The notes below the pieces were generated by a model. That model made no database searches, was not told where the DNA came from, and saw nothing but the letters and a program-made list of their open reading frames with translations. A program made the position numbers and the translations under genes. Positions 1 to 64,000 of a stretch of 64,000 nucleotides of DNA are shown here, in pieces (positions within the stretch are counted from its first letter, which is position 1; every line of letters begins with the position of its first letter). Source of the stretch: Iamia majanohamensis (GTDB taxonomy: Bacteria > Actinomycetota > Acidimicrobiia > Acidimicrobiales > Iamiaceae); the NCBI RefSeq assembly GCF_028532485.1, contig NZ_CP116942.1, forward strand, positions 3,286,001 to 3,350,000, written 5' to 3'.

Positions 1-1226
1 AGCCGGAGCCCGAGGGGCAGGGCGACCGAGACGACCACGAGCCACACCGCCGCCGCCCGGCGGAGCCCGGGCGACCACCGGGCCACCACCGCGACACCGA
101 GGGGGACCGTGAGCACGACGAGGGGGAGCTCGAACCAGAGGCCGCTGTTCTGGGTGCTGAGCAGGGCGGCGAAGCCGGTGAGGACGACGACCGCCACCGC
201 CACCGCCTCGCGGCGCTCCGGGGTCCACCCGCGCACCCAGCGCGGCCCGGGCCGGGTCCGGGCCAGGTAGGCCGCGACGGCCGGGATGGCCACCGGCGCC
301 ACGACCATCAGCCCGACCAGCATCTGGCCGAGGCGCAGTCGGAGGCGGGCCCACGCCCCCCCCTCGCCCCACTCCTCGGACCGGGCGCCGTAGCCGTAGC
401 CGACCAGGTACCCGAAGATCTCCTCGCGCTGGGCCAGGTACCACGGGACCGCGACGCCCGCCGCCAGCAGGAGCGCCAGGGCCAGGCGACCCAGCCGCCG
501 AGGGTCGCGCCCGGCCAGGAGGAGCCCGGCCAGCACCAACCCCGGGACGAAGCCGAGGGCCATCGTGCGGGTCAGGGCCATCAGGCCGGTGGCCAGGCCG
601 AAGGCCCACGTCCAGCGGTTGGAGAGGCCGTCGGAGCACAGCAGGGCCCACACCGCCAGGGCCATGGCCGCCGCCGCGCCCAGTCCCAGCCAGAAGGCCG
701 AGGCCGCCAGCACGAATGGCGGGGACCCGAGCACCACCAGGCCGGCGACGACGGCCCAGCCCGCTGTCGTGAGGCGCCGGGTGATGCCGGCTGCGGCGAC
801 CGCGGCCACCGCGAGGAGCACCGGCTGCACGAGCAGGGCGGAGCGCACGTCCCGCGGGCCCAGCACCAGGGGGACCACCGCGAGGAGGGGGACGAGGGGG
901 GCGGTGACCGTCTCGCCGACCCGCTGGGGCACGGCCAGGGGGGCGTCGGGGCTGACGTTGCGCTGGTACCGGAGGGCGTCGGCGATGTAGCCGGCCTCGT
1001 CGGGGTCGAGCGCTCCGAGGGCGCGGTGGTGCCAGATCCACACCGCGGTGGCGCCGACGTGGACGAGCGCGACGAGCGCGATCGTCGCCAGCGGGTGCCG
1101 GACGACCCACGTCTGCACCGCCCCCAGGCGGTCTCGGGGCCCGGCCGGCCCCGACGAGGGAGGCACCTCGTCGGGCGGACCCGATCGGGGGGCGACGACC
1201 GAGGTCGCACCGGGCTGGTCAGACAC
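1..1226 (-). CDS. GT-C-type membrane glycosyltransferase, 3' end outside window
   Basis: Integral membrane protein with many hydrophobic segments. A DPDEAGY motif lies at about residues 74-80, in the first extracytoplasmic loop, where GT-C (ArnT/PMT-like) polyprenyl-sugar transferases carry their catalytic acidic residues. It is a clear paralog of the gene at 4089-5879 (shared VPWYLAQR, YGYG, SNRWTWAFG-type segments), so the same role is inferred: moving sugars from lipid-linked donors onto a surface glycan or protein. I chose the GTG at 1226 (MSDQPGATSVV); no better start lies downstream of the 13-bp motif at 1233-1245 shared with its neighbours. The C-terminus runs off the left edge. The exact substrate cannot be told. 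Confidence 0.8.
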   Translation of the reverse strand, partial: MSDQPGATSVVAPRSGPPDEVPPSSGPAGPRDRLGAVQTWVVRHPLATIALVALVHVGATAVWIWHHRALGALDPDEAGYIADALRYQRNVSPDAPLAVPQRVGETVTAPLVPLLAVVPLVLGPRDVRSALLVQPVLLAVAAVAAAGITRRLTTAGWAVVAGLVVLGSPPFVLAASAFWLGLGAAAAMALAVWALLCSDGLSNRWTWAFGLATGLMALTRTMALGFVPGLVLAGLLLAGRDPRRLGRLALALLLAAGVAVPWYLAQREEIFGYLVGYGYGARSEEWGEGGAWARLRLRLGQMLVGLMVVAPVAIPAVAAYLARTRPGPRWVRGWTPERREAVAVAVVVLTGFAALLSTQNSGLWFELPLVVLTVPLGVAVVARWSPGLRRAAAVWLVVVSVALPLGLR

Positions 1227-1232
1227 GGCGGC

Positions 1233-1245
1233 GATGGTCCCACAG
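1233..1245 (-). promoter_or_regulatory. Shared upstream motif, copy 1
   Basis: Coding-strand CTGTGGGACCATC, 7 nt before the GTG of the membrane glycosyltransferase. Near-identical 13-mers precede the next two minus-strand genes (4006-4018 and 5907-5919). Promoter element or operator; function inferred from recurrence only. Confidence 0.4.
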
Positions 1246-1301
1246 GGCGACGGCGGGGCGACCCCTCCGGCAGCCCGGCGGGGGCGGTCGGGTGGGAGCC
1301 G

Positions 1302-3941
1302 TCACCCGCACGACCCCACGGCCTGGTCCTCGCTGGCTCCCCCGTTCTCCAGGAAGTACTCGTCTCGGGGGTGCAGGTCGCGGTTCTGGGCCGAGGGGTC
1401 CGGGGCGGCGGCGACGGACCCGTCGTTCAGGCACTCGGGGCGGAGGTCGGCGAGGAAGGCCCGGAGCGACGACCGCTGGGGCTCGGGGAAGGCGCCCGCG
1501 GCCAGCCGGTCGTAGCGCTCCACCAGGACCTCTGGGCGCAGGTCGAGGGGCGACCGGCTGGCCAGGAAGAGCCGGGAGTCGTTGTAGGAGGCGACCGTCA
1601 CCGCGGCGACGTAGGGGAAGGTCGTGGTGGCGGCGTTGTGGACCCGGTAGGTCGGCAGCCACCCCGCCGCGATGCCGTCCGCGCTGAGCCGGGAGGACAT
1701 GAGGGCGAAGAACTCCTGGGAGAACAGGTTCCCTGCGCCGGCCGAGGTCGGGCGGCTGTGGTCGGGCACGATGATGTCGTAGACGTCGTCGTGGGTGAGG
1801 AGGTGGCGGCGTCCGTCGCCGACGAGGGCCTCGTGGCGGGGGTCGGTGGCCAGGCGCACGAAGTCGGCCTCCCCGCGGTCCGCCAGGTCGGTGACGATGT
1901 CGTAGTTGCCCCCGCACAGCTCGACGCTCGTGACCCGGTCGGGCCGCTCGCTGGCGAGCATGGCGAAGCTGGTCGAGCCGATGCCGAACCCCACCGCCAG
2001 GGCGCGCTCCGGGGCGGGGTGGGCGAGGGCGGGGAGGAGCCCGATCAACACGTGGAAGTCGTCGAAGGGGTGGCCGTTCTGGCTGGCCCCGTTCAGCGTG
2101 AGCTGGGTGCCCCCGGCGCCGAAGTCCTTCAGGGCCGAGGCGCAGGCCCGGGTCTCGGCCAGCAGCAGGGCGTCGGGCTCGGTGCCGTTGAGCTCGGCCC
2201 AGAGCTCCCTGTTCGACGGCAGGGCCACCACCGCGACGAGGAGGAACGCCGCCGCCACCGCCACCTGCACGCCTCCCCGCGCCGTGCGCCCCGAGCGGAC
2301 GGCGGCCGCGAGACCTGCGAGCAGCAGGGGGACGGCGAGGGCCACGTAGGTGCCCGCCACCCCCAGGCGGTCGATCAGGACGAAGCCCGTGAGGAGCGTC
2401 CCGACGACGTTGCCGGCGAGGTTCGCGCACACCATGGCGCCGGTCCCCCGGCCGATCCGGGCCAGGTCGCGGGCCACGATGCGCGCCACGAAGGGGAACC
2501 CGGCGCCCATGAGGAGCACGGGCCCGGCCATGAGGGCGAGGGGGAGCACGAGCCCGAACGTGAGGAGGTCACCCCGCGCCGCGACGTCGATGCCGGAGGC
2601 GAACCCGTCGGAGGTGTACCACCGGTCGAGCCGGGGGCCGACGCCCACCGAGGGCAGGACGTCGAGGACGAGGACGAGGCTGGCGACGGCGCTCACGCCC
2701 ACCCCCACCTGCATCCAGAGGAACCACTGGCGGGGGTCGCGCACCCGGCGCACGAGCCGGGAGCCGACCGCGGCCCCGGCGGCGAGGAGCACCAGGTACA
2801 GGGCGAGGACGTGGCCGAAGGTGTAGCTGTTCGACCGCATGACCCCGTCGATCAGGCGGAAGAACACCTGCTCGAAGCCCAGGGCCACCGCGCCGGCCCC
2901 GGCGTAGGCTACCAGCCACGGCCAGACCCGACCGGCAGGGGCGGCGGGGTCGCTGCCCTCCTCCGTCGCTCCCCCGCCGGCACGGTCGGAGGGAGCAGCG
3001 GCCGTCTCCGAGCCGCCGCCGCTCGCGAGCGGCGGCGGGGCGCCCCCGGGCTCGACGGACCGGCGGCCGGGGGCCCACCCGGGCCGGGCGGCCCGGGCCA
3101 GCACGACGAGGCCGGCCAGGACGCCGAGGCCGGCGAGCAGGGGGTTCCAGAGGACGGGGCGGCCGGAGCGGGCCGCCAGGTACCACGCCACGGGCGCGGC
3201 GACGAGGGCGACCCCGCCGGCCAGACGCAGGATGCGCTCCGGCACGGCCCCCTCCCGGAGCGAGCCGGCGAGCACCGCCAGCAGCGCGATGGCGACCGCC
3301 TCCAGGACCACGACGATCCGGGTCGTCCCCACGTAGCCGTGGGTGCCCACCAGGTGCCAGGTCGCCACTGTCGCGCCGAGCGCGGCGCCCAGCGTGTTGA
3401 CCGCGTGGAAGCGGCCGATGAGAGGTCCGGCCTCCCCGACGCGGCCGGTCACGGCCCGGGCCACGAGGGGGAGCGACATGCCCATCAGGGTCGTCGGGAC
3501 CAGCAGGGCGACGGCGTTGAAGGCGAAGACCGACAGGGTGCCGGTGAGGGCGGGGGCCACGGCCCGGTAGCCGTCGTAGAGGACGAGGGGGCTGGCGAGG
3601 GCGGCCACGGCCACCCCGGCCTCGACCACCGCGAGCACGATCAGCGCACGGCGCGGTCGGCAGCGGTCCGCGACCCGACCGCCGACGAGGCTGCCCACCC
3701 CCAGGCCGGCGAGGAAGGCCGCGACCACCGTGGTCGAGGACGAGAGGTCGACCCCGGCGTGCAGGGAGAGGATGCGCTGCCAGGTCACCTGCAGGACGAG
3801 GGCCGCGGCCCCGGTGAGCAGGACCACCAGCGCCAGGAGCCAACGGCCGGCGCCGACCACCACGTCCACGACGTCCTCCTGCGAGCCGGGCGCGGCGCCC
3901 TCCGGCCCGTCCACCTTGCGTCGGACCGCGACCTCGGTCAC
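1302..3941 (-). CDS. Fused membrane transporter-like / spermidine synthase-like protein
   Basis: About 879 residues. The N-terminal ~570 residues are many hydrophobic helices of the MFS-like type found in 'fused MFS/spermidine synthase' proteins (early segment LVLLTGAAALVLQVTWQR). The C-terminal ~270 residues have a Rossmann methyltransferase/aminopropyltransferase fold (AVGFGIGSTSFAML glycine loop, SVELCGGNYD acidic strand end, VGDGRRHLL). Family members are mostly uncharacterised; polyamine synthesis should not be assumed. GTG 3941 (VTEVAVRRK) is preferred because an upstream ATG at 4058 would put the conserved 13-bp motif at 4006-4018 inside the coding region. It lies in a same-strand row with the two GT-C-like genes, suggesting a role in surface glycan export or modification. 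Confidence 0.75.
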   Translation of the reverse strand: MTEVAVRRKVDGPEGAAPGSQEDVVDVVVGAGRWLLALVVLLTGAAALVLQVTWQRILSLHAGVDLSSSTTVVAAFLAGLGVGSLVGGRVADRCRPRRALIVLAVVEAGVAVAALASPLVLYDGYRAVAPALTGTLSVFAFNAVALLVPTTLMGMSLPLVARAVTGRVGEAGPLIGRFHAVNTLGAALGATVATWHLVGTHGYVGTTRIVVVLEAVAIALLAVLAGSLREGAVPERILRLAGGVALVAAPVAWYLAARSGRPVLWNPLLAGLGVLAGLVVLARAARPGWAPGRRSVEPGGAPPPLASGGGSETAAAPSDRAGGGATEEGSDPAAPAGRVWPWLVAYAGAGAVALGFEQVFFRLIDGVMRSNSYTFGHVLALYLVLLAAGAAVGSRLVRRVRDPRQWFLWMQVGVGVSAVASLVLVLDVLPSVGVGPRLDRWYTSDGFASGIDVAARGDLLTFGLVLPLALMAGPVLLMGAGFPFVARIVARDLARIGRGTGAMVCANLAGNVVGTLLTGFVLIDRLGVAGTYVALAVPLLLAGLAAAVRSGRTARGGVQVAVAAAFLLVAVVALPSNRELWAELNGTEPDALLLAETRACASALKDFGAGGTQLTLNGASQNGHPFDDFHVLIGLLPALAHPAPERALAVGFGIGSTSFAMLASERPDRVTSVELCGGNYDIVTDLADRGEADFVRLATDPRHEALVGDGRRHLLTHDDVYDIIVPDHSRPTSAGAGNLFSQEFFALMSSRLSADGIAAGWLPTYRVHNAATTTFPYVAAVTVASYNDSRLFLASRSPLDLRPEVLVERYDRLAAGAFPEPQRSSLRAFLADLRPECLNDGSVAAAPDPSAQNRDLHPRDEYFLENGGASEDQAVGSCG

Positions 3942-4005
3942 GACCGGGTCGCCGGACGGTCGAGGCCGCGCTCTGCGCCGTCCCCTCGCTCCCGTCCCAC
4001 CGGAG

Positions 4006-4018
4006 GATGATCCCACAG
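4006..4018 (-). promoter_or_regulatory. Shared upstream motif, copy 2
   Basis: Coding-strand CTGTGGGATCATC, followed by CTCC, upstream of the fused transporter gene (64 nt before the GTG at 3941). Twelve of 13 positions match copy 1. Confidence 0.4.
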
Positions 4019-4088
4019 CGCCACCGCCGGACGGGATCGACCCGTGATCGATCGGCACCCCGTCCGACGCGACCGGGCCGGGGCTCGG

Positions 4089-5879
4089 CTAGGGCCCGTC
4101 GGGGTGTCGCAGCAGCACGACCTCGCCCCCGCCGGGCAGGTCCCACGAGGCGGTCGGCTGCCAGCCCGCGGCACGGGCCTGGCGGGCGAAGGCCCGCACC
4201 TCGGCATCGGGCGTGAAGAGGGTCTGGTCGTGGAGGGCGAGCAGCAGGACCCGCTCGACCGGTCGGCCCTGCCCGTCGGTGACCAGGCCTCCGTCCGGCG
4301 TCCGGGCCGCCGGGGTGAGGTCGGCGGCCCGCTCGTCCTCGGGCCGGACGGTGTCGGGGATCCAGGTGCGGGGGGTCCAGCCGTCGAGCTGGCCGGCCAG
4401 CTGGACGGTGTTGGCGTTGAACAGCTGGAAGTTGCCCGACAGGGTCACGACGAAGCCCTCCGGGTCGCCCAGGGCCCGCAGCCGGTCCTCCACCGCCGTG
4501 CTGACGGCCCACCAGTCGGCCGCCGCCTCCTCGAGGTCGTCGCGCCGTGACGGCCCGAACCGGGGGTCGTACTGCTCGAACCCGTACTCGTAGTGGGCCA
4601 CCCGGCCCTGGGCGTCGACGAAGGGGACGTCGCGCCCATCGGGCGGGATCACCCACCAGGTGCAGGCCAGCTGGAGCACCGCCGCCACCACCACCGGCAC
4701 CAGGGCGACGGCGCGCACCGCGACCGGTGCGGCCGCCCCGAGCCCGACGACGAGGGGCACGAGGACCACCACCACGGGCAGCTCGAACCAGACGCCCGCG
4801 TTGGCGGTGGACATCAGCGCGGCGAACCCGAGCACGACGACCGCGCCGAGGGCCAGGTGGGAGCGCACCGCATCGGGAGGACGCCGCCGGAGCAGCGCCC
4901 AGGAGACGACGGCCACGACGAGCACCGCGGCCCCCCACCACACGCCGACGCCGATGCCGGCGTCGAAGCGGTCGAGCCGCGCCCCGAGGCGGTCCGAGAG
5001 GTCGCGCTCGCCGAACAGCTCGGACCGGTCGCCGTAGCCGTAGCTGAACAGGTAGCCGAAGACGGCCTGGCGCTGGGCGAGGTACCAGGGGCCGGCCACG
5101 AGGACGGTGACGCCGGCCGCCTGGGCCAGTCCGACGAGGGACTCGCGCCGCCGCCCGGCCACGACCAGGCCGGCGACGGCGACGGCGGGCAGGTAGCCCA
5201 CGGTCATGGTGCGGGCCAGCAGCATGGCGGCCACGCCCAGGCCGAACGCCCAGGCCCAGCGGTTGGTCAGGCGGTCCGAGGCCACCAGCGCCCACATGGC
5301 CCCGGCCAGGCCGGCGGCGGCTCCGAGGCCCAACCAGTAGGAGACGGTGGCCGAGGCCACCGTGGGCAGCCCGAGCACCACCACACCGGCGACGATGGCG
5401 GCCGGCGCACCGGCCAGCCGTCGGGCGATGCCCGCCACCGCCACGGCCGTGAAGGCCAGCAGCAGGGGCTGGACGAGCATCGCGGTCCGGGGGTCGTCGG
5501 GGCCGACGAGCAGGAGGGGCACCGACAGGAGGGGGACGAGCGGGCCGGTGCCGGTCTTGGCCACCTCGAGGGGGAGGGCGAGCGGCTGGGTCCAGCCCAG
5601 CGCCTGCTGGTAGCGCAGCGCGGCGGCCAGGTAGCCCGCCTCGTCGGGGTCGATGGCGCCCACCTGGCGGTGCGTCCAGATCCAGACGGCGTGGCCCAGG
5701 GCCACCAGGCCGGCGACCACGCCCACCACCAGCAGGGGGTGCGCGAGCAGGCCTCGGCCCACCCCCCCGTCGACCCATCGCGCTGTCGGACCGCGTCCCG
5801 CGGGCCGGGGTGGCGCGCCGGGGCTCGGGTCCGCCCCGTCCCCCGGCTCGGCGACCACGGCATTCGCCTCAGCACCCAC
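4089..5879 (-). CDS. GT-C-type membrane glycosyltransferase
   Basis: About 596 residues, polytopic. A DPDEAGY motif follows the first membrane helix, then 8-10 further hydrophobic segments, then a C-terminal soluble domain of about 200 residues. This is the architecture of ArnT/PMT-like GT-C enzymes that use polyprenyl-phosphate sugars at the outer face of the membrane. Paralog of the gene at 1-1226. Start is uncertain: GTG 5879 (VGAEANAVV) is chosen; ATG 5912 is possible but falls inside the shared 13-bp motif. Diverges from the GT2/radical SAM operon starting at 5945, so both may be co-regulated from the 65-bp gap. Confidence 0.78.
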   Translation of the reverse strand: MGAEANAVVAEPGDGADPSPGAPPRPAGRGPTARWVDGGVGRGLLAHPLLVVGVVAGLVALGHAVWIWTHRQVGAIDPDEAGYLAAALRYQQALGWTQPLALPLEVAKTGTGPLVPLLSVPLLLVGPDDPRTAMLVQPLLLAFTAVAVAGIARRLAGAPAAIVAGVVVLGLPTVASATVSYWLGLGAAAGLAGAMWALVASDRLTNRWAWAFGLGVAAMLLARTMTVGYLPAVAVAGLVVAGRRRESLVGLAQAAGVTVLVAGPWYLAQRQAVFGYLFSYGYGDRSELFGERDLSDRLGARLDRFDAGIGVGVWWGAAVLVVAVVSWALLRRRPPDAVRSHLALGAVVVLGFAALMSTANAGVWFELPVVVVLVPLVVGLGAAAPVAVRAVALVPVVVAAVLQLACTWWVIPPDGRDVPFVDAQGRVAHYEYGFEQYDPRFGPSRRDDLEEAAADWWAVSTAVEDRLRALGDPEGFVVTLSGNFQLFNANTVQLAGQLDGWTPRTWIPDTVRPEDERAADLTPAARTPDGGLVTDGQGRPVERVLLLALHDQTLFTPDAEVRAFARQARAAGWQPTASWDLPGGGEVVLLRHPDGP

Positions 5880-5906
5880 TGACCACCAATCATGGTGCCT
5901 GCGAAG

Positions 5907-5919
5907 GACCATCTCACAG
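5907..5919 (-). promoter_or_regulatory. Shared upstream motif, copy 3
   Basis: Coding-strand CTGTGAGATGGTC, the most diverged of three related sites, located in the gap between the divergent GT-C and GT2 genes, where it could serve both. Confidence 0.35.
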
Positions 5920-5944
5920 CGCGGGGACGAGGGAGGGTGCACGA

Positions 5945-6703
5945 GTGGAGCGGGGGCCGGTGAGCATCGTGGTCCCCGCCTTCGACGAGGCCGCGCGCCT
6001 GCCCTCCACGCTCGCCCGGCTCCTCGGCGGCCTCGACGACGCCCTCGGACCCGGGTGCGAGGTCGTGGTCTCCGACGACGGCTCCACCGATGCCACCCCC
6101 GACATCGTGGGGGAGCTCGGCGACGACGACCCGCGCGTCCGCCTCGTCCGGTCCGAGCACAACCGGGGCAAGGGGGCGGCGCTGGTCGCCGGGACGGCGG
6201 CCGCGACCCACCCCACCGTGCTGTTCCTCGACGCCGACCTCCCGGTCCCCCTCGCCACCCTCGCGGTCCTGGTCCGGCGTCTCGACGGGGCCGACCTGGT
6301 GGTCGGCAGCCGCCGCCTGCCCACGTCGTCGTCGCCCACGCCGCAGCCGCTCGTCCGGCGCCTCGGCGGACGCGCGTTCCTCACGTGCGTCCGCCTGCTC
6401 GGCTACCGCACCGCCACCGACCCCCAGTGCGGCGTGAAGGTCTTCGACCGCGACCTGCTGGCCCCGGTGCTCGGCGCGCTCACGTGCACGGGCTTCGCAC
6501 TCGACGTCGAGCTGATCGAGCGCGCCTCTCGCGCCGGGCTCCGGGTCGACGAGGTCCCGGTGGAGTGGAGCCACGTCCCCGGATCGTCGCTGCGACCCGT
6601 GCGCGACGCCCTGTCGACGCTGCGGGACCTGGCCCGCCTGCGCCGCCGGCTGGGGTCGGGGCCCCCCGGCGGGCACCGGCCGACCGCTACCCTGCGGCCG
6701 TGA
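5945..6703 (+). CDS. Family 2 glycosyltransferase (polyprenyl-phosphate sugar synthase type)
   Basis: 252 residues, cytoplasmic GT-A fold. Visible motifs: VVPAFDEAARL near the N-terminus, SDDGSTDAT for nucleotide binding, GKGAALVAG, the LDADLPVP metal-binding DxD region, and QCGVKVFDRDL, as in dolichyl-phosphate glucose/mannose synthases. It probably charges a polyprenyl phosphate with a sugar that the neighbouring GT-C enzymes could use. GTG 5945 is preferred because GGGAGGG lies 7-8 nt upstream. The stop TGA overlaps the GTG of the next gene in the 4-nt arrangement GTGA, indicating translational coupling. Confidence 0.85.
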   Translation: MERGPVSIVVPAFDEAARLPSTLARLLGGLDDALGPGCEVVVSDDGSTDATPDIVGELGDDDPRVRLVRSEHNRGKGAALVAGTAAATHPTVLFLDADLPVPLATLAVLVRRLDGADLVVGSRRLPTSSSPTPQPLVRRLGGRAFLTCVRLLGYRTATDPQCGVKVFDRDLLAPVLGALTCTGFALDVELIERASRAGLRVDEVPVEWSHVPGSSLRPVRDALSTLRDLARLRRRLGSGPPGGHRPTATLRP

Positions 6704-8340
6704 CCCCGATGCGCATCCTCTTCTGGTACCGGGGCATCGAGAACCTCGGTGTCGGCTACCTGATGTCGATGCTGAAGCACCACGGGCACCAGGTCGACCT
6801 CATCTTCGAGCCCGGCCTCGACGACAACGGCTACGTCAAGGTGCCCGGCGGGGCCTGGTTCAACCGGCCCGAGGCGCTGATGGAGCGGGCCCGGGCCTTC
6901 GACCCGCACCTCGTCGCCATCGGGTCACCGACCAACCTGTGGCCCCACGCCGCGGCTGCGGCCGAGCGGCTCAAGCGGGAGCTCGACGTCCCCGTCGTGG
7001 TGGGCGGCCACCACGCCCAGGCCCTGCCCGAGTGGATCCTCGGGCACGACTTCGTCGACGTGGTGTGCACGGGCGAGGGCGAGCTGGCCCTGCTCGAGCT
7101 GGTCGAGCGCATGTCGCGCGGCGAGGACTACACCGACGTCCCCACCATGTGGGTGAAGCAGGACGGGGTCATCCACCGCAACGAGATCGGCCTCCTGGAG
7201 AACGACCTCGACCGCTTCCCGTTCCCGGAGAAGGAGCTGTGGCGCGAGTACGGCGCCTTCCGCGACAGCCTCGAGGTGTTCACCGGGCGCGGCTGCCCCT
7301 TCAAGTGCACCTTCTGCAACATCCACTACCAGCGCGAGATCTTCGAGGACAAGGGTGACTTCCTCCGCAAGCGCTCGGTCGCCAACGTGATCGCGGAGCT
7401 GGAGGAGAACCTGCGGCGCTACGACGTCAAGACCGTCGCGATCCACGACGACAACTTCACGACCAACGTGCTCTGGGTCGAGGAGTTCTGCGACGTCTAC
7501 CGGGACAAGATCGGCCTGCCCTGGTTCTGCTTCGGCTACCCGACCACCTTGAAGCCCCGGGTCCTGTCGGCCATGAAGTCGGCGAACTGCTCGATCCTCT
7601 TCATGGGGATCGACTCCGGCGACGCCGACGTGCGCAAGACGCTCATGGAGCGGCCCATGACCGACGACCTCATCGTCGGGAAGGGCGAGCTGCTCCACGA
7701 GCACGACATCGACATCTTCGCCTCCACGGTGTTCGGGACGCCCGGCGAGACCGACGTCCAGATGATGAAGACCCTGGACATGGCGCGCCGGGTCGACCCC
7801 ATGCAGTGCTCCGGCAACGTCTTCTACCCGCTGCCGAAGACCAAGCTCTACGACCTGGCGGTCGAGATGGGCTACCTCGACGAGGAGGGAGAGGAGAAGG
7901 TCCGCCAGGGACGGTCCTCCTTCCACCACGAGTCCATCCTCGACCACCCCCACAAGGAGCTGGCCGAGACCCTCGCCCAGATCACCCCGATCTACGCCAA
8001 GGCGCCGGAGTGGGCCCTCCCCGCCCTGCGGTGGATGGTGGCCCGGCGCATGAAGCGGGCAGCCAAGGCGCTGTACCTCGTGCTGATCCCGATCACCTTC
8101 CCCCACGTCGGGCGGGACGGCATCAAGATCACGGTGAGCATGGCCACCAAGGCCGTCCGCCTGAAGGCGCGGACCCGGGCCCGTCGGCGCGACCGCTGGC
8201 GGGGCGTGCCCGCCACCCCGCCCCCACCCCGCGTCGAGTCCGAGAGGGAGAGGACGAGCGTCCCCCGCCGGGCGCGCATCCCCGTGGCCGTCGAGCACGC
8301 GCCGGCCCCCGACCCCGACCCTGCGCACGCCGCCGGCTAG
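6700..8340 (+). CDS. B12-binding domain radical SAM protein
   Basis: 546 residues. The N-terminal ~150 residues resemble a cobalamin-binding Rossmann domain (VVVGGHHAQALPEW region). The radical SAM core follows with GRGCPFKCTFCN, a CxxxCxxC [4Fe-4S] site at about residues 202-209, then HDDNFT and GIDSGD strands. The C-terminus has a basic/hydrophobic stretch (VLIPITFP) that may associate with the membrane. Members of this class carry out methylations or rearrangements on lipids and natural products; the substrate here is unknown. A TACCCT box at 6688-6693 lies 6 nt before GTG 6700, so an internal leaderless transcript is possible in addition to coupling with the GT2 gene. Confidence 0.82.
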   Translation: MTPMRILFWYRGIENLGVGYLMSMLKHHGHQVDLIFEPGLDDNGYVKVPGGAWFNRPEALMERARAFDPHLVAIGSPTNLWPHAAAAAERLKRELDVPVVVGGHHAQALPEWILGHDFVDVVCTGEGELALLELVERMSRGEDYTDVPTMWVKQDGVIHRNEIGLLENDLDRFPFPEKELWREYGAFRDSLEVFTGRGCPFKCTFCNIHYQREIFEDKGDFLRKRSVANVIAELEENLRRYDVKTVAIHDDNFTTNVLWVEEFCDVYRDKIGLPWFCFGYPTTLKPRVLSAMKSANCSILFMGIDSGDADVRKTLMERPMTDDLIVGKGELLHEHDIDIFASTVFGTPGETDVQMMKTLDMARRVDPMQCSGNVFYPLPKTKLYDLAVEMGYLDEEGEEKVRQGRSSFHHESILDHPHKELAETLAQITPIYAKAPEWALPALRWMVARRMKRAAKALYLVLIPITFPHVGRDGIKITVSMATKAVRLKARTRARRRDRWRGVPATPPPPRVESERERTSVPRRARIPVAVEHAPAPDPDPAHAAG

Positions 8341-8346
8341 AGGTCC

Positions 8347-10359
8347 TCAGCCCGTACCTCGCAGGCGTCGCAGCGCATCGCCGACGGGCCCCGCCAGCCG
8401 GGCGCTGCCGTCCAGGGTGAGCGAGTCGCCGTCGTAGTAGAGCCACCCGCCACCGGGTGCCGTCGGGCGGCAGTCGGCCTCGCACAGCACCTCGACGGGG
8501 TCGACCAGCACGGCGCCGGGGTGGACGGCGACGACCTCCCGCTCGGCGTCCAGGGCCGCTCCCCGCTGCTCGGCGACCTCGGCGCGGGTCAGCACGGGGA
8601 CGGACGGGTCGGGGCGCACGAGCGACAGCCGGTCGCGAGGGTGGTCGCGACCGAAGTCGGGTGCCGGAGCGACGACCACTGCACCGACGCCCCGGCGCCC
8701 GAGGGCGGTGAGGAGGCCGTCGAGCCCGTCCGCCCACCGCTGCGTCGACATGGTGCCGGCACCGACGCCGACCGACGCGAGGCCCTCGTCCCCACCCTGG
8801 TCGGGTGGCCGGTTCGCCACCACGACGACGTCGACGTCGAGGCGGTCGACGGCCGCCAGGACCTCCTGCTGCCAGGACGCGCACCGCGGGTAGCCCTCGG
8901 GTGCCTCGAGGCCCAGCGGGCACCCGGCCCGCGCCCACTCGGCCACCTCGAGGTCCAGGCCCGAGGCCGCCTCGACCACCCCGGGCGTCACGCTGTCGGC
9001 GAAGGCATCGCCCGCCACCAGCACCCGCCCCTCGGGGTCGGGCACCGTGGTGGTGCAGGCCTCCTCCGGCCAGCGGTCGGGCAGGTCGCGGTTGAAGATC
9101 ACGCAGCCGACGTTGCGGCCCTCGGGCGTCTCGTACCAGGCGAGCGGCTCCTCCAGGCCCCAGCCGTGACGGGTGCCGGACCCGACCGCCACCACCAGCA
9201 CACCCGGGACGACCAGGCACACGGCCACCAGGGCGGCGGTGCCCCGACGAGGGACCGCCCCGCGACCCACCCGGAAGCGCTCCTCGACCAGGGGTCTGGT
9301 CACGGCGGCCAGACCCAGGGCGCCGAAGGCTGCCGCCACGAGGGCCCAGGGGTGACCGGGCCAGACCTGGTCGACGAGCACGATGGCGGGCCAGTGCCAG
9401 AGGTACCAGCCGTAGGAGCGGTCACCGACCCACCGGAGCGGACGGACCCCGAGGGCCCGGGCCACGGGCCCACCCGAGGCCGCACCGGCGACGAGCAACA
9501 GCACCGCGGCGCCCGTGGCCGGCAGGGCGGCGGGTCCGGGGAACGGGGCCAACGGATCGGTCAGGAGGGCGGCGGCGGCGAGGAGGGCCGCGCCCAGGGC
9601 GCCCAGCAGGACGGCCCACCGGCCCGGCAGGCGCTCCGGCGCGCTCCCGGCGCAGGCGAGCAGGAGGCCCAGCCCCATCTCCCAGGCGCGGGCCGGCGAG
9701 GCGTAGAACCCGAGCCGCTCGGGCGCCTCCACCACGCCGCCGCCCCACCCTGACGCAAGTGCCCAGCTGAGGGCGAAGGAGGCGAGCGTGGCCAGGGCGA
9801 TGCCCGCCGCCAGCACCTGCCTCCGGGCCGCGGGCCAGCGCCGCCCGGCCGCCGCCAGGAGGAGCAGCCCCACCGGCAGGGCGAGGTAGAACTGCTCCTC
9901 GACCGACAGCGACCACAGGTGGAGGAGCGGGTTGGCCTCGTCGGCCCGGAGGTCGAAGTACCCGGTGTGGCGGTAGAGGTAGACGTTGGCCAGCGACACC
10001 AGGCCCGCGGCACCGGTCCGGGCCGTGACGGGCTCCACCGGGTACGGGTTGGTCAGCAGGATGACCCCGACCAGGGTCACCGCCACCACCAGGGCCAGGA
10101 GGGGCAGCAGTCGGCGGACCCGGCGGGCGAGGAAGTGGCCCACCCGGACCGACCCGGTGGCGTCCACCTCGGCCAGCAGCAGTCGACCGATCACCAGCCC
10201 GGAGATGACGAAGAAGACGTCGACGCCCACGAAGCCCCCGGGCACCGGCAGCCCCGCGTGGAAGGCGACCACGAGCACCACCGCCACGGCCCGCAGGCCC
10301 TGCACGTCGGCCCGGCGCGGGAGGGGGCCCGGGGGCGCGACGGTGTCGGGACGACTCAC
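8347..10359 (-). CDS. Acyltransferase-3 / SGNH-like surface acyltransferase
   Basis: 670 residues, OafA/YrhL type. The first ~360 residues are about ten membrane helices with the family signature DVQGLRAVAVVLVVAFHAG (catalytic-type His at about 34) and FFVISG. The C-terminal ~230 residues are an SGNH-like extracytoplasmic domain. Such proteins O-acylate cell-surface polysaccharide. The SGNH block I strand reads VLVAGDAFADS rather than the usual GDSH, so the nucleophile may be displaced or lost. TACGGT at 10369-10374 lies 9 nt before the GTG start. It converges with the radical SAM gene, separated by only 6 nt. Confidence 0.85.
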   Translation of the reverse strand: MSRPDTVAPPGPLPRRADVQGLRAVAVVLVVAFHAGLPVPGGFVGVDVFFVISGLVIGRLLLAEVDATGSVRVGHFLARRVRRLLPLLALVVAVTLVGVILLTNPYPVEPVTARTGAAGLVSLANVYLYRHTGYFDLRADEANPLLHLWSLSVEEQFYLALPVGLLLLAAAGRRWPAARRQVLAAGIALATLASFALSWALASGWGGGVVEAPERLGFYASPARAWEMGLGLLLACAGSAPERLPGRWAVLLGALGAALLAAAALLTDPLAPFPGPAALPATGAAVLLLVAGAASGGPVARALGVRPLRWVGDRSYGWYLWHWPAIVLVDQVWPGHPWALVAAAFGALGLAAVTRPLVEERFRVGRGAVPRRGTAALVAVCLVVPGVLVVAVGSGTRHGWGLEEPLAWYETPEGRNVGCVIFNRDLPDRWPEEACTTTVPDPEGRVLVAGDAFADSVTPGVVEAASGLDLEVAEWARAGCPLGLEAPEGYPRCASWQQEVLAAVDRLDVDVVVVANRPPDQGGDEGLASVGVGAGTMSTQRWADGLDGLLTALGRRGVGAVVVAPAPDFGRDHPRDRLSLVRPDPSVPVLTRAEVAEQRGAALDAEREVVAVHPGAVLVDPVEVLCEADCRPTAPGGGWLYYDGDSLTLDGSARLAGPVGDALRRLRGTG

Positions 10360-10491
10360 CAGGCGGCGACCGTACCCGCGGCCCGGTCCCGGTCCGGGTC
10401 GCCGAGGTCGCCGCCGCCCCGGATGGCCGTCGCCGGGCCCGGGGCTCTACCGTGACCTCGCCGCCGACCGCCACCGCCAGGGACCTCATCG

Positions 10492-11844
10492 ATGCCGAGC
10501 AGCTCCGTCGACCCGGCCGACCTGATCGTCGTGAGCGTCGACGACCACGTCGTCGAGCCTCCCGACATGTTCGAGGGCCGCCTGCCCCGGGCCTACGCCG
10601 ACCGGGCCCCCCGGGTGATCGAGAACGACGCCGGCCAGGAGATGTGGCTCTTCGAGGGGACCGAGATCCCCAACTTCGGGCTCAACGCCGTGTCGGGGCG
10701 CCCCCAGGAGGAGTACGGCATCGAGCCCACCCGGTTCGACGAGATCCGTCGGGGCTGCTGGGACGTGGACGCCCGGGTCGAGGACATGGACGCCGGCGGT
10801 GTCCTGGCCTCGCTCAACTTCCCCTCCTTCCCCCAGTTCTGCGGCCAGATCTTCGCCGGCACCGAGGACAAGGGCCTGGCCCTCGCCGTCCTGCAGGCCT
10901 ACAACGACTGGCACGTCGAGGACTGGGCCGGCGCCCACCCCGGACGCTTCATCCCCCTCGCGCTGGTCCCCTACTGGGACCCCGAGCTCATGGCCGCCGA
11001 GGTCCACCGCGTCGCCGACCGGGGCGTGCGGGCCATCACCTGGTCCGAGAACCCCGAGAAGATCGGCGTGCCCAGCTTCCACAGCCCGCACTGGGACCCC
11101 TTCTGGCGGGCCTGCGACGAGCGGGAGATGGTGATCTGCCTGCACATCGGGTCCTCGTCCGCGGTGAAGCTGCCCTCGGTGGAGGCGCCGTTCACGACGA
11201 TGATGAACCTCCAGCCCACGGCGGTCATGGACACCGCGGCCGACCTGCTCTGGAGCCGGGTCATCCGCGAGTTCCCCCACATCCGCTTCGCCCTCTCCGA
11301 GGGCTCCATCGGCTGGATCCCCTACCTCCTCGAGCGGGCCGACTACGTCTACGAGCACCACGCCCGCTGGACCGGCACCGACTTCGGCGGCCGCCTCCCG
11401 TCCGAGGTCTTCCGCGACCACTTCCTCGCCTGCTTCATCGAGGACGCCGCCGGGCTCCGGCTGCTCGACCTCATCGGGCCCGACATCGTGTGCCTCGAGG
11501 TCGACTACCCCCACTCGGACTCGACCTGGCCCCACACCCCCGAGCGCCTGGCCCGCACCCTGGGCGACCTCGACCGCGGGACGGTCGACGCCATCACCCA
11601 CGGCAACGCCCTGCGGCACTTCGGGCTCGACCCCTTCGCCCACCTCCCCCGTGAGCAGTGCACGGTCGGGGCCCTCCGGGCCCGGGCCACCCACGTCGAC
11701 GTCGGCCCGGCCGAGCCCCGCAGGCCGTTCGTCGCCCCCGAGCGCCCGCTCACCCTCATGGACATGCTCAGCCAGGCGGCCCACCCCTTGCTCGACGACC
11801 AGGCCGAGGCCGAGGGCGTCGCCCCCGAGAAGGAGTCCGCGTGA
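10492..11844 (+). CDS. Amidohydrolase-2 family metal-dependent hydrolase (COG2159)
   Basis: 450 residues, TIM-barrel amidohydrolase-2 (ACMSD-like). The N-terminal SVDDHVVEPPDMF corresponds to the DxH metal-binding strand, and further metal-ligand-type positions appear in CLHIGSSS and in LEVDYPHSDSTWP. The family includes decarboxylases and hydrolases of aromatic and lactone compounds; substrate unknown. Overlaps the next paralogous gene by 4 nt (GTGA), so the pair is co-translated and possibly forms a heteromer. TACCGT at 10447-10452 is a candidate -10 giving a leader of about 35 nt. Confidence 0.85.
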   Translation: MPSSSVDPADLIVVSVDDHVVEPPDMFEGRLPRAYADRAPRVIENDAGQEMWLFEGTEIPNFGLNAVSGRPQEEYGIEPTRFDEIRRGCWDVDARVEDMDAGGVLASLNFPSFPQFCGQIFAGTEDKGLALAVLQAYNDWHVEDWAGAHPGRFIPLALVPYWDPELMAAEVHRVADRGVRAITWSENPEKIGVPSFHSPHWDPFWRACDEREMVICLHIGSSSAVKLPSVEAPFTTMMNLQPTAVMDTAADLLWSRVIREFPHIRFALSEGSIGWIPYLLERADYVYEHHARWTGTDFGGRLPSEVFRDHFLACFIEDAAGLRLLDLIGPDIVCLEVDYPHSDSTWPHTPERLARTLGDLDRGTVDAITHGNALRHFGLDPFAHLPREQCTVGALRARATHVDVGPAEPRRPFVAPERPLTLMDMLSQAAHPLLDDQAEAEGVAPEKESA

Positions 11845-13043
11845 CCGACCCCCTGCTCTTCGTGGACGGCGACGGCCACCTGCTGGAGCCGCCGACCGCG
11901 CTCATCGACTACGCACCGCCCGAGCACAAGCACCACATCTGGCAGGTGCAGGCCGACGACGACGGGGTCGAGTGGCTGGTCCTCGAGGACATGCGGATGG
12001 AGGCCGCGGTGATGGCCCTGGCCGCCGCCGGCGGGTTCTCCGAGGAGGAGCGGGTCCGGTCGCACTCCGGGCAGATGGGCTACGCCGACCTGCCCGACTA
12101 CTGCTGGGAGGCCGAGGCCCGCCTGGAGGCGCTCGACGCCGACGACATCGCCCACTCGGTGCTCTACCCGACGATGCTTCTGACCTTCCAGCACCTGCGC
12201 AGCCTCGAGTTCGCCGAGGTCCAGTGCCGGGCCTACAACGACTGGCTCTCCGACGTGTGCGCCAAGGGCCGGGGGCGCCTGCACGGCGTGGCGATCCTCC
12301 CCCACCTCGACCCCGAGCGCGCCGCCCGGGAGGTCCGGCGGGTCGCCGACCTGCCCCACATCGTCGGTGTCCAGGTCCGGCCCAACCCGGCGATGGACTT
12401 CAAGCACCTGAACCACGACGTCTACGAGCCCATCTGGGCCGCAGCCGAGGAGGTCGGCCTCCCCGTCGGGCTCCACCCCCTGTGCTCGGCCGACCTGCCC
12501 GGCGCGATCCGGGGTCTCCAGCTGAACAAGCTCGGGACCTCCGACATCCCGGTCCAGGACCAGGACGACTTCGGCTCCGACAACATCTTCTTCACCCAGA
12601 TCATCGGGAACCCGGTGGACATGATGACGGCGGTGACCTTCATGACTGCGGGCGGCGTCCTCCAGCGCCACCCCGGTCTGAAGGTGGCCTTCCTCGAGGC
12701 CAACGGGGGCTGGATCGTGCCGTGGCTGGAGCGCCTCGACCACCACTTCGAGATCTACGGCTGGGACGTCCCCTGGCTGGAGATGGCGCCGTCGGCCTAC
12801 TTCCGCCGCCAGTGCTGGATCTCCTTCGACGTCGACGAGTCCACCCTCGCCTTCACCGCCCGCTCGCCGCTGGTGGGCGCCGACCGCATCCTCTGGGCGT
12901 CGGACTTCCCCCACCCCGACGCCAAGCACCCCGGCACCACCGCCATGCTGGCCGAGAGCATCGCCGAGCTGCCCCGCGCCGACCAGGAGCGCATCGCCGG
13001 CCGCAACGCGGCCGACCTCTACGGCCTCGACCTCGAGGTCTGA
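11841..13043 (+). CDS. Amidohydrolase-2 family metal-dependent hydrolase (COG2159), second copy
   Basis: 400 residues, same fold as the upstream gene: DGDGHLLEPP at the N-terminus, GLHPLCSADL in mid-barrel, and WASDFPHPDAKHPG near the end as the last metal site. GTG 11841 overlaps the preceding TGA. The pairing of two distinct amidohydrolase-2 proteins is common in actinobacteria; whether they work together is inference. The following gene starts directly after the stop codon, making a three-gene operon. Confidence 0.85.
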   Translation: MTDPLLFVDGDGHLLEPPTALIDYAPPEHKHHIWQVQADDDGVEWLVLEDMRMEAAVMALAAAGGFSEEERVRSHSGQMGYADLPDYCWEAEARLEALDADDIAHSVLYPTMLLTFQHLRSLEFAEVQCRAYNDWLSDVCAKGRGRLHGVAILPHLDPERAAREVRRVADLPHIVGVQVRPNPAMDFKHLNHDVYEPIWAAAEEVGLPVGLHPLCSADLPGAIRGLQLNKLGTSDIPVQDQDDFGSDNIFFTQIIGNPVDMMTAVTFMTAGGVLQRHPGLKVAFLEANGGWIVPWLERLDHHFEIYGWDVPWLEMAPSAYFRRQCWISFDVDESTLAFTARSPLVGADRILWASDFPHPDAKHPGTTAMLAESIAELPRADQERIAGRNAADLYGLDLEV

Positions 13044-13757
13044 GTGGGCCGCACCGAGGCCCTCCTCGGACGAGCCGTCGCGGCCAACACCCGGCGCATG
13101 GCCGCCCGGGCGTCCGACGTCGACGCCCCCAACCCCCGCCCGATCGACGACGTCCCCTGGGCGGCGGCGCTGGCGAGCCGCCACAGCACGGTCCGCGGCG
13201 AGTGGGACCGGTTCGTGGCGGACGGCGGGCGCCTCCCCCGCATCGGCGACCTCATCGCCGAGGACCAGGGCGAGGAGGGGTCGTGGCGGGCCGGGCTGCT
13301 CGTGAGCAGGGGTCGGCCGGTGCCCCCGCTCGCGACGGTGTTCCCCCGCACCACCGCGGCGCTCGGAGACGTCCCCGGCCTGTGGTCCGCGCTGTGGTCG
13401 GTGCTCGGGCCGGGCACCGTCCTGCCGGCCCACCGCGGGCCGAACGGCGGGGTCCTCCGCTACCACCTCGGCGTGGCGTGCGGCGACGACGCCGCGCTCC
13501 GGGTCGGCGAGCGGACCGTGGCCTACCGCGACGGCACGGGCATCCTGTTCGACGACACCGCCGAGCACGAGGCCTGGAACCGGGGGGACGCCGACCGGGT
13601 CACCCTCTTCCTCGAGGTCCTCCGGCCTGCGCCCCTGAGGATCCGCGCGACCAACCGCCTCGTCCAGGAGGTGCTGGCGCTCGACCCCCGCTACCGACGC
13701 GCGCCACAGCGGGCGGAGGAGTGGCACCGCGCCCTCCAGCCCGCCGGGGCCTCCTGA
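13044..13757 (+). CDS. Aspartyl/asparaginyl beta-hydroxylase-like dioxygenase
   Basis: 237 residues. HRGPNGGVLRYHLGV matches the first iron-ligand region of the aspartyl/asparaginyl beta-hydroxylase family, and DDTAEHEAWNRG carries the second His, with an Arg further on for 2-oxoglutarate. It should be an Fe(II)/2-oxoglutarate dioxygenase; substrate unknown. GTG 13044 abuts the TGA of the amidohydrolase with no gap, so the three genes are probably one transcript. It converges with the membrane protein gene at 13765. Confidence 0.75.
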   Translation: MGRTEALLGRAVAANTRRMAARASDVDAPNPRPIDDVPWAAALASRHSTVRGEWDRFVADGGRLPRIGDLIAEDQGEEGSWRAGLLVSRGRPVPPLATVFPRTTAALGDVPGLWSALWSVLGPGTVLPAHRGPNGGVLRYHLGVACGDDAALRVGERTVAYRDGTGILFDDTAEHEAWNRGDADRVTLFLEVLRPAPLRIRATNRLVQEVLALDPRYRRAPQRAEEWHRALQPAGAS

Positions 13758-13764
13758 CCGGCCC

Positions 13765-15435
13765 CTACCCCCCGGCCGGCCGCAACGGGCGCAGCCGACC
13801 CCCGGAGAGGTACCAGACGGTCGACAGGTCGACGCCCGGACCCAGCTCGACCTGGAGCGTGTCCGCCGCCACCCGCCGCACGGCCACCCCCTCGACCTCG
13901 AAGGCCGGCCCACCCCCCGGCACGGGCGCCGGGGCCACGTCGTCACCCGAGAGGTCGATGCGCCACGTCCGGTCCGCGCCGGCGACGGGGCGCACCGGGA
14001 TGGTGGCGTCCGGGGCCGAGAGCGCGACGGGCACCACCTCGGTCACCTGCGTGGGATCGGTCCACCCGTGCTCCAGCAGGGTGGTCGCGGCCAGGGCGTT
14101 GCGGCCCACGTAGGCGCCCTCCAGGGTGTCCGGGGCGACCAGGACGACTGCGCCCGCACCCTCGTCGGCGAAGGCGCGCCGATCGCCGTGCACGGCGCCG
14201 GCCAGGGCTCCCGCCTCCCGCCAGCGGGCGTCGATGCCCGCCAGCCCGACCGCGGCCGTCACCACGGCGACGGCGGCGACGGCGGCGGCACCCAGCCGGC
14301 GGCCAGGGGCCCGCCCGACCGCGTCGACGGCTGCCGCGACCGGCCCCACGAGGGCCAGGACGAGGAACCCAGAGGCCACGTAGGCCAGGCGCTCGCCCTC
14401 GGTGGAGGTGAGGCTCACCCCCAGCCCGGCGCCGGGGAGGGCGGCGAGCAGGGCGGCGCCGACCGCGCCGGCGGCCAGCCGGGCCCCGGGCGTGCGCCAC
14501 CACCTCGTGACGACCACGACGCCGACGGCGACGGCCCCGACGACGGCTGCGACGACCCACCCGAGCGGACCGACGCCGGGGACGACCGCCCGGGCCACGA
14601 GGGCCAGGGCCCGCCCGACCAGGCGCGGTCCGGCGTCGTAGGACCCCTCGGCGCCGTAGGCACCACCCAGCGAGCCGAGCGTGAGCACCCGGAGGGCGAG
14701 GTAGGCGAGCCCGACCAGGACGAGGGGTGCGGTGCCAAGCACGGCCCCCCTGACGTCGCGCTCCCCTCGGGGGCGGGCCCAGGCCAGCCCGGCGGCGAGG
14801 GCGGCGACCGCGAAGGGTGTCGTGATCGCGACCTCGTTGGCCAGCAGGCCGAGGAGCAGCGCGCCCGACGCCGCCGCACGCGCCGTCGGGCGGGGCGGGC
14901 CGTCGCCGCGGAACCAGACCCATGTGGCGCCGAGCGCTCCGGCGGCCGCGAGCACGTAGCTGCGCCCGATCACCCAGGACACGGCCTCGGTGTGGGTCGG
15001 CAGGAGGACGAAGACGGCGCCGACCGCCGCCCCGACGAGCGCGCTCCCCGGGGCCCCGGGTCGGAGGCGGCGGTGGAGGGCCGAGGCGCAGCCGGCCACC
15101 AGGGCCCCGACGGCGAGGTGGAGGGCGATGTTCGTGAGGTGGTACGCCCACGGGTCGAGTCCGGCGACGGCGTGGTCCGCCCGGAGCGACGCGAGCGTCA
15201 GCGGACGCAGGTGGGGGTTGGGCCGGGGCAGGGGGCCCTCGGAGCCGAGCGCCCAGAGCAGCGCCTCGGCGTCGTCACCGACGAAGGGGGCGTGCCACGA
15301 CGGCGTGTGGGCGGCCACGGTCGCGCCGGCTGCGCCGAGGGCCACGACGAGCGCCGCCACCCTGGTCCACCCGTCGCGGCCGGGTCCCCCCGCCCTCGCT
15401 CCCGGCCCCGGGGCGACGCCGGGCTCAGCCGACAC
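13765..15435 (-). CDS. TMTC-like polytopic membrane protein
   Basis: 556 residues with about 10-12 hydrophobic segments. FVGDDAEALLWA after the first helix, HLRPLTLASLRADH, and PTHTEAVSWVIGRSYVL resemble the membrane part of TMTC-type O-mannosyltransferases and bacterial GT-C relatives; there is no TPR tail. The C-terminal ~100 residues are soluble. GTG 15435 lies inside the end of the upstream aminotransferase gene (11-nt overlap), so the two are coupled. A glycosyltransferase role on a surface polymer is inferred from the fold and the neighbouring sugar aminotransferase. Confidence 0.68.
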   Translation of the reverse strand: MSAEPGVAPGPGARAGGPGRDGWTRVAALVVALGAAGATVAAHTPSWHAPFVGDDAEALLWALGSEGPLPRPNPHLRPLTLASLRADHAVAGLDPWAYHLTNIALHLAVGALVAGCASALHRRLRPGAPGSALVGAAVGAVFVLLPTHTEAVSWVIGRSYVLAAAGALGATWVWFRGDGPPRPTARAAASGALLLGLLANEVAITTPFAVAALAAGLAWARPRGERDVRGAVLGTAPLVLVGLAYLALRVLTLGSLGGAYGAEGSYDAGPRLVGRALALVARAVVPGVGPLGWVVAAVVGAVAVGVVVVTRWWRTPGARLAAGAVGAALLAALPGAGLGVSLTSTEGERLAYVASGFLVLALVGPVAAAVDAVGRAPGRRLGAAAVAAVAVVTAAVGLAGIDARWREAGALAGAVHGDRRAFADEGAGAVVLVAPDTLEGAYVGRNALAATTLLEHGWTDPTQVTEVVPVALSAPDATIPVRPVAGADRTWRIDLSGDDVAPAPVPGGGPAFEVEGVAVRRVAADTLQVELGPGVDLSTVWYLSGGRLRPLRPAGG

Positions 15436-16531
15436 CCGCGGTCACGACCTCGACGACGTGGTCGACGTCGGCGTCCGACACCTGGTGGTGGAGCGGGAGG
15501 CGCACCAACCTGCCGGCGAGGTCCCCCGCCACCGGGCAGGCATCGGCAGGGTCCGCGAGGCCTCGGCCGTAGGCACTCGCCGGCAGCGAGCCGAAGTGGC
15601 GGGCGACCTCCACGCCCGCCCGCCGACAGTGGGCCACGAACGCGTCGCGGTCCCGGCCCCGGGGCAGCACCACGAAGAACAGGTGCGCCGGGTGCTGACG
15701 CCCCGCCGGCACGACGGGGAGGCCGGCCCCCGCCTCCTCGGCCCAGGGGCCCAGCGCCTCGGCGTAGCGGTCCCACACCTCGGCGCGCCGTCGCTGGCGG
15801 GGACCCACCTCGTCGAGGTCGGCCTCGAGGACGGCCACGCACGGGTCGGGCATCCGCGCCGACGACCCCGGGCCCGACCACTCGTAGCTCGGGGTCCGGC
15901 CCTGGTCGAAGGCCACCCGGTTCGTCCCCTTGTCCACCGCCACGTCCACCCGGTCGAGGTCGTCGGGGTCGTTGACCACGAGCGCACCGCCATCCGACGA
16001 GGAGAGGTTCTTGGTGCGGTGGAAGCTCAGCGCACCGAAGCGCCCCAGGGTCCCGAGCGGTCGGCCGTCGACCGCCCCGAAGATCCCGTGGGCGGCATCC
16101 TCCACGATGTCCACGTCGGCACCGACCGCGGCCCGGAGACCGGTCACGTCCGCCCCGACGCCGGCGTAGTGCATCACGACGACCGCCCGGGTGCGGGGTC
16201 CGACCTTCTCGGCCACGTCGGCAGGGTCGATGGTGAGCGTGTCGGGCCGGACGTCGGCGAAGCGGACCGACGCCCCGCGACCGAGGAAGGCGGTCGCGGT
16301 GGTGGGGAAGGTGAAGGCGGGGACGACGACCTCGTCGCCCGGTCGGAGCGCCAGCACGGTCGCCACCGCCTCGAGCGCGGCCGTGCAGGAGCCGGTGAGG
16401 ACCACACCGGGGGGAGAGCCGACGAGCGCAGCGATGTGGCCGGTCACCCGGGACCGGCGCGAGGCATCGTCACCTCCGACCTCGACCGTGCGCAGCGGCG
16501 GCGTCGCCTGCAGCCGGACCCGACGCTCCAT
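15425..16531 (-). CDS. DegT/DnrJ/EryC1/StrS sugar aminotransferase, WecE/RffA-like
   Basis: 368 residues, PLP-dependent fold type I. SFHRTKNLSSSDGGALV contains the Schiff-base lysine in the SFHxTKN context typical of the dTDP-4-amino-4,6-dideoxygalactose transaminase (WecE/RffA) branch; GSCTAALE and the IVEDAAHG acidic site are also seen. It should aminate a nucleotide-linked keto-deoxysugar for surface glycan assembly. ATG 16531 has GGAGGG just upstream (revcomp of 16535-16540). TACGAT at 16551-16556 (minus strand) is a candidate -10, giving a short leader. Confidence 0.85.
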   Translation of the reverse strand: MERRVRLQATPPLRTVEVGGDDASRRSRVTGHIAALVGSPPGVVLTGSCTAALEAVATVLALRPGDEVVVPAFTFPTTATAFLGRGASVRFADVRPDTLTIDPADVAEKVGPRTRAVVVMHYAGVGADVTGLRAAVGADVDIVEDAAHGIFGAVDGRPLGTLGRFGALSFHRTKNLSSSDGGALVVNDPDDLDRVDVAVDKGTNRVAFDQGRTPSYEWSGPGSSARMPDPCVAVLEADLDEVGPRQRRRAEVWDRYAEALGPWAEEAGAGLPVVPAGRQHPAHLFFVVLPRGRDRDAFVAHCRRAGVEVARHFGSLPASAYGRGLADPADACPVAGDLAGRLVRLPLHHQVSDADVDHVVEVVTAGVG

Positions 16532-16633
16532 CGTCCCTCCGATGGGGCGATCGTAGGTGCTCGTCGGCCGCACCCTCCCCCTCGCGCGACCCGCCCCTCG
16601 CCTCGCGGGCCGGGCACCGGTAGGTTCACGGCC

Positions 16634-16849
16634 ATGGGAAAGAAGCTCCTCGTCCTCCTCCTCGTCGCCCTCGGCATCGGTGCGGTGGTCGCCGTGGTCA
16701 AGCTCAAGCCCAAGAAGAGCCGGGCCACGCTGGAGACCAAGCCGACGGTCCCGACCAAGCCGGGCACCCCCGACGACCCCGGCTACGTGGCCCCGACCGA
16801 GCCCACCATCCCGACCGAGCCGGTGGCCCCCGGGCAGCGCTCGGCCTGA
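16634..16849 (+). CDS. Small single-pass membrane protein, unknown function
   Basis: 71 residues: an N-terminal KK followed by one hydrophobic helix (LLVLLLVALGIGAVVAVV), a basic patch, then a Pro/Thr/Glu-rich tail with repeated PTEPTIPTEP-like units. Not recognised. TAGGTT at 16621-16626 sits 7 nt before the ATG, so the mRNA is probably leaderless. A GC-rich inverted repeat (GCCGCC/GGCGGC near 16862-16878) follows the stop. Confidence 0.6.
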   Translation: MGKKLLVLLLVALGIGAVVAVVKLKPKKSRATLETKPTVPTKPGTPDDPGYVAPTEPTIPTEPVAPGQRSA

Positions 16850-16898
16850 GCCCGGCCCCGAGCCGCCGTCCCGGCGGCCGGTGGACCAGACTGGCGCG

Positions 16899-17765
16899 AT
16901 GAGCAACCCCATGCTGCGCGCCGACAAGTTCGGCACGGCGGCCGGACCCCCCACCGCCTGGCCCGGTGGCCAGCAGCCGGGCGCGGGCGGCCCCGGTGCG
17001 CCCGTCCCGCCCGCGGCCGACAACGTCCCCGGCTCCCCGTGGCCGCCGCCCACGGCCGAGCCCACGCTGCGGCGGGGCGGGGTGGCCTCGGCCACGGCCG
17101 TGCTCCTCGCCCTCATCTGCGTGTCCGGCGTGGTCGGGTGGAACGCGGTGAGCACCACCTCCCAGGTCCTCCCGGACGGGACCGAGGAGACCACGTCCAT
17201 CTCGGTCCCGCCGTGGATCATCGGCGCCGTCGTCGTCGGGCTGGTCCTCGCCCTGGCGTCGTTCTTCAAGCCTCGCTGGGCCCGCGTCACCGCCCCCCTC
17301 TACGCCCTGGCCCAGGGCCTCGCCGTGGGGGCCATCTCCAAGGCCTACGAGGTCCAGTTCGAGGGCATCGTGCTCCAGGCCGTGGGGCTCACCATCGGCG
17401 TCTTCGCCATGATGCTGGTGCTCTACGCCACCGGCCGCATCCGCGTGACGCCCCGCTTCCGGCTCGGCGTCATCGCCGCCACCGGCGGCATCTTCCTCGT
17501 CTACCTGGTCAGCTTCGTGCTCAGCCTGTTCGGCTCCGGGGTGCCCTACATCCACAGCAACGGGCTCGTGGGCATCGGCTTCAGCGTCGTCGTCGTAGTG
17601 ATCGCAGCCCTGAACCTGACCCTCGACTTCGACTTCATCGACAAGGCCGAGCAGTCCGGCGCGCCCCAGTACCTGGAGTGGTTCGCCGCCCTCAGCCTGG
17701 TGGTCACCCTCGTCTGGCTCTACCTGGAGATCCTGCGCCTCCTGGCCAAGCTGCGCAGCCGCTGA
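16899..17765 (+). CDS. Bax inhibitor-1/YccA family membrane protein
   Basis: 288 residues. A Pro/Gly-rich cytosolic N-terminus of about 60 residues is followed by seven hydrophobic segments. The actinobacterial BI-1/YccA pattern is visible: VTAPLYALAQGLAVGAISKAYE, then the acidic pore-region segment LDFDFIDKAEQSGAPQYLEWF. Family members are proposed calcium or proton leak channels modulating FtsH; the physiological role here is unknown. ATG 16899 is preferred (MSNPMLRADKF resembles family N-termini). Confidence 0.87.
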   Translation: MSNPMLRADKFGTAAGPPTAWPGGQQPGAGGPGAPVPPAADNVPGSPWPPPTAEPTLRRGGVASATAVLLALICVSGVVGWNAVSTTSQVLPDGTEETTSISVPPWIIGAVVVGLVLALASFFKPRWARVTAPLYALAQGLAVGAISKAYEVQFEGIVLQAVGLTIGVFAMMLVLYATGRIRVTPRFRLGVIAATGGIFLVYLVSFVLSLFGSGVPYIHSNGLVGIGFSVVVVVIAALNLTLDFDFIDKAEQSGAPQYLEWFAALSLVVTLVWLYLEILRLLAKLRSR

Positions 17766-17827
17766 CCCGGCCGGGCGGCGCACGCGGGCGGCCCACGGGG
17801 GCAGCCACGACCGAGCCGGGCCGGCCG

Positions 17828-18790
17828 GTGCCCCGAACCGCTCCGGTGCGACGCCCCCCGGACGACCTCGGCGACCTGACCGGCCAGGTCGCGGTGGTCA
17901 CCGGCGCGACCAGCGGCCTCGGGACGGTGACGGCGCGCGAGCTGGCCCGGGCCGGCGCGACGGTGGTCCTCACCGCACGGGACCCGGGGCGGGGCGAGGC
18001 CGTCGCCACCGGACTGGCCCAGCAGGTGCCGGGAGCGACGATCGAGGTGGGCGTGCTCGACCTCGCCTCCCTCGCCTCGGTGGCGGCCTTCGCCGACGAC
18101 GTGGCCCGACGCCACCGCCGGGTCGACGTCCTGGTCAACAACGCCGGGGTGATGGCCACCCCCCGGCGCCGCACCGACGACGGCTTCGAGCTCCAGATCG
18201 GCACCAACCACCTGGGCCCCTTCGCCCTCACCCTGCGCCTGCTGCCGCTGGTCGAGGCGGCGCCGGCGGGGCGGGTCGTGACCGTGTCGAGCCTGGCCCA
18301 CCTCTGGGGCGACACCACCTTCGACGTGGACGACCTCTCCTGCGACCGGCGGCGCTACTGGCGGTGGCTGGCCTACGGCGAGAGCAAGCTGGCCAACCTG
18401 CTGATGACCTTCGAGCTGGAGCGGCGGTTGGCGGCGTCGGGCTCGCGCGCCCGGGCCCTGGCCGCCCACCCGGGCCTGGTCCGCACCTCGCTCGGCAAGG
18501 GCGGGGGCGACGTCCTGGCCTGGCTCCAGACGGCGGGCATGTGGCTGGCCACCCCGATGACCCAGTCCGTGCGCCAGGGGGCCCGGCCCCAGCTGCGGGC
18601 GGCCACCGACCCGGACCTGCCCGGCGGCGCCTACGTCGGCCCCGGCGGCCTGGGCGAGCGGCGCGGACCGCCCGTCCTCGTCCACTCCTCGCCCACCGCG
18701 CGCGACCCCGCGCTGGCCCGGGCCCTGTGGGACCGCAGCCTCCAGCTCGTCGGTGCCACCGAGCCCACCCCGATGTGGGAACCGCAGTGA
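17828..18790 (+). CDS. Short-chain dehydrogenase/reductase, retinol-dehydrogenase-like
   Basis: 320 residues. The Rossmann TGATSGLG cofactor motif lies near residue 25, then NNAGVM, the catalytic Ser in VTVSSLAH, and YGESKLAN with the YxxxK pair (Y at about 179). The layout is that of the WWOX/retinol dehydrogenase-like SDR subfamily with a C-terminal extension. Substrate unknown. GTG 17828 is chosen; GTG 17846 is an equally possible start. Confidence 0.8.
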   Translation: MPRTAPVRRPPDDLGDLTGQVAVVTGATSGLGTVTARELARAGATVVLTARDPGRGEAVATGLAQQVPGATIEVGVLDLASLASVAAFADDVARRHRRVDVLVNNAGVMATPRRRTDDGFELQIGTNHLGPFALTLRLLPLVEAAPAGRVVTVSSLAHLWGDTTFDVDDLSCDRRRYWRWLAYGESKLANLLMTFELERRLAASGSRARALAAHPGLVRTSLGKGGGDVLAWLQTAGMWLATPMTQSVRQGARPQLRAATDPDLPGGAYVGPGGLGERRGPPVLVHSSPTARDPALARALWDRSLQLVGATEPTPMWEPQ

Positions 18791-18914
18791 TCCCGGGCGG
18801 CCTGCGCCCGTGATCACCGCCGTTCCCGGGGGTCGCGCCGGTTTCCGGCGGTCACCGGGGCCTCGGTAGCGTCGGCCCCCGGCAGATCGCCAGCACACGC
18901 AAGGAGCACTCCCC

Positions 18915-19814
18915 ATGGCTGACCTCGGGTACGACGGCAAGGTCGCGATCATCACCGGCGCCGGCGGCGGCCTGGGTCGCTCCCACGCCCTGGAGCTGGC
19001 CAAGCGGGGCGCGCTCGTCGTGGTCAACGACCTCGGCGGCTCGGTCGACGGCGAGGGCGGCTCCCACACCGCCGCCCAGCAGGTCGTCGACGAGATCAAG
19101 GGCGCCGGCGGCGAGGCCGTGGCCAGCTACGACTCGGTGGCCACCCCCGAGGGCGGCAAGGCCATCGTCCAGACCGCGCTCGACACCTTCGAGCGGGTCG
19201 ACATCGTGATCAACAACGCCGGCATCCTGCGCGACGGCGCCTTCAAGAACATGGACGCCGAGAAGCTCGAGCCGGTGCTCGACGTGCACCTGAAGGGCGC
19301 CTTCTACGTCACCCAGGCGGCCTGGGCCACCATGCGCGAGCAGTCCTACGGCCGCATCGTCAACACCTCCTCGGCCGCCGGCATCTTCGGCAACTTCGGC
19401 CAGACCAACTACGGCGCGGCCAAGGCCGGCCTGGTCGGGCTCACCCGGGTCCTCGCCGTCGAGGGGGCCAAGGACAACATCAAGGCCAACGCCATCGCCC
19501 CGGTGGCCAAGACCCGCATGACCGAGGAGCTCCTCGGCGCCATGGCCGACAAGCTCGACCCCGCCTTCATCACCCCCGTCGTGGCCTGGCTGGCCCACGA
19601 GGACGTCCCCGTCTCGGGCGAGGTCTACAGCTGCGGCGGCGGCCACGTGGCCCGGGTGTTCACCGGCGTCACCCAGGGCTGGACCGACACCGAGTCGCTC
19701 ACCGTCGAGGACATCCGGGACCACTTCGACGAGATCCGCGACGAGGACGGCTACCTGGTGCCGGCCAACCTCACCGAGGAGCTGATGGCGACCCTGAAGG
19801 CCCTCGGCGGCTGA
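18915..19814 (+). CDS. SDR (3R)-hydroxyacyl-CoA dehydrogenase of MFE-2 type
   Basis: 299 residues. TGAGGGLGRSHALELAKRGA and VVVNDLGGS are the N-terminal signature of the (3R)-hydroxyacyl-CoA dehydrogenase domain of peroxisomal multifunctional enzyme 2 (HSD17B4). The catalytic NNAGI, Ser in NTSSAAG and YGAAKAG are present. Role inferred: beta-oxidation of acyl or sterol side-chain CoA thioesters. AAGGAG lies 8 nt before the ATG and TAGCGT at 18868-18873 is the likely -10, so this gene, unlike many here, has a leader of about 35 nt. A strong hairpin follows the stop. Confidence 0.85.
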   Translation: MADLGYDGKVAIITGAGGGLGRSHALELAKRGALVVVNDLGGSVDGEGGSHTAAQQVVDEIKGAGGEAVASYDSVATPEGGKAIVQTALDTFERVDIVINNAGILRDGAFKNMDAEKLEPVLDVHLKGAFYVTQAAWATMREQSYGRIVNTSSAAGIFGNFGQTNYGAAKAGLVGLTRVLAVEGAKDNIKANAIAPVAKTRMTEELLGAMADKLDPAFITPVVAWLAHEDVPVSGEVYSCGGGHVARVFTGVTQGWTDTESLTVEDIRDHFDEIRDEDGYLVPANLTEELMATLKALGG

Positions 19815-19836
19815 CCCTCACCGCCCCTGGACGCGT

Positions 19837-19866
19837 GCGGTGCCCGGGCCCCGGCCCGGGCACCGC
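19837..19866 (+). terminator. Strong GC hairpin after the MFE-2-type SDR gene
   Basis: Perfect 13-bp inverted repeat (GCGGTGCCCGGGC / GCCCGGGCACCGC) with a 4-nt loop, beginning 22 nt after the stop codon. It lacks a T-run, as is usual for high-GC actinobacterial terminators. Confidence 0.65.
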
Positions 19867-19930
19867 CGCGTCCGGGCCCCGCCATCGACCGGTCGTCGCT
19901 GCGGAGGCGGTGGCCTGCCATGCTCGGGCC

Positions 19931-20512
19931 GTGCTGTGGATCGTGGGCGCCGGGGGGCTGGGACGGGAGGTGGCCGACGCCGCCCGGGCCGCGGGCACGC
20001 CGCCGGAGGGGTTCGTCGACGACCGCGCCGAGGGCCCGGTGGCCGGCCTCCCGGTGGTGCGGACCCCGCCGGAGGGGGCCGAGCTGCTGGTCGCGGTGGG
20101 CGACCCGAGCACCCGCGAGCGCCTGGTCGAGCGGCTGGTGGCCGGGACCCCCGCAGGTGCCGTCGTCCACCCCTCGGCCACCCTCGCCGGGGGCGTGGCG
20201 GTCAGCGCGGGGGTCGTCGTCCTCGCCGGCGCGGTGGTGTCGGTCGACGCCGTGCTCGGACCCCACGCCCAGGTGCACTACGGCGCCACCGTCGGCCACG
20301 ACACCCGGCTGGGGAGGGCCGCCACCGTCCTCCCGGGGGCCCACGTCGCCGGGTCCGTGCACCTCGGCGACGGTGTGCTGGTCGGGACCGGCGCCGTGGT
20401 CCTGCAGGGCCTGGCGGTCGGCGCCGGGGCCGTCGTCGGCGCCGGCGCGGTGGTCACCCGCGACGTGGCGGCGGGGGCGACGGTGGTGGGTGTCCCCGCC
20501 CGCCCCCGCTGA
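19931..20512 (+). CDS. NeuD/PglD-like sugar O/N-acetyltransferase
   Basis: 193 residues. The N-terminal VLWIVGAGGLGREVADAAR segment is the nucleotide-sugar-binding Rossmann-like part of NeuD/PglD proteins. The C-terminal half is a left-handed beta-helix of hexapeptide repeats (HPSATLAGGV, GAVVSVDAVLG, GAVVLQGLAVGAGAVVGAG). It probably transfers acetyl from acetyl-CoA to an amino or hydroxy sugar, and could act with the WecE-like aminotransferase at 15.4 kb, though the genes are not adjacent. Start GTG 19931. Confidence 0.8.
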   Translation: MLWIVGAGGLGREVADAARAAGTPPEGFVDDRAEGPVAGLPVVRTPPEGAELLVAVGDPSTRERLVERLVAGTPAGAVVHPSATLAGGVAVSAGVVVLAGAVVSVDAVLGPHAQVHYGATVGHDTRLGRAATVLPGAHVAGSVHLGDGVLVGTGAVVLQGLAVGAGAVVGAGAVVTRDVAAGATVVGVPARPR

Positions 20513-20521
20513 CGCCGGGCG

Positions 20522-20944
20522 TCAGGCCTGCGCCCGGCGGGCCACCCGCAGGGCCAGCCACACCATGGGCACCTGGAACGGGAGGCGGATCCACGCCCCC
20601 CAGCCCTCGGCGCCCCGGGGCGGCCACCCGGCGTCGAGGGCCATCTGCCAGTTGGCGGGGTAGACGGCCACCATCGTGGCCGCCGCCAGCAGGGCGCCGG
20701 TGCGCCGGGTGCGGGGGACGGCGATGAGGACGCCGCTGGCGATCTCGACGACCCCGCTCAGGTAGACGAGCTCCTTGGCGTGGCCCAGGACCCGGGGCAC
20801 GATCCGCTCGAAGACGCCGGGCGACACGAAGTGCAGGACGCCGATGGCCACCAGGCCCACTGCCATCCCCCGGGCCACCCGGTCCGGCGTGCCCTGCTCC
20901 CCGGCCTCGGCCTCGCTGCGGACGTCGGTCGGGGCGCTGGCCAT
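20522..20944 (-). CDS. DoxX-like small membrane protein
   Basis: 140 residues with four predicted membrane helices (GMAVGLVAIGVLHFVSP, LVYLSGVVEIASGVLI, TGALLAAATMVAVYPANW, PMVWLALRVAR), matching the DoxX/DoxX-like family. Molecular function unresolved. TACCAT at 20951-20956 (minus strand) is 6 nt before the ATG, so a leaderless mRNA is expected. Converges with the NeuD-like gene. Confidence 0.72.
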   Translation of the reverse strand: MASAPTDVRSEAEAGEQGTPDRVARGMAVGLVAIGVLHFVSPGVFERIVPRVLGHAKELVYLSGVVEIASGVLIAVPRTRRTGALLAAATMVAVYPANWQMALDAGWPPRGAEGWGAWIRLPFQVPMVWLALRVARRAQA

Positions 20945-21062
20945 GGGCGCATGGTACGGCGGGCGCGGTCGCCGCCGTCCCGGGCCCGGACCAGGGGCTA
21001 CCGTGCGACCACGGCCACCCGCCGGGCACAGCCGCCGATCCGACGGCCTCGGGAGAGCCCAC

Positions 21063-23525
21063 ATGTCCACACCCGTCCCCGTGATCACCGGGTACGAGGA
21101 CCTGCGCCTGCTGGGCCGGGGCGGCTTCGCCACCGTGTACCGGGCCCGCCAGGTGCGGTTCCAGCGCGAGGTGGCCATCAAGGTCGTCGACCAGGGACGG
21201 GTCGACGACCAGATGCTCGAGCTCTTCACCCGCGAGTGCCTGGCCGTGGGCCAGCTCTCCTGGCACCCGCACGTGGTGGCGGTCCACGACGCGGCCGAGA
21301 CCGAGGACGGCCGGCCCTACCTGGCCATGGAGCTGCTCCCGGGCGGCTCGGTGGAGGACGCCCTGGCCGCCGGCCCGCTCCCGCTGGCCACCGTCGGCAT
21401 GGTGGGGACCCAGGTGGCCGACGCCCTGGCGGCCGCCCACGACGTCGGGGTCCTCCACCGCGACGTGAAGCCGGCGAACATCCTGATCGACCGGCGGGGC
21501 GCGGCCCGCCTGGCCGACTTCGGCATCGCCCGGATGTCGGGGCTCGAGTCGACCGTGGCCAACGCCCTCACCGGCACCCTGGCCTACATGGCCCCCGAGC
21601 TCATGGAGGGGGCCCGGGCGTCGGTGGCCTCCGACGTCTACGGGCTGGGGATGACGCTCACCACCATGGCCCTCGGGGCCAACCCCCACACCACCGACGA
21701 TCCCACGCCGTTCGGCATCATCCACCGGGTCACCTCCGGGCCCACCCCGGACCTGCGGGCGGCCGGGCTGCCGGACCCCCTCGCCGACCTCCTGGGCGCC
21801 TGCATCTCCCGCGACCCCGGTGCCCGCCCCCGCAGCGCGGCGGAGGTCCAGGCCGCGCTGGCCGCCCTGACCCCCGCCGACGACGGGGCCGCAGGTGACG
21901 AGACCACCGCACTGCTGGCCGCCCTCCCCCCGCCGCCGTCCCCGTCGAGCCCGACCCACCGGGTCGCGCCCACCTCGCCCGACCCGATCGGGCCCGCTGC
22001 CGGGCCGCCGGGTCCGGGCCCCACGGCGGGCGCCCCACCGCCGCCGACAGGAGCGCCGGGTGCGCCGCCGCCTCCGGTCGCGGCGCCACCCGCCGCCGGG
22101 CCACCGCCTCCCGTCGCCGGTGGGACACCGCCTCCGCCAGGCACCCCCGGCCCGTCATCGGCGAGCGGCCGACCCCTCCCCCCGCCCCCGACGGCCCCGC
22201 CGTCGGGCGTCGGACCGCCGCCCCCGGGCTCGCCGCCCCCACCCGGCGCGGGCCCGACCCCCGGCCCGGGCACCCCGCCACCCGGCACCCCCGGGCCCCG
22301 GGACGAGGCGTCCCCGGCCCGGCCCCGTCGGCAGCGGGCGGTGGCGCTGGGCGCGGCGGCGGTGGTGCTCGCCCTCGTGGCCGCTGCGGCCGCCGTGGTG
22401 GTGCTGCGGCAGCCTGCGGCGGGGGGCGAGGCGCTGCGGGTCGGGCGCACCCTGCCCGACAGCGACCTGATCGGCCCGCCCATGGCCGCCGGCCTCGACC
22501 TCGCCATCGCCGACATCAACGCCGCCGGCGGCGTCCTGGGCGAGGACGTCGAGGCGGTGGCCGCCCCCGACTACACCACGGCGGAGGGCGCCCGGGCCGA
22601 CGTGGCCGAGCTCCTCGACGACGGCATCGACGCCCTCGTCGGGCCGGGGTCGACCTCGGTGGCCGAACCCGTGCTCCCGCTGGTCGCGGAGGCGGGCATC
22701 CCCCAGTGCTCCGGCTCGGTCACGGCCCCCGACGTCCCCGACGCCCCGACCTTCTTCCGCACCATCGCCACCGACGAGGCCGAGGCCGTCGTGCTGGCCG
22801 ACCTCGTCGCCGCCCGCGACCCGGCCCGCACGGTCGTCGTCGCCCGCGACGACACCTACGGCACCCTCGTGGGCCAGCGCGTGGTGGCCGAGCTCGGGGA
22901 GGCCGACACCGCCGTCGACCCGCTCGTCACCTTCCCCGAGGGCGGGGGCGACGCCGCCGCCCTGGCCGCCGAGGTCGCCGGCCGGGCCCCCGACGCCGTG
23001 GTCGTCGTGGGCTTCGCCGAGGGCGCCACCGTCACCGGCGCCCTGGTCGACGCGGGGGTGCCGGCCGACCGGCTGCTCGGGTCGGAGGGGGCGTTCAACC
23101 CCGCCTACCCGCCGCTCGCCGACCCCGAGGACCCGGCCGCACTGGACGGGATGGTGGTGGTCGCCCCGGCCGGCGACGCCACCTTCGCCCGGCGCCTCGG
23201 GGCCGAGACCGAGGGGAACGTGGTCTACGGGGCCCCGACCTACGACTGCGCCGTGGTGCTGGCCCTGGCGGTGGAGGCGGCCGGGAGCACCGACGGGGCC
23301 GAGGTGCTGGCCGAGGTCCCCGGCGTCACCCGCGACGGCGAGCCCTGCGGCACCTTCGCCGGGTGCCGGGACCTGCTCGAGGACGGTCGGGACATCGACT
23401 ACGACGGCCCGTCCGGGGCGCTGGACCTCGACGACCGGGGCGACGTCACCCGCACCCGGTACACGATCGGCCGGGTCGAGGGGGGCACGGTGGTGGTCAC
23501 CGGCTCCCAGGACGTCGACGCCTGA
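21063..23525 (+). CDS. Ser/Thr protein kinase fused to extracellular type-1 periplasmic-binding domain
   Basis: 820 residues. Residues ~10-270 are a complete Hanks kinase: LGRGGFATVYRA loop, VAIK lysine, LHRDVKPANI, LADFGIAR and YMAPEL. Residues ~290-420 are a very Pro-rich linker; one membrane helix follows at ~424-448. Residues ~455-815 resemble a branched-chain amino-acid ABC-transporter substrate-binding protein (AGLDLAIADINAAGGVLG, GPGSTSVAEPVLPLV, VARDDTYGTLVGQ). The layout suggests a receptor kinase that senses a small extracellular ligand. TACCGT at 20999-21004 is a candidate -10. A gamma-glutamyltransferase-like gene follows 40 nt downstream. Kinase and fold calls are strong; the ligand is unknown. 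Confidence 0.88.
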   Translation: MSTPVPVITGYEDLRLLGRGGFATVYRARQVRFQREVAIKVVDQGRVDDQMLELFTRECLAVGQLSWHPHVVAVHDAAETEDGRPYLAMELLPGGSVEDALAAGPLPLATVGMVGTQVADALAAAHDVGVLHRDVKPANILIDRRGAARLADFGIARMSGLESTVANALTGTLAYMAPELMEGARASVASDVYGLGMTLTTMALGANPHTTDDPTPFGIIHRVTSGPTPDLRAAGLPDPLADLLGACISRDPGARPRSAAEVQAALAALTPADDGAAGDETTALLAALPPPPSPSSPTHRVAPTSPDPIGPAAGPPGPGPTAGAPPPPTGAPGAPPPPVAAPPAAGPPPPVAGGTPPPPGTPGPSSASGRPLPPPPTAPPSGVGPPPPGSPPPPGAGPTPGPGTPPPGTPGPRDEASPARPRRQRAVALGAAAVVLALVAAAAAVVVLRQPAAGGEALRVGRTLPDSDLIGPPMAAGLDLAIADINAAGGVLGEDVEAVAAPDYTTAEGARADVAELLDDGIDALVGPGSTSVAEPVLPLVAEAGIPQCSGSVTAPDVPDAPTFFRTIATDEAEAVVLADLVAARDPARTVVVARDDTYGTLVGQRVVAELGEADTAVDPLVTFPEGGGDAAALAAEVAGRAPDAVVVVGFAEGATVTGALVDAGVPADRLLGSEGAFNPAYPPLADPEDPAALDGMVVVAPAGDATFARRLGAETEGNVVYGAPTYDCAVVLALAVEAAGSTDGAEVLAEVPGVTRDGEPCGTFAGCRDLLEDGRDIDYDGPSGALDLDDRGDVTRTRYTIGRVEGGTVVVTGSQDVDA

Positions 23526-23565
23526 GGCCCGACCCGCCCCGTCGCCGGTGGTAGGAAGCGCCCCC

Positions 23566-25056
23566 ATGGCCGCCACCACCCGACCGGGACCGTCGGGCGC
23601 GCTGGTCGCAGCCGGGCACCCCGCCGTCGCCCGGGCCGCCGGCCAGGTGCTGGCGGCAGGGGGCAACGCCTTCGACGCGGTGGTCGCCGCCGGGTTCGCG
23701 GCCGCGGTGGCCGAGCCGTGCCTCTCGAGCCTGGCGGGCGGCGGGTTCTGCCTGGCCCGCACCGCCGAGGGCGAGGAGGTGCTGTTCGACTTCTTCGTCG
23801 ACACGCCCGGGCGGGGACGGGTCGCGGCCGCCGCCCCCGCCTTCGACGAGGTGGTCGTGGCCTTCGAGGCCGCCACCCAGGCCTTCCACTGCGGGCCCGG
23901 GTCCGTCGCCGTGCCCGGCTGCCTGCCCGGCTACCTCCACGTCCACCGCCGCCTGGGGCGCCTGCCCCTGGCCGAGGTGGTCGGCCCGGCCGCCGCCCTG
24001 GCGGCCGAGGGGGTCGCCCTGCTCCCCCGCCAGGCCGGCATCGTCGCCCTCCTGGAGCCGATCCTGCTGCGCACCGCGGCGGGGCGGGCCATCTTCGCCC
24101 CCGAGGGGCGCCTGCTCGGTCCCGGCGACGTGGTCCGGAACCCGGACCAGGCGCACCTCTTGTCCGAGCTCGGCACCGGCGCGGACCTCACCTTCGCCCG
24201 GGGCCCGCTGGCCGACGCCCTGCTGGCCGTCACCGCGGAGGCCGGGCTGCTGACCGCCGAGGACCTCGCCGCCTACCAGGTGGTGGAGCGGACGCCGCTG
24301 GAGGTCCCGTGGCGGGGCCGTCGGGTGCTGACCAACCCGGGGCCCTCCTTCGGCGGCACCCTGGTGGCCGCCGCCCTCCGCCGCCTGGGCGACGACGTCC
24401 TGGTGGCCGGCGACCCGGCCGCGCCCGCCACCCTGGTGGCCGCGGCGGCCGAGGTGGACCGCGAGCGGCGCGCCATCCTCGCCGGGCGCGACCCGCTCGG
24501 GGCGGTGCGGCCCCGCACCAGCCGGGGCACCACCCACGTCAGCGTGTGGGACGGCGAGGGGGGCGCCGCCGCCATGACCACCTCCAACGGCGAGTGCTCG
24601 GGCGACGTCGTGGCCGGCACCGGGATCCTCACCAACAACGTGCTGGGCGAGGAGGACCTCCACCCCGACGGGTTCCACGTCGCCCCGCCGGGCCTCCGGG
24701 TGGCGTCGATGATGGCGCCGACGGTGGTCGTCGGCGAGGACGGGTCCACCGAGGTGGTGCTCGGCAGCGGGGGCAGCAAGCGGATCCGCAGCGCCATCGC
24801 CCAGGTGCTGGCCGAGGTGGTCGTCCACGGCCTCGACCCGGGCGACGCCGTCGGGGCGCCCCGGGTGCACTGGGACGGCGACCACACCGAGGCCGAGCCC
24901 GGCCTGTCGACGGCCGCCACCGACGCCCTGGCCCGCCTCGGGCCCGTGCACACCTGGCCGGGGCCCAGCGTCTACTTCGGCGGCGCCCACCTGGTCGTCC
25001 CCGGCGTCGGCGCCGCCGGCGACCCCCGCCGCGACGGCGCCGCCCTCGCTCCCTGA
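23566..25056 (+). CDS. Gamma-glutamyltransferase family (Ntn hydrolase)
   Basis: 496 residues. The N-terminal GGNAFDAVVAAGFAAAVAEPCLSSLAGGGF matches the gamma-glutamyltransferase/cephalosporin acylase family. RGTTHVSVWDGEGG contains the autoprocessing Thr nucleophile of the small subunit, with MTTSNGECSG after it. The usual GSPGG loop reads GSGGS, and no signal peptide is visible, so a cytoplasmic enzyme with a changed substrate is likely. Its position 40 nt behind the kinase-PBP receptor suggests one operon and a link to amino acid or peptide sensing (inference). Confidence 0.82.
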   Translation: MAATTRPGPSGALVAAGHPAVARAAGQVLAAGGNAFDAVVAAGFAAAVAEPCLSSLAGGGFCLARTAEGEEVLFDFFVDTPGRGRVAAAAPAFDEVVVAFEAATQAFHCGPGSVAVPGCLPGYLHVHRRLGRLPLAEVVGPAAALAAEGVALLPRQAGIVALLEPILLRTAAGRAIFAPEGRLLGPGDVVRNPDQAHLLSELGTGADLTFARGPLADALLAVTAEAGLLTAEDLAAYQVVERTPLEVPWRGRRVLTNPGPSFGGTLVAAALRRLGDDVLVAGDPAAPATLVAAAAEVDRERRAILAGRDPLGAVRPRTSRGTTHVSVWDGEGGAAAMTTSNGECSGDVVAGTGILTNNVLGEEDLHPDGFHVAPPGLRVASMMAPTVVVGEDGSTEVVLGSGGSKRIRSAIAQVLAEVVVHGLDPGDAVGAPRVHWDGDHTEAEPGLSTAATDALARLGPVHTWPGPSVYFGGAHLVVPGVGAAGDPRRDGAALAP

Positions 25057-25060
25057 CCCC

Positions 25061-25191
25061 CACGAACCTTGGACGATTGACCGCGCCAGGCGGCGACACC
25101 CGTCCAACCAACGAACGCTCCACCCGACGCTCCCACGAACCTTGGACGCGTGATCGCGCCAGGCAACGACACCCGTCCAACGAACGAACGA
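25061..25191. repeat. 73-bp tandem repeat, copies A and B
   Basis: Two copies start at 25061 and 25134 (period exactly 73). Each begins CACGAACCTTGGACG, has a central TGAYCGCGCCAG, and ends CGTCCAA followed by GAACG. The inner arms TTGGACG and CGTCCAA are inverted repeats, so each unit can form a hairpin. Three more copies lie beyond the gene at 25242-26168. Confidence 0.9.
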
Positions 25192-25214
25192 CGGCCCTGT
25201 GGTCCGGGGCCGAT

Positions 25215-25229
25215 GTCACACGGGGTGAC
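25215..25229 (+). promoter_or_regulatory. Palindromic operator candidate
   Basis: GTCAC-acggg-GTGAC, a perfect 5-bp inverted repeat 12 nt before the ATG of the AbiEi-like gene. AbiEi-type proteins with winged-helix N-termini often bind such repeats in their own promoters; autoregulation is inferred. Confidence 0.4.
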
Positions 25230-25241
25230 CAGGATGGTCCG

Positions 25242-26168
25242 ATGGATCCCTGGACCGATCTCATGGACCGGGCCGCAGCCCGCCACGGCATCGTCACGTA
25301 CACCGAGCTGGTCGCCGCCGGACGATCGCCACAGCAGATCGTCCACTGGTGCCGCACCGGGTTCCTCGTCACCGTGCAACGGGGCGTGTACCGCATGGGC
25401 GGTGCGCCAGACTCGCTGCTGGCCCGGGTCTCCGGTGCCGTGCTCTGCTTCGACGGCGACGCCTGGGCGTCCCACCACACCGCCTCCGACGTCTTCGCCC
25501 TCGGCGTCAGCCGCCGCGACGCCCGCATCCAGGTGGTCCGCGAGGTCGCCCTGAGCGCGCAGCGCACCGGCATCCAGGTGCACCGATCGACCCTCCTTCC
25601 GGCGCACCACCTCACGACCCACCAGGGCATCCCCATCACCAGTCCCGCCCGCACGATCTTCGACCTGGCCCGGACCACCGGGCCGCACCGGCTCGACCAG
25701 GCCATCGCCCGGGCGACCCAGCGTCGCCTCTGCACCGTGGCCGAGATCCACCGCGTGCTGTTCGACCTGGGCGGTCGCGGGCGGCCCGGCACCCGCCGGC
25801 TGCGATCCGTGCTCGAGCGGTGGGATGCCCACGAGCCGGCCACCGAGAGCGAGCTCGACCAGGTCGGTCGGGCCCTCCTGCAGCGGGTCCCCGGCATCGA
25901 GTGGCAGGTCCCGATCGCGGACGAGCAGGGCCACATCCGAACCGTCGACGGGCTCATCCGCGCCACTGCGACGGTGCTGGAGTTCGACGGCGCCGTCTTC
26001 CACGACCCGCCGCGGGCCGCAGAGCTCGACGTGGATCAAGATCGACGCCTCACCGCGCTCGGCTACGCCGTCCGCCGCTTCCGCTGGCACGACCTGACCC
26101 GTCGAGACGACCTCACCCTCGCCGAGGTCCACCACCTCGCCGCCGTGCCTCTGGCCCGCCCCGCCTGA
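25242..26168 (+). CDS. AbiEi-like winged-helix / DUF559-like nuclease-fold protein
   Basis: 308 residues. The N-terminal ~60 residues (HGIVTYTELVAAGRSPQQI, VQRGVYRMGG) match the winged-helix domain of type IV antitoxin AbiEi-like proteins. The middle is the AbiEi C-terminal-type region (TIFDLARTTG). The end (EFDGAVFHDPPRAAELDVDQDRRLTALGY) matches DUF559/Vsr-like endonuclease-fold motifs with acidic residues and a following RFRWHDL. No toxin partner gene is adjacent. The gene is bracketed by five copies of a 73-bp repeat, two before and three after, and is the only gene between them. Biological role unknown: it could be a defence gene, a repeat-specific nuclease, or a small mobile cassette. 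Confidence 0.75.
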   Translation: MDPWTDLMDRAAARHGIVTYTELVAAGRSPQQIVHWCRTGFLVTVQRGVYRMGGAPDSLLARVSGAVLCFDGDAWASHHTASDVFALGVSRRDARIQVVREVALSAQRTGIQVHRSTLLPAHHLTTHQGIPITSPARTIFDLARTTGPHRLDQAIARATQRRLCTVAEIHRVLFDLGGRGRPGTRRLRSVLERWDAHEPATESELDQVGRALLQRVPGIEWQVPIADEQGHIRTVDGLIRATATVLEFDGAVFHDPPRAAELDVDQDRRLTALGYAVRRFRWHDLTRRDDLTLAEVHHLAAVPLARPA

Positions 26169-26200
26169 TCGGACGCGCCCCCGGGCCGCCCGGTGCGACC

Positions 26201-26403
26201 CACGAACCTTGGACGATGGACCGCGCCAAGCAACGACACCCGTCCAACGAACGAACGCTCCACCCGACGCCCCCACGAACCTTGGACGATTGACCGCGCC
26301 AGTCGACGACACACGTCCAAGGTACGAACGCTCCACCCGACGCCCCCACGAACCTTGGACGCGTGATCGCGCCAGGCGACGACACCCGTCCGACGAACGA
26401 TCG
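26201..26403. repeat. 73-bp tandem repeat, copies C, D and E
   Basis: Copies start at 26201, 26274 and 26347, again exactly 73 bp apart and highly similar to copies A and B. Copy D carries the longest dyad: CGAACCTTGGACG against CGTCCAAGGTACG. Copy E is truncated at its 3' end. Confidence 0.9.
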
Positions 26404-26444
26404 CATCCCGTCCCGACGAGACCAGCGGCGTCGCGGCCGGCCGG

Positions 26445-27284
26445 TCAGGGGAGGGGGGCGCCCTCGAGGGCCTCGCGGAGCACGACCCCGGCGGCCAGCC
26501 GCACCAGCGGCTCGACGTCGCCCTGGAGGACGACGAGGGCGTCGGGGGCGACGCCGTCGGAGACCCGGACCCGGCCCCGGCCGACGCGGACGGTGGCCGC
26601 GCTGGGACCGGAGCGGATCCCGACGGCCACGTCGGCGGGGGCGGCGAGGACGAGGGTGCGGACCCCGGCGTTGGCCAGCAGCACGGTGACGGCCTCCGCC
26701 GCCAGGGCGCCGAGCAGGCCCACCTCCGGGTCGTCGGCCCCCTCGACCACCGGGGCGGGCGGGGCCAGGCGGGCCAACGTGCCCAGCGCCGTCCCCACGC
26801 CGACGGCCGGGGCCGCGACGGCCAGGCCGACGGCGGCGAGCGGCACGTCGACGAGCGTCGCCCGCCCCACGCGACCGGTGCGGAGGGCCTCCACGACCCG
26901 CCGGGTGCGGGACTCGACCTCGGCCTCCAGGCGGCCCCGGACGACGACGGCGCGCACGCCGCGGACGGTGGCCGGCGGCAGCACCTCGGCGAGGCTGTCG
27001 GGGGGCACGGGGTAGCCGGCCCGGGCGCAGGCCGTGGCGTGCTCGTCGAGGGCGAGGCGGACGTCGCCGTCGGGCACGGACCCGGCGAAGGCCCGCCACT
27101 CGCCGTGGACCCAGGCCATGACCGTCGCGCCCCGGGCCCGGGCCACCGAGACGAGCACGTCCTCGCGCAACGAGGCGGGGACCGGCGCGCCCGGCACCAT
27201 GCTGCGGAGGCCCGAGGGCCCGGTGGCCAGCGCCTCCACGGCCCAGGCCCCGACCGAGCGCAGGCCGCGCAGCGTGGGCGTCAC
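26445..27284 (-). CDS. Uncharacterised protein, possible SCP2-like C-terminal domain
   Basis: 279 residues, not recognised with confidence. The C-terminal strand pattern (DALVVLQGDVEPLVRLAAGVVLREAL) resembles the sterol-carrier/SCP2-like domain found in actinobacterial maleylpyruvate-isomerase and acetyltransferase families. The middle contains an Ala/Gly/Val-rich hydrophobic stretch (VPLAAVGLAVAAPAVGVGTAL). GTG 27284 overlaps the TetR stop by 4 nt, so it is co-translated with the regulator and is probably its principal target or partner. Confidence 0.6.
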   Translation of the reverse strand: MTPTLRGLRSVGAWAVEALATGPSGLRSMVPGAPVPASLREDVLVSVARARGATVMAWVHGEWRAFAGSVPDGDVRLALDEHATACARAGYPVPPDSLAEVLPPATVRGVRAVVVRGRLEAEVESRTRRVVEALRTGRVGRATLVDVPLAAVGLAVAAPAVGVGTALGTLARLAPPAPVVEGADDPEVGLLGALAAEAVTVLLANAGVRTLVLAAPADVAVGIRSGPSAATVRVGRGRVRVSDGVAPDALVVLQGDVEPLVRLAAGVVLREALEGAPLP

Positions 27285-27928
27285 CGGCCCACCCCGAGCA
27301 CGGCCCGGATCATCTCGGCCACGACGGCCGCCGCCTCGTCGATGCTGCGGCCGTCGAGCGTGCGCAGGACGTCCCAGGAGGCCCAGGTGGCGGCCAGGTC
27401 GACCATGTCGAGCAGCCGCTCGCGGCGCTCGGCGGGGGCGGCCGCCAGCTCCGGGGCGAAGACCTGCTCCACCTCGGCGCGGAAGAACTCGTGGCCGGCC
27501 TGGACCTTGCTGCGGATCGCGGGCGACATGGGCCCGTGGACGGCCCCGGCCCGCCGCACCGGGGTGATCGCCTCGAGCAGCTGGGCCCGCTGGGCGACCA
27601 GGGCGTCGAGGCGCTCGTCGAAGGAGAGCTCCGGGGCGATGGGGCGCAGCAGGTCGGCGACCTGTTCCACGGCGCGCTCGGCGACCATGGTGAAGAGGGC
27701 CTCGAGGTCGTCGAAGTGCTGGAAGACCGAGCGCACCGAGACCCCCGCCTCCTGGGCGATGCGGGGGGCGGTGGGGCGGACGTCGCCCTGGTTGATGAGC
27801 GCGACGCAGGCCTCGACGATCGCCTCGCGGGTGCGCCGGGCCCGGGCCGTGCGCCCGTCGACCGGCGCGTCCTCCGCCACCGAGGCGGTGGCGGCCGTGA
27901 CCCCCCCGCCGGTCGTCCCTCCGTCCAT
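27281..27928 (-). CDS. TetR family transcriptional regulator
   Basis: 215 residues. Residues ~30-80 form the TetR helix-turn-helix (REAIVEACVALI, APRIAQEAGVSVRSVFQHFDDLEALF); the rest is the ligand/dimer domain. TAGGAT at 27935-27940 (minus strand) is 6 nt before the ATG, so its mRNA is likely leaderless. It probably controls itself and the coupled downstream gene, and perhaps the divergent metallo-hydrolase at 28035, but I see no clear palindrome in the 106-bp gap. Confidence 0.88.
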   Translation of the reverse strand: MDGGTTGGGVTAATASVAEDAPVDGRTARARRTREAIVEACVALINQGDVRPTAPRIAQEAGVSVRSVFQHFDDLEALFTMVAERAVEQVADLLRPIAPELSFDERLDALVAQRAQLLEAITPVRRAGAVHGPMSPAIRSKVQAGHEFFRAEVEQVFAPELAAAPAERRERLLDMVDLAATWASWDVLRTLDGRSIDEAAAVVAEMIRAVLGVGR

Positions 27929-28034
27929 CGTCCGATCCTACGTGAGCGCCGGGGGACGGCCCCCCGCCTGCACCCCGGCCGCCAGGCGCGGCGCGCCCGC
28001 CCGGCCTCCCTCCTAGGGTGCGGGCGCCCCCGGC

Positions 28035-29351
28035 GTGGAGGACCCCGTGACCGACCTTCTCGACCTGTCCGACCGCATCCTCGACGGCGTCGCCGACGCC
28101 GCCGACCACCACCCCTTCGCACCCCGCGGGGTGCTGGCCGAGGTGGCCGACGACACCGCCTTCGTCGAGTCGTTCGCCAACGTGTCGGCGCTGCGGACCG
28201 GCGACGGGCTCGTCCTGGTCGACACCGGCAGCCCCTTCTCGGCGGCCGACGTGCACCGGGCGGTGCGGGGCTGGGACGGCTCCCGGGTCCACACCGCCGT
28301 CTACACCCACGGCCACATCGACCACGTGTTCGGCACCGCGCCGTTCGAGGAGGAGGCGCGCGCCGCAGGCGACCCCCCGCTCGAGGTGGTGGCCCACGAG
28401 GCCGTGCCCCACCGCTTCGACCGCTACGAGGCCTGCGCCGGCTACAACGCAGTGATCAACCAGCGCCAGTTCCGCGCCCCCGGCCTGCGCTGGCCCACCG
28501 ACTACCGACGCCCCGACACCACCTACCGCGACCGGCTCGACCTCTCGGTCGGGGGCGTCGCCCTGGAGCTCCACCACGCCCGGGGCGAGACCGACGACGC
28601 CACCTGGGTCTGGGTGCCGGAGCGGCGGGCCGTGTGCACCGGCGACCTGGTCATCTGGTGCGCACCCAACGCCGGGAACCCCCAGAAGGTGCAGCGCTAC
28701 GCGGCCGACTGGGCCGTCGCCCTGCGGGCCATGGCGGCCCTCGAGCCCGAGCTGCTCCTGCCCGGCCACGGGCTCCCGGTGCGCGGCCGGGCGCGGGTGC
28801 AGGCTGTGCTCACCGACACCGCCACCCTGCTCGAGGTCCTGCACGACCAGACCCTCGCCCTCATGAACGAGGGGGCCCGCCTCGACGACATCGTCCACAC
28901 CGTCCGGGCCCCCGAGGAGCTGCTGGCCAAGCCGTACCTCCGGCCCATCTACGACGACCCGGAGTTCCTCGTCCGGGGGGTCTGGCGCCTCTACGGCGGC
29001 TGGTACGACGGCAACCCGGCCCACCTGAAGCCGGCGCCCGACGCGGCCCTCGCCGCCGAGGTCGCCTCGCTGGCGGGGGGCGCCTCGGCCCTGGCCGACC
29101 GGGCCCGGGCACTGGTCGCGGCCGGGTCCGACGCCGACCTCCGCGTGGCCGGCCACCTCGCGGAGATGGCCGTCCAGGCCGGCGGGGACGACCCCGGGCT
29201 GCACCGGGCCCGCGCCGAGGTGTTCGGGGCCCGGGCCCGGGCCGAGCGCTCGCTCATGGCCCAGGGCGTGTTCCGGTGGGCGGCCCAGGAGTCCGACGAC
29301 GCCGTGGCCGCCGCGTTTGCGGCTCCGGAGGACGCTGCGCCGGAGGGCTAG
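28035..29351 (+). CDS. Metallo-beta-lactamase fold hydrolase, alkylsulfatase-like
   Basis: 438 residues. THGHIDH at about residues 91-97 is the HxHxDH zinc motif; LLPGHG supplies a later His. DPEFLVRGVWRLYGGWYDGNPAHLKP is the alkyl-sulfatase dimerisation-domain signature, and a helical C-terminal region follows. The fold is that of SdsA1/BDS1-type alkyl sulfatases, though related proteins of this length have other roles. GTG 28035 is used; GTG 28047 is possible. TAGGGT at 28014-28019 is a likely -10. The stop codon shares CTAG with the stop of the convergent gene. Confidence 0.8.
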   Translation: MEDPVTDLLDLSDRILDGVADAADHHPFAPRGVLAEVADDTAFVESFANVSALRTGDGLVLVDTGSPFSAADVHRAVRGWDGSRVHTAVYTHGHIDHVFGTAPFEEEARAAGDPPLEVVAHEAVPHRFDRYEACAGYNAVINQRQFRAPGLRWPTDYRRPDTTYRDRLDLSVGGVALELHHARGETDDATWVWVPERRAVCTGDLVIWCAPNAGNPQKVQRYAADWAVALRAMAALEPELLLPGHGLPVRGRARVQAVLTDTATLLEVLHDQTLALMNEGARLDDIVHTVRAPEELLAKPYLRPIYDDPEFLVRGVWRLYGGWYDGNPAHLKPAPDAALAAEVASLAGGASALADRARALVAAGSDADLRVAGHLAEMAVQAGGDDPGLHRARAEVFGARARAERSLMAQGVFRWAAQESDDAVAAAFAAPEDAAPEG

Positions 29352-29842
29352 GCGCCGGGGCGCACCTCGACCACCGACCCGTGGTGGGCCACCACCCGCC
29401 AGCCGTCGGCGTGCCGCCGCAGCACGTTGAGCGCCGCTGCGGTGGTGCCGACCGCGTCGCCCGCCGCCCCCAGCAGGTTCTCGTCGAGGGTCACCCAGGC
29501 CACGTCCCCGTCGACCCGCACCCGCTCGTCGGTGACGAACACCTGGAGCGGGGCCACCTGGTCGAAGATGGCGAACCAGGAGGCCGACACCGCGGCCCAG
29601 CCGTGGAGGGTGGCCCACCCCGGGTGGGTGCAGGCCACGTCGTCCTCGTGGGCCCACAGGTCCGACATGGCGTCGAGGTCGCGGGCCTCGAAGGCGGCGT
29701 AGAACCGCTCGACCACCAGGCGGACCGCGGCCTCGTCGTCGGCGGGGCTCGGGGGCGGGGCGGCGTCGATCCGGACACGGTAGTGGCGGCGCGCCGGGCT
29801 CCCGCCGGGAGGGCTGCGACCAGCGGCGGACGGATCGCTCAT
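29348..29842 (-). CDS. SnoaL/NTF2-like (DUF4440-type) protein
   Basis: 164 residues. After a basic leader of ~30 residues, the NTF2-like pattern is clear: VVERFYAAFEARDLDAMSDLWAHEDDVACTHPGW, WAAVSASW, then strands VAWVTLDENLL and GWRVVAHHGS. Proteins of this group are often annotated as SnoaL-like or DUF4440; catalytic role unknown. ATG 29842. It is divergent from the next gene with a 30-bp gap. Confidence 0.78.
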   Translation of the reverse strand: MSDPSAAGRSPPGGSPARRHYRVRIDAAPPPSPADDEAAVRLVVERFYAAFEARDLDAMSDLWAHEDDVACTHPGWATLHGWAAVSASWFAIFDQVAPLQVFVTDERVRVDGDVAWVTLDENLLGAAGDAVGTTAAALNVLRRHADGWRVVAHHGSVVEVRPGA

Positions 29843-29872
29843 GATCCGTTCGGCCCATCCGATGGGTCCGGG

Positions 29873-30313
29873 ATGGGATGGCCCCGCCACCACGGTCCCG
29901 ACGACCTCGACCGCGCCCTCGCCGCGCTGCCCGCCGGCCACGTCGTGCGCGCCCTCGGCCCGGCCCGCTTCGTGCTCGGGCCCTCGGGGGCCCAGGTGGT
30001 CAGCCTCGACGACGGGAGCCCGGACGCCCCCCGGGCGGTGGCCCGGCTGGCGTCGGTGGTGCGCTCGGCCCTGGCCGAGCGGGCCGCGTGGGTGCCCTAC
30101 GTCGACGCCTTCCTGGTCACCGACGGCGACGGCCCCCGCCCGCCGGCCACCCCGGTCCCCCCGCGCCTGATCCCCAGCACCCTCGTCGAGGGCCCTGCGG
30201 TCCTGACCCGGGACGAGCTGCACCGCCTCGTCGCCTGCGTCGAGGACGGCGCCCTCGACGGGCTCGACGCCGTGGCCCCGGACCCCCGCGGCCACCACGT
30301 GTCCCCGGGCTGA
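29873..30313 (+). CDS. Hypothetical protein
   Basis: 146 residues, not recognised. It has a short N-terminal helix, an extended beta segment (ALGPARFVLGPSGAQVVSLDDG) and a helical middle (VARLASVVRSALAERAAWVPYVDAFLVTDGDG). The pattern is vaguely like the NERD-type nuclease N-terminal strands but without convincing catalytic residues. ATG 29873. Divergent from the SnoaL-like gene and upstream of the RecB-type nuclease. Confidence 0.5.
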   Translation: MGWPRHHGPDDLDRALAALPAGHVVRALGPARFVLGPSGAQVVSLDDGSPDAPRAVARLASVVRSALAERAAWVPYVDAFLVTDGDGPRPPATPVPPRLIPSTLVEGPAVLTRDELHRLVACVEDGALDGLDAVAPDPRGHHVSPG

Positions 30314-30395
30314 GGCACCGCGCACGGGTGCGCGCCCGTCGAGGGCGGCGCACCCTCCCCCCGGGCTGTCACACCCCGCGGGTACCGTCGGGGGC

Positions 30396-31235
30396 ATGGC
30401 GCTGCCGGTCCCCACCACCCTCTCCCCGTCGAAGGTCTCGTCGTTCAAGGACTGCGCCCTGGCCTTCCGGTTCTCCGCCATCGACCGCATCCCGGAGCCC
30501 ACCTCACCGGCCATGGCCAGGGGCACGCTCGTGCACGCCGCCCTCGAGCGCCTCTTCGGCCTCGAGCCCGACGACCGCACCGTCGACGCCGCCCTGGGCT
30601 GCCTGGCCGACGCCACCGCGGCGATGGACGGGCCCGACGGCGAGCTGGCCGAGCTCGACCTGGCCGACGACGAGCGGGCCACGTTCCTGGGCCAGGCCGA
30701 GCAGCTGGTGCGCAACTACTTCCTGCTGGAGGACCCGCGCCGCATCCGCCCCATCGGCCTCGAGCTGCGCCTCCAGGCCCCGGTGGGCGACCACGCCCTG
30801 GTCGGCATCATCGACCGCCTCGAGCTCGACGAGGACGGCGAGCTCCTGGTCACCGACTACAAGACGGGCCGCGCCCCCTCGGACCGCTACGAGCAGTCGA
30901 AGATGGGCGGCATCCACTTCTACTCCCTGCTCTGCGAGGAGCTCCTGGGCCGGCGTCCGGCCCGCATCCAGCTGCTCCACCTGGCCGAGCCGGTGGTCAT
31001 CACCGCCACCCCCACCGACCAGTCGACCCGGGGGCTCCGCACCCGGGTGGGGGCCGTGTGGCAGGCGGTCACCCAGGCCTGCGAGCGCGAGGACTTCCGG
31101 CCCAAGCCCGGCCCGCTGTGCCGGTGGTGCTCCTTCCAGCAGTGGTGCCCCCAGTTCGGCGGCGACCCGGCACGGGCGGCCGCCGACGCCGAGGCCGGGG
31201 TCCGCCCGGTGGCCCTGGCCGCCCAGGCCTCCTGA
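30396..31235 (+). CDS. RecB-family PD-(D/E)XK exonuclease with Fe-S-type cysteines
   Basis: 279 residues. The nuclease core is seen as RGTLVHAALERLF, GIIDRLELDEDGELLVTDYKTG (catalytic Asp and Lys in the D...DYKTG arrangement) and QSKMGGIHFYSLL. Three cysteines near the C-terminus (CRWCSFQQWC) with an N-terminal cysteine in FKDCAL match the Fe-S-clamp layout of AddB/Cas4-type nucleases. Stand-alone actinobacterial proteins of this kind are inferred to act in DNA repair. TACCGT at 30383-30388 lies 7 nt before the ATG (leaderless). Confidence 0.85.
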   Translation: MALPVPTTLSPSKVSSFKDCALAFRFSAIDRIPEPTSPAMARGTLVHAALERLFGLEPDDRTVDAALGCLADATAAMDGPDGELAELDLADDERATFLGQAEQLVRNYFLLEDPRRIRPIGLELRLQAPVGDHALVGIIDRLELDEDGELLVTDYKTGRAPSDRYEQSKMGGIHFYSLLCEELLGRRPARIQLLHLAEPVVITATPTDQSTRGLRTRVGAVWQAVTQACEREDFRPKPGPLCRWCSFQQWCPQFGGDPARAAADAEAGVRPVALAAQAS

Positions 31236-31294
31236 CGTGCCGCCCCGCGGTGCTGGGCGCCGGGCCGGGGCGGGCGGCCCCGTAGTCTCCGTCC

Positions 31295-31957
31295 ATGGCC
31301 GCCACCGACCCCCGCGTCGACCCCCCGGAGCCCGAGGGGCCCGCTGACGGCGAGGCGCCCGTCGACGCCGTGGTCGAGGCGGTGGGCGAGATCGCCCAGG
31401 GCCCGCCGCCGGACTGGTCCCGCGACCTGACGAGCAGGCTGCGCGGCTTCGACGACGCCGTCGACGCCGTGTTCGAGGCCCGCCTCCGGGGCCGGGCGCC
31501 GGTCGACCGGGTCATGTACTCGGTCACGGAGCTGGCCGACTTCAGCCTCCTCTGGCACCTCCTCGGTGCGTCCCGGGCCCTGCGGTCGGACCGCCACGCC
31601 CTCGAGGCCATCCGGCTCTCGGCCGTCCTCGGCGTCGAGTCCACCGTGGTCAACGGGGTCCTCAAGTCGCTGTTCAAGCGGGAGCGACCCGTGCCCGCGT
31701 CGCCCCGCCCCCACCACCTCCGCATCCCGCTCACCACCAGCTTCCCGAGCGGCCACGCCAGCGCCGCCTTCTGCGCCGCCACCCTCCTGGCCGACGGCCG
31801 CCCCCGCGCCACCAAGGCGGGCTGGTACGGCCTGGCCGGCGTCGTCGCCTCCAGCCGGGTGCACGTCAAGATCCACCACGCCAGCGACGTGCTGGGCGGC
31901 GTGGCCGTGGGGCTCGTCGTGGGCCGGGTGGCCCGGAGGCTCTGGCGCCGGCCCTGA
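31295..31957 (+). CDS. PAP2-type phosphatase
   Basis: 220 residues. All three PAP2 signature blocks are present: KSLFKRERP, SFPSGH and SRVHVKIHHASD. The membrane segments are short (VVNGVLKS region, AGVVASS, VLGGVAVGLVVG), so it is a membrane-associated lipid phosphate or diphosphate phosphatase; related actinobacterial proteins act in arabinan/galactan or PgpB-like steps. TAGTCT at 31283-31288 is 6 nt before the ATG, suggesting its own leaderless transcript. Confidence 0.85.
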   Translation: MAATDPRVDPPEPEGPADGEAPVDAVVEAVGEIAQGPPPDWSRDLTSRLRGFDDAVDAVFEARLRGRAPVDRVMYSVTELADFSLLWHLLGASRALRSDRHALEAIRLSAVLGVESTVVNGVLKSLFKRERPVPASPRPHHLRIPLTTSFPSGHASAAFCAATLLADGRPRATKAGWYGLAGVVASSRVHVKIHHASDVLGGVAVGLVVGRVARRLWRRP

Positions 31958-31999
31958 GCGGCGTGGAAGAACGGGCCCGACCCCGCCGTTGACCCGACC

Positions 32000-32599
32000 A
32001 TGACCGCCTTCGCCGTGACCTGGGACTACCGCTGCCCCTTCGCCCGCAACGCCCACGAGCACGTGCTCGCCGGCCTGGCCGACGGGGCTGGGTGGGACGT
32101 CACCTTCGTCCCCTTCTCCCTCGGGCAGGTGCACGTGGAGGAGGGCCAGGCCCCCATCTGGGACCGCCCCGAGGAGGACAGCGGGCTCACCGCCCTGCAG
32201 GTGGGCGTGCACGTGCGCGACACCGCCCCCGAGGCCTTCAGGGCCGTGCACCACGACCTGTTCGCGGCCCGCCACGACCACGGCTGCGACCTCCGCGACC
32301 GCGATGTGCTGGCCAAGGTCCTGGCCGACCACGGCCTCGACGCCGACGCCGCCCTGGCCGCGGTCGACGACGGGTCCCTGCTGGCCACCATCCGAGCCGA
32401 GCACGAGGCCGCCGCCTCGACCCACGACGTCTGGGGCGTGCCCACCTTCGTGCTGGGCGACCACGCCGCCTTCGTGCGGCTCATGGACCGCCCCGGCGAC
32501 GACGGCGCCCACGCCCGGGCCACCGTCGACCGCGTCGTCGGGCTGCTGGCCGACGCCCCCACCATCAACGAGTTCAAGCACACGTCCCTGGCGCGCTGA
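32000..32599 (+). CDS. DsbA-like thioredoxin-fold protein, single-Cys active site
   Basis: 199 residues. The fold is DsbA/2-hydroxychromene-carboxylate isomerase-like: strand AVTWDYRCPFARNAHEH at the active site, helical insert, then the cis-Pro region GVPTFVLGDH. The site reads RCPFA, so only the first Cys of CxxC remains, which favours a glutathione/mycothiol-transferase-like or isomerase function over a disulfide oxidase. Substrate unknown. Confidence 0.72.
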   Translation: MTAFAVTWDYRCPFARNAHEHVLAGLADGAGWDVTFVPFSLGQVHVEEGQAPIWDRPEEDSGLTALQVGVHVRDTAPEAFRAVHHDLFAARHDHGCDLRDRDVLAKVLADHGLDADAALAAVDDGSLLATIRAEHEAAASTHDVWGVPTFVLGDHAAFVRLMDRPGDDGAHARATVDRVVGLLADAPTINEFKHTSLAR

Positions 32600-32642
32600 C
32601 CGCCCGGCCCCCGACCCTCCCGGGGACGCCTACCCTCCGGGC

Positions 32643-34040
32643 GTGGCCGACGACCGACACCTGAGCGACGTCGAGGCCCTCATGTGGGCCCTGGACGCCG
32701 ACCCCCACCTCTCGTCGACCTTCGCCAACGTCACGCTGTTCGACCACCCGGCCGACCTGGCCCGGTTCCGGGAGCGCATGGCCGACGCCCTCGTCGCCGT
32801 GCCCCGGCTCCGCCGCCGGGTGGAGGAGGGCCTGGCCGGCCTGGGCACGCCCACGTGGGTCGACGAGCCGGAGGTCGACCTCGACCGCCACGTCCGCCAG
32901 GTCACCCTCGACCGCCCGGGCACGATGCGCCAGCTCCTCGACCTCGCCGTCGAGGTGGCGGCCACCCCGTTCGACCGCACCCGCCCCCTCTGGGAGTTCG
33001 TGCTGGTCGAGGGCCTCGAGGACGGGCGCGGGGCCATGGTGCAGAAGCTGCACCACACGATCACCGACGGCGTGGGCGGGATCCGCATGTCGGAGCAGTT
33101 CATCGACGTCGAGCGCGACCCCGGACCCCGTCCGGTCCCCAGCCCTCCCCCCGAGGCCGATCCGCCCCCGCCGGGGCCGGACTCCCCCGTCGAGGGCCTC
33201 ACCGACGCCCTGGCCGAGCTGACCCGCACGCCGCGCGAGCTGGTGCGCCAAGCGGTGGAGGGCACGGCCGGGTTGGTGGGCGACCCCGCCCGGCTGACCG
33301 AGCTGCCGGGCGACGCGGCCGCCACCGTGCGCTCCCTCGTCCGCCAGCTCGGCGTCACCGGCTCCGCCCTCTCGCCCCTCTGGCAGGAGCGGGGCCTCGA
33401 GCGCCGGCTCGAGCTGCTGAAGGTCCCGCTCGACCGGGCCAAGGCCGCGTCCGCCAGCCTCGGGGGCAGCGTCAACGACCTGTTCGTCACCGGGGCGGCC
33501 GGCGGCGCGGGCGCCTACCACCGGGCGCGCGGGGTGGAGGTGGACGAGCTGCGGATGGCCATGCCGGTCAGCACCCGGGCCAAGGGCGGGTCGCGGAGCC
33601 CGGCCGGGAACGCCTTCGCCCCGACGCGCGTGCGGGTGCCCACCGACGCCGACCCCCGGGCCCGGTTCGCCGAGGTGAGCGCCCGGCTGGCCGTGACCAA
33701 GGAGGAGCGGGCCGTGGGCTTCGCCGGTGCCGTCGCCGGCCTGGGCACGCTGCTGCCCGGCCCCGTGCTCACCCGGCTGGTGCGCCAGCAGACCGCCACG
33801 GTGGACTTCACCACCTCGAACGTGCGCGGTGCGCCGTTCCCCCTCTACATCGCCGGGGCGCGCATCGAGGGGAACCACCCCATCGGCCCCCTCGGCGGGA
33901 CGGCCTGGAACCTCACGACCATCTCGGTCGACGGCAGCCTCGACATGGGGCTGCACCTCGACGCCGGGGCGGTCGACGACCCCGTGCTGCTCCGGACCTC
34001 GCTGGAGGCGTCCTTCGCGGAGCTGCTGGCCCTGGCCTGA
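32643..34040 (+). CDS. Wax ester synthase/diacylglycerol acyltransferase (WS/DGAT)
   Basis: 465 residues, the usual family length. HHTITDG at about residues 137-143 is the HHxxxDG catalytic motif, and the C-terminal half has the conserved GGSVNDLFV, PVSTR and TTSNVRGAPFPLYIAGA blocks. It should make triacylglycerol or wax esters from acyl-CoA at lipid inclusions, implying neutral-lipid storage. TACCCT at 32631-32636 is 6 nt before GTG 32643 (leaderless). Confidence 0.9.
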   Translation: MADDRHLSDVEALMWALDADPHLSSTFANVTLFDHPADLARFRERMADALVAVPRLRRRVEEGLAGLGTPTWVDEPEVDLDRHVRQVTLDRPGTMRQLLDLAVEVAATPFDRTRPLWEFVLVEGLEDGRGAMVQKLHHTITDGVGGIRMSEQFIDVERDPGPRPVPSPPPEADPPPPGPDSPVEGLTDALAELTRTPRELVRQAVEGTAGLVGDPARLTELPGDAAATVRSLVRQLGVTGSALSPLWQERGLERRLELLKVPLDRAKAASASLGGSVNDLFVTGAAGGAGAYHRARGVEVDELRMAMPVSTRAKGGSRSPAGNAFAPTRVRVPTDADPRARFAEVSARLAVTKEERAVGFAGAVAGLGTLLPGPVLTRLVRQQTATVDFTTSNVRGAPFPLYIAGARIEGNHPIGPLGGTAWNLTTISVDGSLDMGLHLDAGAVDDPVLLRTSLEASFAELLALA

Positions 34041-34055
34041 GCCAGGACGTCCGGC

Positions 34056-34265
34056 TCAGCCGGGGAGGGACCCCTCGTCGACGCCGACCCCTGCCTCCGC
34101 GGCGACATCGCCGTCCGCGGACATGAGGAGGAGGCGCAGGTCGAGGAGGAGGTCCGACATCTCGGCCGACGACACCAGCTCGCGCGAGGCGAGCTGGGGC
34201 AGCGACCGGTCGATGACGGTCAGGGCTTCGGTGATGGCGGTGTCGGTCTGCGGCACAGCGCTCAC
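34056..34265 (-). CDS. Small hypothetical helical protein
   Basis: 69 residues, mostly helical ([39 protein letters not shown]) with an acidic tail. Not recognised. GTG 34265 is preferred over GTG 34292 because the latter would leave almost no room for a promoter before the divergent kinase gene. The proximity to the kinase may mean shared regulation. Confidence 0.5.
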
Positions 34266-34333
34266 CCTATCCCCCACCCGGGGTCGCACCACGCGCGCCA
34301 GGGCCGGGGACCCGTGCCCGTAGGGTGCGCCGC

Positions 34334-35815
34334 ATGGAGTACCGGGTTGTGCGGCGACTCGGGCGCGGGGGCATGGGGGTCGTCGACCTGGCCGTCGCGC
34401 CCGACGGTGCCGAGGTCGCCCTGAAGCGCCTCTCGCTCCACGGCACGCCGGAGGAGATCGCCCGGGCCCGGGCCCGCATCCGCCGCGAGGCCGAGGTGCT
34501 GTCGTCGCTCGACCACCCGACCATCGTGCGCCTCCTCGACCTGGTGGACGACGGCGACGACGTGGTGCTCGTCATGCCCTACCTCGCCGGCGGCAGCCTC
34601 CACGACCGGGTGGCCACCCACGGACCGCTCGACCCCCACGACGTGGAGGTGCTGGCCGACCGCCTCCTCGACGCCCTGGCCGCCGCCCACCGCCAAGGCG
34701 TGGTCCACCGCGACATCAAGCCCGAGAACGTGCTCTTCACCACCGAGGGCGAGCCCCGGCTGGTCGACTTCGGCGTGGCCCGGGCCAGCGACCACACCGC
34801 CGGGCTCACGGCCACGGCCATGGTGGTCGGCACCCCCGGGTTCATGGCCCCGGAGCAGGCCCGGGGCGAGGAGGCGGGCGCCGCCGCCGACGTCTTCTCC
34901 CTGGGCGCCACCCTCCTCTTCGCCCTCACCGGCGAGGGCCCGTTCGGCCGGGTCGACACCGACCCCCGCGTCCTCATGCACCGAGCCGCCCTGGGCCGGG
35001 TCGAGCGACCGCCGCGCGACCTCCCTCCCCACCTGCGCGCCGTGCTCACCGGCGCCCTCGAGCGCCAGGCCGCCCGCCGACCCTCCGCAGCCCGGCTCCG
35101 GGGCGGGACCGACGGCACGTCGCCCCTCACCGGGCTGGCCGACGCCGTGCGCCGCCACCGCACCCTCGTGCTCGGCGGCGTCGCGGTGGTGCTCGCCCTC
35201 CTGCTGGTGGGCGGGGCGGTGGTCCTCCTCGCCGGCGACGGCGAGCCCGACGCCTCCGCCACCCCCACCACGACGACCACCACCGCCCCGGCCAGCACGA
35301 CCACCACCGTGCCCCCCTGCGAGCCCACGCCCTTCCAGCGGTGCCGGCCCGACGGCACCCTGGCGCCGCCCTACCCCAACACCGACGGCGAGACCTGCGA
35401 CGAGGGCTACGAGGACTACGACGACTACCCGCTGAACGGCTGCGAGGCGGGTCCCGACGGCCTCGACGACCCCACGGTGCTCACCGCGGACGACCCCGAG
35501 GTGGAGGGCACGATCGTGCCCCGCGACGAGGTGGACCGCTTCGTGCTGCCCGTCGACGACGGGTTCGACCTCACCTGCAGCGGCCGCCTCACCATCACCC
35601 TGTCGGCCCCCTCGGCCATGACCATGGAGCTCGAGGTGCGCCGCGACGGCCAGCGCGTGGGGCGGGAGATCAGCGCCGAGGGCCGCGACGCGGTGGTGGA
35701 GCTGGGCGAGTCCTGCGGCAGCGACGACACCGGCGAGCTCGACGTCTCCGTGCGGGCCGTGGGCTCCGACCGCAGCCCCGAGCCCTACACCCTCCGCCGC
35801 GACGGAGGCTTCTAG
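34334..35815 (+). CDS. Transmembrane Ser/Thr protein kinase with Cys-containing extracellular domain
   Basis: 493 residues. Residues 1-260 are a Hanks kinase ([46 protein letters not shown]). A membrane helix lies at ~277-300 ([25 protein letters not shown]), then a Thr-rich linker, and an extracellular part of ~170 residues with six cysteines and a predicted beta-rich end ([23 protein letters not shown]). No PASTA repeats. TAGGGT at 34321-34326 is 7 nt before the ATG (leaderless). A dispersed repeat begins directly after the stop. Confidence 0.87.
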
Positions 35816-35968
35816 GGGTTTCGAGGTCACTCGCTCCGCTCCGTTCCCTCGAGCTGGTCGAGCTCGCTCCGCTCGCACCGAACGATCCGGCAGGGGGCGG
35901 CTCGTCCCTCGCAGCCCCCTGCCTCTCCCCGGGGGAGACCCCCGGACCCCCAGCGGCAGAGCCGGCCC
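35816..35968 (+). repeat. Dispersed extragenic repeat, copy R1
   Basis: Begins GGGGTTTCGAGGTCACTC then GCTCCGCTCCGTTCCCTCG, includes CTCGAGCTGGTCGAGCTCG and CTCCGCTCG, two internal GC hairpins, and ends near CCCCCAGCGGC. The same order of blocks occurs in reverse orientation at 36128-36275 and at 57440-57578 plus 60256-60275. It starts at the first base after the kinase stop codon. Confidence 0.8.
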
Positions 35969-36127
35969 TCACGCCAGAGGGTGTGACCCCCACGCGCTCA
36001 GGTCGGCCCACTGGTCTCGGGGTGACACGCGGACACCACGGTTCCCGGCAACGGGCGTGAGCCGGCCCTCACGCGTGAGGTGACGCAGGGACCCTCGGGT
36101 CGGACGACGGTTGGCTCCCCGCCGACC
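35969..36127. other. Gene-free spacer between inverted repeat copies
   Basis: No gene is supported here. It contains a second dispersed palindromic element at about 36022-36060 (CACGCG ... GGCGTG arms) and short GGCCCTCACGC direct repeats near 35965 and 36065. Confidence 0.6.
36022..36060. repeat. Second dispersed palindromic element, copy 1
   Basis: CACGCG, then ACGGTTCCCGGCAACGGG, then CGTGAG. A related element lies at 56317-56360 (CACGCG, ACGGTCCTCGGTACCGG, CGCGTG). The outer arms pair in both. Confidence 0.5.
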
Positions 36128-36275
36128 GGTCCGGCCCGGCGCAGCCGCTCGGGGGTCTGGGGGCGGAGCCCCCAGGGGAACGGGAGCCGATCCAGCTTGC
36201 TGGTCGGCGACCTGGGCCCGAGCGGAGCGAGGTCGATCAGCTCGAGCGAGGAGCTTGCTCCGAGCTCGACACCGT
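36128..36275 (-). repeat. Dispersed extragenic repeat, copy R2 (inverted)
   Basis: Reverse-orientation relative of R1: CGCAGCCGCTCGGGGGTCTG, a GGGGGCGGAGCCCCC hairpin, then GAGCGGAGCGAGGTCGATC and CAGCTCGAG. Its right end runs into the 3' end of ispE and supplies the last ~11 codons and stop of that gene. Confidence 0.8.
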
Positions 36276-36986
36276 GCGCACGACGATGTGGGTGGGGGCG
36301 GGGTGGGCGCCCGGGACGAACCAGGTGCTCCCGCTGCCGGCGAGGACGGGGACCTCGCCGGTGGCCTCGCCCAGGGCGTCGCGCCACCGGGCCAGGCGGG
36401 GCTCGACGCGCAGGGCGGCGGGCTCGAGGTCGTTGCCGGAGGCCCCCTCGGGGCCGCCCATCTCGTCCCACGCCCGGTAGACGGCCGGCGTGGCGCACCC
36501 GAACGGCGGGACCACGAGCGTGTAGGTGGCGTCCCGGTGGGCCAGGGGCTCGACCACCTCCCCCACCCCGGTGACCCGGGCCCGGCCGCCGACGACGCAG
36601 AACGGCACGTCGGCCCCGAGGGCGGCGGCGACCCCGGGGTCGGTCACCCCGGCCCAGCGGAGGATGGCGGCGGCGTCGGCCGAGCCGCCGCCCAGACCTC
36701 CGCCGGCGGGGATCCGCTTCACCAGGTGCACCCGGGCGGTGCGCCCGACGGCGGCCAGGGCGCGCCGCACGAGGTTGTCGTCGGTGGCGGGCACGGGGAG
36801 GCCCGAGGCCGCCTCCTCCACCTCCAGACCGTCCCCGGGTCGGAGGGTGAGGGTGTCGGCCAGGTCGAGGGTGACCATCTCGGCGTCGACAAGGTGGAGC
36901 CCGTCGGCGCGGACGCCGGTGACCCGCAGGCCGAGGGTCAGCTTGGCCGGGGCGTGGAGCACCGTGGGGGCGGTCGCCGCGGCCAT
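36237..36986 (-). CDS. ispE: 4-diphosphocytidyl-2-C-methyl-D-erythritol kinase
   Basis: 249 residues. GHMP kinase signatures: APAKLTLGLRV at the N-terminus, IPAGGGLGGGSADAAAIL (ATP loop), and the late GSGSTWFV block. It phosphorylates CDP-methylerythritol in the MEP isoprenoid pathway. TAGGGT at 36993-36998 (minus strand) is 6 nt before the ATG, so the mRNA is leaderless. It is somewhat short, and the C-terminus (after HIVVRT) is encoded by the dispersed repeat R2, so the native end was probably replaced. Confidence 0.88.
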   Translation of the reverse strand: MAAATAPTVLHAPAKLTLGLRVTGVRADGLHLVDAEMVTLDLADTLTLRPGDGLEVEEAASGLPVPATDDNLVRRALAAVGRTARVHLVKRIPAGGGLGGGSADAAAILRWAGVTDPGVAAALGADVPFCVVGGRARVTGVGEVVEPLAHRDATYTLVVPPFGCATPAVYRAWDEMGGPEGASGNDLEPAALRVEPRLARWRDALGEATGEVPVLAGSGSTWFVPGAHPAPTHIVVRTVSSSEQAPRSS

Positions 36987-37119
36987 GGGCGCACCCTAGG
37001 ACGGGCCCGGGGGCCGTCGGCCCCGGCCGGCCAGGTCGACCCCGTCGATCGACGTCCCCGGCCCGGTGCGAGTGGTCCTCCGGTCGGCGTCCCCGGTGCG
37101 TGCGGGCCCCGCAGCAGAT

Positions 37120-37134
37120 CTGACGGGTCGTCAG
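37120..37134 (+). promoter_or_regulatory. Palindromic operator candidate before enoyl-CoA hydratase
   Basis: CTGACG-ggt-CGTCAG, a perfect 6-bp inverted repeat ending 10 nt upstream of the TACGCT -10 box (37145-37150). The size and position fit a TetR-type repressor of acyl-CoA metabolism; the cognate regulator is not identified. Confidence 0.5.
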
Positions 37135-37156
37135 GTCGGTCCCCTACGCTGCCGCC

Positions 37157-37984
37157 ATGGCCGACGACCGACCGCTCGAGGACCAGGTGCAGCACCGCAG
37201 CGAGGACGGGGTGGCGTGGATCACCCTGGACCGCCCCGAGGTCGGCAACGCCCTCACCCCCGACCAGCGGGACCGGGTGATCGCCCTGCTGGCCGAGGCC
37301 TCCGGCGACCTGGCCACCCGGGCCGTGGTCCTCACCGCCACCGGGAAGGCCTTCTGCACCGGCGCCGACCTCCGGGCCCCGCGGGATGCCCCGGCCCGGC
37401 CCGAGGGCGCGCCGGACCGCGCCGTGGGCGACGTCTCCCGCACGATCCGCGACGGGGCTCAGCGGCTCGTCGCAGCCGTCCTCGACTGCGAGGTGCCCGT
37501 CATCGCCGCCGTCAACGGCACCGCAGCGGGCATCGGCGCCCACCTGGCCTTCGCCTGCGACCTGGTGCTGGCGGCCGACTCGGCCCGCTTCATCGAGGTC
37601 TTCGTGCGGCGCGGCATCGTCCCCGACGGCGGCGGGGCCTACCTCCTGCCCCGGCTCGTCGGCCCCCAGCGGGCCAAGGAGCTCATGTTCCTCGGCGACT
37701 CCCTGCCCGCTGCGGACGCCGAGCGCATGGGCCTCGTCAACCGGGTCGTGCCCGCCGACGAGCTGGCGGCGGTCGCCGGGGAGTGGGCCGGGCGCCTGGC
37801 GGCCGGGCCGACCCGGTCCCTCGCCCTCACGAAGTGGCTGGTGAACCGGTCGCTCGAGTCGGACCGGGCCGGCGCCTTCGCCGACGAGGCCCTGGCCCAG
37901 GAGCTGGCCATGCACTCGGCCGACGCCCAGGAGGGCATCGCCGCCTTCGTCGAGCGGCGCGACCCCACCTACCAGGGGTGGTGA
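37157..37984 (+). CDS. Enoyl-CoA hydratase/isomerase family protein
   Basis: 275 residues, crotonase fold. ITLDRPEVGNALT at the N-terminus, AFCTGADL for the first oxyanion-hole strand, and NGTAAGIGAHLAFACDLVLAADSARF for the second are typical. The RRGIVPDGGGAYLLPRLVG segment includes an Asp-Gly-Gly where many hydratases carry a catalytic Glu, so the exact reaction is open. TACGCT at 37145-37150 is 6 nt before the ATG (leaderless), with a palindromic operator candidate just upstream. Confidence 0.88.
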   Translation: MADDRPLEDQVQHRSEDGVAWITLDRPEVGNALTPDQRDRVIALLAEASGDLATRAVVLTATGKAFCTGADLRAPRDAPARPEGAPDRAVGDVSRTIRDGAQRLVAAVLDCEVPVIAAVNGTAAGIGAHLAFACDLVLAADSARFIEVFVRRGIVPDGGGAYLLPRLVGPQRAKELMFLGDSLPAADAERMGLVNRVVPADELAAVAGEWAGRLAAGPTRSLALTKWLVNRSLESDRAGAFADEALAQELAMHSADAQEGIAAFVERRDPTYQGW

Positions 37985-38029
37985 CGACCGGCGTGCGTGC
38001 CCGCCGCCAGGGCGGGTAGCGGACGGGAC

Positions 38030-38215
38030 ATGGCATCCGACGACGAGACCCTGCCCCCCACCGACGAGGTCGAGGAGCCCCCGCCCGACGACACGGTGCT
38101 CGACCGGGCCCGCCACACCGGGGCGGGCCTCGACGACGAGACGATCGTGGGCCACGACGAGCCCGAGATCGTCGAGGACCCCGACCCCGACGCCGATCCC
38201 GGAGCCGTCACCTAG
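38030..38215 (+). CDS. Small very acidic protein
   Basis: 61 residues, about one third Asp/Glu, Pro-rich, with no hydrophobic core (ASDDETLPPTDEVEEPPPDD, EIVEDPDPDADPGAVT). Probably disordered; unrecognised. ATG 38030 is preceded by a GGGAC sequence. It lies between the enoyl-CoA hydratase and the aminopeptidase on the same strand. Confidence 0.5.
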   Translation: MASDDETLPPTDEVEEPPPDDTVLDRARHTGAGLDDETIVGHDEPEIVEDPDPDADPGAVT

Positions 38216-38237
38216 GGACGCCGGTAGGGTCGCGCCG

Positions 38238-40838
38238 ATGGCTGCCCCGGACCCCCACCGCCTGCCCCCCACCGTCGTCCCGCAGCGCTACGACCTGCGG
38301 CTGCGGCCCGACCTGGGCGCCGCCACCTTCACCGGCGAGGTGGCGATCGACGTCGAGGTCGTCGAGGCCACCGGCGAGGTGGTGCTGAACGCCGTCGAGC
38401 TCACCGTCGACGAGGCCTGGGTGGTGCGCGACGGCGCCCGCACCGACGCCGAGGTGGCCCTCGACGAGGAGGCCGAGCGGGCCACCCTCACCCTCCCCAC
38501 CCCCCTGCCGGAGGGACCGGCCACGGTGCACCTGCGCTTCGCCGGGATCCTGAACGACAAGCTGCGGGGCTTCTACCGCTCCACCTTCACCGACGACGAC
38601 GGCAGCACCCGCGCCATCGCCACCACCCAGTTCGAGGCCACCGACGCCCGCCGGGCCTTCCCCTGCTGGGACGAGCCCGAGCGCAAGGCCACCTTCGCCA
38701 TCACCCTCGACGTGCCCGACGGCCTCTTTGCGGTGAGCAACGCGGCCGAGGTCGCCGCCGAGGAGCTCGACGACGGCCACCGGCGGGTCCGCTTCGCCGA
38801 GACCATGGCCATGTCCACCTACCTGGTGGCCTTCGTGGTCGGGCCCCTCGAGGCCACCGACCCCGTCGACGTCGACGGCGTCCCCCTCCGGGTGGTGCAC
38901 CGGGCGGGCCAGTCCGACCTGGCCCGCTTCGCCCTGGAGTCCGGGGCCTTCGCCCTGCGCCACTTCACCGAGTACTTCGGCGTGCCCTACCCGGCGGACA
39001 AGCTCGACCTGGTGGCGGTCCCCGACTTCGCCTTCGGCGCCATGGAGAACCTGGGCTGCGTCACCTTCCGCGACGCCGTCCTGCTCGTCGACCCCGACCG
39101 GGCCACCCAGGGCGAGCTGCAACGGGTGGCCGACGTGATCCACCACGAGATCGCCCACATGTGGTTCGGCGACCTCGTCACCATGCGCTGGTGGAACGGG
39201 ATCTGGCTGAACGAGGCCTTCGCCACGTTCATGGAGATGCGCTGCACCGACGCCTTCCGCCCGGAGTGGGACCGCTGGACCGACTTCGGCGTGGCCCGCA
39301 CCGCCGCGTTCGACACCGACGCCCTGGCCTCCACCCGGCCCATCGAGTTCGAGGTCGTCTCCCCGGCCGACGCCGAGGGCATGTTCGACGTGCTCACCTA
39401 CGAGAAGGGCGCTGCGGTGGTCCGGATGCTCGAGCAGTACCTCGGCGAGGACCGCTTCCGCGAGGGCATCCGCCTCTACATCGCCCGCCATGCCCACGGG
39501 AACACCGAGACCACCGACCTGTGGGACGCCATCGAGGAGGCCACCGGCGAGCCGGTGCGCCGCATCATGGACTCCTGGATCTTCCAGGGCGGCCACCCCG
39601 AGGTGGCCGCCACCCGCACCCCGGGCGACGAGGGCACGACCCTCACCCTGGCCCAGTCCCGGTTCCGCTACGCCTCCGAGGCGGGCGCGACCGACGGCGA
39701 CGAGCGCTGGTCGGTGCCGGTCCTCCTGCGCTGGTCGACCGGCGAGGCCGAGGAGGGCGACACCGCCGTCTCCGGGGCCCGCACCGAGAAGGTGCTCCTC
39801 GAGGGCGCCGACGCCACGGTCGACCTGGGACCGGGCGCGGGCTGGGTGGTGGTCAACAGCGGGGGCAGCGGCTTCTTCCGCGTGCGCTACGACGACGAGG
39901 GCCGTCGCACCCTGACCTCCGCCCTCGACCAGCTGACCCCCCTCGAGCGCTACGGGCTGGTCGACGACGCCGCCGCCTCGCTGCTCGCCGGGACCCTCGG
40001 CCCCGACGGCGTGCTGGCCGTCCTGCGCGCCTGCGCGGAGGAGACCGACCTGTCGGTGTGGCAGAGGGTCACCGGCGCCCTCTCCGCCCTCGACCGCATC
40101 GTCGACGACGCCGACCGACCGGCGCTCCAGGGCTGGGTGCGGGCCCTGGTGGCCCCTGCACTCCGCCGCCTGGGCCCCGATCCCGCCGAGGGCGAGCCGG
40201 CCCGCACCCGGGCCCGACGGGCCACCCTCTTCGCCGCCCTGGGCACGACCGGTGCCGACGACGAGGTGCGGGCCCACGCCCGGGACCTGGTCGCCCGCGC
40301 CGCAGCCGGCGAGCCGGTCGACTCCGACCTGGGCGACGCCGCCGTCCGGGTCGTGGCGGCCGACGGCGGCCCTGCCGACTTCGCCGCCTTCCGGGCCCGG
40401 GCGGCGGAGGCCGACACGCCCCAGGAGCGCCTGCGCCACCTCGGTGCCCTCGCCGACTTCCCCGGCGCTGGCGAGCTCGACACCTTCCTCGCCGCCTGCC
40501 TCACCGACGAGGTCCGCACCCAGGACGCCCCCTTCGTGCTCCGGCGAGCCCTCGCCAACCGCCACCACGCCGCCCGGGCCTGGGCCTTCGTCGAGGACCA
40601 CTGGGACGCCATCGTCGAGCGGTTCCCGTCCAACAGCATCGCCCGCCTCCTGGAGGGCATCCGGACGGTGACCGACACCGAGCTGGCCGCCCGCATCGAG
40701 GCCTTCCTCGACGACCACCCGGTCCCCCAGGGCGCCAAGCCCGTGGCCCAGCACCGCGAGCGCATGCGGGCGGGCGTGGCCCTCCGGGCCCGGGCCGCCG
40801 CCGACCTGGGCCGGGCCCTGGCGGGCACCTCGGCCTGA
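38238..40838 (+). CDS. pepN: M1 family metallo-aminopeptidase (PepN type)
   Basis: 866 residues. GAMENLG is the substrate-recognition exopeptidase motif and HEIAHMWFGDLV (H303, E304, H307) with WLNEAFATF (E326) forms the HExxH-18x-E zinc site. The N-terminal beta domain and C-terminal ERAP-like helical domain (SALDQLTPLERYGLVDDAAA onward) are complete. It is a cytosolic broad-specificity aminopeptidase in peptide turnover. TAGGGT at 38225-38230 is 7 nt before the ATG (leaderless). Confidence 0.93.
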   Translation: MAAPDPHRLPPTVVPQRYDLRLRPDLGAATFTGEVAIDVEVVEATGEVVLNAVELTVDEAWVVRDGARTDAEVALDEEAERATLTLPTPLPEGPATVHLRFAGILNDKLRGFYRSTFTDDDGSTRAIATTQFEATDARRAFPCWDEPERKATFAITLDVPDGLFAVSNAAEVAAEELDDGHRRVRFAETMAMSTYLVAFVVGPLEATDPVDVDGVPLRVVHRAGQSDLARFALESGAFALRHFTEYFGVPYPADKLDLVAVPDFAFGAMENLGCVTFRDAVLLVDPDRATQGELQRVADVIHHEIAHMWFGDLVTMRWWNGIWLNEAFATFMEMRCTDAFRPEWDRWTDFGVARTAAFDTDALASTRPIEFEVVSPADAEGMFDVLTYEKGAAVVRMLEQYLGEDRFREGIRLYIARHAHGNTETTDLWDAIEEATGEPVRRIMDSWIFQGGHPEVAATRTPGDEGTTLTLAQSRFRYASEAGATDGDERWSVPVLLRWSTGEAEEGDTAVSGARTEKVLLEGADATVDLGPGAGWVVVNSGGSGFFRVRYDDEGRRTLTSALDQLTPLERYGLVDDAAASLLAGTLGPDGVLAVLRACAEETDLSVWQRVTGALSALDRIVDDADRPALQGWVRALVAPALRRLGPDPAEGEPARTRARRATLFAALGTTGADDEVRAHARDLVARAAAGEPVDSDLGDAAVRVVAADGGPADFAAFRARAAEADTPQERLRHLGALADFPGAGELDTFLAACLTDEVRTQDAPFVLRRALANRHHAARAWAFVEDHWDAIVERFPSNSIARLLEGIRTVTDTELAARIEAFLDDHPVPQGAKPVAQHRERMRAGVALRARAAADLGRALAGTSA

Positions 40839-41029
40839 CCCCGGGCCGGACACGGGGCGACACACCCCCGATCCGCGTCCCGGCCCTGCGTCCCGATCCC
40901 GGCCCCGTGCCGTCCGGCACCGTCGGGCCGCCTCAGGAAGCGCGGCCCGGCGCCGATGGGACGAGGCCGGTGCCCGCACCGGCCCGACCACCCGGCGATC
41001 CCTGACCGCCCCACCCCTGGGAGGAGACC

Positions 41030-42577
41030 GTGGCCGCCCCGGCGCGACCCGCAGCCACGACCGTGGCCGACCCCCTCCCGACCACCCCGCAGCAGCGCGC
41101 GTCCCGCGTGGTGCCCTTCCTCGGCGCGCTGGCCGTCGCCCTGGGCCTGGCCGCCTTCACGCCCGGGGCCCCCACCCGCATGTGGCTGCTGGCCGTGGCC
41201 ACGACCGGCTTCCTGGCCTGCGCCGCGACCATCGTGATCCTGCCGTGGGAGCGGCTGCCGGGGTCGGCCCGCTTCGTCCCCGTCGCCCTCTTCTGTGCCT
41301 CGGTCGGCGTGGTGCGGGCGGCCACCATCTCCACCAACGGCCGCTCCGGGTTCACCGTCTTCCTCCTGCTCGCGGTGGTGTGGCAGGCCGGCTACGGCCG
41401 GCGGGTGGACCTGGTGGTCACCGTCGGCCTGGTCTTCGCCACCAACGCCCTGCCGATCGTCGTCCTGGGCCCGCCGCTCTACCCCGCGTCGGACTGGAGG
41501 GCGGCGGCCATGGTCACCTTCGTCGCCGCCCTCATCGGCACCGTGGTCCAGCGCCTGGTGCGCGACCTGCGGCGGGAGCGGGCCCTGGTGTCCACCGTGG
41601 CCGAGATCGGCCGATCGGTGGCGGCGGGGGGCGATCCCCGACGCAGCCTGTGCCAGGCGACGGTGGACCTCACCGGGGCGAGGGCCGCCCTGCTCCTCGA
41701 GCCCGACGGCGACGGCCTGCGGGTCACCGAGTCGGTCGGCCTCGAGTGCTCCCCCGCCTCGGTCCCTGCCGGCCTGGTGGCCGATGCCCTCCGGGCTGCC
41801 CAGCGGGCCCCGGAGCTCACCCTGGTCCCGGAGGCACCCGAGGCGGGCGACGACGGTGGCGATGCCCTGTCCGGGCTCGGCCTGCGGGGCTGGGCCCACC
41901 AGCCGGTGGCCCGCCACGGGACCGTGCCGGTGGTGCTCTCGGTCGCCTGGGACGACCCCGACCCCCGGCCCCGGGCCCCGGTGCGGGCCGCGCTCGAGCT
42001 GCTCGCGGCCGAGGCCGCAGCCGCCATCGACCGGGCCGACCTCCTCGAGCGCCTCGATCGGATGGCCCGCCACGACGCCCTCACCGGCCTGGTCAACCGC
42101 CGGGCCTGGGACGACCACCTGGGACGGGAGGTGGCGCGCAGCGCTCGCACCGGGCGGCCCCTGTCGGTCGCGCTCATCGACCTCGACCGCTTCAAGGCCT
42201 TCAACGACCTCTACGGCCACCTCGTCGGCGACCAGCTGCTCAAGGCGGCCGCGGGGGCCTGGCTCGATCGGCTGCGCGCCGCCGACGTGCTGTGCCGCTG
42301 GGGCGGCGAGGAGTTCGCGGTGCTGATGCCCGACACGCCCGCGGAGGAGGCCCGACAGGCCCTGGACCGCCTGGCCGGGGCGACCCCGATGGGCCAGACC
42401 TTCTCCGGTGGCTTCGTGACCCACGTGGGCGAGGTCGCCCCCGAGGCCCTCATGACCGGCGCCGACCAGGCCGTGTACCGGGCCAAGGCCGCAGGGCGGG
42501 CCCGGGTGGTGGAGGGCCGCCCCGCCCCGCCGGTCACGGTGGCCGACACCGTCAGCCTGGAGCGCCCCGCACCCTGA
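41030..42577 (+). CDS. Membrane diguanylate cyclase (GGDEF)
   Basis: 515 residues. The N-terminal ~180 residues have five to six hydrophobic segments (a MASE-like sensor), followed by a GAF-like region of ~150 residues. The GGDEF domain occupies ~345-500 with VALIDLDRFKAFNDLYGH and the active-site RWGGEEFAVL. It should make c-di-GMP in response to a membrane or cytosolic signal. GTG 41030 has GGGAGGAG 5 nt upstream, so this is a leadered gene. No EAL domain is present. Confidence 0.9.
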   Translation: MAAPARPAATTVADPLPTTPQQRASRVVPFLGALAVALGLAAFTPGAPTRMWLLAVATTGFLACAATIVILPWERLPGSARFVPVALFCASVGVVRAATISTNGRSGFTVFLLLAVVWQAGYGRRVDLVVTVGLVFATNALPIVVLGPPLYPASDWRAAAMVTFVAALIGTVVQRLVRDLRRERALVSTVAEIGRSVAAGGDPRRSLCQATVDLTGARAALLLEPDGDGLRVTESVGLECSPASVPAGLVADALRAAQRAPELTLVPEAPEAGDDGGDALSGLGLRGWAHQPVARHGTVPVVLSVAWDDPDPRPRAPVRAALELLAAEAAAAIDRADLLERLDRMARHDALTGLVNRRAWDDHLGREVARSARTGRPLSVALIDLDRFKAFNDLYGHLVGDQLLKAAAGAWLDRLRAADVLCRWGGEEFAVLMPDTPAEEARQALDRLAGATPMGQTFSGGFVTHVGEVAPEALMTGADQAVYRAKAAGRARVVEGRPAPPVTVADTVSLERPAP

Positions 42578-42583
42578 GGCTGG

Positions 42584-43108
42584 TCAGCGGAGCGTGTAGG
42601 TGAGGGCGCCTTGGGCGTCGCGCACCCGCACCTCCACCTCCTTGCTCTCGTCGCCGTCGACGGCGGTGCAGGTGAAGGTGGCATCCGGGGCCTCGAGCCG
42701 CTGCGGTCCCCCGGGGCAGGTGACCTCCACGTCGGCCCGGTCGAAGCGGTCGGCCAGCACCTCGGCGATGTCGGCCTCGACCCGCGCCGTGACGAGCACG
42801 GCCTGGGCGGGCTCCACGGTGAGCGCCCCCTCGTCGTCGGTCTGGCGCACGTCGACCTCGAGGGTGGCGTCGCCGATGGTCGCGGTGCACGCGAAGGTCG
42901 ACCCCGCCTGCACCCGGACCTCCTCGGGGCAGGCGACCCCGCCCACCTCCACGTCGAAGGTGTCGGCCAGCGAGGTGGCGATCCGGGCCTCGGCCCGGTC
43001 GACGTCGAGGACCGCGGGCTGGCCGCAGCCGACGGCGAGGACGACCCCGAGGACGGCGACGACGGCCGCCAGGAGGCGCCGCGGCCGGAGGCGGGCGGGG
43101 GCGCGCAC
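42584..43108 (-). CDS. Lipoprotein with two DUF4333-like repeats
   Basis: 174 residues. The signal peptide RRLLAAVVAVLGVVLAVGC has a lipobox Cys at about residue 28. Two homologous units follow (IATSLADTFDVEVGGVACPEEVRVQ and IAEVLADRFDRADVEVTCPGG), each with paired cysteines, as in actinobacterial DUF4333 proteins. Function unknown, presumed extracytoplasmic. TAGGTT at 43115-43120 (minus strand) is 6 nt before the GTG (leaderless). Converges with the GGDEF gene. Confidence 0.82.
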   Translation of the reverse strand: MRAPARLRPRRLLAAVVAVLGVVLAVGCGQPAVLDVDRAEARIATSLADTFDVEVGGVACPEEVRVQAGSTFACTATIGDATLEVDVRQTDDEGALTVEPAQAVLVTARVEADIAEVLADRFDRADVEVTCPGGPQRLEAPDATFTCTAVDGDESKEVEVRVRDAQGALTYTLR

Positions 43109-43160
43109 GGCAGGAACCTACCGGTCCCCGTGGGCCCGCGGGGGCGGGATCCCTCGGCCC

Positions 43161-43817
43161 TCAGGCCAGGAGGGAGAGGACGAGTCCGGCCTGGGCCAGG
43201 TGGTAGGTGACCATCACCGCCACCTGGGCCCCCCGGCTGGGCGCCACGAAGCGGTTCCACCCCAGCGTGGCGTCGGAGACGTAGAAGAGCAGGGAGCCGG
43301 CCATGCCCACCAGCACGGCCCGACCGAAGGCGGCCACCACCATGAGGGAGATGACGACCATGTAGCCGAGGACCGGGCCGCGGAGGGCGGGGTCGGTGCG
43401 GGCTACGCCGGCCAGGAGCCGCGGGGAGATGGCCCCCAGCCCGACCACGACGACCACGACCCCGACCGCCGTCAGCACCCAGGACTGCTGGTCGGTGGCC
43501 ATCCCCACGATGTAGGCGAGGTGGCCGAGGAGGAAGGCCCCCAAGCCGGCGAGGAACGGGGGCACCGGCCCGAGGCGACGCTCGTCGGGGAGCATGAGGA
43601 AGACGTCGCCGGCCAGCGACAGGACCAGCCCGGCGAGGAACCAGGCCCGGACGGTGCCGTCGCCGGCGTCGAGGGTGGCGGCGACCCCGAGCAGCAGCAC
43701 GAGGGTGAGGGGCTTGGCCACCAGGCGGACCCGGTCCTGCTCCCGGGCCACCGCGACCCAGTCGGCCACCGCGGCGAGGCCGGCGAGCGCCAGGAGCACG
43801 GCGGCGGTCGCGGTCAC
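43161..43817 (-). CDS. Lysoplasmalogenase (YhhN family)
   Basis: 218 residues, eight hydrophobic segments. KPLTLVLLL, GLVLSLAGDVFLMLPD and FYVSDATLGWNRF are the conserved YhhN/TMEM86 blocks with acidic residues expected in the active site. Family members hydrolyse the vinyl ether bond of lysoplasmalogens. GTG 43817 is chosen. It follows the Nudix gene by 25 nt on the same strand. Confidence 0.83.
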   Translation of the reverse strand: MTATAAVLLALAGLAAVADWVAVAREQDRVRLVAKPLTLVLLLGVAATLDAGDGTVRAWFLAGLVLSLAGDVFLMLPDERRLGPVPPFLAGLGAFLLGHLAYIVGMATDQQSWVLTAVGVVVVVVGLGAISPRLLAGVARTDPALRGPVLGYMVVISLMVVAAFGRAVLVGMAGSLLFYVSDATLGWNRFVAPSRGAQVAVMVTYHLAQAGLVLSLLA

Positions 43818-43842
43818 GTCCGGTCCCCCACGGCGGGCGACC

Positions 43843-44430
43843 CTACCCGGCCCCCCGCAGGCCCCGGTCCGCCGAGGCGCCCCCCGGGTGCGGACCCGAC
43901 GGCTCGGGGAGGTGGGGCCGGACCAGGGCGACCGAGTCGGGGCAGACCGGGCGGGTGGCCAGCCAGGCGTCGAGCGCGCCGAGCGGGACCCGGTCGGTGG
44001 CCACCACCTCGCCGTCGGGGCAGGTGGGCGGGTCGTCGGTGCGGGCCAGGAACACCTGCGCCACCTCCCGGACCCCGTCGGCCTCCCAGGTGCCACCGCC
44101 CACCCGCGCCAGCGGGGCCACCAGGCCCGCCTCCTCGGCCAGCTCCCGCGCTGCGGCGTCGGCCCAGCCCTCGGCCACGCCGCACACCCCGCCGAAGGCG
44201 ATGTCCCACGCCGACGGCCACACGTCCTTCCACCCGGCCCGCTGGTGGACGAGGAGGCGGTCGTCGCCGTCCACGACGGCGACGAACACGGTGCGGTGGC
44301 GCAGGCCCCGGGCGCGCATCTCGCGCCGGGTCACGATGCGCAGCACCGCCCCGTCCTCGTCGACCTCCTCGACCGGCTCCGCGCCCGGGTCCGACGGCCC
44401 GGGCCCGCCGGTGGCCCCGGTCGGGGTCAC
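43843..44430 (-). CDS. Nudix hydrolase
   Basis: 195 residues. GVCGVAEGWADAAARELAEEAGL is a full Nudix box (G, E, RELxEEAG in the correct spacing); the sequence around it (LLVHQRAGWKDVWPSAWDIAFGG) resembles isopentenyl-diphosphate isomerase-like/YfcD Nudix enzymes. Substrate unknown. GTG 44430 overlaps the TGA of the ferredoxin reductase gene by 4 nt (GTGA), so it belongs to the ferredoxin-reductase operon. Confidence 0.87.
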   Translation of the reverse strand: MTPTGATGGPGPSDPGAEPVEEVDEDGAVLRIVTRREMRARGLRHRTVFVAVVDGDDRLLVHQRAGWKDVWPSAWDIAFGGVCGVAEGWADAAARELAEEAGLVAPLARVGGGTWEADGVREVAQVFLARTDDPPTCPDGEVVATDRVPLGALDAWLATRPVCPDSVALVRPHLPEPSGPHPGGASADRGLRGAG

Positions 44431-45617
44431 GCGTCGACGGCGTCGGCCCAGGCCACCCCGTCGGCGAGGCGCAGGCGCCAGCGGGCGAGGGGACCGGGCC
44501 GGTTGAGGCCGAGGGCAGCGACCACCTGGTCACCCCGCCGGTACAGGGCGACGAAGCGGCGGTCCTCGAGGCTGCCGTCGACGATGCGCACCTCGTCGGC
44601 GCCCTGGGTGCGGCCGGCCAGCATGATCTTGCGGTCGTACTGGTCGGACCAGAACCAGGGCACGGGCGCGAACGCCTCGGCCCCGTCGCCGGCCAGGAGG
44701 GCCTCGCCGGCGTGGGTGCCCTGGCCGATGGCGTGGTCCCAGTGCTCCACCCGCAGGGACGCGCCGTAGCCCTCGTGCCACCAGCGGCACACGTCCCCGG
44801 CGGCGACGATCCCGGGGGCCACCCGGCAGGCGGCGTCGGCCACCACCCCGTCGTCGAGGGCGAGGCCCGAGCCCTCCAGCCACCCGGTGCACGGGGTGAC
44901 GCCGATGCCGACCACGACCACGTCGCAGTCGACGACGCTGCCGTCGGACAGGCGGACCCGCTCGACCCGGTCGCCGCCCTCGACCGCGTCCACGCCCACG
45001 CCCAGGCGGAGGTCGACGCCCTCGTCGCGGTGGACCGCGCCCAGCACGGTGCCCACGTCGTCGCCCAGCACCCGGCCGAGGGGCACGGGCAGGGGCTCGA
45101 CCAGGGTGACGTCGATGCCCCGGCCCCGGCAGGTGGCGGCCACCTCGGCGCCGATGAACCCGGCCCCGACCACGACCACCCGGCCGGGGCCGGCCTCGAG
45201 GTCGGCCCGCAGGGCCAGGCAGTCGTCGAGGGAGCGCAGGACGTGCACCCCGGCCCGGCCCCCGTCGTCGAGGCGGCGGGGGGCGGCGCCGGTGGCGAGG
45301 ACGAGGCCGTCCCAGGCCAGCTCGTCGCCGTCGGCCAGGCGCACGGTGCGCCCGGCCACGTCGAGGGCGGTGGCCGCCTGGCCGAGGCGCCAGGTGAGGT
45401 CGAGGTCGTCGTCGGCGCTCGAGCCCAGGCCGATGCGGTCGGGCTCCCAGGTCCCGGCCAGGACCTGCTTGGAGAGCGGGGGGCGGTCGTAGGGCCGGTG
45501 GTCCTCGGCGCCGACGAGGGTGAGGGAGCCGTCGTAGCCGCGGTGGCGCAGGGCCCGGGCCGCGTGCAGCCCGGCCAGCGACGCGCCGACGACGACGACC
45601 GAGGACAGGTCGCTCAT
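44427..45617 (-). CDS. FAD-dependent ferredoxin reductase
   Basis: 396 residues. VVVVGASLAGLHAARALR is the FAD Rossmann motif, DRPPLSKQVLAG the conserved active-site block of rubredoxin/ferredoxin reductases, and VVVVGAGFIGAEVAA the NAD(P)H site; the C-terminal dimer domain contains WFWSDQYDRKI. It should pass electrons from NAD(P)H to the adjacent [3Fe-4S] ferredoxin. The ferredoxin gene ends 22 nt upstream. Confidence 0.9.
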   Translation of the reverse strand: MSDLSSVVVVGASLAGLHAARALRHRGYDGSLTLVGAEDHRPYDRPPLSKQVLAGTWEPDRIGLGSSADDDLDLTWRLGQAATALDVAGRTVRLADGDELAWDGLVLATGAAPRRLDDGGRAGVHVLRSLDDCLALRADLEAGPGRVVVVGAGFIGAEVAATCRGRGIDVTLVEPLPVPLGRVLGDDVGTVLGAVHRDEGVDLRLGVGVDAVEGGDRVERVRLSDGSVVDCDVVVVGIGVTPCTGWLEGSGLALDDGVVADAACRVAPGIVAAGDVCRWWHEGYGASLRVEHWDHAIGQGTHAGEALLAGDGAEAFAPVPWFWSDQYDRKIMLAGRTQGADEVRIVDGSLEDRRFVALYRRGDQVVAALGLNRPGPLARWRLRLADGVAWADAVDA

Positions 45618-45639
45618 CTCGGTGGGGGTGCCGGGCCGG

Positions 45640-45831
45640 TCAGTCCTCGAGGGTGATGGCCTGCTTGGGGCAGCGGGTCACGGCCTCCTCGACCTTCTCC
45701 CGCAGGTCCTCGGGCGGCTGCTCCTGGAGGACGTAGAGGAAGTCGTCGTCGCGCACCTCGAACACCTCGGGGGCGACGGACATGCAGACGGCGTTGCTCT
45801 CGCACAGGTCGTAGTCGACGACGACGCGCAT
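45640..45831 (-). CDS. [3Fe-4S] ferredoxin, P450-partner type
   Basis: 63 residues. Cluster ligands C10, C16 and C54 (CESNAVC and RCPKQA) define a [3Fe-4S] ferredoxin; the position that is Cys or His in other family members is Asn. Such proteins usually feed cytochrome P450s. No P450 gene is in this window. AGGAACCCCC precedes the ATG, and a TAGGGT box (45867-45872, minus strand) gives a leader of ~30 nt. Confidence 0.9.
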   Translation of the reverse strand: MRVVVDYDLCESNAVCMSVAPEVFEVRDDDFLYVLQEQPPEDLREKVEEAVTRCPKQAITLED

Positions 45832-45885
45832 GGGGGTTCCTCTCGTCGGGTCACGGCTCGGTGCGCACCCTACCTGGACAGGCGT

Positions 45886-45917
45886 CCACCCACGGCCCGG
45901 TCGCGGTCCGTGGGTGG
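45886..45917. promoter_or_regulatory. Perfect inverted repeat between divergent genes
   Basis: CCACCCACGG and CCGTGGGTGG are 10-bp perfect arms with a 12-nt spacer, midway between the ferredoxin and lipoprotein genes and upstream of both predicted -10 boxes. It could be an operator shared by the two promoters. Confidence 0.45.
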
Positions 45918-45959
45918 CCGCGTCGTATCCTCGGGCGTCCGCCGTCGAAAGGTCCCCCG

Positions 45960-46412
45960 GTGCCCCGTCGCCCTCGTCGTCCCGCCCGCCCCTCCGGCCT
46001 GCTCCTCGCCCTGGCGCTCGCCGTCGCGCTGGTCGCCGCGGCCTGCGGCGGCGCGTCCGACGTCGACCAGGAGACCTTCCAGGCCGACCTGCTCGAGCGG
46101 GTCAACACCCCCGCCGCCGAGGCCGGCCAGCCCGAGCCCCTCCCCGAGGACGTGGCCGGGTGCATCACCGAGCGGGTGTACGACGAGTACGACCAGGGCG
46201 AGGTGAACCGCATCTACCGGGCCGCCACCCCGACCGAGCTCGACGAGGACGTGCGCGACCAGCTCACCCTGATCAACCAGGACTGCTACGAGGAGCTCGG
46301 ACCCCCGGTGGCCGAGGAGGGCGACGGCTCCGCCCCCACCACGACCGAGGCGGGCGACGGGTCCACGACCACCGAGGCCCCGGACGACACCACCACCACC
46401 GAGGCGGGCTGA
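45960..46412 (+). CDS. Lipoprotein, paralog of the next gene
   Basis: 150 residues. Arg-rich start, hydrophobic LLLALALAVALVAAAC with lipobox Cys, then a helical domain with two conserved cysteines (AGCITERVYDEYDQGEVNRI ... NQDC) and a Thr/Glu-rich tail. Unknown function. GTG 45960 has GAAAGG 8 nt upstream; TATCCT at 45926-45931 is a likely -10. Confidence 0.72.
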   Translation: MPRRPRRPARPSGLLLALALAVALVAAACGGASDVDQETFQADLLERVNTPAAEAGQPEPLPEDVAGCITERVYDEYDQGEVNRIYRAATPTELDEDVRDQLTLINQDCYEELGPPVAEEGDGSAPTTTEAGDGSTTTEAPDDTTTTEAG

Positions 46413-46426
46413 TCGGCCCGGGCGCG

Positions 46427-46765
46427 GTGCACCCGGCCCGCCGGCTGGCCGCCACCGTCGCCCTGGGCGCGGCCCTGGTCGCCGGGGCCGCGTGCGGCGG
46501 CGGGGGCGATGACCCCGTGAGCCGCGACGAGCTCACCACCGAGCTCCGCAACGACGCCGGGGTCACCGAGGCCCAGGCCTCGTGCATGGCCGACGACCTG
46601 TTCGAGCGCCTCGACCAGGACGACATCGACGCCATCGCGGGCTACACCGGCGACACCGACGACGAGGTCAGCGACGAGGCCGTGGCCGCCCTCACCGACG
46701 CCATCACCACGTGCGTGGCGACCGACGACGACGGGTCCGACGCCGACCAGCCCGACGGCGGCTGA
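46427..46765 (+). CDS. Lipoprotein, paralog of the preceding gene
   Basis: 112 residues. Signal LAATVALGAALVAGAAC with lipobox, then a domain aligning to the preceding protein (SCMADDLFERLDQDDIDAI ... ITTC), with the same two cysteines and DQ centre. GTG 46427 is 14 nt after the upstream stop, so the two are co-transcribed. Unknown function; the acidic C-terminus is probably disordered. Confidence 0.68.
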   Translation: MHPARRLAATVALGAALVAGAACGGGGDDPVSRDELTTELRNDAGVTEAQASCMADDLFERLDQDDIDAIAGYTGDTDDEVSDEAVAALTDAITTCVATDDDGSDADQPDGG

Positions 46766-46817
46766 GCGCAGGGACCCGCCGGGTGCCCGACGGGCCCCCG
46801 GACAGAGGGACCCGGAG

Positions 46818-46891
46818 TGGAGGTGATGGGATTCGAACCCACGGCCTCTTCGATGCGACCGAAGCGCTCTAGCCAGCTGAGCTACACCCCC
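46818..46891 (-). tRNA. tRNA-Ala (CGC)
   Basis: A complete cloverleaf reads on the minus strand: acceptor GGGGGTG with CACCTCC, D arm GCTC/GAGC, anticodon stem CTTCG/CGAAG with loop GTCGCAT (U33, anticodon CGC, A37), and T arm GTGGG-TTCGAAT-CCCAT. The G3:U70 acceptor wobble pair, the alanine identity element, is present; discriminator A. CCA is not encoded. Confidence 0.93.
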
Positions 46892-46974
46892 GGGGGTCGG
46901 CCAGCATACCCCGGCCCCTCCCCGCCGGCCGCACCCGATGGGCGGCACAGGGACTGGGCCGTTCGACCTGTTCT

Positions 46975-47006
46975 CACTAGCAGTGACTGAAATCTCACTG
47001 GCAGTG
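46975..47006 (+). promoter_or_regulatory. Two tandem 11-bp palindromes, 21 bp apart
   Basis: CACTAGCAGTG (46975-46985) and CACTGGCAGTG (46996-47006) lie in an unusually AT-rich patch. Their centres are exactly 21 bp apart, two helical turns, which favours cooperative binding of a dimeric regulator. They sit 35 nt upstream of the CAP-domain lipoprotein gene and ~80 nt upstream of the tRNA 5' end. Confidence 0.55.
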
Positions 47007-47040
47007 CTCAACGGGGGTCGGGGAGGGCCGATGGCGGCGC

Positions 47041-47487
47041 ATGGCCACCTCGCCCCGCTCCCGCCGCACCCGTGTCGTGTCGGCCCTCGCCGCCGTCCTC
47101 CTGGCGGTCCTGCTCGCCGGCTGCCTCTCCCCCGGCCAGGACAGCGTCCACCGGGAGATGAACGCCGACCGGTCGGCCTACAAGCTGCGCAGCCTGCCCA
47201 CCCACGACGCCCTCAACCGCAAGGCGCAGGCGTGGGCCGAGTACCTGGCCCGCCGGGGCAGCCTCGTGCACTCCACCCTGTCCTCGGGCCTGCCCAGCTG
47301 CTGGCGGGGCGTCGGGGAGAACGTGGGCTACGGGCCGTCGGTGCCCTCGGTCCAGGACGCCTACATGAACTCGGCCGGCCACCGGAAGAACGTCCTCGGC
47401 ACGTCGTGGGACTACGTCGGGGTGGGGATGGCCAAGTCCGGCAACCGGGTCTACACCGTCCAGGTGTTCATGTCCGGCTGCACCTGA
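47041..47487 (+). CDS. CAP/SCP-domain (PR-1-like) lipoprotein
   Basis: 148 residues. VVSALAAVLLAVLLAGC is a lipoprotein signal with Cys at ~28. The CAP domain shows the conserved blocks: VHSTL (first His), GENVGYG, YMNSAGHRKNVLG (second His) and YVGVGMA, with two cysteines likely bridged. Bacterial CAP proteins are extracellular with poorly known function. Two tandem palindromes lie upstream and a strong hairpin downstream. Confidence 0.87.
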   Translation: MATSPRSRRTRVVSALAAVLLAVLLAGCLSPGQDSVHREMNADRSAYKLRSLPTHDALNRKAQAWAEYLARRGSLVHSTLSSGLPSCWRGVGENVGYGPSVPSVQDAYMNSAGHRKNVLGTSWDYVGVGMAKSGNRVYTVQVFMSGCT

Positions 47488-47505
47488 GCCACCGGCGCAC
47501 CGATC

Positions 47506-47536
47506 GGGCCCGGGCCGCAGCGGACGGCCCGGGCCC
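47506..47536 (+). terminator. GC hairpin after CAP lipoprotein gene
   Basis: GGGCCCGGGCC and GGCCCGGGCCC, 11-bp perfect arms with a 9-nt loop, starting 18 nt after the stop codon. No T-run. Confidence 0.6.
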
Positions 47537-47591
47537 CCTCGCGCCCGGGCCCGGTCGTGGTCGCGACGGGCTCCACCGCCGGGGGGACGGG

Positions 47592-48239
47592 TCAGCCCCG
47601 GGACTCGATGGCCCGCTGGAGCCGGGTCTGGAGCACGGTGGTGGTCACGTCGCCCCGGCTGCGCTCCAGCACCGCCCGCAGCTGGTCGAGCGAGCGGCGC
47701 AGGCCGTGGGTGAGGGCGTCGGGCTGGTCGACGCCGGAGAGCACGTCGTAGACGTCGTCCATGGTGCCGAGCAGGGCCTCGCCCCGCTCCAGGTCGCCCT
47801 CCCGCAGCCGGTCGAGCAGGTTCCGCCGCAGCTCGCTGGCGGCCTCGCACAGGCCCCGCATCCACGCCGCGGGGGCGACGCCCACCTCGTCGGGCCCGGG
47901 GACGGGCTCGCCGCCGACCAGCGCCTCGGTGAGGCGGGCCTCGGCGTGCTCCTTCTCGGCGTCGTGGAGGAACCCGGCGTGGACCAGCCCGGGGAAGGGG
48001 GCGAGGGTCCGCTGGGCGACCCGCAGCGAGGCCTCGGCCTCGGCCAGGTGCCGGGCCACGGCCTCGGGCTCGGCGCGGTGGACGGCCCGGATGGCCCGCG
48101 ACGCGCTGCGGATGCAGGACCGGCAGGCGGGCAGGGCCTCCTCGCGGGCGCCGTTGGCTGCGCCCAGCCCGACCCGGATGGTGTCGGTGATGCCCTCGAG
48201 GCGAGCGCGGGACGCGTCGCCGCCGGCGACGTCGACCAC
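47592..48239 (-). CDS. Translin family protein
   Basis: 215 residues, all-helical. EEALPACRSCIRSASRAIRAVHR, HDAEKEHAEARLTEALVGG, GVAPAAWMRGLCEAASELRR and the C-terminal DQPDALTHGLRRSLDQLRAVLERSRGDVTT follow the translin/TRAX pattern (DYPDAIT-like block; acidic pairs in the helices). Eukaryotic and archaeal translins bind or cut small RNAs; bacterial members are often mislabelled. The role here is unknown. It starts 15 nt after the upstream gene, giving a two-gene unit. Confidence 0.75.
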   Translation of the reverse strand: MVDVAGGDASRARLEGITDTIRVGLGAANGAREEALPACRSCIRSASRAIRAVHRAEPEAVARHLAEAEASLRVAQRTLAPFPGLVHAGFLHDAEKEHAEARLTEALVGGEPVPGPDEVGVAPAAWMRGLCEAASELRRNLLDRLREGDLERGEALLGTMDDVYDVLSGVDQPDALTHGLRRSLDQLRAVLERSRGDVTTTVLQTRLQRAIESRG

Positions 48240-48253
48240 CGGACGGCGGGGGC

Positions 48254-48739
48254 TCAGCCCGAGGCGGAGCGGCGGACGGTGACCAGCCGGGGCTGGCTCG
48301 GCGCCGGCGCCGGCAGGTAGCGCACCTTCTGGGCCTGCTCGGCGGCCAGCTTGCGCAGCTGCACCAGCAGGTAGACGTAGCCGACGAGGGCGGCGTCGGC
48401 CACCAGGTTCAGCAGGATGGCGGTGCCGCCGAAGGCGACGGCCAGCAGGAAGGTGAAGCCGGCCACGCCGGCCAGGGTGAGCAGCACGTCGCGGCGGCGC
48501 TTGCGCACCGCGGCGCGACCTCGGGGAGCGCCGGGGCCGAGGGGGGCCGAGCCCCGGACGGGGGTGAAGTGGGCCCCGGAGGCGACCGACGGGGGGGCCG
48601 AGCGACCCAGGACGTCGAGGCCCTGGCGGAAGCTGGTGACCGAGGAGCCCGGGCGGGCCTCGCCGCGGTGGCGCAGGTAGGGCGGCACCAGGACGACCGC
48701 CCAGACCACTGCCAGCAAGATCAGGACCGACACACCCAT
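48254..48739 (-). CDS. Membrane protein, possibly SepX-like
   Basis: 161 residues. An N-terminal helix (VSVLILLAVVWAVVLVPPYLR), a basic linker (SSVTSFRQGLDVLGR), then two more helices (LLTLAGVAGFTFLLAVAFGG and ILLNLVADAALVGYVYLLVQ) and a short cytosolic tail. The N-terminus plus FRQGLDVLGR resembles the actinobacterial divisome protein SepX, but this is a tentative resemblance. Co-directional with the translin-like gene. Confidence 0.6.
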   Translation of the reverse strand: MGVSVLILLAVVWAVVLVPPYLRHRGEARPGSSVTSFRQGLDVLGRSAPPSVASGAHFTPVRGSAPLGPGAPRGRAAVRKRRRDVLLTLAGVAGFTFLLAVAFGGTAILLNLVADAALVGYVYLLVQLRKLAAEQAQKVRYLPAPAPSQPRLVTVRRSASG

Positions 48740-48873
48740 GTCTCCAGGTCAGCTCTCTCGTCTCGGGACCGTACTGGCGTGGCCATCGTCACAGGGGGAT
48801 GGTGCGCAGTCGATCGGTGCGGGTGCCTGATCCCCGGAGCGGCACTGACCCGGGGGGCGGGGGGAATGTTGCA

Positions 48874-48887
48874 GTTCTACTACGAAC
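48874..48887. promoter_or_regulatory. AT-rich dyad upstream of the SepX-like gene
   Basis: GTTC-tactac-GAAC lies within a locally AT-rich patch (48865-48890) in otherwise very GC-rich DNA, ~135 nt upstream of the minus-strand membrane-protein gene. Promoter or operator; weak evidence. Confidence 0.3.
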
Positions 48888-48934
48888 GTGACGGGCCGGC
48901 CAACACCCGCGGACGGGGCGGCGACGGGCACCCG

Positions 48935-49552
48935 TCACACCTCGGCGGGGTCACCCAGTCCGGCGGGCCCGATCATGCCGGGGGCGCCCTCGGCGTCGGC
49001 CTCGGCCACCCCCTCGTCGTGGTCGGCGAGCACCGCGTCGATGTCGGCGTCGACGCCGTCGACCGGGGCCGCGTCGGCGTCGCGGCGGTACACGCCGGAG
49101 CGGCCGCCGGTCTTCTCCCAGAGGGCGATGTCGCCGATGGTCATGCTGCGGTCGGCGGACTTGCACATGTCGTAGATCGTGAGCCCGGCCACGGAGCAGG
49201 CCGTGAGGGCCTCCATCTCGACGCCGGTGCGGTCGACGGTGTCGACGTGGGCCTCGACCTCGACGAAGGTGTCCTCGATCCGGAAGTTCACGAGCACCGC
49301 CCCCACCAGCAGCGGGTGGCAGAGCGGGATGAGGTCCGACGCCCGCTTGGCGGCCTGGATGCCGGCGACCCGGGCCACGGCCAGCACGTCGCCCTTGCCC
49401 ACGCCGCCCCGGGCCACCAGCGAGGTGGTCTCGGGCTGCATGTAGACCCGGCCCCGGGCGACCGCCCGGCGCATGGTCGGCTCCTTGGGGGTCACGTCGA
49501 CCATGCGGGCCCGTCCGAGGGGGTCGAGGTGGGTGAGGCCGCGGTCGGACAT
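48935..49552 (-). CDS. moaC: Cyclic pyranopterin monophosphate synthase
   Basis: 205 residues. MVDVTPKEPTMRRAVARG, KRASDLIPLCHPL, GVEMEALTACSVAGLTIYDMCKSADRSMTIGDI carry all MoaC blocks, including the catalytic Lys and Asp of CKSADRSM. It converts the MoaA product to cPMP in molybdopterin synthesis. The core ends near residue 165; an extra acidic tail of ~40 residues follows. TAGCAT (49560-49565, minus strand) is 7 nt before the ATG (leaderless). Confidence 0.93.
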   Translation of the reverse strand: MSDRGLTHLDPLGRARMVDVTPKEPTMRRAVARGRVYMQPETTSLVARGGVGKGDVLAVARVAGIQAAKRASDLIPLCHPLLVGAVLVNFRIEDTFVEVEAHVDTVDRTGVEMEALTACSVAGLTIYDMCKSADRSMTIGDIALWEKTGGRSGVYRRDADAAPVDGVDADIDAVLADHDEGVAEADAEGAPGMIGPAGLGDPAEV

Positions 49553-49617
49553 GGCCTCGATGCTAGGGCCGGGGCCCGTCCACCGCCGAGATCCCGGCCC
49601 GCGGCGTCAGCCCCGCG

Positions 49618-50601
49618 TCAGCCGCCGATCTGCGACATCGAGCGCCGCGGGCGGATGAAGGCGGGCTGGCCGATGAGGTGGCCCGGGCCCTTCTCGCCCA
49701 CCGCGGCGGCCACCACCGCGGCGATGTCGTCGTCGCTGGCCCCGCCCCGCACGAGGGCCCGCAGGTCGGTCTCGTCGGTGGCGAACAGGCAGGTGCGCAG
49801 CTTGCCGTCGGACGTGAGGCGGATGCGGTCGCAGTCGCCGCAGAAGGGCTGGGTGACGCTCGGGATCACGCCGACGTCGCCCCCGCCGTCGCGGTAGCGC
49901 CACAGCGTGGCCGGGGCCGAGCCGCGGGCCAGGGGCTCGAGGGGGAACACGGCGTCGATGGCCTCGACGATCTCGGCCTGGGACACGACCGCGTCGCGCT
50001 CCCACGCCCCGGAGGCGTCGAGGGGCATGAACTCGATGAAGCGGACGCCGATGCCCTTCTCCCGGCCGAAGGCGGCCAGGTCGACCACCTCGTCGTCGTT
50101 GACGCCCCGCATGGCCACCACGTTGAGCTTCACCGGCGTCAGCCCCGCCGCCAGGGCGGCCTCGATGCCGGACAGCACCTTGGGCAGGTCGTCGCGCCGG
50201 GTGAGCTCCTGGAACCGGTCGCGGCGCAGCGAGTCGAGCGAGACGTTGACCCGGCGCAGGCCGGCCTCGGCCAGGTCGCCGGCCATGCGGTCGAGGGTCG
50301 TGGCGTTGGTGGTGATGCTGAGGTCGGTGCCGAGGGCGGCCAGGCGCTCGACCAGCACGGGCAGGTGGGCCCGCAGGGTGGGCTCGCCGCCGGTGAGGCG
50401 GATGGCGTCGATGCCGAAGTGGGTGACCAGCACCCGGGCCACCCGCTCGATCTCCTCGAACGACAGCAGCTCGTGGCGGGGCTGCCACTCCATGCCCTCC
50501 TCGGGCATGCAGTAGGTGCAGCGCAGGTTGCACCGGTCGGTGACCGAGATCCGCAGGTCGCGGTGGACGCGCCCGTGGGTGTCGGCGAGGGGGCGGAGCA
50601 C
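49618..50601 (-). CDS. moaA: GTP 3',8-cyclase
   Basis: 327 residues. DRCNLRCTYC (C24, C28, C31) is the radical SAM site, FCGDCDRIRLTSDGKLRTCL the C-terminal [4Fe-4S] site, and the protein ends RRSMSQIGG, the GG tail required by MoaA. It makes 3',8-cyclo-H2GTP, the first step of molybdopterin synthesis. Start: TAGGGT at 50609-50614 (minus strand) is 7 nt before GTG 50601, whereas the upstream GTGs at 50610 and 50664 would precede the transcript start. moaC follows 65 nt downstream with its own promoter. Confidence 0.94.
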   Translation of the reverse strand: MLRPLADTHGRVHRDLRISVTDRCNLRCTYCMPEEGMEWQPRHELLSFEEIERVARVLVTHFGIDAIRLTGGEPTLRAHLPVLVERLAALGTDLSITTNATTLDRMAGDLAEAGLRRVNVSLDSLRRDRFQELTRRDDLPKVLSGIEAALAAGLTPVKLNVVAMRGVNDDEVVDLAAFGREKGIGVRFIEFMPLDASGAWERDAVVSQAEIVEAIDAVFPLEPLARGSAPATLWRYRDGGGDVGVIPSVTQPFCGDCDRIRLTSDGKLRTCLFATDETDLRALVRGGASDDDIAAVVAAAVGEKGPGHLIGQPAFIRPRRSMSQIGG

Positions 50602-50728
50602 GGCGTCCACCCTACGGGCGCCCAGGCCGGGCCGCTCTGCGCCCTCCGCCGCGTCGAGGCGCACCGCGAGCGCGACCTGCGGCAGATGGGGGCGGTCCTG
50701 TCCCGCAGGTGCCGCAGGGACCGGGGGG

Positions 50729-51991
50729 TCAGGCGGGCGAGGCCACGCCGGCGCGGAGGGCGGCGGCGGGGTCGAGGACGATGACCTCGACCGGGGCCCC
50801 CTCGGCCACGCCGGGCCCGTCGGGGAGCAGGGCCAGGCCGGTGGCCCCCGCGGTGGCCACCAGCTGGTGGCTGCCCTGGGCCGGCACGGGCTCGGCCACG
50901 GCCCCGGCGGGGCCGGCCACCAGGCGGACCCGCACCAGGTGGAGCTTGCCGTCGGATCGCCGGTCGAGGCCGGCGCCGGCCCGCACCGTCACCCGGGGCC
51001 GGTCCAGCTCGGCGTGGCCGGCCATCTGCCGGATGGCGGGGCGGGCCAGGACCTCGAAGGACACCAGGGCCGACACCGGGTTGCCGGGCAGGCCCAGGAG
51101 GGGCACGCCGTCGACGGTGGCCAGGGCGAAGGGCTTGGCCGGGCGGATGGCGATCTGGAACCACCGCGGGTCGCCCATGCGCTCGAGCACCATCTTCACC
51201 ACGTCGGCCTCGCCCATGCTCACCCCGCCCGAGGTGAGCATCAGGTCGCAGCGGTGGGCGCCGGCCCGCAGGGCCGCAGCCACCGCGTCGGGCGCGTCGC
51301 GCACCCACCCGAGGTCGACCGGCTCGGCCCCGGCCTCGGCCACCGCGGCCAGCAGCATGGGGCGGTTGGAGTCGTGGATCTGGCCTCGGGCCAGGCCCCG
51401 CGGGGCCTCGACCAGCTCGTCGCCGGTGGAGATCACCCCGACCCGCGGCGGGGGCACGACCGCCACCTCGGTCGCGCCCACCGCGGTGAGCACCCCCACC
51501 AGCGGGGCGGTGACGACGGTGCGGGCGGGCGCCACCACCGACCCCGCCGGCGCGTCGTCGCCCGCGCCCCGCAGGTGCTGGCCCTCGACCGACGGCGCGA
51601 GCACGGCCACGGTCTCGTCCTCGTCCCTGGTGCCGTCGGAGAAGCGGCTGACCTCGACCGGGACGATGGCGTCGGCCCCGTCGGGGACGGGGGCGCCGGT
51701 CATGATCCGGGTGGCCTGGCGGGGCCCGACCACCTTCGTCGGCGGCTGGCCGGCCATCACCGTCTCCACCACCTCGAGCACCACGGGCAGGTCCTCGGTG
51801 GCCGCGGCCACGTCGCGGGCCCGGACCGCGAAGCCGTCCATGGCCGAGCTGGGGAACCCGGGGAGGTCGCTCGGCGCGGCGACGGGCTCGGCCACCACGC
51901 ACCCGTGGGCGTCGCGCACCGCCACCCGACGGGGCGCCAGCTCCGGGCACCGGGCCAGCACCTGCTTGCGGACCTCGGGGAGCGGCTGCAT
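50729..51991 (-). CDS. moeA: Molybdopterin molybdenumtransferase
   Basis: 420 residues. SAMDGFAVR, MTGAPVPDGADAIVPVE, STGDEL, DSNRPML, SGGVSMGEADVVK and LPGNPVSALVSFE are the MoeA blocks in order. It inserts molybdate into adenylylated molybdopterin. TACCGT at 52000-52005 (minus strand) is 8 nt before the ATG (leaderless). It lies between galU and moaA, all on the minus strand; galU-moeA order is also found in mycobacteria. Confidence 0.94.
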   Translation of the reverse strand: MQPLPEVRKQVLARCPELAPRRVAVRDAHGCVVAEPVAAPSDLPGFPSSAMDGFAVRARDVAAATEDLPVVLEVVETVMAGQPPTKVVGPRQATRIMTGAPVPDGADAIVPVEVSRFSDGTRDEDETVAVLAPSVEGQHLRGAGDDAPAGSVVAPARTVVTAPLVGVLTAVGATEVAVVPPPRVGVISTGDELVEAPRGLARGQIHDSNRPMLLAAVAEAGAEPVDLGWVRDAPDAVAAALRAGAHRCDLMLTSGGVSMGEADVVKMVLERMGDPRWFQIAIRPAKPFALATVDGVPLLGLPGNPVSALVSFEVLARPAIRQMAGHAELDRPRVTVRAGAGLDRRSDGKLHLVRVRLVAGPAGAVAEPVPAQGSHQLVATAGATGLALLPDGPGVAEGAPVEVIVLDPAAALRAGVASPA

Positions 51992-52077
51992 CCCCGAGGA
52001 CGGTACAGACCCGACCCCCGAGGGGGCGGGGTCGTCCCCGACCCCGCGGCGTCGGCGCCACGGCCGGCGCAGCGCGG

Positions 52078-52968
52078 TCACCGCAGGTCGCGCTGGGCGA
52101 CGAAGTCGCGGAGGAAGGCGCGGAAGTCGGGGCCCAGGTCGTCGCGCTCGCTCGCCAGCTCGACGATGACCTTCAGGTAGTCGAGCACCTGGCCGGTGTC
52201 GTAGCGACCCTCGGTGAAGGTGTAGCCGTACACGGCCTGGTGCCGGATGAGCAGGGCGATGGCATCGGTGAGCTGCAGCTCGCCGCCGGAGCCGGGCTCG
52301 ATCTGCTCCAGGGCCTCGAAGATCTCCGGGGTGAGCACGTAGCGGCCCATGACCGCCAGGTTCGACGGGGCACTGCCGGCCGGCGGCTTCTCCACCACGT
52401 CGAGGATCTGCACCAGGTTGTCGGTGACGTGCTCGGGCTTGGCGCACCCGTAGCGCTCGATCTCCTCCGGCGTCACCTCCTGGAGGGCGACGACCGAGCG
52501 GTTGTAGCGGCCGTAGGTCTCGATCATCCCCTCGAGCAGGCCGGAGTCGGCCCGCATCCACTCGTCGCCCAGCAGCACCGCGAAGGGGTTGTCGCCCACG
52601 TGCTTGCGGGCCACGGAGATGGCGTGGCCCAGCCCCAGGGGCTCGCCTTGGCGGACGTAGTGGATGTCGGCCAGCTCGGCGATGTCGACCAGCTCGTCGC
52701 GCTGGGCGTGCTTGCCCTTCTGGCCGAGCATGTACTCCAGCTCGAAGTTCCGGTCGAAGTGGTCCTCGAGGCTGCGCTTGCCCCGCCCGGTGATGATGAG
52801 GATGTCGTCGATGCCGGCCCGGACGGCCTCCTCGACCACGTACTGGATCGCCGGCTTGTCGACGACCGGCAGCATCTCCTTGGGCTGGGCCTTGGTGGCG
52901 GGCAGGAACCGCGTCCCCAGCCCGGCGGCGGGGATCACGGCGGTGGTGACGGCGCGGGCGGTCTGCAC
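52078..52968 (-). CDS. galU: UTP-glucose-1-phosphate uridylyltransferase
   Basis: 296 residues. IPAAGLGTRFLPATKAQPKEML is the nucleotidyltransferase signature, with KPAIQYVVEEA, GLGHAI and VVEKP as the other GalU blocks. It makes UDP-glucose for glycan synthesis. TAGGGT at 52976-52981 (minus strand) is 7 nt before GTG 52968, which excludes the longer upstream reading. Divergent from the Ruc-like gene, with a CIRCE element in the gap. Confidence 0.95.
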   Translation of the reverse strand: MQTARAVTTAVIPAAGLGTRFLPATKAQPKEMLPVVDKPAIQYVVEEAVRAGIDDILIITGRGKRSLEDHFDRNFELEYMLGQKGKHAQRDELVDIAELADIHYVRQGEPLGLGHAISVARKHVGDNPFAVLLGDEWMRADSGLLEGMIETYGRYNRSVVALQEVTPEEIERYGCAKPEHVTDNLVQILDVVEKPPAGSAPSNLAVMGRYVLTPEIFEALEQIEPGSGGELQLTDAIALLIRHQAVYGYTFTEGRYDTGQVLDYLKVIVELASERDDLGPDFRAFLRDFVAQRDLR

Positions 52969-53041
52969 GGCGCCGACCCTACGACGCGGACGGGCGCGGG
53001 CCCGGCCGCGCCGACGGCTGGTGACCGGCCGTCGCGGCCGG

Positions 53042-53073
53042 TAGCGTTGGCACTCGTCCTGGTCGAGTGCCAA
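53042..53073 (+). promoter_or_regulatory. Promoter with CIRCE (HrcA) operator
   Basis: TTGGCACTC-N9-GAGTGCCAA at 53047-53073 is a perfect 9-9-9 inverted repeat matching the CIRCE consensus (TTAGCACTC/GAGTGCTAA) but for one symmetric change. TAGCGT at 53042-53047 is the likely -10, so HrcA would cover the transcription start. The leader to the ATG at 53130 is about 75 nt. Confidence 0.88.
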
Positions 53074-53129
53074 CCCACCGTGCGGACCCGCACCCCTCGG
53101 GGCGGGAGCCGACCTCCACAGGAGACCCG

Positions 53130-53474
53130 ATGCCCACCTACGAGTACCGCTGCAAGGACTGCGGCCACACCTTCGACGCGTACCAGTCCTTCACCGACGA
53201 CGCGCTCACCGAGTGCCCCGAGTGCCACGGCGCGCTGAAGAAGCTGTTCGGGAACGTGGGCATCTCCTTCAAGGGCAGCGGCTTCTACAAGACCGACAGC
53301 CGCTCCGGTGCGACGTCCTCCACGTCCTCGTCGGACAAGGGCACCAAGGAGACCTCGTCCGGGGACTCGGCGAAGAAGGAGCCCTCCGCGTCACCCTCGT
53401 CGTCGGGCGACGCCACGAAGGCCGAGACCAAGAAGAAGGACACCTCCACCTCCTCGACGTCGTCGTCGAGCTGA
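53130..53474 (+). CDS. FmdB-family zinc ribbon protein, Ruc-like redox chaperone
   Basis: 114 residues. Zinc ribbon C8, C11, C29 and C32 (YRCKDCGHTF ... ECPECHG) starting PTYEYRC, then a Ser/Thr/Lys-rich disordered tail of ~65 residues. This matches M. tuberculosis Rv0991c (Ruc), a chaperone activated by oxidation of the zinc cysteines. As in M. tuberculosis it is near galU-moeA, and here it has a CIRCE operator, indicating HrcA control. AGGAG 6-7 nt before ATG 53130. Ruc-type function is inferred from architecture, context and operator. Confidence 0.85.
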   Translation: MPTYEYRCKDCGHTFDAYQSFTDDALTECPECHGALKKLFGNVGISFKGSGFYKTDSRSGATSSTSSSDKGTKETSSGDSAKKEPSASPSSSGDATKAETKKKDTSTSSTSSSS

Positions 53475-53484
53475 GGGGCACGAG

Positions 53485-54309
53485 GTGAGCACCACCCCGG
53501 CCGGCGACGTCGACCTGGCCGTCATCGGCGGGTCGGGCTTCACGGCCCTGCTCGACGACGTCGAGGTCGTCGAGGTCACCACCCCCTGGGGCGCGCCCTC
53601 GGGGCCCATCCAGGTCGCGGACGTCGAGGGCCGAGCCGTCGCCTTCCTCCCCCGCCACGGCGAGGGCCACCGCTTCCCGGCCCACCGGGTGCCCTTCCGG
53701 GCCAACCTCTGGGCGCTCAAGGAGCTCGGGGTCACCCGCATCCTCGGACCCTGCGCCTCCGGCTCGCTCTACCCCGAGGTCCACCCCGGCGACCTGGTGG
53801 TCGTCGACCAGGCCATCGACCAGACCTGGGGCCGGGAGCAGACCTTCTTCGACGGCCCCACCGTCAACCACGTGTCGCTGGCCGACCCCTACTGCCCGGA
53901 GCTGCGCTCGACGCTCCTCGCCGCGGCCACCGACGGCCCCCTCCCCGTGCACGACGGCGGCACCGTCGTGGTCATCCAGGGGCCCCGCTTCGCCACCCGG
54001 GCCGAGTCGCGCCTCTACCGCGAGCAGGGGGCCTCGGCGATCAACATGACCCAGATGCCCGAGGCCGCCCTCGCCCGGGAGCTGGGCCTCTGCTACGCCG
54101 CGGCCACCCTCATCACCGACTACGACACCGGCGTCGAGGACGACCCGGGCGTGGAGCCGGTCACCCAGTCCGAGGTGTTCGCCTTCTTCGAGTCGAACCT
54201 GCCCAAGCTGCGGGAGGTGCTCATCGCCGCCCTCGCCGCGGTGCCGGCCGAGCGGACCTGCGGCTGCGCCGACGCCCCCGGCGGCCTCGTCCCCGACCTG
54301 CCCGCCTAG
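53485..54309 (+). CDS. 5'-methylthioadenosine/purine nucleoside phosphorylase family
   Basis: 274 residues. LAVIGGSGFTALL, PRHGEGHRFPAHRVPFRANLWAL, VVVDQAIDQTWGR, and INMTQMPEAALARELGLCYA are typical of the MTAP branch of the PNP superfamily. It cleaves MTA (or inosine-like nucleosides) with phosphate, recycling adenine and methylthioribose. GTG 53485 follows the Ruc-like stop by 10 nt, so it is probably on the same HrcA-controlled transcript. A CxC near the C-terminus (RTCGCAD) is like other actinobacterial members. Confidence 0.87.
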   Translation: MSTTPAGDVDLAVIGGSGFTALLDDVEVVEVTTPWGAPSGPIQVADVEGRAVAFLPRHGEGHRFPAHRVPFRANLWALKELGVTRILGPCASGSLYPEVHPGDLVVVDQAIDQTWGREQTFFDGPTVNHVSLADPYCPELRSTLLAAATDGPLPVHDGGTVVVIQGPRFATRAESRLYREQGASAINMTQMPEAALARELGLCYAAATLITDYDTGVEDDPGVEPVTQSEVFAFFESNLPKLREVLIAALAAVPAERTCGCADAPGGLVPDLPA

Positions 54310-54317
54310 TCCGCTCG

Positions 54318-54350
54318 CCCCGGCCGCGGTTCGCCGCCCTCCGGCCGGGG
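54318..54350 (+). terminator. Hairpin after the nucleoside phosphorylase gene
   Basis: CCCCGGCCG and CGGCCGGGG, 9-bp perfect arms with a 15-nt loop, starting 8 nt after the stop codon. Confidence 0.5.
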
Positions 54351-54400
54351 AACGGTGCCGCCGACGCTTCCCCCGTCGACCCCCGACGTGAGGACGCGCC

Positions 54401-55069
54401 GTGCTCCCCTCCCGCCCCCGCCGCTCCGTGCGGCCCCTCCGCCCCCGCCTCCCCCGGCGGGCCCTGCTCTGGTACCTGGCCGCCGCAGCCCTGGCCGTGA
54501 CCACCGCCCTGGTCGTCCAGGGGGCGCTCGACCGGGCGGCGCGGGCCGAGGCCGCCTACGGCGAGGCGCGCCCGGTGGTCGTGGTGGCCGCCGCGGTGGA
54601 GGCGGGGGCGACGGTGGAGCCCTCCGACGTCGAGGTGCGCACCTGGCCCGCAGGCCTGGTGCCGGCCGGTGCGCTCGACGTGGCCCCCACCGGGCGGGTG
54701 GCCCTGGTCGACCTCGTGGTCGGCGAGCCGCTCGTGGCCGGGCGGGTGGCCGGCGACGGCGCCGACGGCCCCGCCGCCCTCCTCGGGCCGGGCGAGCGGG
54801 CCCTGCCCGTGCCCCTCGCCGTCCCGGGCCTGCCCCTCGCCGTGGGCGACCACGTCGACGTGCTCTCCGGCGGTGCGCCCGGCGGCGGACCCACCGGCGA
54901 CCTGCCGGTGGACGTGGTGGCCGCCGACGTGGTCGCGAGCGACGCCACCGTGGTGCGCCCCGGCGAGGAGGTCGCGGTGCTGGCCGTCGGGCGGGTCGAC
55001 GCCGCCGCCATCGCCACCGCCCTGGCCACCGGGCCCGTGGTGCTGGCCCTGCGCCCGCCCGGCGGGTAG
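54401..55069 (+). CDS. SAF-domain protein (CpaB/RcpC-like)
   Basis: 222 residues. A basic N-terminus, one membrane helix (LLWYLAAAALAVTTALVVQGAL), then a SAF domain (VVVVAAAVEAGATVEPSDVEVRTWPAGLVPAGAL ... VALVDLVVGEPL) and a beta-rich C-terminal region (GDHVDVLS). CpaB/RcpC proteins act in Flp/Tad pilus assembly; no other pilus genes are in the window, so the role is uncertain. Start GTG 54401. Confidence 0.78.
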   Translation: MLPSRPRRSVRPLRPRLPRRALLWYLAAAALAVTTALVVQGALDRAARAEAAYGEARPVVVVAAAVEAGATVEPSDVEVRTWPAGLVPAGALDVAPTGRVALVDLVVGEPLVAGRVAGDGADGPAALLGPGERALPVPLAVPGLPLAVGDHVDVLSGGAPGGGPTGDLPVDVVAADVVASDATVVRPGEEVAVLAVGRVDAAAIATALATGPVVLALRPPGG

Positions 55070-55125
55070 CCGGGTGGTGCGGTGTCCGAGGTGGACACCT
55101 GTCCGGTGACGGGCGCCACGCCCTA

Positions 55126-56268
55126 GTGTGCGCCCGTCCCACCCCTCGACGCCGGGAGCCGGCCATCACCCCCACCCCCTCCCCCCGGGCCGCTCGTCGA
55201 CCGGCCGCCCTGCTGGTCCCCGTGCTCGCCGTCCTCGTCCTGCTGGCCGGTGCCTGCGGGGGCGACGACGACGCCGGCCCCTCCACCACGGAGGCGCCGA
55301 GCCCCTCCGCCGGCGACGACGAGGAGACCACCACCACGACCGCGCCCGCCGACGGCCCGGCGGTGCCATCGGCCGGCTGCGAGGCCGACGCCCCGACCGG
55401 TGAGGTCACCGAGGAGCGACGGGAGGTGCCCGGCCTCACCGACGACGAGGGTGCTCCCCGCTGGTACCTGCTCACCGCCCCCGAGGGCGACGAGCCCCTC
55501 CCCGTCGTGGTCGACTTCCACGGCCTCTCCGAGGGGGCCCAGGTCCACTCGATGATGACCCAGATGGGCGGCTACGGCCTCGAGCAGGGCTTCGTCACCG
55601 TGTTCCCCAACGGCACCGGGGCCCCGGTGATGTGGGACGTGGGCTCGGGCGCCGACTCGCCCGACCTGCCCTACGTCGACGCCCTGCTCGACGACGTCGG
55701 GGCAGCGCGCTGCATCGACACGTCGCGCGTCTACGCCACCGGGCTCTCCAACGGGGCGATGATGACCTCGCTGCTGGCCTGCTTCCGGGCCGACAGCTTC
55801 GCCGCCTTCGCCCCCGTGGCCGGCCTCGAGACCTACGACGGCTGCGAGCCCTCCGACCCGGAGGCCATCTGGGCCGTCCACGGCACCGAGGACCCCATCC
55901 TCTACTTCAACGGGGGCGTGGGCGACCTGAGCATCGTCACCGAGGGCGAGCAGGCCGAGACCACCGAGCCGATCCCCGAGGCCGACCTCGACGGCGACGG
56001 CTACCCCGCTGCGGCCCGGGAGTGGGCCGACCTGCTCGGCTGCGACGAGCCCACCGACGAGGAGCTCACCGACGAGCTCATCGAGCGCACGTGGAGCTGC
56101 CCCGACGGCTCCGAGCTGACCTTCCTCATCGTCGTCGGGGGCGGCCACACGTGGCCCGGCAGCGAGTTCTCCGAGCAGATCGTCGACATCGTCGGGCCCA
56201 CCACCACCGACATCGACGCCAACGAGGCCATGTGGGAGGTCTTCCAGCGCCACCAGCTCCCGGGCTGA
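55126..56268 (+). CDS. PHB-depolymerase/feruloyl-esterase-like lipoprotein
   Basis: Alpha/beta-hydrolase of the LpqC/PHB depolymerase family. Signal RPAALLVPVLAVLVLLAGAC with lipobox, Thr-rich spacer, then VVVDFHGL (oxyanion), ATGLSNGAMMTSL (nucleophile Ser in GxSxG), HGTEDPILYF (acid) and GGGHTWPG (His). Secreted, membrane-anchored esterase. The start is a problem: GTG 55126 lies inside a TAGTGT -10-like box, and the only other in-frame codon with a Shine-Dalgarno sequence (GGGAG, 55154-55158) is ATC at 55165. Reported from GTG 55126; mature protein unaffected. Confidence 0.82.
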   Translation: MCARPTPRRREPAITPTPSPRAARRPAALLVPVLAVLVLLAGACGGDDDAGPSTTEAPSPSAGDDEETTTTTAPADGPAVPSAGCEADAPTGEVTEERREVPGLTDDEGAPRWYLLTAPEGDEPLPVVVDFHGLSEGAQVHSMMTQMGGYGLEQGFVTVFPNGTGAPVMWDVGSGADSPDLPYVDALLDDVGAARCIDTSRVYATGLSNGAMMTSLLACFRADSFAAFAPVAGLETYDGCEPSDPEAIWAVHGTEDPILYFNGGVGDLSIVTEGEQAETTEPIPEADLDGDGYPAAAREWADLLGCDEPTDEELTDELIERTWSCPDGSELTFLIVVGGGHTWPGSEFSEQIVDIVGPTTTDIDANEAMWEVFQRHQLPG

Positions 56269-56316
56269 GCCTCCCCGGCGAGCGAGGGTCGCGCCCGACC
56301 CGGGACCTCTCCGAAC

Positions 56317-56360
56317 CGGCACGCGTCCACGACGGTCCTCGGTACCGGCCGCGTGCCAGT
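56317..56360. repeat. Second dispersed palindromic element, copy 2
   Basis: GGCACGCG, an ACGGTCCTCGGTACCGG core and CGCGTGCC form an 8-bp-armed palindrome related to the element at 36022-36060. It lies in the intergenic gap downstream of the esterase gene. Confidence 0.5.
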
Positions 56361-56380
56361 CCGCGCAGAGGGGTGACCGA

Positions 56381-56399
56381 CCCCCGACCCGGTCGGGGG
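56381..56399. terminator. Bidirectional hairpin between convergent genes
   Basis: CCCCCGACC and GGTCGGGGG, 9-bp arms with a minimal loop, between the convergent esterase and uppP genes and embedded in a longer ACCGAC ... GTCGGT dyad. Confidence 0.55.
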
Positions 56400-56407
56400 C
56401 GAGTCGG

Positions 56408-57235
56408 TCAGCCCGAGGTGGCCTCGAGGGCGCCGGTCGCGACCAGGACCAGGACCAGGGAGCCGAGGGCGACCCGGTAGACGACGAAGACCACCGTCGA
56501 GTGGCTGGTGAGCCAGCGCAGCAGCCAGGCGATGGAGGCGTAGCCGACGACGAAGGCGAGCAGGGTGGCCACCGCGGTCTGCGCCGGCCCGGGCCCGTCG
56601 CCGGAGCCGATGTCGGGCAGGGTCACGACCGCAGACAACACGACCGCGGGGATCGACAGCAGGAACGAGAACCGGGCCGCGGCCTCCCGGGTGAAGCCGA
56701 GGAACAGGCCTGCGCTGATCGTGGCCCCGGAGCGGGACACGCCGGGGATGAGCGCGAGGGCCTGGCTGAACCCGACGACCACGGCCGAGCGGGTGTCGAC
56801 GTCGTCGAGGGTGCGGGTCCGGCGCCCCACCCGCTCGGCGGCGAGCAGCACCAGGCCGAGGAGGATGAGCGTGGAGCCGATGAGCCACAGGTTCCGGGCG
56901 CCGGTCTCGATCTGGTCCTTGAAGGCGAGGCCGAACACCGAGATGGGGACGGTGGCGAGGATCAGGTACCAGCCCATGCGGGCGTCGAGGGTCGACCGCA
57001 GCTCGGCGTCGCGCAGCGAGCGCAGCCAGGTGCCCGCCACCCGCCACAGGTCCCGCCAGAAGAAGAGGACCACGGCGAGGGCGGTGCCCAGCTGGGTGAC
57101 GGCGCTGAAGGCGGTGCCGGGGTCGTCCCAGCCGAGGAGGGCCGGCACGACCCGCAGGTGGCCGGTGGACGAGATGGGCAGGAACTCGGTCAGCCCCTGG
57201 ACGATCCCCAGCACGATCGCTTCGACGAACGACAC
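56408..57235 (-). CDS. uppP: Undecaprenyl-diphosphatase
   Basis: 275 residues, eight hydrophobic segments. GIVQGLTEFLPISSTGHL at the N-terminus (Glu and SSTGH) and ALIPGVSRSGATISAGLFLG are the two UppP active-site motifs. It recycles undecaprenyl diphosphate to the monophosphate for peptidoglycan and glycan synthesis, and gives intrinsic bacitracin tolerance in other species. Start GTG 57235. Confidence 0.95.
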   Translation of the reverse strand: MSFVEAIVLGIVQGLTEFLPISSTGHLRVVPALLGWDDPGTAFSAVTQLGTALAVVLFFWRDLWRVAGTWLRSLRDAELRSTLDARMGWYLILATVPISVFGLAFKDQIETGARNLWLIGSTLILLGLVLLAAERVGRRTRTLDDVDTRSAVVVGFSQALALIPGVSRSGATISAGLFLGFTREAAARFSFLLSIPAVVLSAVVTLPDIGSGDGPGPAQTAVATLLAFVVGYASIAWLLRWLTSHSTVVFVVYRVALGSLVLVLVATGALEATSG

Positions 57236-57439
<204 letters not shown>

Positions 57440-57578
57440 CAGCCCGGCGCAGCCGCTGGGGGGTGCGGGGGGTCTCCCCCCGCAGAGGCCGGTGGCGGCG
57501 AGGGACGAGCCGCCACCGGCCGGGATCCCTCGGCGCGAGCGCAGCGAGCCCAATCAGCTCGAGGGAACGGAGCGGAGC
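57440..57578 (-). repeat. Dispersed extragenic repeat, copy R3, left part
   Basis: Reverse-orientation relative of R1: GCGCAGCCGCTGGGGGGTG, an internal GC hairpin, GGCGAGGGACGAGCCGCC, then CAGCTCGAGGGAACGGAGCG and GAGC. It stops at 57578 where the IS110 element begins; the remaining bases of the repeat resume at 60256. Confidence 0.8.
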
Positions 57579-57836
57579 TGTGAGTAGATGGTCGGGACCT
57601 GATCGGGCGGTGTGAGGCTGGCTGCTCGGGTTGGCTGGTGCTGGTGATCGTGTGACCCGGAGCGAAGCTGACCCCTCGAGGTGTCCTGCACTCGAACTGT
57701 CCGCGGTCGCCAGCACCGGCCCGGTTGCCCCGTATGGCCTGATCAGGAGCATGTCCACCGTTACCGCGGTGTGACCCGTCACAGCCTTGCCTGGGGAACC
57801 GAACCGGTGCCGACCACTGACACTCGGAGGATACCC
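57579..57836 (+). ncRNA. Candidate IS110 bridge RNA region
   Basis: IS110-group elements encode their bridge (seek) RNA in the non-coding end before the transposase. Here GGCTGGTGCTGG (57633-57644) pairs with CCAGCACCGGCC (57710-57721), a 12-bp stem with one G-U, enclosing a 65-nt loop. Inside it, CGGAGCGAAGC and TGACC (57658-57673) resemble the element's own insertion-site flanks. The RNA itself is inferred; its ends are not defined. Confidence 0.5.
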
Positions 57837-58572
57837 ATGCAGCTGAAGGAGATGGTGAGCCACGTGATCGGCGTGGACACCCACCGAGACACTCACACAG
57901 CCGGTGCAGTCGATGCGGTCACCGGCGCTGAGCTGGCACTGATCGAGGTGCAAACGAACCGCGACGGCTTTGAGGAGCTGATCGAGTTCGCCGACACACA
58001 CGCTCCGGCCGAGGACCGAGCGTGGGCGATCGAAGGGACCGGCAGCTACGGCGCCGGCCTCACCGAGTTCCTGTCCCAGCGCGGCGAGCTCGTGATCGAG
58101 GTCGACCGCCCAACCCGACCAGCCACGCGGAACGGATCGAAGTCCGACCCCCTCGACGCCGTCCGAGCCGCCCGCCAGGCCCTCGCTCGAACCACCTGGG
58201 CAACACCGCGTGCGCGCGGCGAGCGCGAAGCCATGCGCGTTCTGGCCACCACCCGAGCCAGCGCCGTCCGCGACCGGACCCGGGCGATCAACCAGCTCAA
58301 AGCCATGATCGTGTCCGCCCCCGAAGACCTCAAAGACCAGCTCCGGGCCCTCGGCCGCCAACAGCTCATCGACCGCTGCGCACGGCTCCGGCCCTGCCCC
58401 ACCCGACCCGCCGACCACCAGGCCACCAGTGCGTCACTGCGACGGCTCGCCCGCCGGATCCACAACCTCGACGACGAGATCCGCGACCACGACCGCGACC
58501 TACGAGCCCTCACCGAGACCCACTGCCCACAGCTCCTCGCCCAAGCCGGCGTCGGACCCGTCACCGCCGCCC
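57837..58572 (+). pseudogene. IS110-family transposase, N-terminal part (interrupted)
   Basis: DEDD transposase domain: IGVDTHRDTHTAG, WAIEGTGSYG and RNGSKSDPLDAVRAAR contain the acidic catalytic residues. GGAGG lies 7 nt before ATG 57837. The gene is cut after GVGPVTAA by an IS3 element; joining 57837-58572 to 59926-60248 restores a 352-codon frame without any other defect, so the disruption looks recent. Confidence 0.92.
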
Positions 58573-59922
58573 TGAAGCGCCCCGGGTTCAGTGGAGGGCT
58601 GGTTGTCCCGACTCCGGGTGGGGTCGGGGGTGGTGACGGTAGTAGTCGGCTTCGTGTTCGGTCGGGGGGATGTGGCCGATGGCGCTGTGGAGGCGGATCT
58701 CGTTGAACCAGTGGACCCAGTTGAGGGTGGCGAGCTCGAGGTCCTCGACGCCTCGCCAGGGGCCTTCGTGGTGCACGCACTCGGTCTTGTAGAGCCCGAT
58801 GGTGGACTCGGCCATGGCGTTGTCGTAGCTGTCGCCGACGGTGCCGATGGAGGCCACTGCCCCGGCGGCTGCGATGCGGTCGGCGTAGCGGATGGAGGTG
58901 TACTGGGATCCGGCGTCGCTGTGGTGGACGAGGCCGTCGACGAGCTGGTCGGCCTGGGCCCTGGTCCACAGGGCCATCTCCAACGCGTCGAGGGGCAGCT
59001 CGGTGGGCATCGCTGCGGCGGTGCGCCAGCCGACGATCCGCCGCGAGAACACGTCGGTCACGAACGCGGTGAACACGGTGCCTGCCCAGGTGGCGATGTA
59101 GGTGAAGTCGACGACCCACAGCTGGTTCGGGCGCGCGGCGGTGAAGTTCCGTCGGACCAGGTCCGGCGGGCGAGCCGCGCCTGGATCGGGCCGGGTGGTC
59201 ACGAACGCCTTGCCCCGGCGCGCGCCTCGCAGCCCATCGGCGGCCATCAGCCGTTCGATCTGGCACCGGGGCACCGGACCGAGGTCGGGGTGCTCACCTC
59301 GGGCGGTCTCTCGCTGGAGCTGGTGGAAGACCTTGCGCGCCCCATACAGGCCCCGGCCGATCTTCGGGTCGCCGTGGATCCGCCGGATGTGGGCCAAGAC
59401 CGCCTCATCACGGATGGATCGGGCCGAGCGGGGCCGGGTCTTGGTCGCGTAGTAGGTGCTCGGGGCGATCCCACGCCGTGCTCGCAGAGCACGCGGCAGA
59501 TCGGCTCGACCCCGAAGCGGTCCCGGTGTTCGTCGATGAAGGCCACTACCAGGGCAGTCGCGGGTCGAGCTCCGCGCGAAGAACGAGGACGCCGCCAAGA
59601 GGATCTCATTGGCTCGCTTGAGCTCGCGGACCTCGGCCTCGAGCTCACGCACCCGGGCCGCCTCCGACGTGGTCGTCCCTGGCCGACGGCCGTCGTCGAT
59701 CTCGGCCTGCTTGGCCCAGGTCCTCAGCGTGTCGGGGTTGACCCCCACCCGGGGCCCGATCCGCTGCACCGCTGCGTTCAACGACAGCTTCTCGTCCTGC
59801 TCCCGGGCCTCGAGCACGAGCCTGATCGCCCGTTCCCTCAGCTCATCCGGGTACTTCCTCGGTGCTGGCATGACTCCACCTTTCCGTGGGATCGATGCCT
59901 CCACAAGACCCGGGGCGCTTCA
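58573..59922 (-). mobile_element. IS3-family insertion sequence nested in IS110
   Basis: 1350 bp with terminal inverted repeats beginning TGAAGCGCCCCGGGT at both ends (TG...CA termini) and imperfect matches for ~25 bp. It is flanked by a 3-bp target duplication CCC (58570-58572 and 59923-59925). It carries one transposase reading frame on the minus strand. Confidence 0.93.
58588..59871 (-). CDS. IS3-family transposase, OrfA-OrfB joined in one frame
   Basis: 427 codons. The N-terminal ~95 residues are OrfA (helix-turn-helix KYPDELRERAIRLV ... TLRTWAKQ, then a leucine-zipper-like helix). The C-terminal ~290 residues are the OrfB DDE integrase core: WVVDFTYIATW, HHSDAGSQYTS and NAMAESTIGLYKTE. 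Normally OrfB lies in a different frame; here both are in one frame, with ~35 codons between them reading out of the usual frame. Two apparent 1-nt losses near 59573 and 59470 explain this. AGGTGGAG precedes ATG 59871. Activity is uncertain. Confidence 0.8.
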   Translation of the reverse strand: MPAPRKYPDELRERAIRLVLEAREQDEKLSLNAAVQRIGPRVGVNPDTLRTWAKQAEIDDGRRPGTTTSEAARVRELEAEVRELKRANEILLAASSFFARSSTRDCPGSGLHRRTPGPLRGRADLPRALRARRGIAPSTYYATKTRPRSARSIRDEAVLAHIRRIHGDPKIGRGLYGARKVFHQLQRETARGEHPDLGPVPRCQIERLMAADGLRGARRGKAFVTTRPDPGAARPPDLVRRNFTAARPNQLWVVDFTYIATWAGTVFTAFVTDVFSRRIVGWRTAAAMPTELPLDALEMALWTRAQADQLVDGLVHHSDAGSQYTSIRYADRIAAAGAVASIGTVGDSYDNAMAESTIGLYKTECVHHEGPWRGVEDLELATLNWVHWFNEIRLHSAIGHIPPTEHEADYYRHHPRPHPESGQPALH

Positions 59923-59925
59923 CCC

Positions 59926-60248
59926 AGATCTACATCTCCTGGTCCCACCCCGGCCGCTGCCGCAACGAAGCCGCGTTCGCAAGCCTCGCCGGCACCGCCC
60001 CCATCGAAGCCTCCAGCGGCCAGATCACCCGCCACCGCCTCAACCGCGGCGGCGACCGCCAACTCAACCGCGCCCTACACACCATCGTGCTCACCCGCAC
60101 CCGCCACGACCCCGCCACCCAGGCCTACATCGCCAAACGAACCGCCGAGAACAAGACGAACAGAGACGCCCGCCGCTGCCTCAAGCGCTACCTCGCCCGA
60201 CGCCTCTTCCGACTCCTCGAGAACCCACCCCCACTCCTTGACACATAG
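59926..60248 (+). pseudogene. IS110-family transposase, C-terminal part
   Basis: Continues the frame of 57837-58572. It carries the Transposase_20-type domain: RCRNEAAFASLAGTAPIEASSG with the serine region required for recombination, RHRLNRGGDRQLNRALH and the C-terminal RCLKRYLARRLFRLL. Not expected to be expressed alone. Confidence 0.9.
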
Positions 60249-60255
60249 GAGGTTC

Positions 60256-60275
60256 GAGTGACCTCGAAACCCTCA
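60256..60275 (-). repeat. Dispersed extragenic repeat, copy R3, right part
   Basis: GAGTGACCTCGAAACCCTC, the remainder of R3 displaced 2.7 kb from its left part by the IS110 insertion. It abuts the 3' end of the tldE/pmbA gene, overlapping its stop codon. Confidence 0.85.
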
Positions 60276-61631
60276 GGTCCCCGAGATGGTGACGTCGCGG
60301 ATGACGAGGCTGACGCCGGCTGCGCTCATGGGCAGCCACTCGACGTCGGCACCCACCGCGGCCACGTCGCGGAGCATGCGCTGGAGGGTGGAGGCGATGG
60401 TGAACTCCCGCAGGGGGGCGCCCTGCTCGCCGTCGGTGATGCGGAGGCCCTCGGCACCGGTGGAGAAGTCGCCGCTGACGGCGTTGACCCCGGAGTGCAT
60501 GCCGATGACCGAGGTGATGAGCACGCCCTCGCCCACGTCGCGCAGCAGGGCGGGCTGGTCGAGCTGGCCCGGGGCCAGTGCCAGGGCCCGGCAGCCGACG
60601 CCGGGGGTGGACTTGAAGCCGCCGCGCACGGCGTTGCCGGTGGAGGCCGCGCCCGCCCAGCGCCCCGTGTAGGCGTTGTGCACGAAGGTGCCGAGCACGC
60701 CGTCGGTGATGAGGGCGTTGCGCCGGCTGGCCAGGCCCTCGCCGTCGGTGGCCCGGGCCGTGTAGGCGAGGGGGTTGGTGGGGTCGTCGACCAGGGTGAC
60801 GACCGGCGCAGCGATCTCCTCGCCCAGGCGGTCGGCGAACGGCGACCGGCCCTTGAGCACCGACTCGCCCGAGAGGGTGGAGCCGATGATGCCGATCACC
60901 ATGGCCGTCACGTAGGGGTCGAGCACGATGGTGGTGCGGGTGCTGGAGGGCTTGGTCGCCCCCAGCAGGCGGGTGGCCCGGCGGACGGCGTCGTCGCGGG
61001 CGTCGTCGGCGACGAGGTCGTCGAGCTCGCGGCCCACCGAGAAGCCGAACCCGGTCTGGGTCTGCTCGTCCGCCTCGGCCAGGCACGACACGGCCAGGTA
61101 GCAGGCGGTGGAGGCCGACTCCGAGCGGATGCCCGTGGTGGAGGCGACGCACGACTCGCCCATGGCGTCGACGAACTCGGCCGAGTCGACGCCCGTGATG
61201 CGGTCGTCGACGGATCGGGTGGCCGCCTCCAGCTCCAGGGCCCGGGCCACCTTCTCCTCGGTCGGGACCTCGAGCAGGGACGGGCGGAACAGGTCGAGGT
61301 CGGGGACGGCGACGCCGTCGGGCTCGGCGAGGCCGATGTGGGGGTCGGGGCTGGCGAAGCCGGCGTTGTCGCGGGCCTCGGCCAGGGTCTCGGCCAGGAC
61401 CTCGCCGTCGAAGGTGGCGGCGTAGGCGAAGCCCTGGCGATCGCCCTGGACGACCCGGATGCCGACGCCCATGGTCTCGGCCGACGAGAGGGACTCCACG
61501 TCGCCGTCGTAGGCCCGCACCTCGGTGTGGCGGCTGCGGCCGACCACGACCTCGACCTCCTCGCCGTCGCCGGCGAGGCCGACGACCCGGTCGGCGATGT
61601 CGGTGAGGTCGCCCGCTCGGGGCCCGCTCAT
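60273..61631 (-). CDS. TldE/PmbA subunit of the TldD-TldE metallopeptidase
   Basis: 452 residues from ATG 61631 (GTG 61670 is possible). The PmbA/TldE pattern is clear: YDGDVESLSSAETMGVGIRV, STRTTIVLDPYVTAMVIGIIGSTL, NALITDGVLGTFVHNAYTG, and the Gly-rich end GDFSTGAEGLRITDG. It lacks the HExxxH site, as expected for the non-catalytic partner of TldD. Together they degrade unfolded peptides or mature peptide natural products. It lies 76 nt behind tldD. Confidence 0.9.
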   Translation of the reverse strand: MSGPRAGDLTDIADRVVGLAGDGEEVEVVVGRSRHTEVRAYDGDVESLSSAETMGVGIRVVQGDRQGFAYAATFDGEVLAETLAEARDNAGFASPDPHIGLAEPDGVAVPDLDLFRPSLLEVPTEEKVARALELEAATRSVDDRITGVDSAEFVDAMGESCVASTTGIRSESASTACYLAVSCLAEADEQTQTGFGFSVGRELDDLVADDARDDAVRRATRLLGATKPSSTRTTIVLDPYVTAMVIGIIGSTLSGESVLKGRSPFADRLGEEIAAPVVTLVDDPTNPLAYTARATDGEGLASRRNALITDGVLGTFVHNAYTGRWAGAASTGNAVRGGFKSTPGVGCRALALAPGQLDQPALLRDVGEGVLITSVIGMHSGVNAVSGDFSTGAEGLRITDGEQGAPLREFTIASTLQRMLRDVAAVGADVEWLPMSAAGVSLVIRDVTISGT

Positions 61632-61707
61632 CGGCCCGCCCCGCAGCGGACCGTGGACGGACACCGCCACATGGGGCGGAGATCCGTAGGAAGCCGAGGG
61701 GTTGCGG

Positions 61708-63099
61708 TCATGCCGCGGTGCCGCCGACGGTCATGCTGCGGACCCGGAGGGTGGGGACGCCGTCGCCGACGGGGACGCCCTGGCCGTCCTTGCCGCAGGT
61801 GCCGGGCGGGCCCATGGCGAAGTCGTTGCCGAGGGCCTCGATGTCGGCCAGCACCTTGGGCCCGTTGCCGATGAGGTTCCCCTCGCGGAGCGGCTCGGTG
61901 AGGCGGCCGTCCTCGATCAGGTACGCCTCCCACATCCCGAACACGAAGTCGCCGGTGGCGGTGTTGACCGACCCTCCGCCGAGCTGGGCCACGTAGATGC
62001 CGTGGTCGGTGCCGGCGATGATGTCAGCCGGGTCGTCGCTGCCGTTGGCCAGGTAGGTGTTGGTCATCCGCACCATGGGGAGGTGCTGGTAGCTCTGGCG
62101 CCGGCCGTTGCCGGAGCGGGGCCGTCCGTCCTTGCGGCCGCGAGTGAGGTCCCACATGTAGTCGGTGAGCACGCCGTCCTCGATGAGCACGTTGCGCTGG
62201 GCCGGGCTGCCCTCGTCGTCGATGCCGAAGCAGCCCCACTCGTCGGCCACGGTGCCGTCGTCGATGAGGGTGACGAGCGGGGAGGCGACCTGCTGGCCCA
62301 GGCGGCCCTTGTAGACCGAGGCCCCCTTGGCGATGTGGTCGGCCTCCAGGCCGTGGCCGCAGGCCTCGTGGAAGAGCACCCCGCCGGCCCCGGCGCCGAT
62401 GACGACGGGCATCTCGCCGCTCGGGGCGGGACGGGCCACGAGCTTGGTGACGGCCCGGTCGGCGGCCGCCCGGGCCAGGTCCTCGACGGCCACCCGGTCG
62501 AAGAGCTCGAAGCCGACGGTGTGGCCCAGGCTCTGGCGCCCGGTCTGCTGGCCCGAGTCACCGGTGGCCACGGCGCCGATGGAGAACAGGGAGCGCACCT
62601 GGTCGTCCTCGGCCAGTAGGCCCTCGCTGTTGGCCACCAGGATGCGGCGTCGGCTGTCGCCGTAGCGGGCGCTGACCTGGCTGATGGCCCCGTCGGCGGC
62701 GCGGGCGGTCTCGTCGGCCCGGCGCAGGAGGTCGACCTTGTCGGCCTTGGCCACGTCCTCGGGCAGGACCTCGACGGTGCTCGGGTGGCGCGCCTCGGTG
62801 CGGGTCAGGGCGACCACGTTGCTGCCGCCCCCGCCGCGCCGGGCCGCGGCCCCGGCGGCCTCGGCTGCGGCCCGCAGGCCGGCCTCGCTCAGATCGGACG
62901 TGTGGGCGAAGCCGGTGGTGTCGCCGCTGATGACGCGGATGCCGGCCCCGCGGTCGCGGCCGGAGGAGAGCTGCTCGATGCGACCGTCGTCGAGGACCGC
63001 CGAGGTGGCCCGCTTGTCCTCGGCGAAGACCTCGGCCAGCTCTCCGCCGCCGGCGAGGGCGGACGACAGCACCCGGGACAGGACGGCCTCTTCGATCAC
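61708..63099 (-). CDS. tldD: TldD metallopeptidase subunit
   Basis: 463 residues. HEACGHGLEADHI contains the HExxxH zinc motif of TldD; RIEQLSSGRDRGAGIRVISG, RSGNGRRQSYQHLPMVRMTNTYL and GDFVFGMWEAYLIEDG are other conserved blocks. GTG 63099 (VIEEAVLSRVL) is chosen with GGGAG upstream; the longer upstream frame is low-complexity. TACGCT near 63156-63161 (minus strand) is a candidate -10. First gene of the tldD-tldE unit. Confidence 0.92.
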   Translation of the reverse strand: MIEEAVLSRVLSSALAGGGELAEVFAEDKRATSAVLDDGRIEQLSSGRDRGAGIRVISGDTTGFAHTSDLSEAGLRAAAEAAGAAARRGGGGSNVVALTRTEARHPSTVEVLPEDVAKADKVDLLRRADETARAADGAISQVSARYGDSRRRILVANSEGLLAEDDQVRSLFSIGAVATGDSGQQTGRQSLGHTVGFELFDRVAVEDLARAAADRAVTKLVARPAPSGEMPVVIGAGAGGVLFHEACGHGLEADHIAKGASVYKGRLGQQVASPLVTLIDDGTVADEWGCFGIDDEGSPAQRNVLIEDGVLTDYMWDLTRGRKDGRPRSGNGRRQSYQHLPMVRMTNTYLANGSDDPADIIAGTDHGIYVAQLGGGSVNTATGDFVFGMWEAYLIEDGRLTEPLREGNLIGNGPKVLADIEALGNDFAMGPPGTCGKDGQGVPVGDGVPTLRVRSMTVGGTAA

Positions 63100-63293
63100 C
63101 TGGGGGCTCCCACGGTCGGGGGACGCCGCCGGACGACGGCGCCTGGGCCGGTCAGCGTACCGACACCCGGCTGCGGCCCCGCCCACCCCTGGCAGCGAGG
63201 AGGGCCCCGGCGCGCCTGCGGTCCCCGGGCTCCGGGGCGGCCGCCGCCACGGAGTTGCGAGGGCGCGTCCGGGACCGTCTAGCGTCGTGTCCC

Positions 63294-63698
63294 GTGCCTC
63301 CCAAGCCGCCGCTGCAGGCGACGTTCCGTCCCGGGCTGAGCGGCTCGGTGCGCCTCGACGTGGGCGAGGCCGACACCGCCGAGGCGCTGGGCTCCGGCGA
63401 CGTGCCGGTGCTCGGGACCCCGCGCCTGGTCGGCCTCTGCGAGCAGGCCTCGCTCGCCGCCCTGGGCCCCGCGGTGTCGCCGGACCAGACCACCGTCGGC
63501 ATGCGCGTCCACGTCGACCACCTCGCGCCGACGCAGGTCGGCGGCGTGGTCACCGCCGAGGCCACGCTCGAGAAGGTCGAGGGCCGCAAGCTGACCTTCA
63601 CCGTCACCGTGCGCGACCGGTGCAGCCTGGTGGCCGCCGGGCGGGTGACCCGGGTCGTCGTGGACCGGGACCGCTTCCTGTCCAAGGCGTCGGGCTGA
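63294..63698 (+). CDS. Hotdog-fold thioesterase (FlK-like)
   Basis: 134 residues. The hotdog pattern (GTPRLVGLCEQASLAAL, TTVGMRVHVDHLAPTQVGGVVTAEATLEKVEGRKLTFTVTVRD) matches the fluoroacetyl-CoA-thioesterase-like family; the Thr, Glu and His of the catalytic set are present at T, E and H in TPR, CEQ and VDH. Physiological acyl-CoA substrate unknown. TAGCGT at 63280-63285 is 8 nt before GTG 63294 (leaderless). Confidence 0.85.
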   Translation: MPPKPPLQATFRPGLSGSVRLDVGEADTAEALGSGDVPVLGTPRLVGLCEQASLAALGPAVSPDQTTVGMRVHVDHLAPTQVGGVVTAEATLEKVEGRKLTFTVTVRDRCSLVAAGRVTRVVVDRDRFLSKASG

Positions 63699-64000
63699 CG
63701 GCCCCAGAGGCCCTCCCGCCCGCCCCCGCGGGCATCGAGGTCGTCGGCGTCGACGCCGACGACACCCTCTGGCACAACGAGACCTACTTCGCCGAGGCCG
63801 CCGCCACCTTCGCCGAGATCCTCGCCCCGTGGGCGCCCGACGGCGAGGACGTGCGGGCGCGCAACGACGCCACCGAGCGCCGGAACCTCGAGCTGTTCGG
63901 CTACGGCATCAAGGGGTTCACCCTGTCGATGATCGAGACCGCGGTGGAGGTGAGCGACGGGCAGGTCAGCGGCGAGGCCGTGGGCCGGCTGCTCGAGCTG
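63695..64000 (+). CDS. HAD-superfamily hydrolase, 3' end outside window
   Basis: At least 102 codons. VVGVDADDTLWHNETYF carries HAD motif I (DxDxT), followed by a helical cap (TFAEILAPWAPDG ... NLELFGYGIKGFTLSMIETAVEV). Substrate unknown. No ATG, GTG or TTG exists in frame before motif I; the only plausible start is CTG 63695, overlapping the thioesterase TGA as CTGA, the same 4-nt coupling seen elsewhere in this window. The end lies beyond the window. Confidence 0.8.
   Translation, partial: MTAPEALPPAPAGIEVVGVDADDTLWHNETYFAEAAATFAEILAPWAPDGEDVRARNDATERRNLELFGYGIKGFTLSMIETAVEVSDGQVSGEAVGRLLEL

Follow-up and report, generated by a model that had tools for sequence, protein, structure and literature searches.

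A predicted receptor Ser/Thr kinase with a LivJ-like substrate-binding ectodomain in Iamia majanohamensis

The 64,000-nucleotide stretch of Iamia majanohamensis DNA analyzed here (NZ_CP116942.1, positions 3,286,001 to 3,350,000; hereafter the window, whose own numbering we use) encodes an 820-residue protein in which a Ser/Thr kinase and a type-1 substrate-binding protein (SBP) domain share one chain. The gene is flanked by a DoxX-like gene and by a gene resembling γ-glutamyltransferase (GGT), and the features of the locus are arranged as follows.

18915..19814, + strand: SDR oxidoreductase, 87 to 91% identical where present (eight of the 12 GGT loci fetched)
20522..20944, − strand: DoxX-like membrane protein gene, divergent, 118 nt to the kinase start (PF13781, 2e-06)
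21063..23525, + strand: receptor Ser/Thr kinase with type-1 SBP ectodomain, 820 aa (ATG to TGA, no internal stop)
21093..21833, + strand: Hanks-type kinase domain, residues 11–257 (Pfam PF00069, E 1.8e-46, and motif positions)
21834..22337, + strand: Pro-rich cytoplasmic linker, residues 258–425, with the basic patch RPRRQR at its end
22338..22406, + strand: single predicted membrane helix, residues 426–448 (Kyte-Doolittle)
22437..23522, + strand: extracellular type-1 substrate-binding (HAAT/LivJ-like) domain, residues 459–820 (PF13458, 4.2e-29, and structural model)
23566..25056, + strand: GGT-fold Ntn-hydrolase-like gene, ATG 40 nt past the receptor-kinase stop (PF01019, 7.7e-86)

The first-pass annotation of this DNA had described one chain with a complete Hanks kinase, a Pro-rich linker, one membrane helix, and an SBP outside, and Pfam, motif positions, and hydropathy all support that layout. 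Pfam assigns residues 11–257 to Pkinase (E 1.8e-46) and residues 469–764 to Peripla_BP_6 (E 4.2e-29; 102.7 bits against a cut-off of 31.7), with ANF_receptor (PF01094) also matching the ectodomain at E 6.2e-24. The kinase domain harbors the full catalytic set, with a Gly-loop from residue 18, VAIK from 37 (Lys40), HRD at 132–134 (Asp134), DFG from 152 (Asp152), and APE from 177; by these motifs, the protein is a complete Hanks-type Ser/Thr kinase of predicted activity. The same part matches the PknB-type model NF033483 at 1.4e-60, scoring 205.9 bits against an equivalog cut-off of 450, and Pfam finds no PASTA repeats in the receptor kinase. Proline accounts for 61 of the 165 residues between 258 and 422 (37%), so that the linker is Pro-rich as described but closer to 165 than to the ≈130 residues first given. 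The only strongly hydrophobic stretch of the protein falls at about residues 426–448 (best 19-residue mean 2.76; next best 1.55), and the RPRRQR patch on the kinase side of this helix is consistent with a kinase inside and an SBP domain outside, an orientation read from hydropathy alone. At the third codon position, the kinase and sensor parts have GC contents of 0.985 and 0.989, much like the SDR gene (0.993) and the GGT-like gene (0.984); the linker has 0.85, 0.89, and 0.85 at positions 1, 2, and 3. No assembly join is apparent, since the frame runs unbroken on a one-contig genome. A scan for promoters and terminators returned 0 and 0, against 0.0 and 0.2 expected.

An AlphaFold2 model of residues 451–820, built with 15 related sequences, has a mean pLDDT of 89.1 and aligns by VIA-align with LivK 3td9 at Z 37.0 (331 residues, rmsd 2.7), LivJ 4gnr at Z 36.5, and leucine-bound 4n0q at Z 35.8, in agreement with the full type-1 periplasmic-binding fold proposed earlier. 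Proteins with this fold that bind aromatic acids, amides, or urea (binder types as read from entry titles) rank close behind; because HAAT proteins of this one fold bind such different compounds, the fold leaves the ligand undecided, and with many HAAT folds tied the comparison is no proof of function. Four ectodomain cysteines, Cys549, Cys729, Cys762, and Cys768, are mostly common to relatives, with Cys in 15, 15, 17, and 17 of 21 aligned rows, respectively.

To map the ligand pocket, we combined a profile alignment to LivJ (1z15) with a MAFFT alignment of 21 sequences, counting residue numbers on the printed chain. The α-amino-acid contacts of LivJ, which we take to be Ser79, Thr102, Tyr202, and Glu226, are conservatively kept at three of the four positions.

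22653..22655, + strand: Thr531, aligned with Ser79 of LivJ (all 20 other sequences in the alignment have Ser)
22722..22724, + strand: Thr554, aligned with Thr102 of LivJ (all 20 others have Thr)
23085..23087, + strand: Glu675, aligned with Glu226 of LivJ (19 of the 20 others have an acidic residue)

The fourth is changed, with Phe651 at the Tyr202 position, where Phe is also found in 15 of 16 free-standing actinobacterial-type relatives. As three of four LivJ contacts are conservatively kept, an amino-acid-type ligand is plausible, and an amino-acid-like compound is the likely candidate for what the ectodomain binds. The pocket is not plainly degenerate in this comparison, yet it is unusually diverged, a point to which we return below.

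The origins of the two halves were traced in a sample of 41 genomes, comprising I. majanohamensis and 40 relatives, 32 of which contain sensor matches. The nearest relatives of the sensor are free-standing SBPs, namely, one in genome G011 (43% identity), a paralog in the same genome as the kinase (G000:C1:775542; 42%), and one in G013 (41%). The G011 gene adjoins two ABC ATPase genes and a BPD_transp_2 permease gene; the own-genome paralog has a lipobox, judged by eye, and a BPD_transp_2 gene ≈3 kb away. Most simply, the sensor would derive from a HAAT-type transport SBP that was captured. Within these 41 genomes, the kinase domain has its best matches, from the family and order, at 48 to 54% identity, and four further kinases of I. 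majanohamensis itself are 45 to 49% identical. Inspected by eye, these kinase relatives have a similar layout, in which a linker rich in Pro and Ala, and mostly also a hydrophobic helix, precede C-termini that vary: L011 ends in a PQQ-type propeller (Pfam PQQ_2), and other relatives in short Thr-rich or Cys-containing tails or in further kinds of terminus; the C-terminal halves of L013 and L253, the two run through Pfam, gave no match. One lineage-specific kinase clade thus seems to carry exchangeable outside parts, of which the window gene would be the SBP-bearing copy.

We consider it somewhat more probable than not that this protein is a single-pass receptor Ser/Thr kinase in which a captured HAAT/LivJ-like SBP sits outside on a member of the lineage-specific receptor-kinase clade and senses what is likely an α-amino acid or an analogue. 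A small ligand, most likely an α-amino acid or a close analogue, would close the two-lobed domain; closure would alter the association of receptor chains, and the changed association would in turn raise or lower trans-autophosphorylation of the RD-type kinase inside. Because the linker is Pro-rich and ≈165 residues long, a rigid helix-to-helix relay is unlikely, and dimerization or clustering is likelier than a transmitted twist. The architecture, relatives, and separate origin in this account are read from sequence and the fold from prediction, and we infer the action of the ligand.

The divergence of the sensor counts against this account. Measured against a comparison clade of ten free-standing members picked by similarity, the fused sensor differs at 46 of 119 clade-conserved columns, whereas the free-standing members differ at 3 to 29 of 120 to 135; against a wider set of 16, the count is 22 of 78 conserved columns, about that of the free-standing L065 (22 of 84). 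The terminal branch of the fused sensor in the tree is 0.99, against a median of 0.19. Thr at the Ser79 position is unique to it in the 21-sequence alignment, and the loop after strand 1 is three residues shorter, a shortening seen in 0 of 20 others. An SBP fold that no longer binds a small ligand and instead serves as a structural, dimerization, or wall-contact ectodomain would account for the altered columns, the long branch, the shortened loop, and the change at position 79, and the relative L065, in which an SBP is followed by apparent wall-binding repeats (by eye), suggests that such reuse occurs. Against this stand the retention of Thr102 and of the acid at 226, the hydroxyl still present at 79, the four shared cysteines, all retained, and the confident model, and we regard loss of binding as unlikely. 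Such divergence would be expected if the domain had been released from permease docking and had changed its ligand, and would be expected of partial decay as well.

Docking is itself the point at issue in a further alternative, in which the fused SBP still engages a Liv-type permease and the kinase reports uptake rather than free ligand. Descent of the domain from HAAT transport SBPs favors this, as does a genome that retains Peripla_BP_6 paralogs and a Liv-type permease gene. No permease domain occurs among the subset of flanking window ORFs run through Pfam, however, and an SBP released from permease docking would be expected to diverge strongly from its free-standing relatives, as this one does; part of that divergence may reflect docking lost rather than binding lost. 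We think it improbable that the kinase is a transporter reporter.

The neighboring GGT-like gene had been taken as a hint that glutamyl compounds are the ligands. Its ATG does lie at 23566, 40 nt after the receptor-kinase stop as first noted, and by position the two genes may share one transcript. The GGT-like gene is matched in 17 of the 41 genomes, its own included (16 of 40 others), with 74% identity in the congeners G001 and G002. Its surroundings were fetched in 12 of those 16 (all except G005, G011, G015, and G040), several on contigs that end inside the stretch, and none of the 12 loci has a kinase beside the GGT-like gene by motif regex or by tblastn with the whole receptor, so that the conserved synteny once expected is absent there. 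The SDR gene lies directly upstream of the GGT-like gene in the congeners G001 (≈130 nt) and G003 (≈40 nt), and in G006 the GGT-like gene is back to back with a DoxX gene; the gap between the SDR and GGT genes is variable and holds, in the window, the kinase, DoxX, and a PglD-like gene. Because the SDR–GGT pairing in G001 and G003 and the DoxX–GGT pairing in G006 occur without the kinase, the kinase was most simply inserted into an existing neighborhood, and the GGT-like gene is, on this gene order, older at the locus than the kinase beside it.

The GGT-like protein keeps the catalytic N-terminal Thr of the small subunit (Thr391 in eight of eight aligned rows), and the places of Asp433 and Ser462 of E. 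coli GGT are filled by Glu and Ser. The position of Arg114, which we take to be the residue that binds the γ-glutamyl carboxylate in the E. coli enzyme, is Phe in eight of eight rows, and that of Ser463 is Met in eight of eight. The protein scores 273.1 bits against the GGT equivalog cut-off of 357.85 and has no signal peptide visible by eye. The protein could be an Ntn hydrolase with a different specificity, and its gene says little about the ligand of the receptor. A glutamyl-compound receptor paired with the downstream enzyme, for which the shared strand, the 40-nt gap, the catalytic Thr, and the partly similar pocket speak, is thus rejected as highly unlikely on the kinase-free GGT loci, the Phe and Met substitutions, the missing signal peptide, and the subthreshold score. 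Of the first proposal, the one-protein receptor architecture survives and an amino-acid-type ligand is plausible, but the glutamyl hint falls.

We then asked how widespread such fusions are. In a sample of 298 genomes of the same order, 98 have sensor matches at E 1e-10, and among the matches listed a kinase lies in frame with the sensor only in I. majanohamensis itself; inspection covered each of the 13 further genomes listed with open frames of at least 700 aa, L065 and L124 included. No kinase–SBP fusion was found in the congeners G001–G003. A scan of 36 loci in named genomes shows an HRD-type kinase motif in none, in any frame, with L028 clipped by a contig start, and a plasmid collection gave three matching records, with no kinase in frame in the two examined; in the Arthrobacter plasmid copy the open frame stops after 257 aa. 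A sample of 396 genomes across the phylum, in which all eight listed genomes with frames of at least 700 aa were inspected, yields at least one further kinase–SBP fusion, in genome G336 (P0004), and 298 genomes of the order of G336 add genome G628 with two, L162 and L163, the latter with a broken kinase half. That order is probably the Mycobacteriales, the best plasmid match with a name being to Tsukamurella (42%). These fusions consist of a kinase, a Pro-containing linker, one transmembrane helix (by eye), and Peripla_BP_6 (by Pfam for P0004 and L162). Besides G336, the 20 listed places in its order with frames of at least 589 aa comprise two kinase fusions, eight Hsp70-type fusions, four Gln/Gly/Tyr/Pro-rich–TM–SBP proteins, and six apparent free SBPs in chance-long frames, as labeled by eye except for five of the 20 run through Pfam. 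Fusion counts are lower bounds, as the searches reach sensors similar to the query and score the five or six best candidates per genome; the kinase regex overlooked the broken half of L163, later spotted by eye, and absence of a fusion is accordingly not proof.

The sensors of the G336 and G628 fusions are 25% and 22% identical to the window sensor, respectively. In the tree, a 100/100 branch separates them, together with free-standing SBPs from their order, from the window sensor. This tree is not a neutral sample, as the free-standing rows on each side are the best matches to that side's sensor, and the window row, long and of odd letter make-up, joins the long row L065, leaving its exact sister unsure. 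Label counting on the tree alone gives two changes, with starred branches forcing at least one, and is compatible with a single origin; a shared capture is rejected on the 22 to 25% sensor identity together with the 100/100 branch, and the captures in the window and in G336/G628 look independent. Tentatively, and with rather more doubt than conviction, we suggest that in the Actinomycetota transport SBPs have been joined repeatedly and independently to cytoplasmic modules, with a low-complexity linker and a single membrane helix in between: to kinases at least two times (the window; G336/G628) and, in two other genera (g270 and g320), to Hsp70-type ATPase domains. The window protein would then be one case of a recurrent, adaptor-free "SBP receptor" form of nutrient sensing.

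To our knowledge, signals have been assigned to few bacterial Ser/Thr kinases. Here, the ectodomain comes from a well-understood, screenable family of ligand-binding proteins, which would make the ligand of this kinase approachable by a routine thermal-shift screen, and the gene suggests that receptor kinases of this lineage acquire new senses when the outside parts carried by a single kinase clade are exchanged. The activating stimuli of bacterial Ser/Thr kinases are called an outstanding question in a passage of the GlnH-GlnX-PknG work (PMC6069109).

Among known systems, PknB-type PASTA receptor kinases have a similar kinase domain, but the window protein scores under the 450 cut-off and gives no PASTA match. 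LivJ and LivK share with the ectodomain the HAAT fold, a conservatively kept Ser/Thr/acid contact set, and common ancestry, whereas the ectodomain is fused to a kinase rather than serving as the free lipoprotein partner of a permease and is strongly diverged. The G336 and G628 fusions have the same layout, with sensors only 22 to 25% identical. In the PknG-GlnX-GlnH system of Mycobacterium and Corynebacterium, it is likewise an extracellular SBP through which amino acids govern a Ser/Thr kinase (PMC6069109; see also PMC9769921), and the authors of the former offer experimental support for SBP-to-Ser/Thr-kinase signaling and propose SBPs as kinase sensors. That system comprises three proteins, with a cytoplasmic PknG that has TPR and rubredoxin parts, whereas here SBP and kinase form one chain; no GlnX/GlnH-type neighbors occur in the subset of flanking window ORFs scanned by Pfam. 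GlnH is presumably of another SBP class than the window sensor. The accessible text of a survey of Planctomycetota kinases contains neither "solute-binding" nor "substrate-binding" (PMC11032199), and we met no published account of this particular fusion in the literature searched. The closest precedents appear in Krupa and Srinivasan 2005, which has a section on kinases with periplasmic protein domains and there describes a Streptomyces coelicolor kinase with a Glu/Gln solute-binding domain and a kinase of Nostoc sp. PCC 7120 whose ANF-receptor domain belongs to a type that binds branched-chain amino acids (PMC1262709). As described, both resemble the window protein in that a single chain combines a Hanks kinase with a domain of SBP type, and the Nostoc kinase shares the ANF_receptor fold family (PF01094) with our ectodomain but belongs to another phylum. 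The solute-binding domain of the S. coelicolor kinase we take to be of another SBP class. A capture separate from the 2005 cases, here compared by description, is likely because the window sensor has its closest relatives among free SBPs of that lineage. Architectures that join a kinase to an SBP or to an ANF receptor have thus been in print since 2005, to judge from that section, and the window gene is a new and, by its relatives, independently assembled example.

The receptor kinase gene lies in a gap between two genes shared with relatives, encoding an SDR protein and a γ-glutamyltransferase (GGT)-like protein, and we noted the following features around it in the window:

19815-23565, gap from the conserved SDR gene to the GGT-like gene
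25260-26168 (+), AbiEi_4 antitoxin-type N-terminus, directly 3' of the GGT-like gene
34340-35095 (+), second kinase domain, about 11 kb downstream

As judged by sequence comparison, the interval between the SDR and GGT-like genes is a variable spot: in relatives that show both genes, its length ranges between about 40 nt and 3.4 kb, and in genome G022 the SDR gene is inverted. The AbiEi_4-type gene also gives a weak match to DUF559, slightly below the cut-off of that family.

Intact genes of the L163 type, which fuse a kinase to a type-1 substrate-binding protein (SBP), are present at L162 (genome G628) and P0004 (genome G336). The gene at locus L163 itself, also of G628 (about 1098-3122, − strand), looks broken from its sequence, with the N-terminal kinase lobe out of frame with the rest.

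SBPs are found in other arrangements as well, each in a single chain or open frame:

L169-L174, L179, and L180 (genomes G443, G455, G464, G472, and G654), Hsp70-type ATPase domain, linker, one transmembrane helix, and type-1 SBP, 750-970 aa
L175-L178, SBP joined through a single hydrophobic helix to a Gln/Gly/Tyr/Pro-rich repeat (by eye)
L065:907-3579 (genome G028), lipoprotein SBP, two peptidoglycan-binding-repeat-like stretches, and a fasciclin-like end (by eye)
L184/L205 (genome G874) and L206 (genome G829), tandem pair of SBP domains

One or two Hsp70–SBP fusions were looked at per genome, and a literature search found no paper on such a fusion. Four were run against Pfam; all four matched HSP70 and three matched Peripla_BP_6, with the SBP part of the fourth giving a weak ANF_receptor match only, and the remaining four were assigned by eye. 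The repeat–SBP proteins come from the genus that harbors most of the Hsp70 fusions. The SBP of L065 groups with the window sensor in the tree, but the branches leading to the two are both long.

Among free-standing SBPs, an apparent circular permutation was observed at L032, L034, L035, and L078 and in split match rows of the sensor searches, for example:

G002:C1:816858-817922, apparently permuted SBP

In these proteins, the segment that makes up the C-terminal third in other SBPs directly follows the lipobox and precedes the N-terminal part.
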